Shown here piece after piece: positions 1-33,528 of a stretch of DNA of 33,528 nt; position 1 is the first letter of the stretch; every line of letters begins with the position of its first letter. The notes under the pieces were generated by a model. The model had not been told where the DNA came from. It saw only the letters and a list, made by a program, of their open reading frames with translations, and made no database searches. The stretch covers positions 1 through 33,528 of the forward strand of contig CAILTR010000115.1 of NCBI GenBank assembly GCA_903837175.1, in the 5' to 3' direction. The DNA comes from an uncultured bacterium. GTDB lineage: Bacteria > Patescibacteriota > Minisyncoccia > Moranbacterales > GWC2-37-73. A program made the translations under genes and the position numbers.

Positions 1-80
1 GTAACTATTATACCTCACAACGGGGTGTCCTTTTGTTTAAAGGCAAATTGCAATTCAGATTAGAATTTAAGCAAGGTTGT

Positions 81-109
81 TTGCATTTTAAGGGTAATTG
101 TTTTATAAT
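81..109 (+). promoter_or_regulatory. sigma70-like promoter for the precursor peptide gene
   Basis: TTGCAT (81-86), 17-nt spacer, TATAAT (104-109), 37 nt upstream of the ATG at 146. Confidence 0.55.
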
Positions 110-145
110 TTAAATATAAGAAATAATTATTAATTTTTTATAAGT

Positions 146-385
146 ATGAAACTTAGCAGTAGACCTCAAATTAAAAAGAATTTGAAAACTTTTCTTTTAA
201 GTGAAGAGGGCAAGATGACTAAAAAAGATATCGTAAAAATGACAGCGGTGGTGATTGCTGTGGCCGGGGTGCTTAGTGTAGCTGCAAAGCCAACCGATAG
301 TTTTGCCCAGTGTAATCATGCCTCACATGGCTCACATGGCTCACATGGCTCACATGGCTCACATAGTCGCGGTGGTTGGTGTTAG
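146..385 (+). CDS. putative RiPP precursor peptide with His-Gly-Ser (His-Xaa-Ser-type) repeat core
   Basis: 79 aa: charged leader (KKNLKTFLLSEEGKMTKKD), hydrophobic signal-like segment (AVVIAVAGVLSVAA...SFAQ), core CNHASHGSHGSHGSHGSHSRGGWC; next to several radical SAM genes. Confidence 0.75.
   Translation: MKLSSRPQIKKNLKTFLLSEEGKMTKKDIVKMTAVVIAVAGVLSVAAKPTDSFAQCNHASHGSHGSHGSHGSHSRGGWC
320..364 (+). repeat. 9-bp in-frame tandem repeat (ggctcacat) encoding Gly-Ser-His
   Basis: Four perfect copies at 329-364 preceded by one imperfect copy (gcctcacat, 320-328). Confidence 0.9.
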
Positions 386-525
386 ATCTTACATTATAAA
401 TTAAATTTTTTAATGCATATCTCTTTGGTAAAGAGCTTTTTCTGGTTACCTTAGTGTCTTAGGGCGCGATTAATAATCCTTCATATTGCTAAGTATTTTT
501 TAAGACCTTAATGCTACTAAAATAA

Positions 526-1476
526 ATGAAAGTTCTTCATAAAAACATTTCGCATTTAAAAACTAAGAAAAACTTACTTAAATTCATGAAAGCCTTTGCG
601 GCGTCAGCGGAAACTAAAAAGAATTTAATGTGGTTTTTTCGGCAACTTGTTGATAGGGATACTTCTGAAAAAACAGAGTTCGAACTTTCTTTTAAGGTAA
701 AAGATGACGTTCTGCATAAGGGTGAAATTCGTTTGCTAAATATAGATGCCAGGGGTTATTCATACCAGGATGAGCTTAGCTTTCTCGAGAGGCTGTTATT
801 TTACAAGAAAATGATGTGGGGAAAGACAACGTGTGAGAGAAAAAAGCAAATATTTTCCGCCCTGGAAACTGTTGCAAAGACTCCTTTGGATTTATACGGA
901 GGAGCTGATATTTTTGGAAAGAAGTTTTCGTTTGCTTTTTGGCTAATACTGGGAGGGGTAGAGCAGAGTGGAAAAATAAGCTTTGTCAGAAATGCAGATA
1001 AAATATTGAAGAATATTTTCGATGCTTTGGAGATACGTCCTACTTATGCGGTTTCTGCTGGGGATATTTTAAATCTGGGCTTTGATCTTGAGGAGAAAAG
1101 TGCTTTCTATAAGATTTATTATATTTTAAACGGAGAAACTGAAAAGTTTATAAATGAACGTGAAAAGAAGGTAACGCTTGAACTCGGGCGCTTACTAGGT
1201 AAATCTATCAAGCATTGGTTTTTTGTAAGTGAGCGGTATATAATAGATGAAACAACCAAGAAAGGCCCAGGCAGAAGAAAGATCTACCTTGAGTTTTTAG
1301 ATTTAGTTCCTACAGCCGAGGAAAAGACTTTTACGCTCATGGCTAAAATATTTAAGTTAGTAGGCTGTCCTATTCAGCTGAGTTTACTGCGAAATTATTT
1401 GGGCGCCGTAGATGGAAGAATAGTTATAATCGCTTTCGAAGAGGATGGAACGGTTACTTTTTATATTCGTATTTGA
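526..1476 (+). CDS. uncharacterised protein, possible partner in the radical SAM/RiPP cluster
   Basis: 316-aa ORF between the precursor and the first radical SAM gene; no family recognised. Confidence 0.7.
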   Translation: MKVLHKNISHLKTKKNLLKFMKAFAASAETKKNLMWFFRQLVDRDTSEKTEFELSFKVKDDVLHKGEIRLLNIDARGYSYQDELSFLERLLFYKKMMWGKTTCERKKQIFSALETVAKTPLDLYGGADIFGKKFSFAFWLILGGVEQSGKISFVRNADKILKNIFDALEIRPTYAVSAGDILNLGFDLEEKSAFYKIYYILNGETEKFINEREKKVTLELGRLLGKSIKHWFFVSERYIIDETTKKGPGRRKIYLEFLDLVPTAEEKTFTLMAKIFKLVGCPIQLSLLRNYLGAVDGRIVIIAFEEDGTVTFYIRI

Positions 1477-1554
1477 TTAGGCTGAAAATATGTTAAAAAA
1501 TATAATCGAATAATATAACTTTCTTGAAAAAATAATTCTTGAAGCTGCCTGTTT

Positions 1555-2643
1555 ATGTCTAAAAAGGAAATAGCTAAAATAAAACTAACCTTAACGACAA
1601 ACTGCAATTCCAATTGCGGTTATTGTTTTGTTGAGAAGAGTAATGAACGAATGTCGTTTGAGGTTGCAAAGAAAAGCGTAAATCTCTTGCTCGAATCTCC
1701 AGGTAAGGATAAACTCCTCTCTTTGTATGGTGGGGAACCATTTTTGGAATTTCCGCTGATCGAGGAGGTTGTTACTTATGCTAGGAAAAGAGAAGTGAAG
1801 CTTAAAAAAAGATTGATTATTTCAATTTGCTCAAATTTGCTGTGGTTGGATGATAAAAAAATAGCATTTTTAAAGAAACACAAGTTAAAGGTAACCGTTA
1901 GTATTGTAGGTAAAAGTGCTGATCATAATAAATTTAGGAGTGCTACGGGGAGGGAAAAACCTTATGCTAAAGTAATTAAAAACTTAATTTGGCTAGCTAG
2001 TGAACTTCCGAGCTCTGATATCGGGATTTCATTTGTAGTTCTGCCAAGGCTAAGCTCAAAAATGGTTGAATATTTTAAGCATATAATATCACTTGGGCTT
2101 AGTAATAATATAAATTTTGAAATAATTCAAGAATTTGAAAAATGGCGAGAAATTGATCGAAAAAATTTCATAGGAGGTTTTCATGAGATACTACTGATGA
2201 CGCTGGAAATGATTGCAAGAAATAATTTCATCTTCATTAACCCGATTTCCTGGGAGCTGGGTCGTCGAAAATTAACGGAGGCGCAAAGTACTAGCTGTCA
2301 GGTTCGCCATAACCTAGAGGTCTATCCGTCTGGGGATATGGCTTTTTCTCCATTTTTACTAAATTGTGAGGGTGAGTTGAAAAGCCATTTTTTGATTGGC
2401 AATGCTAAAACTGGTCTTAATAGAAAGTTTGGAAGTTGTATTTTTAATTTAAGCAGTGATAAATGTAAGCGTTGTGAGAATGACTATTATGCTAAATATC
2501 AGAGAACTGACGATGCTTATCTCATAGTCGATGCCTATACTAAAATGAGCCTTGAGGCAGCGAAGAAGATTGCAAAAAAAGCTAAAGTCAATAAATATTT
2601 TCGTGATTATGTTTCTTACGCTAAAAAAAATCTTTGTTTTTGA
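1555..2643 (+). CDS. radical SAM protein with SPASM-like C-terminus
   Basis: LTLTTNCNSNCGYCF (CxxxCxxC), LYGGEP, C-terminal CQVRHNLEVYPSGDMAFSPFLLNC...C..CKRC. Confidence 0.88.
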   Translation: MSKKEIAKIKLTLTTNCNSNCGYCFVEKSNERMSFEVAKKSVNLLLESPGKDKLLSLYGGEPFLEFPLIEEVVTYARKREVKLKKRLIISICSNLLWLDDKKIAFLKKHKLKVTVSIVGKSADHNKFRSATGREKPYAKVIKNLIWLASELPSSDIGISFVVLPRLSSKMVEYFKHIISLGLSNNINFEIIQEFEKWREIDRKNFIGGFHEILLMTLEMIARNNFIFINPISWELGRRKLTEAQSTSCQVRHNLEVYPSGDMAFSPFLLNCEGELKSHFLIGNAKTGLNRKFGSCIFNLSSDKCKRCENDYYAKYQRTDDAYLIVDAYTKMSLEAAKKIAKKAKVNKYFRDYVSYAKKNLCF

Positions 2644-4036
2644 TTGTTTAGTGATTTTTTATTTAACAAACAATAAATTGAAAAGTGATTATTTTGAAAA
2701 ATTTGTGGCTCGCTTGGAAAAAACTTCCATAAGTATGTTGAATTACAATAAGTTTTTTAAGTTGCTTACATATGGCAATTCGAAAGAAGTTTATCTTAGT
2801 GCAGGGGAAGTGGCTAAATACTGGAATGATTTAGGTGGGAAGTATGATGAAAAGATTTTGCAATTTATTTTTTATTTTCCATACTGCGCGCAGAAATGCC
2901 TTTATTGTAGAGAACGGTCTGAGAAAATAAAAAATTGTAAAGAGGTAGTAGATTTTATCCTAGATGCGGAGAAAGAAATGGAATTTTTTTCGTCTATTTT
3001 TAGAAATAGGGAAATAGATTATTTCACTTTCAATGGCGGAAGTCCTGATGTTTTAAGTCATAACCAATTAAGATTGGTGTTAACTTCATTATTCTTAAAA
3101 TTTAAATTTAAAAAAGATGCTGTAAAAAGGATCGAATTTAATCCAACTGGAGTTAGCTCGAAAAAGTTGGAAATAGTCAAAGAGTTTGGTTTTAATAGAA
3201 TCAGCTTTGGAGTTCAATCCTTATCCAAAAAAGCATTGAAAAATGCAGGACGGCCGTATGCCGAGCTCGAGACTATTAAAGAGATAATTTCCTTGACAAG
3301 AAAAATGGGTCTCGATGATATTAATATAGATTTAATCCTTGGACTTCCGGGGGAAAGCTATGCTCAGTTTGAAGATGGACTCCGAGAGTTATGCGAGCTC
3401 AAACCTGCGCAAATTATGGTATATATTCTAAATGAGCCAAATAGACGGTATTTATCGAAGTATCCCAGTATGAGTATTGAAACTTTCCAGGTATCGGTTG
3501 AAAAAATGGTTTCTAAATTTTTAAAAAGTACTTTTCTAGATGAACTTAAGGAAATGAATTATGTCCTTGTTCCAGATAAGGATAATTTAAATTATAAATA
3601 TTTTGCTTTGGTCAGGAGGGATTTATCCGCTAGGGCCTGGCTAGGTGCTATGGACAGTTATATTAATATCTCTACTTTTATTGTTGGGAAAAAGAATACC
3701 TCGAATATTTTTTCTGATTTGATTTATGAACGAGTTGCTGATTTTAATACTAAAGATAAGATTTACAAGGCATCGATTATTGATGAAGAATATGAAATGA
3801 AAAAATTCATCTTTTCATCTGTTGAAAGTTCAAGGCAGTTAAATGTTGATTTGTTTAGGAAAGTTTTCGGGGTTAGTATTGAGGAAAAATTTAATATTGC
3901 GATAAAGATATTGCGAGAAAAAAAAAGAATAGCTGCAAAGAAAGGGGTCATCTCTTTTCTGGGTAGAAACTCTAGGGATATTATTATAGACTTAGCATTT
4001 CTTATCTCAAATATGGAGAAAAAATCTCAAAAATAA
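2552..4036 (+). CDS. HemN-like radical SAM protein
   Basis: YFPYCAQKCLYC (CxxxCxxC), FNGGSPDVL, GFNRISFGVQSLSKKALKNAGR, DLILGLPGES. Annotated start overlaps the previous gene; GTG at 2651 or ATG at 2609 are alternative starts. Confidence 0.85.
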   Translation: MRQRRRLQKKLKSINIFVIMFLTLKKIFVFDCLVIFYLTNNKLKSDYFEKFVARLEKTSISMLNYNKFFKLLTYGNSKEVYLSAGEVAKYWNDLGGKYDEKILQFIFYFPYCAQKCLYCRERSEKIKNCKEVVDFILDAEKEMEFFSSIFRNREIDYFTFNGGSPDVLSHNQLRLVLTSLFLKFKFKKDAVKRIEFNPTGVSSKKLEIVKEFGFNRISFGVQSLSKKALKNAGRPYAELETIKEIISLTRKMGLDDINIDLILGLPGESYAQFEDGLRELCELKPAQIMVYILNEPNRRYLSKYPSMSIETFQVSVEKMVSKFLKSTFLDELKEMNYVLVPDKDNLNYKYFALVRRDLSARAWLGAMDSYINISTFIVGKKNTSNIFSDLIYERVADFNTKDKIYKASIIDEEYEMKKFIFSSVESSRQLNVDLFRKVFGVSIEEKFNIAIKILREKKRIAAKKGVISFLGRNSRDIIIDLAFLISNMEKKSQK

Positions 4037-4164
4037 ATAAAAAGTTACTTTTAATAGTCGCCTGGATGTCAGAAGGTGTTTGACCATAAAAAGCTTAATC
4101 TTGCAAGAAATTTGCAGAGATGTTATGATAAAGTTGAAAATTAATAATATAAAAATCTAAAAAA

Positions 4165-5100
4165 ATGTCAAAAAAAATAAAAATAATTTTATTCTGCGTG
4201 GGGTTACTTTCGTTAGCGGGTGCGATTGTTTTGGTTTTTTTGTATTATAATCAAATTGGGCAGTTGCAGCAGGATACTGCCGGGTCAGTAGATAATGCTA
4301 ATAGTACGCAATCAGTTTCGGCGCCAGCTTTAGGTGAAATTAAGAATGATGTTATCAATAACCCAGGCACCAGTGAGGTTATTTGTGGTCGGGAGAGTAT
4401 AAAGAATACAAAACCTATTGAGGACGGAAAAATATATGTAACAAGAGTGTCGGGTGCTGATCAAAATAGCGTAGCTTATTATAACGATTATTTGCTTTGT
4501 AAAATGTTTATAACGGAAAAAACTGCAAGTATAGCAGAAGATTTTATTGGGACTGAGAATAACTTTTCACAAAGCTCTTTTGCTGAGAATTTCTTCACTG
4601 AATTTAGCTCCTGGGGTGCTATCTTTAAAAGTAGCGATTGTGGATCAGTTGAAGTTTCTAATGCTGTTAGTAATATGAAAAAAGCTGTCCTGTCGCCAGC
4701 TGAAAACTCTGCACCTGCTGATCTCTCAAATGATATTAATATTAAATTTTCAAATAATCTTAGGAATGTTTCAAGTGCTGATCTGTGTGGCTTTTTTAAG
4801 AGAAACGCAGATACTATAGCTAAATTTGAGAAGGAAGATTTTTGTGCTGGAGATTTGTATTGCCAAGCTACAATAAAAGACGATATAAATGTTTGCGCTG
4901 GTCTAGCTTCTGAGGATGATAAGAAATCATGCAGGGATAATACTTGGTATCAAAGAGCATTAAGAAGTAATAATATAGCCACCTGCGCTAATGTTGAATC
5001 TTCGCAGCAAAACATAGCTTGTCAGGCCTACTTCCTCAATCAATTTTCGAATATGTGTGATGGCTTGATTAATACGATTAATGATAAGTTCTGCAAGTAG
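4165..5100 (+). CDS. membrane-anchored extracytoplasmic Cys-rich protein of unknown function
   Basis: N-terminal TM (IILFCVGLLSLAGAIVLVFLYY); Cys-rich C-terminal half with recurrent spaced Cys (FCAGDLYC...VCAGL...SCRD...TCANV...ACQ...MCDG...FCK). Confidence 0.7.
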   Translation: MSKKIKIILFCVGLLSLAGAIVLVFLYYNQIGQLQQDTAGSVDNANSTQSVSAPALGEIKNDVINNPGTSEVICGRESIKNTKPIEDGKIYVTRVSGADQNSVAYYNDYLLCKMFITEKTASIAEDFIGTENNFSQSSFAENFFTEFSSWGAIFKSSDCGSVEVSNAVSNMKKAVLSPAENSAPADLSNDINIKFSNNLRNVSSADLCGFFKRNADTIAKFEKEDFCAGDLYCQATIKDDINVCAGLASEDDKKSCRDNTWYQRALRSNNIATCANVESSQQNIACQAYFLNQFSNMCDGLINTINDKFCK

Positions 5101-5189
5101 GATAACTAAAAATAAGATTTGTTTCAGCTACTTCGCCAATAGATTGTTGGATAGTTATGTTAATTTTCCGTTAAATCAATAATTATACT

Positions 5190-5921
5190 ATGGCGATTAA
5201 ACAAAAAATGAATATTGCATGTGTGATCAGTGGTGGAAAGGATGGGTTTTTTGCGTATAATGAATTAAATAAGCTCGAATCTTATAATGTGAAAACCTTT
5301 CTGAATTTGTATGTTAATAAAAATGAAGTAAGTTTCCATCAATATCGCAAGCAATTAGTTGCAATGCAAGCCAAAGCGATCGGAATCCCGTTAATTCAGA
5401 AGGAAGTAGCTAGGCAATACGAAAATCAAGAACTCTTCAAGAGTCAATTAACACAAATTATTTTAAACCTCAAGGATTCTGGTATTGAGGGTGTTTGCTT
5501 TGGCTATATTCTCGCGGGGGATTGCCAAGATTTATTATTGCGTCAAATTTGTAAAGAAGTTGGCATTAAGCTTATTTTACCTAACTATAAAAAGAAATCT
5601 AGTTTAGTCTTAGAGGGTATTGTAAATTCTGGAATAAAATCGATAGTAACCTCTGTTGATCCGAAAAAGCTTCCCGATATTTGGTTGGGTCGTGAAATCA
5701 ATGAGGAATTTATTTTAAAAATTGGAAAAATAAAAGAAGTGGATCCCTGTGGGGATGCCGGTGAATACCACTCATTTGTTTTAGATGCACCATTTTTTTT
5801 AAAGCGTCTTAAATTAAAAAGGGGAGGCATGAAAATTTTTGAAACAAAAACTTTTTTATTGGGAGAGGCCTTCATCCAAAGAAATATTTCTTTGGATGAG
5901 ATAATGCTAGTGGATAAGTAA
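5190..5921 (+). CDS. PP-loop ATPase, Dph6/diphthine-ammonia ligase-like family
   Basis: SGGKDGFFAYNEL PP-loop, GVCFGYI and DPCGDAGEYHSFVLDAPFF motifs typical of the Dph6/ATP_bind_4 family. Confidence 0.8.
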   Translation: MAIKQKMNIACVISGGKDGFFAYNELNKLESYNVKTFLNLYVNKNEVSFHQYRKQLVAMQAKAIGIPLIQKEVARQYENQELFKSQLTQIILNLKDSGIEGVCFGYILAGDCQDLLLRQICKEVGIKLILPNYKKKSSLVLEGIVNSGIKSIVTSVDPKKLPDIWLGREINEEFILKIGKIKEVDPCGDAGEYHSFVLDAPFFLKRLKLKRGGMKIFETKTFLLGEAFIQRNISLDEIMLVDK

Positions 5922-6051
5922 ATAGGCTGATTGGATACTGACTAAACGTGTTTTGTGGAAAGCTGGCAGAGGTGAGCATGGAAAAAGCAGAAAAAAGTGA
6001 GAGATGCTTGGTGTATAATTAATTTGAGTAAAGGCCATCAGTGATGCCTTT

Positions 6052-7086
6052 TTGCTTAAAGGGGGTGATATTGCAAACTATGAAAGTATTACAGGGCAAG
6101 ACGTTATTTTTGAGCTGAAAATTGCTAAAAATATAGCATGCTATTCGAATAATAAAAAAGTCATAATCTTGATAAATCCTATGAAAAAAGCCGATCTTAA
6201 AACTGGATTTCTATGTAATAATAATTGTCTTTTTTGCGTGCAAGGGCCAGAAAAAAAGAAGTTTGGCAATAAAAGCACAAGTGAGTTGATTGAAATTATT
6301 AAAAAGGCTAAAAAGGGTTGCGATACCATCGTTTTTACTGGTGGAGAGCCCACAATTAGAAAGGATTTAATTGAATTAGTGGCGATGGCGAAAAAAGTTG
6401 GTTTTAAAACTATTCAAATTCAATCTAATGGTCGAATGTTTGTTTACGAGCAGTTTTGCAAAGATATAGTTAAAGCTGGGGCTAATGAATTTGCCTTGGC
6501 TTTACATGGACACACGGCGGAACTCCATAACTATTTAACTGGAGCGGAAAGTTTTCGTCAAATTGTAGCCGGGATTAAAACACTTAAGAAAATGAAACAG
6601 GTAGTTATCACTAATACTGTGATTACGAAATCTAATTATCGGCACTTGCCAGAAATTGCTAAGGTTTTAATTGGTCTTAATGTTGATCAAATGCAATTTG
6701 CTTTTGTGCACGCGGTTGGAGCAGCTGGAAATAATTTTGATTCAGTTGTGGCTAGGGTGGAAATGGTTGCGCCTTATCTGAAAAAAGCTATTGATATCGG
6801 TAGGGTACTAAAGACAAGGGTAATGACAGAAGGACTGCCGTTTTGTATTCTGCAGGGCTATGAAAGTAGTATTTCAGAAACTGTGATGCCAGATATAAAG
6901 ATTTTCGATCAAATTAGCGTAATTGATGATTATAAAAAAATGCGCATTAATGACGATAAGGCCAAGGGCCCGAAATGTGAGCAATGTCTCTACAATAATA
7001 TTTGCGAGGGGCCCTGGAAAGAATATCCCCAAGCTTTCGGCTGGGATGAATTTAAGCCGGTAGTCAGAAAAAAGAAAAATGACTAA
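6052..7086 (+). CDS. radical SAM protein, tandem paralog 1
   Basis: CNNNCLFC, FTGGEPT, ALHGHTAELHNYLTG, C-terminal CEQCLYNNICEGPW...GWDEFKPV. ATG at 6181 is the more likely start. Confidence 0.88.
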   Translation: MLKGGDIANYESITGQDVIFELKIAKNIACYSNNKKVIILINPMKKADLKTGFLCNNNCLFCVQGPEKKKFGNKSTSELIEIIKKAKKGCDTIVFTGGEPTIRKDLIELVAMAKKVGFKTIQIQSNGRMFVYEQFCKDIVKAGANEFALALHGHTAELHNYLTGAESFRQIVAGIKTLKKMKQVVITNTVITKSNYRHLPEIAKVLIGLNVDQMQFAFVHAVGAAGNNFDSVVARVEMVAPYLKKAIDIGRVLKTRVMTEGLPFCILQGYESSISETVMPDIKIFDQISVIDDYKKMRINDDKAKGPKCEQCLYNNICEGPWKEYPQAFGWDEFKPVVRKKKND

Positions 7087-8230
7087 AGATAGAGAATTAC
7101 TTAAGAAAATTGCCTCTCAACAAAAACGGCACTGGGTGCGGATAACTCGTGCTTGTAATAATAGTTGTCTTTTTTGTCTTGATCGGGAAAATCAAAATGG
7201 CTCAATTTTTTCAATGGCAGAAATTGTTCTTGATTTAAAACGAGGTCTTAGTGAGGGGATTAAGCGGGTTGTTATTTCTGGCGGCGATCCAACTGTCCAT
7301 CCAGAATTAGTTAAAATTATTAGCAAAGCTAAGGACTTAGGCTACCAGCATGTGCAGATAATTACGAATGGAAGGATGTTGGCTTATGAAAAATTTGCAG
7401 TTGATTTAAAAAAGGCTGGCTTGGATGAGGTAACCCTTTCGCTACATAGTCACCTCGAAAAAGATTTTGAGGAGTTGACGGGAGTCAGAGGCAGTTATAG
7501 ACAAGCGATGCAAGGATTGCTTAACGCTCAAAAACAAGGATTTATCGTCAGTGTGGATATTGTTATCAATAAAATAAATTATAAAAAGCTCAAAGAAACT
7601 CTCCAATTTTTTATCCAGCTGGGGGTTAGCGAATTTGATTTGCTTTACCCAATTCCCTTTGGTAGCGCCTGGGAAAATCGAAAAAAACTTTTCTTTTCTC
7701 CCGAAAAAGCCCAAAGAGATCTTAGTAGGGCTTTTGCACTTTCTAAAAATAAGGCTTTATTTATTTGGACAAACAGATTGCCGGCTCAGTATTTGGAAGG
7801 TTTTGAAGATCTTATTCAAAATCCAATTAAAATCCATGACGAGGTTCGCGGAATGCAATTCGAATTGATACGCCTTATTGGGCGGGGAGCTCAATTGTCT
7901 TGCAAGGGTGAGCGCTGCCAGTATTGTTTTATGCAAAATTATTGTCAGGACTTGGTGGAACTTTTAGAAAAAAAAGCTTTAAGTTCTAAGGAGAACCCGG
8001 TATGCTTAAAAGCAAAGTTGGTAAAAAATGAAAAAACCCTTAATTTTAAGCTGGATAAGAATTTTACGCTGGAAAAATTTACAGACTTTTTTATTAAAAA
8101 TAGATATTTTGTAAAAAGTTTACGCTGTAAAAAGTGCAAATACGATAGTAAGTGCCAAGGCGTTTGGATAGAGGATGTAAGAAAAAAAGGTTTTTCGATA
8201 CTTAAGCCAAGACTTCAAAATGAAAACTGA
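7079..8230 (+). CDS. radical SAM protein, tandem paralog 2 (extra Cys-rich insert)
   Basis: CNNSCLFC, ISGGDPTVHPEL, SLHSHLEKDFEELTG, CKGERCQYCFMQNYC, C-terminal CKKCKYDSKCQGVW; overlaps the previous gene by 8 bp. Confidence 0.88.
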   Translation: MTKDRELLKKIASQQKRHWVRITRACNNSCLFCLDRENQNGSIFSMAEIVLDLKRGLSEGIKRVVISGGDPTVHPELVKIISKAKDLGYQHVQIITNGRMLAYEKFAVDLKKAGLDEVTLSLHSHLEKDFEELTGVRGSYRQAMQGLLNAQKQGFIVSVDIVINKINYKKLKETLQFFIQLGVSEFDLLYPIPFGSAWENRKKLFFSPEKAQRDLSRAFALSKNKALFIWTNRLPAQYLEGFEDLIQNPIKIHDEVRGMQFELIRLIGRGAQLSCKGERCQYCFMQNYCQDLVELLEKKALSSKENPVCLKAKLVKNEKTLNFKLDKNFTLEKFTDFFIKNRYFVKSLRCKKCKYDSKCQGVWIEDVRKKGFSILKPRLQNEN

Positions 8231-9164
8231 AAAAATTGAAACCTTACATGTCAGTGTGGGCTTTACTTGCAATAATTCATGTTTTTTTTGCATGGAATCA
8301 AATAAAAAACTGCGCTATGATACAGTTAAAAAATTCATTTCTTCTGACCACATGTATCGTGAAATGGATAAGCACAGGAATGTAAAAAAGATTGGCTTCG
8401 GCAGGGGTGAGCCAACCTTAAATCCTGATTTGCCAAAATATATTGCTTACGCAAAGAAAAAAGGTTTCTTGGAGATAGCGGTTATTAGTAACGGACGGCA
8501 ATATAAGGATAAAGAATTTTGTCGCAAACTTATCGAAAGTGGCGTTACTGAGTTTATTGTTTCATTGCATGGCCATACGAAAGAAATCCATGAAGTATTA
8601 ACTCGGGGCAAGGATAGTTTCCTGGAAACGACGCAAGGCTTAAAAAATCTTTCTGAGCTTAGACACCAGTTTAAATTTCGCATTGTTATAAGTCACGTGG
8701 TTACGAAAGTTAATTATAGGTTTATTGGGAATTTTCTTAAACTTATGCGAAACTTTACTATCAGCGAGATTTTATTGGGAGTGGTGAGACCTTATAATTG
8801 TGGTGGGATGAAAAAATTCTTTTTCGCACTAATGCCGAAATATAGCGAGGTCGCGAAAGAAATAGATCAGCTTTTTGAAAAAAATGCGAAGTTATTTTTT
8901 TCAAAGGAAGATGCTAATAAAAAGTACGTAATTATTAATGATATTCCAGCATGTTCCTCGAAGAAGCTGGTTGAACTGATAGGAATTAGAAGGGAGTGGG
9001 TCTCAGGAAATGATATAAAAGGCGAAGAATATGCAGATGGCCTGCCTAGGCTCAAAAGTATTAAATGCCAAAAATGTTTGTACGAAAAAATGTGTGGAGG
9101 AATATTTGAGAGCTATATTAACCACTATGGTTGGGATGAGTTTACGCCAGTTGTAAAAAAATAA
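8220..9164 (+). CDS. radical SAM protein, tandem paralog 3 (GRGEP variant)
   Basis: CNNSCFFC, FGRGEPTLNPDL, SLHGHTKEIHEVLT, C-terminal CQKCLYEKMCGGIF...GWDEFTPVV; overlaps the previous gene by 11 bp. Confidence 0.88.
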   Translation: MKTEKIETLHVSVGFTCNNSCFFCMESNKKLRYDTVKKFISSDHMYREMDKHRNVKKIGFGRGEPTLNPDLPKYIAYAKKKGFLEIAVISNGRQYKDKEFCRKLIESGVTEFIVSLHGHTKEIHEVLTRGKDSFLETTQGLKNLSELRHQFKFRIVISHVVTKVNYRFIGNFLKLMRNFTISEILLGVVRPYNCGGMKKFFFALMPKYSEVAKEIDQLFEKNAKLFFSKEDANKKYVIINDIPACSSKKLVELIGIRREWVSGNDIKGEEYADGLPRLKSIKCQKCLYEKMCGGIFESYINHYGWDEFTPVVKK

Positions 9165-9182
9165 TTAATAGAGAGTAATATT

Positions 9183-10121
9183 ATGGCTAAATTGGGTTAT
9201 ATTCAAGTAACAAGGCAGTGCAATCAAAAGTGTATTATTTGCTCAAATCCACCGACGGAAAAAAAACTTAGTTTAAAAAAGGCTAAGGAAAAAATTGATG
9301 AAATTAAAAGTGAAGGCGGAGAGGGCGTTATTATTACTGGCGGTGAGCCAACCCTCTATGAGAAGCTACTAGAGCTGATTGCTTATGCAGATGAGAAGGG
9401 GGTTTTTCCTAGAATTATTACCAATGGTCAGAAAATGGCAGATTTTAAATATGCAAAATCTTTAAAAATGGCAGGTTTGCAACATTTACATCTCTCAATT
9501 TATTCATATCGAGCAGATATCCAAGCCACTATTTCAGGAAATAAAGATTCCCTAACTAACATTGTAAAGACACTTAGTAATTTAAGGAAACTTGAGAGTA
9601 TAACGGTTGATATTAACATTGCTATTAGTAAACTTAATGCTGATCATTTATCCAAGACGGTGACTTGGCTAGTTACGGAGTATCCCTTTGCTGAGCATTT
9701 TGTTTTTAATAATTTGGATCCTTTCATGAATCGGGCTTCGGAAAATGCTCAGCACGTCGTCCCTCGGCTACGCGATTTTGAGTTAGAATTACATCGCGCT
9801 TTAAAAATCTTAACCGAGAAGAAGAAAACTTTTCGAGTTGAGCGTGTACCGCTCTGCTACCTGGCTGAGTTTGAATTTGCCTGCACTGAAACTCGAAAAA
9901 TTGTTAAAGAAGAATCCCGGACAGTTTACTTTCTAGATAAAAAGGGGAAGAGTACTCAAGATGAATGGAAAAGTGAAAAAACTAGTTGTTGCGATAAATG
10001 TAGTCTTGATGATATTTGCGCTGGACTTTATGGTTGGGGGAGATATTATTCTACTATCGAGCTAAGCCCAGTCTTTGTCGATAAAGCTGAAATTATTAAA
10101 AAAATAAAAAATGAAAAGTGA
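9183..10121 (+). CDS. radical SAM protein, tandem paralog 4
   Basis: CNQKCIIC, ITGGEPTLYEKL, SIYSYRADIQATI, C-terminal CCDKCSLDDICAGLYGW...ELSPVFV. Confidence 0.87.
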   Translation: MAKLGYIQVTRQCNQKCIICSNPPTEKKLSLKKAKEKIDEIKSEGGEGVIITGGEPTLYEKLLELIAYADEKGVFPRIITNGQKMADFKYAKSLKMAGLQHLHLSIYSYRADIQATISGNKDSLTNIVKTLSNLRKLESITVDINIAISKLNADHLSKTVTWLVTEYPFAEHFVFNNLDPFMNRASENAQHVVPRLRDFELELHRALKILTEKKKTFRVERVPLCYLAEFEFACTETRKIVKEESRTVYFLDKKGKSTQDEWKSEKTSCCDKCSLDDICAGLYGWGRYYSTIELSPVFVDKAEIIKKIKNEK

Positions 10122-11088
10122 ACTTTTAAATATTCTTTTTATTTTGCTTATTAGTATTCTTAGTTTTTTTATAATTAGAGATGATATTAAGCATAAGAAA
10201 ATAAAAAATAAATTTATTTTAGCCGGATTTTTTATTGGTTGCGGTTTGTTTTTAGTTGGCTTTTTAGTTGGCTTTGTTCAGCTTATTTATTTGCGAGATG
10301 TTTTGATAAATTTTTGTTTAGCGCTGACGGTGGCATATCTTTTTTGGCTAGCTGCTTTTTGGCCAGCTGGCGACGCTAAATTATTTGCTTTGTTTTCTTT
10401 TTTGCTGCCACTTCATTATTATTGGAAAAGTTACTTGCCATTTTTCCCGTCGATAATGCTGTTAGCTAATATTTTTATTTGTGTGTACATCGTTTTATTT
10501 TTACGTTCACTAATTTATTTGGTTCGTTTTATCTATAAAGAAAGAAAATTCTTATTCGATTTTCCCGAAAAGCTCAAAACTTTTTTTACAGCTAGCGTTT
10601 TCATCGCGCTTATTAAAAAAATCAAGCCGCTTGCTTTCGGCAGGAGCGTGCTTATGCTAGTTGGCATGCTGGTTATTGTGCCGTACCTTTTTAATTTAGG
10701 CTATGGGTCATGGAAGTCATCTTTGTGGGGCATCGGCATTTGGCTGGGGGCGATGCTTATTATAAAAAAATATATTACGGATAATGAATTCTATGTTGAA
10801 ACTGTGGATAACCTAAAAATTGGAACTTTGCCACTGATAACAGTAAAAGAGGTTAACCTTTTTTCAAAAGAATTTTTAAAGGAGTTGGGCCCCATGAGGG
10901 CGGAAGGAATAGATGAGGCGCAAATGACACTTATAAGAAAGAGGCTTAATTATAAGAAAATCAACACTATTAAGATTCAAAAAAATGAACCTTTCTCACC
11001 TTGGATTATCCTGGGTCTTCTGATGACTATAATTTTGAATGATAATATCATTCAGGTAATCAGCCGGGCGTTCACCCAATGGCGGTAA
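10111..11088 (+). CDS. A24 prepilin/preflagellin peptidase-like membrane protein
   Basis: IIRDDIKHKKIKN and WPAGDAKLFAL (paired Asp motifs of A24 peptidases), multiple TM helices, C-terminal EPFSPWIILG; overlaps the upstream radical SAM gene by 11 bp. Confidence 0.72.
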   Translation: MKSELLNILFILLISILSFFIIRDDIKHKKIKNKFILAGFFIGCGLFLVGFLVGFVQLIYLRDVLINFCLALTVAYLFWLAAFWPAGDAKLFALFSFLLPLHYYWKSYLPFFPSIMLLANIFICVYIVLFLRSLIYLVRFIYKERKFLFDFPEKLKTFFTASVFIALIKKIKPLAFGRSVLMLVGMLVIVPYLFNLGYGSWKSSLWGIGIWLGAMLIIKKYITDNEFYVETVDNLKIGTLPLITVKEVNLFSKEFLKELGPMRAEGIDEAQMTLIRKRLNYKKINTIKIQKNEPFSPWIILGLLMTIILNDNIIQVISRAFTQWR

Positions 11089-11116
11089 ATTTAAGAAAAC
11101 GGGGTTGACAGTCATT

Positions 11117-11144
11117 TTGTTTTTAGCTGTTATTGTGCTATAAT
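11117..11144 (+). promoter_or_regulatory. putative extended -10 promoter
   Basis: TGCTATAAT with TTGTTT 16 nt upstream; a TTGACA at 11105-11110 is also present but badly spaced. Confidence 0.45.
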
Positions 11145-11194
11145 AAATTTAATTAAAAAAGTTTCTTTAGCTATCTTTTAAAAAATATAAATGT

Positions 11195-12073
11195 ATGTGG
11201 AATGAAAAAAAGAGTTTAGCGAAGTGGGTATTTATTGGAAGCTTATTTTTTATTTTCTTATGTGTTCCTGCTAGTAGGAGTAATGCAAATTCTCTAATGA
11301 GTGTTAGTATGTGTTCTTCAATTGATACGATTACACAAGGAGATACAACACAACCAGTGATTTCCTGGACGAGTTCAGGCGCTGATCGAGGAAGTTGTAC
11401 TGTTTCAGCTAATCTGCCAGCCCCAGCTGTCATTACTGTGCCTGGAGGTGCATGTACTGTTGTTAGGCAGTTTATTTTTTCTAGTTATTCTTGCAGTAAT
11501 GGAGCTACGCCCCGTGTGACAGGAGGCTTCGGTTGGTTTGGTGGGATTTGTAGTTGTCCAGCGGTGAGCTATTCAGCGTCTAGTCAATCAGCTGTGACCT
11601 TGCCTACCCCTGCAGCCACGACGACTTATTCAGTTAACTGTAGGCGAGCCGGAGCTGATGGCCGGGGAGGGTATTATAGTAATACTGCTTGCGCTACGGT
11701 TACAGTTAAGCCATTTGTTTGCCCTCAGAACTGTATGCCTGCTAATGAAGTTTGTCTTGGTACGCCGTATAATGATACTAATTGTAATAAATATTGTGGA
11801 ATCGGTACCAAGCCGGTTACTTTTGATAATAATACTTATGAATGCACAGCAAACTCGGATAATTGTACTACTGCCACTTGTGGTCAAATATATCCTTTAA
11901 ATCCGATTTGTAGTGCGACTAGGCAATGCAGGGCAGCGGATGGAAGCTACCAAAAGGATTATACGTTAGGTGCGGTTGCTTGTGAATCTCATGGCACTTC
12001 TTGTCCTACGGATGCAATTTGCCGTGGTTGTTTGCTACAAGCGAACGGTTGGACAGAAATACAACCTCAATAA
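11195..12073 (+). CDS. secreted Cys-rich protein
   Basis: N-terminal signal (WVFIGSLFFIFLCVPASRSNA), many Cys, C-terminal ACESHGTSCPTDAICRGCLLQANGWTEIQPQ. Confidence 0.72.
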   Translation: MWNEKKSLAKWVFIGSLFFIFLCVPASRSNANSLMSVSMCSSIDTITQGDTTQPVISWTSSGADRGSCTVSANLPAPAVITVPGGACTVVRQFIFSSYSCSNGATPRVTGGFGWFGGICSCPAVSYSASSQSAVTLPTPAATTTYSVNCRRAGADGRGGYYSNTACATVTVKPFVCPQNCMPANEVCLGTPYNDTNCNKYCGIGTKPVTFDNNTYECTANSDNCTTATCGQIYPLNPICSATRQCRAADGSYQKDYTLGAVACESHGTSCPTDAICRGCLLQANGWTEIQPQ

Positions 12074-12163
12074 AGATAAAATATACATACCAGTTGGACT
12101 GTGGGAAGATTGGTTTCTTTAAGCACTGAAAAAAATTGATATAAAAATAAAAAAGCTAAAGCT

Positions 12164-12673
12164 ATGGAAAAAGAATTTAAAAAATGGGGTTATGTAATTG
12201 CAATATGCTTAATTCTAATTTTAACTGCAGTTTATTTTATCAGTCATTTTAAAAATGGAGAGCAGACAGTTGTTGATATTTCTTCAAATAAAAACTCAAC
12301 AACCTTGAAAGGTGGGTCTACTGGGGAAACAAAAGCACTTCAGTCGATGGTTGTTTCTGTTGGCGGAGAGGTAATGGTTGTCGACGGTGATATTTTTTCC
12401 ATTAAAAATGAAGACGTTAGTAATGGCGAATTAAAAGTCGTAAAAATAAAAATCACTGGCAAGGTTACGAAATACGATGGTACTTATAATAAACAGGGAG
12501 GCTTTGACGAGAAAGGCAGTAAAGAGCTTGGCGCTACTGAAATAAAAGTTGGCGAACGGGCTAGTGTTACCTTAGTTGAACCAGTTGGAATAATAGAGCT
12601 TTATAATAATATCCTTCCTTCAGCCGCTACTACCGTTATGCCCGCAATGCCAGCTGGTAATAAACCTCTATAG
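12164..12673 (+). CDS. single-TM membrane-anchored protein of unknown function
   Basis: N-terminal TM (WGYVIAICLILILTAVYFI); predicted extracytoplasmic remainder. Confidence 0.65.
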   Translation: MEKEFKKWGYVIAICLILILTAVYFISHFKNGEQTVVDISSNKNSTTLKGGSTGETKALQSMVVSVGGEVMVVDGDIFSIKNEDVSNGELKVVKIKITGKVTKYDGTYNKQGGFDEKGSKELGATEIKVGERASVTLVEPVGIIELYNNILPSAATTVMPAMPAGNKPL

Positions 12674-12708
12674 TTTTTTCCTGATGCCACTTTTAATTAT
12701 ATACAAAA

Positions 12709-14082
12709 ATGAAAAAAATATTAGCTAGTTTCTTTATCTTGGTCTTAATGTCTCTTTCGAGCAATGCACAAGCGGCTTGCACTGCTCAATTACAAGCGGC
12801 TACCTTTAGCATAACCGAGGTCAATAAGGTATACACGGAAGGTGATACGATAAAGACAGCCCTTTCCTTTAAATTCAATGACAGTGCCACCACCACCACA
12901 GGAAGGCCTTTGCGCGTGGTTTTAGTAATGGATCGGTCTGGCTCAATGGGTGGTTCGGAGGATGCAGCCGCAGTCTCAACGCCTGTCTCTGGTTTTCGTA
13001 GAAAAACCACAACTACTGTAACTCCAACGGGAGATATCAAATTAGCAGCAGCTAAGCGGGCCTTAATTGCGGCTGTGGAAAAAATAAAAAAAGGAGCCCC
13101 TGGAAGTCAGGTTGCACTGGTAAGCTATGCCACAACAGTTACGATTGATAGTGGCTTTACGAGTGATTTCGACGGCGTGATCAACCAGATAAGTAATCTT
13201 ACCGCCGCTGGGAATACCTCAATTGGCGGAGGCTTGGCTGCGGCTGGAGCTGGATACCCAATAGGTAGTGGAGTCATGCAATCACTCGATCTCGACCAAG
13301 CTCATAGGAGAGTTATTATTGTAGCCTCGGATGGACTTGAAAACACTGCGCCGTTAATCTCCCAGGTGACTGAAACGACACAAACGATACCTGCTGATGT
13401 TACGGTTTATTCTATTGGAATTGGTAATAAAATTGATAGCACTAAAATGAAATCAATGGGAAACTATGGGAATAAAAAAGGAAAATATTACTCTGTGGGC
13501 GATGTAGCAAGATTAACCTCAATTTTTGAAAATATAATAACCGTAGAACAATCTGTTGGGGCGGATACTCTTCAGGTAGCCCTCAGTAGGCCCAACGATT
13601 CAGCTGTGGAAATAACTGGTGCAACGGGGGGAGTTATTACTGGAAATGGCAATAACGTTACTTGGAATTTTGACCATGTGGCGAGCGACCAGATTTTCTC
13701 GTTGCCCTTGGATTTTTTAGCTAAACAAGCTGGAATGGGGATACCCCTAAATAATACAACGCTTATCTTCTCCTATGCCAGAGGGGTGGCAAGTTGCAAT
13801 TCAACAGCTAATGTAGTAGTCCAGGGAGTTGATATTTTACCGGGTAAATCAAATTATTCATGTAAACAAGAAATTTTTAAATGTGCTAGTGATCAAGCTT
13901 GTAATTATACGAAAAATTCAACACCCTTATGTGTTAAGGTAACGCCCGCTAAGCACTCAACTGAATACGTAGATGCTGCTATTTGTGAATCAAATGGGGC
14001 TAGTTGTGGAGCTGTCGTTAAAACCGTTTGTAATGATAATTGTGGAAGAAGTATGGGTACTTGGAAAGAGATTGGACCATAA
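12709..14082 (+). CDS. secreted von Willebrand factor A domain protein with Cys-rich C-terminus
   Basis: Signal peptide; MIDAS-like VVLVMDRSGSM, GNTSIGGG and VASDG; C-terminal CESNGASC...CNDNCGRSMGTWKEIGP. Confidence 0.85.
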   Translation: MKKILASFFILVLMSLSSNAQAACTAQLQAATFSITEVNKVYTEGDTIKTALSFKFNDSATTTTGRPLRVVLVMDRSGSMGGSEDAAAVSTPVSGFRRKTTTTVTPTGDIKLAAAKRALIAAVEKIKKGAPGSQVALVSYATTVTIDSGFTSDFDGVINQISNLTAAGNTSIGGGLAAAGAGYPIGSGVMQSLDLDQAHRRVIIVASDGLENTAPLISQVTETTQTIPADVTVYSIGIGNKIDSTKMKSMGNYGNKKGKYYSVGDVARLTSIFENIITVEQSVGADTLQVALSRPNDSAVEITGATGGVITGNGNNVTWNFDHVASDQIFSLPLDFLAKQAGMGIPLNNTTLIFSYARGVASCNSTANVVVQGVDILPGKSNYSCKQEIFKCASDQACNYTKNSTPLCVKVTPAKHSTEYVDAAICESNGASCGAVVKTVCNDNCGRSMGTWKEIGP

Positions 14083-14106
14083 ATCATTCAAACATTCGAA
14101 CATCTA

Positions 14107-14138
14107 AGCAAGGGGGATTTTCCTCCTTGCTTTTTTTG
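14107..14138 (+). terminator. Rho-independent terminator after the vWA gene
   Basis: agcaaggggga-ttt-tcctccttgct stem-loop followed by a T run. Confidence 0.8.
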
Positions 14139-14297
14139 TTATCTTTTAGATGCTTAAATGATGATTTTGCAGTTATTATCTAGCAAAGTGAGGGAAATTA
14201 ATTTGCCAGCTGGCGAATTAATTTCCGGATGAGCGACGATAATAAAAGATTTAACACCTCGCCAGTTTTATCAGTGTGAGCTCGAAAGGGTATAGGG

Positions 14298-14356
14298 CCT
14301 GCCTGCCAGCCTGTCTGCCGATAGGCAGGCTTGTCTGCCGATAGGCAGGTAGGCGC
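14298..14356. repeat. palindromic repeat cluster, tgtctgccgataggcagg twice
   Basis: ctgtctgccgataggcagg and ttgtctgccgataggcagg in tandem, flanked by further cctgcc/aggcaggtaggc. Confidence 0.8.
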
Positions 14357-14509
14357 AGACTTACTCTGGGGGTATTAAATATCTCTTTACCTTTGTTTGA
14401 GTGAAATAATAAAATGTTTAATGATTGTATGATTGCATATTTAAATGACTAAAGGTTTAGCTACATATACGCTGTGGATAACTGGAAAAAAAGGCTCAAC
14501 TGAGCTCAC

Positions 14510-14537
14510 TTGGCAAATATTTGACTTGTGGTATAAT
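14510..14537 (+). promoter_or_regulatory. promoter of the nrd locus
   Basis: TTGGCA (14510-14515), 16-nt spacer, extended -10 TGGTATAAT (TATAAT at 14532-14537). Confidence 0.6.
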
Positions 14538-14548
14538 GGACTAATGAT

Positions 14549-14564
14549 ACACAAGATGTAGTGT
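14549..14564 (+). promoter_or_regulatory. candidate NrdR box
   Basis: ACACAAGATGTAGTGT, an imperfect palindrome of ACAC-N8-GTGT form, just downstream of the -10 and upstream of nrdR. Confidence 0.6.
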
Positions 14565-14735
14565 AAAAACTTAAAAATTTCATAAAGTTGAAAGTTTATA
14601 AAGTTATAAGGTAAAGCTTAAAATAAGCCTTAAAAATGGAATTTTGAATTTAAAATTTTGAATTTAAATTGAGTCATTATTGAGTTTTGATTTAATTAGA
14701 AATTAGAAATTAGAAATTAGAAATTTAGTAATCTC

Positions 14736-15188
14736 ATGCTTTGTCCCTATTGCACTAACACTGAAACAAAAGTTGTCGACTCGCGTGATACTAACGATGG
14801 GAAAGCAATTCGCAGACGCCGAGAATGCGAAAAATGCCAAGCTCGTTTTAGTACTTATGAGGAGATGGAAATAATGCGCCTTTCCGTAATTAAGCGGGAT
14901 GGCAGTCGACAAGAATATGATCGCAAGAAAATTGAAATCGGTTTCCATAAGGCTTTAGAAAAAAGGCCAGTCAGTGAAGAAAAAATCAATAAAGCGATTG
15001 GCGATATCGAATATGAAATTCAAGCCAAGGAAGGGAGTGAAATATCTAGCAAAGAAATTGGAAAATTGATTCTAGAAAAATTAAAGGAAATGGATGACGT
15101 CGGCTATTTGAGATTTGCCAGTGTCTATAAGTCCTTTAAATCAGCTGACAGTTTTCGGAAAGAAATGGAGAAGATGGAGGGAGCTTGA
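14736..15188 (+). CDS. nrdR: transcriptional repressor NrdR
   Basis: MLCPYCTNTETKVVDSRDTNDGKAIRRRRECEKCQARFSTYE zinc ribbon plus ATP-cone. Confidence 0.95.
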   Translation: MLCPYCTNTETKVVDSRDTNDGKAIRRRRECEKCQARFSTYEEMEIMRLSVIKRDGSRQEYDRKKIEIGFHKALEKRPVSEEKINKAIGDIEYEIQAKEGSEISSKEIGKLILEKLKEMDDVGYLRFASVYKSFKSADSFRKEMEKMEGA

Positions 15189-15352
15189 ATTAAAAATTCC
15201 AAATGTCAAATGTTTAATGTCTAATGTCTAATAAAATCCAAAAAATATAATAAAGCTAAATTGAAAAAATTTAAATAGCATAAAGTTAATTCGTAGATTC
15301 GCACCTCATTCGTAGATTCGAATCGGTCTAAATTCTCGGGGGAGAAAACAAT

Positions 15353-17476
15353 ATGAAAAAACAAAAGAAAGCTGGGGTGAAAAAGATTAGTAAGGTGTTG
15401 GCTGTAAAGAAAGTGGCTAAAGTTCAGCCGAGAAAAAATAAGAGTTTGGTTACTAAATTAATTAAGCGAAGTGGTCGGGTTGTTCCCTTTGACCAGAAAA
15501 AGATTGCGATTGCTACAACAAAGGCTTTTGCCGCTACGGGAGAAGGTAGCCCGAAAGAAGCTCAGAAGGTCAGTGATAAAGTAGTCCAGCTGCTGAACAA
15601 GAACTTTAAAAAAGGCTTCGTCCCCACGATTGAGGAATTGCAAGATATTATCGAGCGCGTCTTGATGGTCCTAGACTATGAAGAAACAGCTAAAGCGTAT
15701 ATTCTTTATCGCGAGCAGCATCGCAAGATTCGCGCCGTCAAAGAATCAATTAGTGAAGCGGTGGATTTAGTGGATAGCTATATTAGTCGAGCGGATTGGC
15801 GCGTAAAAGAAAATTCAAATATGGAATTTTCGCTGCAAGGACTTAATAATCATATTTTCTCAGTCGTTTCAGGAAAATATTGGATGGAAAAAGTTTATCC
15901 AAAAGAAATTAGGCAGGCGCATGAGGGCGGAGATATTCATATCCACGATTTGCAGCTTATTGCCGCTTATTGCTGTGGTTGGGATCTACATGATTTATTA
16001 GTGAAAGGTTTTGGGGGAGTGCCTGGTAAGATTTCTAGTGCCCCGCCAAAGCATTTTCGCGCAGCCTTGGGACAAGTAGTTAACTTTATCTATACTTTGC
16101 AAGGCGAGGCTAATGGTGCGCAAGCTTTTGCTAACTTTGACACCTTGCTAGCACCTTTTATCCGCTACGATAAATTGAGTTATAAAGAAGTAAAGCAGGC
16201 AATGCAGGAATTTGTCTTTAATATGAACGTGCCAACTCGGGTTGGTTTCCAGACTCCTTTTTCTAACATTACCCTGGATTTACAAGTACCTAAAATTTAT
16301 AAAGAGCAAGCAATCATTATCGGCGGAAAACCGCAAAAAGAAGTTTATGGCCAGTTTCAGGAAGAGATGAATATGATCAATAAGGCTTACGCTGAAGTAA
16401 TGACTGCTGGCGATGCCCAGAATCGAGTTTTTACTTTTCCAATTCCAACTTATAACATTACCAAGGATTTTAATTGGGAAGATAAGGCCCTGAATCCAAT
16501 TTGGGAAATGACTGCTAAATATGGGATGCCGTACTTTGCTAACTTTGTAAATTCTGACATGAGTCCAGATGATGCGCGGTCAATGTGTTGTCGCTTGCGG
16601 TTGGATAATCGCGAATTATATAAACGAGGTGGTGGACTTTTTGGAGCTAATCCCATGACTGGCTCAATCGGGGTAGTGACGATTAATCTTCCGAGGGCAG
16701 GGTTTGTAGCGAAAACTAAGAAAGAATTTCTAGATCAAGTTTATCATCTTATGGATTTAGCCAAAGAAAGTCTCGAAATTAAGCGGACTTTCGTGGAACG
16801 GCTAACAGATATCGGTCTTTATCCTTATTCTCGTTTTTATCTGCAGGATATTAAAAAGCGTCGCGGGGCTTATTGGTCAAACCATTTTACCACGATTGGA
16901 ATTATCGGGATGAATGAAGCACTGCTAAATTTGCTAGGCGTTGATATTACGACAGAAAAAGGCAATAAATTTGCCGAGGAAGTTTTGGAGAAAATGCGAG
17001 ATCGAATGGTTAAATATCAAAAAGAAACTGGCAGTTTATATAATTTGGAAGCTACGCCAGCCGAAGGCACGACCTATCGTTTGGCAAAATTGGATCAAAA
17101 GAAATATCCCGAAATTATTTTTGCCAATGATCAATCAGTAAAAGAAAAAGGTGGGGAGCCATATTATACAAACTCGTCTCATCTACCCGTTGGCTTTACG
17201 AGCGATATCTTCGAAGCTTTAGATTTGCAGGATAATTTGCAATCAAAATATACAGGCGGAACCGTGCTCCATGGATTTATCGGGGAAAAGATTAGTGATA
17301 TCGAAACTGTAAAAAAATTGGTTAGAAAAATTGCAACCAATTATAAGTTACCCTATTTTACCTTCACGCCAACTTTCAGTGTATGTCCGGTGCATGGCTA
17401 CATTTCAGGTGAAAAGCATATCTGTCCGAAGTGTGAAATAGAATTAGTTGCGCCTAAGTTTGAAACAGTAAAATAA
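15353..17476 (+). CDS. nrdD: anaerobic ribonucleoside-triphosphate reductase (NrdD), lacking the C-terminal glycyl radical motif
   Basis: ATP-cone, NSNMEFSLQGLNNHIF, GGDIHIHDL, NMNVPTRVGFQTPFSN, TPTFSVCPVHGYISGEKHICPKC; ends without an RVVGY-type motif. Confidence 0.92.
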   Translation: MKKQKKAGVKKISKVLAVKKVAKVQPRKNKSLVTKLIKRSGRVVPFDQKKIAIATTKAFAATGEGSPKEAQKVSDKVVQLLNKNFKKGFVPTIEELQDIIERVLMVLDYEETAKAYILYREQHRKIRAVKESISEAVDLVDSYISRADWRVKENSNMEFSLQGLNNHIFSVVSGKYWMEKVYPKEIRQAHEGGDIHIHDLQLIAAYCCGWDLHDLLVKGFGGVPGKISSAPPKHFRAALGQVVNFIYTLQGEANGAQAFANFDTLLAPFIRYDKLSYKEVKQAMQEFVFNMNVPTRVGFQTPFSNITLDLQVPKIYKEQAIIIGGKPQKEVYGQFQEEMNMINKAYAEVMTAGDAQNRVFTFPIPTYNITKDFNWEDKALNPIWEMTAKYGMPYFANFVNSDMSPDDARSMCCRLRLDNRELYKRGGGLFGANPMTGSIGVVTINLPRAGFVAKTKKEFLDQVYHLMDLAKESLEIKRTFVERLTDIGLYPYSRFYLQDIKKRRGAYWSNHFTTIGIIGMNEALLNLLGVDITTEKGNKFAEEVLEKMRDRMVKYQKETGSLYNLEATPAEGTTYRLAKLDQKKYPEIIFANDQSVKEKGGEPYYTNSSHLPVGFTSDIFEALDLQDNLQSKYTGGTVLHGFIGEKISDIETVKKLVRKIATNYKLPYFTFTPTFSVCPVHGYISGEKHICPKCEIELVAPKFETVK

Positions 17477-17505
17477 ATTTTTTCTGTTATCCTTAGTGAA
17501 AAACT

Positions 17506-17624
17506 TGTCATCCTGAACTTGCCTGTCCGCCTTGGGAGGGTTTCAGGATCCTCGTACTAGTAAGCGCAGTGAACTAAATAAAGTACATAGATGCTGAATC
17601 CGCCAGCTGGCGGACAGCATGACA
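17506..17624. repeat. MITE-like element copy A with terminal inverted repeats
   Basis: TGTCATCCTGAACTTGCCTGTCCGCCTT...GGAGGGTTTCAGGATC ... GATGCTGAA...CAGCATGACA; shares its layout with 28057-28162. Confidence 0.7.
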
Positions 17625-17721
17625 TCGAGTCCGTTTTCAATCAAACGCCGCAAGGCGATTAAAATAAATTAAATTAATAATGAAAATTTGCATCTTGCGA
17701 GAATAATTAAAATTCTGCATT

Positions 17722-18021
17722 TTGCAAAAAAACAAAAATATGGAGAGTCACACTTGTCATGACTGCGGAAGCGTTTTAACTTGCGGGACTGAATTCGTGC
17801 GTTTTGAAGGTGCCCTGGAAGGTAGTGATGCGCTTAAATGTCGAGAATGCTTCGATAAAAATCCAGCCTTGCAAAATTTCCAGGCTTGTGACGTTTATTC
17901 TCGTGTCGTGGGTTTTCATACCCCAGTTCGCCGTTGGAACAATGGAAAAGCTGCAGAATGGAATGATCGCAAAACTTACCAAGTAGATGGAACTTTCCAA
18001 GCAGCTTGCGCTAGCTGCTAA
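17722..18021 (+). CDS. stand-alone glycyl radical domain protein (NrdD C-terminal-like, GrcA/YfiD-like in concept)
   Basis: CDVYSRVVGFHTPVRRWNNGKAAEWNDRKTY matches the NrdD glycyl radical region; N-terminal CHDC/CREC zinc-ribbon-like Cys. Listed start is TTG; ATG at 17740 is likely. Confidence 0.85.
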   Translation: MQKNKNMESHTCHDCGSVLTCGTEFVRFEGALEGSDALKCRECFDKNPALQNFQACDVYSRVVGFHTPVRRWNNGKAAEWNDRKTYQVDGTFQAACASC

Positions 18022-18047
18022 TAAAGGTATACATTTTTGAGGGCAGT

Positions 18048-18125
18048 GTAAACCTGAACTATTTTGTTTTACAGGCTCGGACCAGCTGGACCGTAGGGCT
18101 GGAAAATAAAATAGTTCAGGTTTAC
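18048..18125. repeat. large inverted repeat (hairpin)
   Basis: GTAAACCTGAACTATTTTgTTTT ... AAAAtAAAATAGTTCAGGTTTAC, 23-nt arms with one mismatch. Confidence 0.85.
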
Positions 18126-18221
18126 CTAGCAGGATCGTTATGCGAAATAAGTTGTTTGTTTCAAATCTCAGCGGAGCCTGAGCGCGACGCAGTCGCAGTT
18201 TGAAGCCAACAAAAAAGATGG

Positions 18222-18254
18222 CAGGGCGACCTTGATGTAAATCAGGTCGCCCTG
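18222..18254. repeat. GC-rich hairpin
   Basis: cagggcgaccttgat-gtaa-atcaggtcgccctg; no T run follows. Confidence 0.75.
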
Positions 18255-18462
18255 AATTTACTCAAAAATTTTAAATTTTAAGTTTTAAATTTCAAATCAA
18301 ATCCAAATTTTTAAATATTTAATTTTTTAAAGAATTCAAAATTTGGTCATTGGAAATTCATTTCAAATTTAAAATTTCAAATTTAAAATTTGAGCAGCTG
18401 TATTTATTTTTTAAGGCGATAAATTTTAAATAAACATAATTTGTTGCCGCAAATTTAACCTT

Positions 18463-19164
18463 ATGAGAATAGGTGGTTTCCAAAAAATGACCCTAATCGA
18501 CTATCCCGGTAAGTTGGCAACCACGGTTTTTACGGTGGGCTGTAATTTTCGTTGTAGCTTTTGCCATAATCCAGAGTTGGTACTGCCAGAAAAGTTTCCA
18601 CCCTTGAATAATTTAGAAGCAGAATTTTTTCAGCATCTTTCGCGGCGCAAGGGAAAATTGGAAGGCGTTTGCATTACGGGTGGCGAACCAACTATCCAAC
18701 CAGACTTGCTTGATTTTATTAGGAAAATTAAGCAAATGGGTTTTTTAGTTAAGCTTGATTCTAACGGTAGCCAGCCGGAGGTATTGAAGAAAGTTATTGC
18801 GGAAAAGCTGGTTGATTTTATTGCGATGGATATTAAAAATAGTCCAGCTGGATACGTGCGCACAGTTGGAATTGGTGTCGAGCTTAAAAAAATAAGGCAA
18901 AGCGTAAAGTTGATTATGGAAAGTGGAATTGACTATGAATTTCGCACTACTGTCGTGCCTGGGATCCATGGCGAAAAAGATTTTGAAAAAATTGGCCAGT
19001 GGCTTGAAGGTGCAAAAGTTTATTATTTGCAAGAATATCGCGAAAGACATATTTTAGATTCAAATTTGAAAACTAAGACAACTGGAAAAACTCTTGATTT
19101 AGGGAAAATTAAGCAACTGCTGAAAGTTTATGTTAAAAAGGTAGGAATTAGGGAAAATAGTTAA
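18463..19164 (+). CDS. nrdG: anaerobic ribonucleotide reductase activating protein (radical SAM)
   Basis: MRIGGFQKMTLIDYPGKLATTVFTVGCNFRCSFCHNPELV; TGGEPTIQPDL. Confidence 0.88.
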   Translation: MRIGGFQKMTLIDYPGKLATTVFTVGCNFRCSFCHNPELVLPEKFPPLNNLEAEFFQHLSRRKGKLEGVCITGGEPTIQPDLLDFIRKIKQMGFLVKLDSNGSQPEVLKKVIAEKLVDFIAMDIKNSPAGYVRTVGIGVELKKIRQSVKLIMESGIDYEFRTTVVPGIHGEKDFEKIGQWLEGAKVYYLQEYRERHILDSNLKTKTTGKTLDLGKIKQLLKVYVKKVGIRENS

Positions 19165-19318
19165 AAGTAGAAATCGTGAAAAAAAAATAATTCAGGCGCG
19201 TAGAACTAGATAGTAGTAATAGAAAACAGAAGTTACAGGCTTCTTTTTTTATGCTAAAATATTAATAGGCTGAATTTTAATATTTGAGAACCTAATTATT
19301 TTTTAAAGTCATTGTTTT

Positions 19319-19705
19319 ATGTGGGAAAAGCTTAAAAAAATTATAGTTCAGGTGGCGGTGCTTTTTATTAACGTCGCGCTAGTGGGTGGGGGAGTGGCTT
19401 ATTTTAAAAATCAGCAAGAAAAAAAAGATGCTTTGCAGGCGCTTGCTGATAATGTAATAGTGGAAACGCCAGTTGAAACGATTGACCCGATTGCTGAAAA
19501 GGCCGCGCAATTGCAACAAATTATCGATCAGGTCGCTACGCAAAAAAATGAAAATGTGGCTAAAAATACTGGGAAAATTACCGTCCAACAACCTAAAACA
19601 GTTACTCAAGTAATTCCAGGAGGTACGAAAACTGTTACAACTACTGCCCCAAGTTCAAGTTCTACTACTACCTCAAAACCAGCTAAAACCACTAAAAAAA
19701 GTTAA
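19319..19705 (+). CDS. single-TM protein with Ser/Thr-rich tail
   Basis: N-terminal TM (IIVQVAVLFINVALVGGGVAYF); tail TTTAPSSSSTTTSKPAKTTKKS. Confidence 0.6.
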   Translation: MWEKLKKIIVQVAVLFINVALVGGGVAYFKNQQEKKDALQALADNVIVETPVETIDPIAEKAAQLQQIIDQVATQKNENVAKNTGKITVQQPKTVTQVIPGGTKTVTTTAPSSSSTTTSKPAKTTKKS

Positions 19706-19710
19706 AAAAT

Positions 19711-20193
19711 ATGGCTAATAAAGAAAAAATAAAGCTTTTCTTTGCAATTTTCTTCCTGCTAGGTTTCTCTTTGCTTTCCAATAGCGTCATTAGAAAAAAG
19801 GTCTTTCCTTCGCTAGGAACTTCCTTGGATAGTAATAAACTAGCTTTAGCTGATGATGAAGAGGGTGAGAAAAATAGGGGTGAGTCTGATGATGAAAATG
19901 CAGAAGCAGTTTCAGCAACTCCAGCCTCTAGCTCAAGTTCTTCGAAACCGCAGACCTATACGCAAATTATTAAATTACCAGACCAAATCGTAACCAAAAC
20001 TGTTATTGAGGATGTAATTTTAATTGACACTGATAAAGATGGCTTAGCTGATGGTAGCGATCCGCATCCAACTATTCCTGAATTTATTATCGTCACGGAT
20101 AATAATGGAAATGGGATTGATGATAGTTATGAAATAGCTGTTGGTGATAGTAACGGGAATGGGGTGGCAGATAATTACGAGGCAATAAAATGA
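19711..20193 (+). CDS. secreted/anchored protein with Ca-binding-type (TSP3-like) repeats
   Basis: N-terminal hydrophobic segment; DTDKDGLADGSDPHP, DNNGNGIDDSYE, DSNGNGVADNYE. Confidence 0.75.
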   Translation: MANKEKIKLFFAIFFLLGFSLLSNSVIRKKVFPSLGTSLDSNKLALADDEEGEKNRGESDDENAEAVSATPASSSSSSKPQTYTQIIKLPDQIVTKTVIEDVILIDTDKDGLADGSDPHPTIPEFIIVTDNNGNGIDDSYEIAVGDSNGNGVADNYEAIK

Positions 20194-20197
20194 CGCT

Positions 20198-21157
20198 ATG
20201 ATTAATGAACAATCAATGGCTAGGGTGGCCAGGCGACAATTTAAAAAATTTGGAACCGAGATTGATTTTCAAATCGTAGTTGCTGATCAGGATAAAATTG
20301 TCGAGGCTGAGAAAGATCTTGAGCAAGCTGAAAGAAAGTGCGATGAAATTGAAAAAATTTTTAGTCGCTTTGACACTGAGAGTGAGCTAATGAAGATTAA
20401 TTCTCAATTAGGGGTTTCCTGGCCAGCTTCAACCCAGCTAGTTGAAATTGCTAAATTAGCGCTTAGTTATAATCAGGAAACTTCGGGATATTTTGACCCG
20501 CGGATTATTGGTGAGCTTGAAGCTACTGGGTATAATTGTGATTTTGAAAAAATTAAAGAGGCTAAAATTTCAGTAGCGAAAAAAGTTATTAATTTTGAGC
20601 GAGCACTGCACGAAGATTTGATTATCAAAGAGGCTAAACTTACTTTCAAGGAGCGAATGGATTTTGCTGGAATTGTTAAAGGCTATGCAGTTGATCAGCT
20701 TACGCAGTTTTTTAAGGCGTGCGGTTGGAAAAACTTCTTAGTTGATTGTGGGGGCGATATGTTTTTTAGTGGGAAAGATCAAAATGGCAACCCGTGGTAT
20801 ATTGATATTGAAGGAATTGCTTATGAAAACTTGATGTTGGAATTGCAGGAAAAAGCCATTGCAACTTCTGGTATTGGAAAAAGAAAATGGGAAATTGCGG
20901 GAAAAAGATTTCATCACTTAGTTAACCCGAAAGATTGTGGACAATATTGTTTTGATTTGAAATCGGTGACTGTGGTGGCGGACTGTGCTGCGAAGGCTGA
21001 CGTTTGGGCGAAAACTCTTTTTGTGATGGGGGCTAGCGTTGCAAAAAGTTTAGCCCAAGAAAAAAAGCTTGCTTGCGCTATTTTAGCTTATCGCGGAGGA
21101 GCTTGGATTTCAACCGAATTTAAGAAATATTTACATAACCCTCAAAACAATGAATAA
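20198..21157 (+). CDS. apbE: ApbE-like FAD:protein FMN transferase
   Basis: FSRFDTESELMKIN, GYFDPRI, MDFAGIVKGYAVDQL, NFLVDCGGDMFFSG, IATSG, HHLVNPKDCG. Confidence 0.88.
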   Translation: MINEQSMARVARRQFKKFGTEIDFQIVVADQDKIVEAEKDLEQAERKCDEIEKIFSRFDTESELMKINSQLGVSWPASTQLVEIAKLALSYNQETSGYFDPRIIGELEATGYNCDFEKIKEAKISVAKKVINFERALHEDLIIKEAKLTFKERMDFAGIVKGYAVDQLTQFFKACGWKNFLVDCGGDMFFSGKDQNGNPWYIDIEGIAYENLMLELQEKAIATSGIGKRKWEIAGKRFHHLVNPKDCGQYCFDLKSVTVVADCAAKADVWAKTLFVMGASVAKSLAQEKKLACAILAYRGGAWISTEFKKYLHNPQNNE

Positions 21158-22043
21158 GAAAATTTTTGCAATGTTGCTCCTCGTATTTTTTTCAACTTTT
21201 TTTAGTTGGAAAGTTGTGGGCGCTCAGGAAAATTTCAAAGTTAACTATGCTGGACAAGTAGCCGTTGATAGTGATTTAGATGGCTTGACTGATCAAGGTG
21301 AAATTCAAGTTTTTCGCACCGACCCTAATAAAGCGGATACGGATGGCGACAGCTACGGTGATGGGGTGGAAGTTCTAGCTGGAACCGATCCGCTGGATGC
21401 AAAATTATATCCTGGCACAAAGCCCGAAGAGACTGTCGCTGAACAGGCACCAGTTACGGTAGTAGAAGTTCCTGTACCTTGGTATATTTCTCGCGCTAGT
21501 GGCTTAGTGTCCTTTTTCCTGCTTTACCTTTCGATTTTCTTGGGGCTAACTCTACGAATTCCGCTGCTGCGAAAAATATTTTTGCCAATTTATTCCATGA
21601 AAATTCATTGCTGGCTTTCGCTCCAGGCTTTGCTGTTTGCTTTTGTGCATGCAGTTGCATTGATCTTTGATAAGTGGTTGGGCTTTAAATTGGTTGATTT
21701 ATTTGTGCCCTTTGCTTCACAGTATAAGCCGGAACTTACAGTCTACGGTATTCTTGGTTTTTATTTAATGATTATTATGATTCTGACTTCATACGGTCGG
21801 AAACTAATTTCCCAAAAAGTTTGGCGCTTTGTGCATTTTACAAACTTGGTCCTCTACGGTGTTGTTTTTGTGCATGCTCTTTATTTAGGTACCGACCTCA
21901 AAGTTGAGCTATTTCGAAATATCTTTATTTTAGCAAATGCCTTCCTGGTTTTCTTGATGCTATATAATCTCGAGCTTCGTATCGTCGAATCGATTCGGCT
22001 TCGCAAGCAAAAGCAGGAAGCGTTAAATAATAGTAGCGTATAG
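21150..22043 (+). CDS. ferric-reductase-like transmembrane protein with N-terminal TSP3-type repeats
   Basis: Signal peptide, DSDLDGLTDQGEIQVFRTDPNKADTDGDSYGDGVE, then a TM core with paired His (MKIHCWLSLQALLFAFVHA; FVHFTNLVLYGVVFVHALYLG). Confidence 0.8.
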   Translation: MNKKIFAMLLLVFFSTFFSWKVVGAQENFKVNYAGQVAVDSDLDGLTDQGEIQVFRTDPNKADTDGDSYGDGVEVLAGTDPLDAKLYPGTKPEETVAEQAPVTVVEVPVPWYISRASGLVSFFLLYLSIFLGLTLRIPLLRKIFLPIYSMKIHCWLSLQALLFAFVHAVALIFDKWLGFKLVDLFVPFASQYKPELTVYGILGFYLMIIMILTSYGRKLISQKVWRFVHFTNLVLYGVVFVHALYLGTDLKVELFRNIFILANAFLVFLMLYNLELRIVESIRLRKQKQEALNNSSV

Positions 22044-22323
22044 ATAAGCTAAAAAATATTATTAATTTATTGGATTAGTAAAAGCACCTTAATTTTGTAT
22101 TTTTGTATCCTCCGCACATTGCGAAGTGCGTAGGCAAAAGACGATTGATGAGCGTAAAAAATTTCTAGCGAGCTTTTTCAGCAGAAAAAGTGCAGCGGGA
22201 ATTTTTAGCGAAGAGTGAAGTCTTTGCCCCAGCAACGAGCACGTGTCGGGATTTCTTTTGTAACTTTTCTTCTAAAAGAAAAGTTAATTCATTTATATTT
22301 TGTAGCTAATGGATTGATTATAA

Positions 22324-22581
22324 ATGTCCAAGCGTAATTGTTCAATTTTATTTCATATGCGTATCTACATTAAAGTTTCCCCACGCTCTTCGAAAAATGA
22401 AGTCGTGAAAGTTTCCGAGGGGGAATACAATATGAAGCTCACCGCGCCGCCAGTTGACGGGCAGGCGAATGAAGCGCTCATAAAACTACTCGCTAAATTT
22501 TTTGGCGTTTCAAAAAGTAGCATCAATATCGTCGGTGGCAAGACTGCCAAAATTAAAATGGTGGATATCGCCAGCCTATGA
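22324..22581 (+). CDS. DUF167/YggU family protein
   Basis: MRIYIKVSPRSSKNEVV...YNMKLTAPPVDGQANEALIKLLAKFFGVSKSSINIVGGKTAKIKMV; likely start ATG at 22357. Confidence 0.88.
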   Translation: MSKRNCSILFHMRIYIKVSPRSSKNEVVKVSEGEYNMKLTAPPVDGQANEALIKLLAKFFGVSKSSINIVGGKTAKIKMVDIASL

Positions 22582-22637
22582 AAATTGTTAAAAATTATAC
22601 TAATAGCGAGTTAACTAAGTTGATACTATATTACGAC

Positions 22638-22668
22638 GGAGCTAAGCTTAGATTCGGCGCTTAGCTCC
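22638..22668. repeat. hairpin inside a larger imperfect inverted repeat
   Basis: ggagctaagc ... gcttagctcc, flanked by imperfectly complementary taactaagttgatact / agtatagattaagtta. Confidence 0.6.
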
Positions 22669-22799
22669 AGGATAGCAAGCTAGTATAGATTAAGTTAATT
22701 TGGTATAATTTTTTTGAAATGTTTTAATTTAGAGCCTCAAAATTAAACAGGGAAAATTATTCTTTTTTAAAAAAAAGAAACACAGCAATAGGAAAATAG

Positions 22800-22841
22800 A
22801 AAAGACCGCTATAGATGCGGTCGCGTCTATAGCGGTCTTTT
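22800..22841. repeat. long hairpin with A-run/T-run flanks (bidirectional terminator-like)
   Basis: aaaagaccgctatagatgcggtcgcgtctatagcggtctttt. Confidence 0.85.
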
Positions 22842-23416
22842 TGAAAAAAATAAAAATGAAGAGAAAAATTTCAAGTCCCATAAAACAAAAAATTCTTTTA
22901 TTATTGGGTGCTGGCGTTGCCCTTGGTTTTGCTGGCTCTCCGCGACAATATTTTCGAGTATTGAAAACAACAACCAGGGCTTGGAAATCAATTGACGAGG
23001 ATTATCTTCGTCGAACGGTCCGCGAATTTTATCGGGAAAGGTTGGTAAGTAGAGTCGAAAATTCAAATGGTACGACAAGTATTGTGCTGACCGAAAAAGG
23101 AAAGCTGAGAATTTTGGAGTTTAACATTTATCAGCTTAAAATAAAAAAGCCAACCAAGTGGGATGGCAAGTGGCGAATTGTGATGTTTGATATCCCGGAA
23201 AAAATGAAAAGCAAGCGCGATGTGCTTCGTGAAAAACTCAAAGACTTAAAATTTTCCGAACTTCAAAAATCTGTTTTCGTGCATCCATACCCATGTCTGG
23301 AGGAAATAAATTTTCTTGCAGAATTTTATCAAATTCGTAAATTTGTAAAATGCGGGGAGCTTATGCAACTTACCAATGAAGAAGCAGAGCTGAAAATTCA
23401 TTTTAAATTGAAGTAG
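22841..23416 (+). CDS. PaaX/Cas2-like protein
   Basis: Predicted winged-helix N-terminus and C-terminal WRIVMFDIPEKMKSKRDVLREKLKDLKFSELQKSVFVHPYPC. Listed start is TTG; ATG at 22856 is likely. Confidence 0.7.
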   Translation: MKKIKMKRKISSPIKQKILLLLGAGVALGFAGSPRQYFRVLKTTTRAWKSIDEDYLRRTVREFYRERLVSRVENSNGTTSIVLTEKGKLRILEFNIYQLKIKKPTKWDGKWRIVMFDIPEKMKSKRDVLREKLKDLKFSELQKSVFVHPYPCLEEINFLAEFYQIRKFVKCGELMQLTNEEAELKIHFKLK

Positions 23417-23502
23417 TAAATGAGAAAAGTTTTCGTAGCTCGTTCTTTTCTTCAGAAAAAGACAGCCTCTTGCTATGACCATTGCCCCTTATGGAAAAAC
23501 AT

Positions 23503-23546
23503 AAAAAGACTGCTATACACGCGGTCGCGTCTATAGTGGTCTTTTT
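23503..23546. repeat. second copy of the 22800 hairpin
   Basis: aaaaagactgctatacacgcggtcgcgtctatagtggtcttttt; same gcggtcgcgtctatag core as 22800-22841. Confidence 0.82.
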
Positions 23547-23620
23547 AATTATTGTAGCTGTTAGCGAAAAGAAGGATGTAGGGATTTCTGCGTTGATATG
23601 CGTTGACTGGGTCTTGAAAT

Positions 23621-24445
23621 ATGGTAAGCTTTAGATATAATTTTGAAAATAAAAAAATGAAAAAAGAAAATATTAAAAAAAGCTTACTTGCTTTTGCTTT
23701 GTCTGTTGTAGCTGTTGGTGGTGGTTTATGGGGTGGGTTTTTGTTTGTGGATAGGCTTGCTTTAGAAATGCCATGGCAGAAAACTAATTTAAGTGAAATT
23801 AAGCAACAGGTGCCAGTTCCAGTTGATAAAAGCAATATTAACACGGGGAAACAAATTCCTGTGACCGAAGCTAGCAAGGGCAATGTAACCTTACCAAATG
23901 TTGTTGATATAAAAATGCAGGAGGCTACCTTTCAAGCCTCTGTGAAAAATTTATTCCAAGCTTTTGCCAAAGTTAATAACGCTAAGGTGACTGAAACTAA
24001 AGATGGTGGCATGTGGTGGGATACTGAAGATGGTTTTTCCATTATGAATTCTACTGGAACTCAAGATACGAACTTACTTTTAAGTTCTACTTCCGACACT
24101 AATTATTCAGCATTCAAAAAGACTGCTCTGTTTCTTTCACCGCTTATTGATAGAATTATGTATGAAAATGGTTTTAGATTGAGTGAATGGAATTCATCAA
24201 AGATAGGCGAAGAAAGTTTTATTGGCATAGGAAATATGACTGATATTGTTGGTTTTTATGACTTCATAGGGGCCTACGAAAATGATTCGAAGAAAGTAGT
24301 TTTTACTGCTAATCCAGATGCTAATTTATTTCAAAATACCCCAGGAGAATTCTATTATACTTTTTCATTTAGTGTTTTGGATAATGATATTTATGTAAAA
24401 AACTATAAAAAACAAATATCCATATTTAAAAGATCTTGGTTTTAA
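23621..24445 (+). CDS. membrane-anchored protein of unknown function (N-terminal part of a probably frameshifted gene)
   Basis: N-terminal TM; shifting by one base at an A6 run (24407-24412) continues into the next ORF. Confidence 0.6.
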   Translation: MVSFRYNFENKKMKKENIKKSLLAFALSVVAVGGGLWGGFLFVDRLALEMPWQKTNLSEIKQQVPVPVDKSNINTGKQIPVTEASKGNVTLPNVVDIKMQEATFQASVKNLFQAFAKVNNAKVTETKDGGMWWDTEDGFSIMNSTGTQDTNLLLSSTSDTNYSAFKKTALFLSPLIDRIMYENGFRLSEWNSSKIGEESFIGIGNMTDIVGFYDFIGAYENDSKKVVFTANPDANLFQNTPGEFYYTFSFSVLDNDIYVKNYKKQISIFKRSWF

Positions 24446-24449
24446 AGAA

Positions 24450-24680
24450 ATGGTCATTAATGAGTTTTTAAGCGAAACTAGTAATTTCATCGCGCTTAAA
24501 GTTCATGGAAGACGATATGGAAATGTAATGATTGCAAAAAAAATAAATAAGGTATGGACAGAGATAGCTTCGATACAGGATTCTCCAGATTGTGAGTTAG
24601 TTAAAAGATATGAAATTCCTAAGGAAATAATTGGAGCTTGCTATCAAGATGATAAATTGATTATAAATGATAAATTCTAA
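24450..24680 (+). CDS. C-terminal continuation of the preceding ORF
   Basis: The same frame read upstream gives KNKYPYLKDLGFKEMVINEFL, consistent with continuity. Confidence 0.5.
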   Translation: MVINEFLSETSNFIALKVHGRRYGNVMIAKKINKVWTEIASIQDSPDCELVKRYEIPKEIIGACYQDDKLIINDKF

Positions 24681-24742
24681 ATCTTTTATCGTGTAATTTC
24701 AGTAGCAGGTGATGTCCTCAAATAGCTTGATGTAATAAGTAT

Positions 24743-26206
24743 ATGTCAAAATCAAAAATACTTTTATTTTTGCTTTTAAGTTTTGTGGGGGCAGTTTTTG
24801 TGCGGTCGTTTTTTGCAGTCAGTCAAATGCAAATTTTTTTACTCTTGATTTTTTCTTTGATAACTTTATTTGTTTTTTATAAAAATAAAATGGCGACGCT
24901 GGTCGCTTTTTTGTTGCTTGCTTTTGTACTCGGACTGTGGCGCACTGATAGTAGGATTGAAGAAGCTAATAATTTAAAATATCTCGGGAAAGTTTTTCAA
25001 GAAAATGCAATTGTTCAAAAAGTAAGTCCTTCAACTTTCGGTCAAAATATTATTGTTAGTCTTCAGTCTGAAAAAATTTCTGTCTTACTGCAAGTCCCGC
25101 AATATCCAGAATACCAATTCGGCGATTTATTGGAAATAGTTTGCCCCGCTAAAGCCATTGAAAACCTGTCTGCCGGTGAGGCAGGTAAAGACGCTAGTTT
25201 TGATTATCGGATGTATATGGCAAAGGAAGGCGTGCTTTATCAATGTGAAAAGGGCAAATCAAGAAAGATTGGAGAAAACAGCGGCAGTTGGTTTCTGGGA
25301 AAAATAATTGCAATGCGGACAATTTTTGAAAGTAAAATTACTAAGGTTATTCCCCAGCCTTATGGGGCTTTGGCAGAAGGTTTGCTACTGGGAGGCAGTG
25401 GGGGACTTTCCAAGGAAATTCAGGCCGATTTTTCGCGCACTGGGATGACGCATATCGTGGCGGTCTCCGGTTATAACGTAACGATCATTGCGGAATATCT
25501 AATTTTACTGGGTATTTTCTTAGGCTTTTGGCGCAAGCAAGCGATTTGGTTTGCTATTGTCGGGATAATTTTGTTTGTGATTATGAGCGGTCTGCCAGCT
25601 TCAGCCGTGCGAGCTGGGGTGATGAGCGGCATTTTACTTTGGGCGATGAAAAATGGGCGTTTGGCGTCCTCGGAGAATGCGATTATTTTTGCAGGCGCAA
25701 TTATGCTAATGCTGAATCCCTTGTTGCTTAGGTGGGATGTGGGCTTTCAGCTTTCTTTTTTAGCAACCCTGGGGATTGTCCTGACTGCTTCTTTTTGGGA
25801 AAAAAGCTTTGTGAAAAAAAATAAAGCCCTGGGAATTTCTGAGGCAATTACGTTGTCGCTGAGCGCTCAAATTTTTGTTTTGCCAATTATCGCCTATAAT
25901 TTTCAGCTTGTCTCGCTGATTTCACTGCTGGCAAATGTTTTTATTTTGCCAGTGATTCCGCTTTCGATGCTATTGGTTTTTTTGGTGATTGTGTTTGGTT
26001 TGATTTGGACGCCACTTTCACTGGTCTTTGCGTGGCTGGCTTTCGTTTTGCTAGCTTATGAGTTAAAATTAATTCATCTTTTGGCTGAGTTTCCCTGGGC
26101 CAGTGCTAGTATCGAAAAAGTCAGCTCCTGGTGGATTGTGGTTTATTACATAGTATTGGCAGGTATAATTTTTTGGATAAAGAAGCGGGAAAATTTTGAA
26201 TTATGA
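24743..26206 (+). CDS. comEC: ComEC/Rec2 competence membrane protein, channel part
   Basis: GALAEGLLLGGSGGLSKEIQADFSRTGMTHIVAVSGYNVTII, SGLPASAVRAGVMSGI, multiple TM. Confidence 0.9.
   Translation: MSKSKILLFLLLSFVGAVFVRSFFAVSQMQIFLLLIFSLITLFVFYKNKMATLVAFLLLAFVLGLWRTDSRIEEANNLKYLGKVFQENAIVQKVSPSTFGQNIIVSLQSEKISVLLQVPQYPEYQFGDLLEIVCPAKAIENLSAGEAGKDASFDYRMYMAKEGVLYQCEKGKSRKIGENSGSWFLGKIIAMRTIFESKITKVIPQPYGALAEGLLLGGSGGLSKEIQADFSRTGMTHIVAVSGYNVTIIAEYLILLGIFLGFWRKQAIWFAIVGIILFVIMSGLPASAVRAGVMSGILLWAMKNGRLASSENAIIFAGAIMLMLNPLLLRWDVGFQLSFLATLGIVLTASFWEKSFVKKNKALGISEAITLSLSAQIFVLPIIAYNFQLVSLISLLANVFILPVIPLSMLLVFLVIVFGLIWTPLSLVFAWLAFVLLAYELKLIHLLAEFPWASASIEKVSSWWIVVYYIVLAGIIFWIKKRENFEL
25164..25186. 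repeat. intragenic palindromic repeat within comEC
   Basis: acctgtctgccggtgaggcaggt, similar to cctgtctgccgataggcagg at 14310-14330. Confidence 0.7.
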
Positions 26207-26307
26207 AGTTTGAATTTCGAATCAAGCCAGAATGATTTAATGTTTTAAAAATTAATACATTAAAAATTTATTCAAAATTAAAAATTTAAAATTTCTTTTA
26301 GAGGCTT

Positions 26308-27174
26308 ATGCGTAATCGTAAAATATTTTTTTCTATCCTGGGTGGGATTTTTGCGCTGGCGATAATTTTAAGCGTTATTATTTTGCATAGCAGGGATGAA
26401 GTTCTCAGGGTAATTTTTTTAGACGTGGGGCAAGGCGATGCAATTTTAATTTCTCAAGGCTCGCAACAAGTTTTGATTGATGGCGGTAAGGATGGAAAAT
26501 TGCTTTTAGAAAAATTAGGAAAATACATTCCTTTTTGGGATCGCAAAATTGAAAATATTATCGAGACTCATCCGGATCAAGATCATATCGGAGGCCTCGT
26601 TGAGGTTCTGCAAACTTATGAAGTTGAAAGTGTCTTGGAAACAAAAATGCAAAGTGATTCGCAAACCTTTAAAAAATTGGAAGAAATCATTGCAAAAAAT
26701 AAAGTCGAAAAAGTTGAGGCGAAAAAAGATGTGAGTCTTAAATTTTCCAATGGCGCAACCTTACAAATTTTGTATCCTTTTGATTCCGTGATGGATGTCA
26801 ATGGAAAAGATACTAATATGTATAGCGTTTTGGCAAAGTTAATAGTTGGCGAAAATAAATTTTTGCTGACAGGAGATTTGCCGACCACCCAAGAGAACGA
26901 ATTGCTCTCTGGAGATATTGATGTCAGCGCGCAATTTCTGAAAGTCGCGCATCACGGTTCAAAATATGCTACTAGCAATGAGTTCCTTGATAAGGTAAAG
27001 CCAACCGAGGCAATCATTTCCGTTGGCAAAAATAATTCTTATGGCCATCCGAACCCAGAAACTCTCCAACGGCTGACGGCTCACCGCATCAACATTCATC
27101 GCACTGATGAAAGCGGGGATCTGGTATATGAATGTTTTCAATTAACCAATAAATGTGTTTTAAAGGCTTTGTAA
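26308..27174 (+). CDS. ComEC C-terminal-like metallo-beta-lactamase fold protein
   Basis: LRVIFLDVGQGDAILI, ETHPDQDHIGGL, KVAHHGSKYATS, SVGKNNSYGHP. Confidence 0.9.
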   Translation: MRNRKIFFSILGGIFALAIILSVIILHSRDEVLRVIFLDVGQGDAILISQGSQQVLIDGGKDGKLLLEKLGKYIPFWDRKIENIIETHPDQDHIGGLVEVLQTYEVESVLETKMQSDSQTFKKLEEIIAKNKVEKVEAKKDVSLKFSNGATLQILYPFDSVMDVNGKDTNMYSVLAKLIVGENKFLLTGDLPTTQENELLSGDIDVSAQFLKVAHHGSKYATSNEFLDKVKPTEAIISVGKNNSYGHPNPETLQRLTAHRINIHRTDESGDLVYECFQLTNKCVLKAL

Positions 27175-27351
27175 ATTTAAATTAAAAAAAGTCACCAGTC
27201 ATCAGTAATCAATAATTAACTCACAGTGCTAACTCTTTCGTGATGACAGATGACCGGTTACTACTTACTTGAAGCCTTGATTAATCCCAATCTTTCTGCT
27301 AACCTTTACAAATAAAGTATTTTAATTAAATTATAAAAATATTAAAACCTT

Positions 27352-27954
27352 ATGGCACACCCAAAAAAAGAAAGAACATTTGTCATCCTAAAACCGGATG
27401 CAATCCAGCGCAATTTTATCGGCGAAATTATTTCTCGTTTTGAGCGAACTGGCCTGAAAATTACCGCGATGAAAATGTTGGTGCCAAAAGCTGAACAATG
27501 CTGGCTACATTATAATAAGGACGAAGCTTGGTTTCAGTCCAAGGGTGAGAGAATTGTAAAGGGTCGCGAGGATAATAAATTGCCAGTAGAAAAGGAGGCG
27601 ATTGAATACGGTCGCGATATTATTGGTCAATTAGTAACTTTTATGACCTCTGGGCCAGTCTTGGCCATGGTCATTGAAGGCAATCAAGCTGTGGGGATTG
27701 TGACTAAATTGGTCGGCGGAACTGAACCACTTACTTCTGATATCGGAACAATCCGCGGAGATTTAACCTTAGACTCATACGACTTGGCCGGATTAGATAG
27801 TCGCGCGGTGCGAAATTTAATCCATTGCTCGGATAAACCAGCGGAAGCTGAGAGAGAAATTAAACTTTGGCTTACTGAAAATGAAATTATTAATTATCGT
27901 TCTATTTCTGAGCAAATGCTGTACGACGTTAACTTAGATGGAATCTTAGAATAA
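27352..27954 (+). CDS. ndk: nucleoside diphosphate kinase
   Basis: RTFVILKPDAIQRNFIGEIISRFE, GTIRGD, AVRNLIHCSD. Confidence 0.93.
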   Translation: MAHPKKERTFVILKPDAIQRNFIGEIISRFERTGLKITAMKMLVPKAEQCWLHYNKDEAWFQSKGERIVKGREDNKLPVEKEAIEYGRDIIGQLVTFMTSGPVLAMVIEGNQAVGIVTKLVGGTEPLTSDIGTIRGDLTLDSYDLAGLDSRAVRNLIHCSDKPAEAEREIKLWLTENEIINYRSISEQMLYDVNLDGILE

Positions 27955-27959
27955 ATAAG

Positions 27960-27996
27960 GTCATTGCGAGGATGTGATCATCCGTGGCAATCCAGG
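27960..27996. repeat. copy of the GTCATTGCGAGG...CCGTGGCAATCCAGG repeat
   Basis: Matches 30141-30185 at both ends. Confidence 0.7.
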
Positions 27997-28056
27997 GCGA
28001 TGCTAATCCGCCAGTTGTCAGACTGGATCGCTTACTCCGCCCAGGGCCGCTCAACT

Positions 28057-28162
28057 TGTCATCCTGAACTTGCCTGTCCACCTTTGGAGGGATTCAGGAT
28101 CTCGGTTACAGACAGTTTTGTGAGATTAAGAAAGCAGATGCTGAAATGAATTCAGTATGACA
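28057..28162. repeat. MITE-like element copy B
   Basis: TGTCATCCTGAACTTGCCTGTCCACCTTTGGAGGGATTCAGGATC ... TTCAGTATGACA terminal inverted repeats. Confidence 0.7.
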
Positions 28163-28171
28163 AATATTGAT

Positions 28172-28202
28172 AAAAAAATCGACCGCAGTGGTCGATTTTT
28201 TG
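28172..28202. terminator. bidirectional Rho-independent terminator-like hairpin
   Basis: aaaaaatcgacc-gcagt-ggtcgatttttt. Confidence 0.8.
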
Positions 28203-28239
28203 TTTTGCTATTTAGAGCTAAATTTAGTATCCTTAAGGT

Positions 28240-29427
28240 ATGAAAAATTTTCTGAAAAAGTTTGCAGTAGTTCTGATTGAACTGGCGGTAATCGCTGGGG
28301 CGCTTTGGTATATCGCGGAAAAAAGAGGGATTCATAATTTTAGTCAACTCGCGCCAGCGCTGGAAAAAAAAATTCAGAAAATCAGTCCACGATCATTCCC
28401 AATGCTACAACAGCCAGTTGAGAAAACCTTTGCTTGGGACTATAGGGGCTTTAAATACGAGTTGCCCTTGACGATGTATCAATCAATTTATGCTTATTAC
28501 CAAGCCCAGCCAAAAACTTTTAGCTATGATAATCAGCTCCCTGAGAATTGGGAAGACCAATATTATGGAATGTTTTTAGCTTCTAATGAAAATGATCGAA
28601 CAATTTCTGAACTAGCCAGTGACTTGCAAACACTCGGGAAAAAACATAGCCTGAACGATGATCAAATTGTTGAGCTAACTCTGGCCTTTGTCCAAGCTAT
28701 TACTTACGATGATGCAAAGGCTGGAAATATTTTAGCTAAAACTGGCAGTGAAGCAATGCTTTATCCTTATGAAACTCTTTTCGAGCAACGAGGAGTTTGT
28801 AGCGATAAGAGCTTACTGGCAATTTCAATTTTAAGGCAGTTAGGTTATGGCACGGCTATTTTTACTTACGAAAAAGAAAATCATATGGCTATCGGAGTGG
28901 CTTGTCCAAAAAGCTATTCAACTTATGGTAGTGGTTATTGCTATGGCGAAACGACCAGCACAGGTAATAAAATCGGAATTATTCCTCAGTTTGATGCTCA
29001 AAGTAAAAAGACGGTAGAGGTTACCGAACTTAGTACCTTTGACTCCGAACAAAATCAGCAAGCCAGTCTGCAAGAGCTTGGCAAGGTCGTGATTTACCAA
29101 GCTACTAGTGGCAAGGAATATAGTGGTATTATTGAAACGAGGAAAATTGAAAATGAAATCTCGCAGTTAAAAATAAAAACGAAAACAATCTTAGATCAAC
29201 TTACAGCGCAAAAAAAAGTCGTCAATGGAGAGAATGCTGATTTAAAAATCCAAAAAAGCGACTTGGATAATTTTAAAAACGATCAAAATTTCGAAAAATA
29301 TAACCTTAAAGTTCAAAAATATAACACCTTGTTAGAAAAATATAAAAAAGACGTCCAAATTTATAATAATAACGTGGTGCTTTACAATCAGACAGTGGCA
29401 AGGTATAACTTATTAATCAAGCAATAA
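28240..29427 (+). CDS. membrane-anchored transglutaminase-like protein
   Basis: N-terminal TM; ETLFEQRGVCSDKSLLAISILRQLGY...NHMAIGV (Cys/His arrangement of transglutaminase-like proteins); C-terminal coiled coil. Confidence 0.7.
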   Translation: MKNFLKKFAVVLIELAVIAGALWYIAEKRGIHNFSQLAPALEKKIQKISPRSFPMLQQPVEKTFAWDYRGFKYELPLTMYQSIYAYYQAQPKTFSYDNQLPENWEDQYYGMFLASNENDRTISELASDLQTLGKKHSLNDDQIVELTLAFVQAITYDDAKAGNILAKTGSEAMLYPYETLFEQRGVCSDKSLLAISILRQLGYGTAIFTYEKENHMAIGVACPKSYSTYGSGYCYGETTSTGNKIGIIPQFDAQSKKTVEVTELSTFDSEQNQQASLQELGKVVIYQATSGKEYSGIIETRKIENEISQLKIKTKTILDQLTAQKKVVNGENADLKIQKSDLDNFKNDQNFEKYNLKVQKYNTLLEKYKKDVQIYNNNVVLYNQTVARYNLLIKQ

Positions 29428-29428
29428 G

Positions 29429-30022
29429 ATGTTTATATTAAGCCATAAAATTGAAGAAATGGGAATTGTCAAGAAAATCACGCTCAACAGTGAGAAAATT
29501 GAATATACTGTCCGCAAGCACCGTACCGCTAAAAGGCTTAAATTAGCCATTTATTGCGATGGAAATTGTGTGGTGACTTTGCCTTGGCGCATGGGCTTTT
29601 TGAGTGCGGATGAATTTATTAAGAAAAATGCCGAATGGGTTTTGGAAAAAATGAAAGCCATGAAAAAAATCGGCCGAAATAGCCTTTTTGCTCGGCATGA
29701 TCACGTCGAATATCTGAAACTTAAAGAACATGCTCGGGAAATGGTCGCCAAGCGCCTCGAGAAATTTAACGCTATCTACGGCTTTAAATACAAGGGAGTT
29801 GCCATTCGCAATCAAAAAACCCGCTGGGGAAGCTGCTCATCCAAGGGCAACCTCAACTTCAACTACAAAATCCTACTTTTGCCTCAACGCCACGCTGACT
29901 ATATCATCGTCCATGAACTTTGCCATCTTAAGGAATTCAACCATTCCAAGCGCTTTTGGAGCCTCGTGGCTCAAACAATCCCAGAATATGAAAAGATTGT
30001 GGAACAGCTGAGGGTTTTATAA
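29429..30022 (+). CDS. YgjP-like (DUF45) metallopeptidase
   Basis: KTRWGSCSSKGNLNFNYKILLLPQRHADYIIVHELCHLKEFNHSKRFW (HELxH). Confidence 0.9.
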   Translation: MFILSHKIEEMGIVKKITLNSEKIEYTVRKHRTAKRLKLAIYCDGNCVVTLPWRMGFLSADEFIKKNAEWVLEKMKAMKKIGRNSLFARHDHVEYLKLKEHAREMVAKRLEKFNAIYGFKYKGVAIRNQKTRWGSCSSKGNLNFNYKILLLPQRHADYIIVHELCHLKEFNHSKRFWSLVAQTIPEYEKIVEQLRVL

Positions 30023-30140
30023 AAAGCTTTTAGCCCTGAATGGCATATGGCCACAGGGTAAGCTTCGTTAGCTTTTAGCTTTTAGGGAGATACCGGAAAA
30101 TACTAATCCGCCAAGTTGGCGGATTTTGTTTTAAAATCAT

Positions 30141-30247
30141 GTCATTGCGAGGATTTTTGTACTCGAAAATCCGTGGCAATCCAGGATTTTACAAAGTGGT
30201 GGGGCTCTAGAGTTGCCTGTCCTTCTGCTGACCAACTCGCAAAGACA
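30141..30247. repeat. MITE-like element with GTCATTGCGAGG / CTCGCAAAGACA ends
   Basis: gtcattgcgaggattttt...ccgtggcaatccagg ... ctcgcaaagaca. Confidence 0.6.
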
Positions 30248-30303
30248 AAGCCCTAATTCTACCTCATTTTTATTATATTTCTATTTATTTCAAAATTTCA
30301 TTA

Positions 30304-30346
30304 GTTACTGATTACTGATTACTGATTACCGATTACCGATTGCTAA
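30304..30346. repeat. 8-bp degenerate tandem repeat (gttactgattactgattactgattaccgattaccgattg)
   Basis: About 5 units of tgattac[tc]. Confidence 0.75.
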
Positions 30347-30400
30347 TTACTTCTTATTTTGTGCTATAATATAAACATAATTATTTGAGAAAAATAAAAT

Positions 30401-30527
30401 GCCCAGTAGTGAGAATTCGAAAAATGTTCATCTTAAAATAACTGGGTGTTAAGATTGGAAGATACTAAATTATTAATTTAAAATAAAAATTGTTTGAGCA
30501 TGGCTCATTCGAATTTCTACTACTGGG
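30401..30527. promoter_or_regulatory. long-range inverted repeat in the leader of the exonuclease gene
   Basis: gcccagtagtgagaattcgaa (30401-30421) complementary to ttcgaatttctactactggg (30508-30527), immediately before the ATG at 30529; extended -10 TGCTATAAT at 30362-30370. Confidence 0.6.
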
Positions 30528-31212
30528 TATGCGAAAAATATTTTTAGACATCGAAACTTTGCCAGCGGGGGATGACAAGTTGGAAATTTTGAAAAAACTC
30601 TACGAAAAAAAAATCGCCAAACAGGGCAGTGAGAAAGGTGAGAACGAAACTTTTGAAGCTTTTGTCGGGGCGACCAATTTTGACGGGGCTTTCGGAAGAA
30701 TTTTGTGCATTGGTTTTGCGATTGACGATGGCGCTGCTGAAAATTTATATCATGAAAATGACGAGCGTCAGACCCTAAAACGCTTTTGGGAAATTGTCGA
30801 TTCCATTAGTTCACCTTCCCGCGGAGGTTATGGCGGGCCAGATTATGGCGTGCAATTTATTGGCCACAACGTGATGGATTTTGATTTGCGTTTCATTTAT
30901 CAACGCTCGGTCGTTCTGGACGTGAAACCTGCTTACGAACTTAATTTTGCGCGTTATCGAAACTACCCGATTTATGACACCATGCGCGAATGGACCAAAT
31001 GGAGCTCTGGGATGATTGGTTTAGAAAAACTAGCCTTGGCTTTAGGCATACCTTCGCCGAAGGATGAAGGCATTGATGGCTCGCAAGTAGCCCAATTTTT
31101 TGCCGAGGGGAAAGTTAATGATATTTTGGAATATTGTAAGCGGGATGTTGAGACGACCCGCGCTGTCTATCGCAAGATGACTTTCGAAAGACCAGCTAAT
31201 AAACTTTTTTAA
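30490..31212 (+). CDS. predicted PolB-like 3'-5' exonuclease
   Basis: IFLDIETLP, RILCIGFAIDD, FIGHNVMDFDLRFIYQR, YCKRDVETTRAVYRKM. Likely start ATG at 30529. Confidence 0.85.
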   Translation: MFEHGSFEFLLLGMRKIFLDIETLPAGDDKLEILKKLYEKKIAKQGSEKGENETFEAFVGATNFDGAFGRILCIGFAIDDGAAENLYHENDERQTLKRFWEIVDSISSPSRGGYGGPDYGVQFIGHNVMDFDLRFIYQRSVVLDVKPAYELNFARYRNYPIYDTMREWTKWSSGMIGLEKLALALGIPSPKDEGIDGSQVAQFFAEGKVNDILEYCKRDVETTRAVYRKMTFERPANKLF

Positions 31213-31220
31213 GCGTTAAT

Positions 31221-31269
31221 TTTTTATGGAGGCTCGACCTCCATTATGGAGGTCGAGCCTCCATAAAAA
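31221..31269. repeat. perfect 24-bp inverted repeat with nested self-palindromic arms
   Basis: tttttatggaggctcgacctccat-t-atggaggtcgagcctccataaaaa. Confidence 0.92.
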
Positions 31270-31558
31270 CACTATGCAACAAATCAAAGAAAAAATTGTG
31301 ACGCTCAAAGATAAAGGTGCGGAACTTGAAAGAGAAATTCGTGAAAAAACTTTAGGCTACATCCTCACCAGCTTCGGACTCGTCGCTGGTTTGGCTTGGA
31401 ACGAAGCCATCAAAGGTTTTATTGAAAGATTTTTCTCTGACTCAGGCGGCGGTCTGCTGGCCAAATTTCTCTATGCAATTGTGGTGACAATCGCCGTGGT
31501 GGTCATTTCACTCTATCTTTCAAGGATCTTCAAGGTAGAAAAGAAAAAAAAGAAGTAG
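31226..31558 (+). CDS. DUF5654-like small membrane protein
   Basis: LREKTLGYILTSFGLVAGLAWNEAIKGFIERFF-type sequence and TM; true start probably ATG at 31274, as 31226 lies inside the inverted repeat. Confidence 0.75.
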   Translation: MEARPPLWRSSLHKNTMQQIKEKIVTLKDKGAELEREIREKTLGYILTSFGLVAGLAWNEAIKGFIERFFSDSGGGLLAKFLYAIVVTIAVVVISLYLSRIFKVEKKKKK

Positions 31559-31580
31559 CACATTTTAATGATATTATTTT

Positions 31581-33350
31581 ATGCAAGCAGAAACCGAAAA
31601 AGATTTAATTAAATATTCCAATTGGAAACTTATCAAAGACCTTGGAAAATTTTTAAAGCCATACCGATGGCGCTTTTTCGGGGGGTCGCTATTGCGTTTA
31701 ATGGGCGATATTGCAGGATTATATCCATATTATGGACTTGCGCTGATGGTGACCTTTTTTAGTAAATATACTCCCGAGCAAACATTGGGATATTTTTGGT
31801 TAGTCTTATTGGGCTTGTTTATTTCATATTTTGTTTCATATATCTGTAAATTTTTTGCAAAAAATATTGGTTATGGTTTAGCCGAAAAAATAGATCTTGA
31901 TAGTCAATTTAAAATGATTAAGCATTTATCCTCGCTTGATATTGCTTGGCATGAAAAAGAAAATGCTGGTAATAAATTAAAAAGAATTCAAAAAGGTGCT
32001 GATGGCTTAAATCGAATTGTAAGCATGTGGTTCAATAATTTTATTGAAATTGCTGTTAATTTTGCAGGAATGCTTTTTGTTTTAAATAGAGTGGATCATT
32101 TTATTAGTGGCTTAATGATTATTTTTTTAATAACATTTCTGAGTATTTCTCTACTTTTACTTAAAAAGGCTAAAATTGTATCACAAAAAGTTGATGCAAT
32201 GGAGGAAGACATGACGGGCTTGATGTTTCAAATTATCAATAACATCAGAAGCGTAAAAGTTTTAACAATGACAGTAAAAATTATCAAAATGATCGGAGTG
32301 GAAATTACCGAGCTTTTTGGGTTTATTCAGCGGAGAGTTTTTCATTTTCTAGCACGCTCGCTGGTACTTAGCTTTTGTGTTGCTTTTTTTAGGATTGGAA
32401 TAGTGATTTTAATTGCCCTGGGAATAGCCAATGGAAAATATGAAGTTGGACTGTTGGTTCTTTTTAATGGTTATTTTAATGCTATGGTTGCAGCCGCTGA
32501 AACTTTGTCAGAAACCAGTCAGGAATTCATTGTCTGTAAATACGGCATCGCGCGCATGCAGCGAACTCTGGATGAACCAATCTTGATTGATGCTGAAATG
32601 GGCAAGGTTGATTTGCCAAAGGACTGGAAAAAAATCAGTATTCAAAATTTATCTTTTGCTTATGGTGAAAATGAAGTTTTGAAAAATATTTCGCTGGAAA
32701 TTAAACGCGGGCAGCGGGTTGGCATCGTCGGGCTTTCTGGGGCAGGGAAGTCAACTTTACTAAAACTTTTGCTTAAAGAAAATGAGAGCTATGATGGCGA
32801 AATTCTTTTTGACGGCGTACCGCTGCGAAAAATAAAAAAGCGTTCCTATTTTAAACAAGTCGGAGTGGTATTGCAAGATACAGAAGTCTTTAATTTCACC
32901 CTGCGTGAAAATATTACAATTGCCAGTTTGAAAAAACGCAGTCAACAGGATTTGCAACAAGCCCTCGACATTGCTCATGTGAGTGATTTTGTCAGCAAGC
33001 TTCCTCTGGGCTTGGAAACATTTATCGGCGAAAAGGGCGTCAAACTTTCTGGTGGCGAACGTCAGCGGCTCGGGATTGCTAGAGCAGTTTTCAAACAACC
33101 CGAAATTCTCTTTTTAGATGAAGCCACTTCGCATCTAGATCTTGAATCAGAGGAAAAGATCAAAGACTCGCTTCACAAATTTCTCAAAAAAGTTACCGCT
33201 GTGGTTATTGCCCATCGTCTGACCACCATTCGCGAAATGGACAAAATCGTCGTCATCGAAAAAGGTCGCATCATCGAGTCCGGCAGTTTCGAAGAGCTCT
33301 ACGCCTCCAAGGGACGTCTTTTTGAGCTTTGGGAAAAGCAAAAGTTTTAA
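31581..33350 (+). CDS. ABC transporter, fused permease/ATP-binding protein
   Basis: TM N-terminus; Walker A GLSGAGKST, signature LSGGERQRLGIARA, Walker B ILFLDEAT, H-loop IAHRL. Confidence 0.93.
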   Translation: MQAETEKDLIKYSNWKLIKDLGKFLKPYRWRFFGGSLLRLMGDIAGLYPYYGLALMVTFFSKYTPEQTLGYFWLVLLGLFISYFVSYICKFFAKNIGYGLAEKIDLDSQFKMIKHLSSLDIAWHEKENAGNKLKRIQKGADGLNRIVSMWFNNFIEIAVNFAGMLFVLNRVDHFISGLMIIFLITFLSISLLLLKKAKIVSQKVDAMEEDMTGLMFQIINNIRSVKVLTMTVKIIKMIGVEITELFGFIQRRVFHFLARSLVLSFCVAFFRIGIVILIALGIANGKYEVGLLVLFNGYFNAMVAAAETLSETSQEFIVCKYGIARMQRTLDEPILIDAEMGKVDLPKDWKKISIQNLSFAYGENEVLKNISLEIKRGQRVGIVGLSGAGKSTLLKLLLKENESYDGEILFDGVPLRKIKKRSYFKQVGVVLQDTEVFNFTLRENITIASLKKRSQQDLQQALDIAHVSDFVSKLPLGLETFIGEKGVKLSGGERQRLGIARAVFKQPEILFLDEATSHLDLESEEKIKDSLHKFLKKVTAVVIAHRLTTIREMDKIVVIEKGRIIESGSFEELYASKGRLFELWEKQKF

Positions 33351-33528
33351 GGAGTGCGCCTTGCTTAAGGGCCGTTTTTTAATAGGGTGAAGAAGATGAG
33401 ATACATAGGTAACACTCTAGATTTAGCAAAATTAAGGAAATTTGCTAAAATTTACAGTTAATTACCTAAACTCATCTTAATGAAATACTACGATAAAGTG
33501 CCCAAGGGATACTTTTGCTTTATGCCCA

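Follow-up and report, generated by a model that had tools for sequence, protein, structure and literature searches.

Can the radical loop of an anaerobic ribonucleotide reductase (RNR), an oxygen-sensitive enzyme that produces the building blocks of DNA, reside on a polypeptide of its own? The question is raised by a 33,528-nt stretch of DNA from an uncultured member of the Patescibacteriota (the window), in which an earlier note, made from sequence alone, had seen the glycyl-radical motif on an open reading frame (ORF) next to nrdD. Our analysis suggests, with a probability of roughly 0.86, that the window encodes a two-chain class III (anaerobic) RNR, which probably arose after the radical domain had acquired a spare copy.

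Gene anatomy of the locus

In the window nrdR, nrdD, a small ORF and nrdG are all encoded on the plus strand (Table 1), and the nrdR product probably regulates the operon. NrdD has the NRDD barrel and finger-loop cysteines of class III enzymes, and nrdG, a dedicated radical-SAM activase of NrdG2 type, is the third gene of the cluster, just where the earlier note had placed it. As that note also stated, NrdD lacks the RVVGY motif. Its profile match stops at position 528 of 562, no RVxGY is present in the chain, and the C-terminus, ...TPTFSVCPVHGYISGEKHICPKCEIELVAPKFETVK*, lies just past the zinc ribbon. In full-length relatives the radical loop comes straight after this same ribbon in the alignment of C-termini; the truncation has removed only the sequence beyond it. 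The alignment with Thermotoga maritima NrdD (4coi) reaches only residue 613, and the radical glycine of that enzyme, Gly621 (PMC4493059), lies beyond this point. The SMCCR motif of the finger loop belongs to the double-cysteine class and is analogous to SCCR in T. maritima (PMC9669993); by this analogy it is expected to provide the thiyl radical site.

The end missing from NrdD is matched by the product of the small ORF, which carries its own CxxC...CxxC ribbon together with CDVYSRVVGFHTPVRRWNNGK; the radical region reads CDVYSRVVGFHTPVRRWNNGKAAEWNDRKTY. The earlier note was right about the motif and the CxxC pairs, but its length of about 99 residues has to be reduced to 93, counted from the ATG at 17740 rather than from a TTG, the corresponding methionine being aligned in all relatives. 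The distance from the NrdD stop to this start is accordingly 263 nt rather than about 245. The view of the small chain as simply the missing tail of NrdD also needs correction, since it has an extra ribbon of its own and NrdD keeps the original one. At the predicted radical site the small chain reads G-F-H-T, and most NrdDs have G-Y-[IL]-R at that place, a difference that counts against the two-chain reading. Homologues occur in 52 of 58 related genomes, a count that includes the C-termini of full-length NrdDs. AlphaFold modeling of the small chain alone gave a pLDDT of 65, with moderate confidence for the ribbon only, and the model had no significant match in the PDB. A phmmer match to zinc-finger arrays, which might have made the ribbon a relative of Zinc finger protein 568, reflects cysteine spacing only and was dismissed.

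Table 1. Features of the RNR cluster (positions in the window)
Feature	Position	Strand	Evidence
nrdR, RNR-gene repressor (Zn ribbon and ATP-cone)	14736..15188	+	Pfam Zn_ribbon_NrdR 1.9e-20; ATP-cone 2.8e-20
nrdD, catalytic chain without glycyl-radical loop, 707 aa	15353..17476	+	NRDD 1-528/562, E=1.9e-183; PRK08270
ATP-cone domain of NrdD, residues 36-124	15458..15724	+	Pfam ATP-cone 1.3e-23
Finger-loop motif SMCCR, residues 410-414	16580..16594	+	sequence position
NrdD zinc ribbon CPVHGY...CPKC, residues 678-694	17384..17434	+	alignment of C-termini
Dispersed repeat in the gap between nrdD and the small gene	17490..17650	+	8 places in the genome
Small chain (stand-alone glycyl-radical protein), 93 aa	17740..18021	+	Pfam NRDD 509-562, E=2.7e-9
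Extra zinc ribbon of the small chain, C6xxC9 ... C34xxC37	17755..17850	+	cysteines invariant in seven homologues
Small-chain Gly58, predicted radical site (RVVGF)	17911..17913	+	equivalent to Gly621/Gly580 by alignment
nrdG, radical-SAM activase, NrdG2 type	18463..19164	+	TIGR02495 2.7e-63, above cut-off

Probably two chains rather than one broken gene

Could a single polypeptide still be made, by frameshifting, stop read-through or intron or intein splicing, or could the split be an assembly error? A few relatives do have both ORFs in one frame with an intervening stop (e.g. at loci L140, L141 and L142). In the window, however, they are separated by a non-coding, repeat-bearing gap. Its length varies among the six species sampled from the genus. 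In several relatives the ORFs overlap out of frame or, as in the family f44 described below, the piece is unlinked. The window has no Rfam match, so no known RNA element or intron was seen, and Pfam scans found no intein domain in NrdD or the small chain; an intein- or intron-split NrdD was rejected on these grounds. The arrangement recurs in five Moranbacteria as well as in six congeneric species, which contradicts an assembly error. Thus, neither a frameshift nor a misassembly, which the earlier note had counted against a split, was found, and a surviving single polypeptide is the least credible of the alternatives.

Between the small ORF and nrdG there are a further 441 nt. The repeat in the first gap contains CCGCCAGCTGGCGG; its copies elsewhere in the genome are partial, and another lies in the window at 28053-28101. 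Separately, seven patescibacterial genomes (G292, G220, G336, G117, G258, G168 and G273) encode NrdDs of 1000-1550 aa, in which the profile match is broken at about 157-158, 263 and 417-438 by what looks like inteins.

A second full-length nrdD, likewise raised by the earlier note as a point against the split, was not found in the genome, which is 96% complete; a candidate on contig 75 was discarded, its match spanning the ATP-cone region only. Nor does the genome encode a PF01228 glycyl-radical enzyme, which leaves the small protein with no detected partner other than NrdD. Another contig carries class I NrdA and NrdB, and the class III enzyme therefore need not be essential. Taken with the repeat lying between the two parts, this might suggest a decaying or non-functional enzyme, of which only remnants of a broken gene persist. 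Against such decay, both ORFs are under strong purifying selection, with dN/dS of about 0.02-0.06 for the small ORF and 0.01-0.04 for nrdD (dS saturated). Moreover, the small-ORF motif and start are kept in 11 genomes, the split is retained in several lineages, and the small ORF has a ribbon of its own that is not found in NrdD tails. We therefore regard decay as very improbable. A chance arrangement is excluded by the low dN/dS of the small ORF together with the conservation of both ORFs in six species.

Distribution of the split

The split proved to be conserved in related genomes: all six sampled species of the genus have the two-ORF arrangement, as do five Moranbacteria (so labelled after one named record). 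We then extended the comparison to 390 Patescibacteria genomes drawn irrespective of this trait. A separate glycyl-radical ORF was present in 36 of 36 genomes with an uncut truncated NrdD versus 5 of 33 with a full-length one (Fisher test, 1e-14, which for related genomes is not a clean probability). In one of the 36, G394, the small ORF has RVVGW and was recognised only by reading the ORFs of that genome. In six further surveyed genomes both parts share a frame, with a stop codon in between. The small gene sits between nrdD and nrdG in nearly all cases and is unlinked in three genomes. The split was also seen in Bacteroidota and Pseudomonadota and reaches cultured bacteria, with named replicons of Cupriavidus necator H16 (pHG1), C. 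metallidurans, Cereibacter, Paracoccus denitrificans, Ralstonia and Sulfuricystis. The two-chain class III RNR proposed in the earlier note stands as the best reading, but it is widespread in Patescibacteria rather than peculiar to this genome.

The small chains come in three kinds. The first (80-110 aa), found in the window, Moranbacteria and their neighbours, has the N-terminal CxxC...CxxC ribbon; the second (50-60 aa) has SRVVGY only; the third (55-75 aa), from some Patescibacteria, Pseudomonadota and Bacteroidota, has RVMGYHRP. Full-length NrdDs have the radical loop within a few residues of the zinc ribbon, and truncated NrdDs retain the ribbon, followed by a short divergent tail to the chain end.

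Two patescibacterial cases differ from these kinds. Family f44 has an unlinked ORF of 150-190 aa, in which an N-terminal domain without a Pfam match is joined to FERLRRITGYLVGTLDRWNDAKK; this ORF was seen in the three genomes with an unlinked gene (G164, G212 and G341; loci L145, L147 and L149) as well as G298 and G425 (L151 and L152). The NrdD loop is lost in some of these genomes and kept in others, which makes the family a distinct case of the split, involving another type of NrdD. In G372 the small glycyl-radical ORF (L142:2964-3452) seems, on visual inspection only, to continue into a glutaredoxin-like domain (TTNTCPKCPAVKKLI), and such a fusion could couple delivery of radical and reductant.

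Evolutionary history

For the evolutionary analysis we used 99 NrdD cores with the radical region removed; six full-length rows in which no cut point could be recognised were entered at full length. The tree was built by a rapid, bootstrap-free search and leaves several inner forks open. The split state requires seven changes on it, at least six of them forced by well-supported branches. The genus of the window and the five Moranbacteria form one split clade (support 99), and other genera of the window's own family, mostly having a full-length NrdD plus a small ORF, group apart. Since the genus groups with Moranbacteria and not with its own family, the split operon was likely transferred between lineages.

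Full-length NrdD and the small protein coexist in 12 rows of the tree, and a split member, G025, is nested among such both-form genomes. One genus contains both states: G055 has a full-length NrdD plus the small ORF, and in G039 NrdD stops at SCEIYSRVL* and the small ORF is kept. In this genus (L060:4540-4760 and L061:1700-2260) the stop falls inside the radical motif of one NrdD, and the loss of the motif from the G039 NrdD is apparently recent. Where both copies exist, their likeness is 0.76 within a genome versus 0.71 between genomes (permutation, 0/5000), a pattern that copies fitting the same barrel, or exchanging sequence, would be expected to show.

The many relatives with both forms, along with the genus showing both states, make it probable that the spare copy preceded the split. 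The simplest reading is that the spare copy came first and the in-cis loop was lost afterwards, although the tree is unrooted and this direction is inferred. An ancestor would have gained a stand-alone copy of the radical domain beside a full-length nrdD, and once that copy sufficed, the in-cis loop may have disappeared, several times independently.

Relation to known systems

The class III NrdD/NrdG systems of T. maritima (4coi) and phage T4 (1h78) have an ATP-cone, a barrel, a double-cysteine finger loop, a zinc ribbon and an adjacent radical-SAM activase in common with the window, but in the window the radical loop belongs to a second polypeptide, which has an extra zinc ribbon. In C. necator H16 pHG1 (WP_011154155, WP_011154154 and WP_011154153) a loop-less NrdD, a small RVMGY protein and NrdG are similarly clustered; here, however, the small protein has 66 aa and no extra CxxC ribbon, and the NrdD falls in a separate clade. 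Split class II RNRs are already known (PMC9669993). Pseudomonas aeruginosa NrdJa/NrdJb likewise has an RNR catalytic chain in two parts with a zinc finger on the C-terminal one, but is B12-dependent, has no glycyl radical and is cut at a different site (PMC9669993, PMC4520616). The literature that we searched, which included few subscription papers, presents class III RNRs as a single chain with an activase. Nowhere in it did we see a description of a split enzyme of this class, of an NrdD spare part or of the C. necator split itself, and any novelty is claimed for this set of papers only.

The earlier note had likened the small protein to GrcA (YfiD), a described autonomous glycyl-radical protein that repairs oxygen-damaged pyruvate formate-lyase (PFL) (PMC8683613). 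Both are small stand-alone glycyl-radical domains, and the small chain would likewise act on another polypeptide. Unlike GrcA, the small chain of the window matches NRDD rather than PF01228 (Gly_radical), has an NrdD-type sequence and NrdD as its predicted partner, and would replace the domain permanently. Might it nevertheless be a spare part for oxygen-cleaved NrdD rather than a standing subunit? On one hand, many relatives have a full-length NrdD alongside the small protein, and the archaeal virus ANMV-1 (KP703175.1) encodes the small piece but no NrdD, which recalls phage T4 Y06I, a counterpart part for PFL to judge by a title cited in PMC11194802. On the other hand, NrdD in the genus of the window has no radical loop to be damaged, nor a glycyl-radical site of its own at which it could be cleaved and then rescued, so the small chain there is not merely a repair part. 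A spare part is thus tenable only for the both-form relatives, where the GrcA parallel is closer; for the window it is unlikely, and a permanent subunit is the preferred reading.

The ANMV-1 protein (AJP62049.1; L123:3857-4291) is 144 aa long, stands alone as a glycyl-radical protein of NrdD type and includes a CxxC ribbon of its own; the 38-kb viral record contains no NrdD, and the protein is possibly a viral part for host NrdD. A broader idea, to which we give an even chance, is that spare parts for NrdD exist in nature, in the form of a free-standing glycyl-radical protein. Such a protein would serve full-length NrdD after oxygen damage, is carried even by the NrdD-less ANMV-1 and would repeatedly have become an obligatory subunit.

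Proposed mechanism and implications

In the two-chain enzyme, the ATP-cone would come from the large chain, as would the first zinc ribbon and the ten-stranded barrel, in which the finger-loop cysteines lie; the small chain would add the glycyl-radical loop on its own ribbon. NrdG would, by homology, generate the radical on Gly58. The loop would then enter the barrel of the large chain and hand the radical to a cysteine of SMCCR, acting in trans as the C-terminal loop of an ordinary NrdD does in cis. An AlphaFold model of a read-through fusion of both Moranbacteria chains, from a shallow alignment, reached a pLDDT of only 46 and does not support the docking of the chains; the putative complex and its catalysis are proposed from gene anatomy and homology.

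Known class III structures show a buried radical glycine, and access of the activase is presumed to need a significant conformational change (PMC4493059). With a detachable radical chain this step becomes separable and testable. The split also accounts for RefSeq listings of two "NrdD" genes per organism. In C. necator, for example, the 66-aa piece is annotated, without comment, as nrdD and the large chain as ribonucleoside triphosphate reductase. Surveys that assume a one-chain NrdD or exclude sequences under 400 residues, as one has done (PMC9531940), would miss the split. More generally, a central radical enzyme appears to have been rebuilt repeatedly from two chains, the likely route being a spare copy followed by loss of the original. 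If the spare-part idea is true, autonomous glycyl-radical cofactors would extend beyond pyruvate formate-lyase, and the NrdD family would preserve a record of a repair part turning into a subunit.
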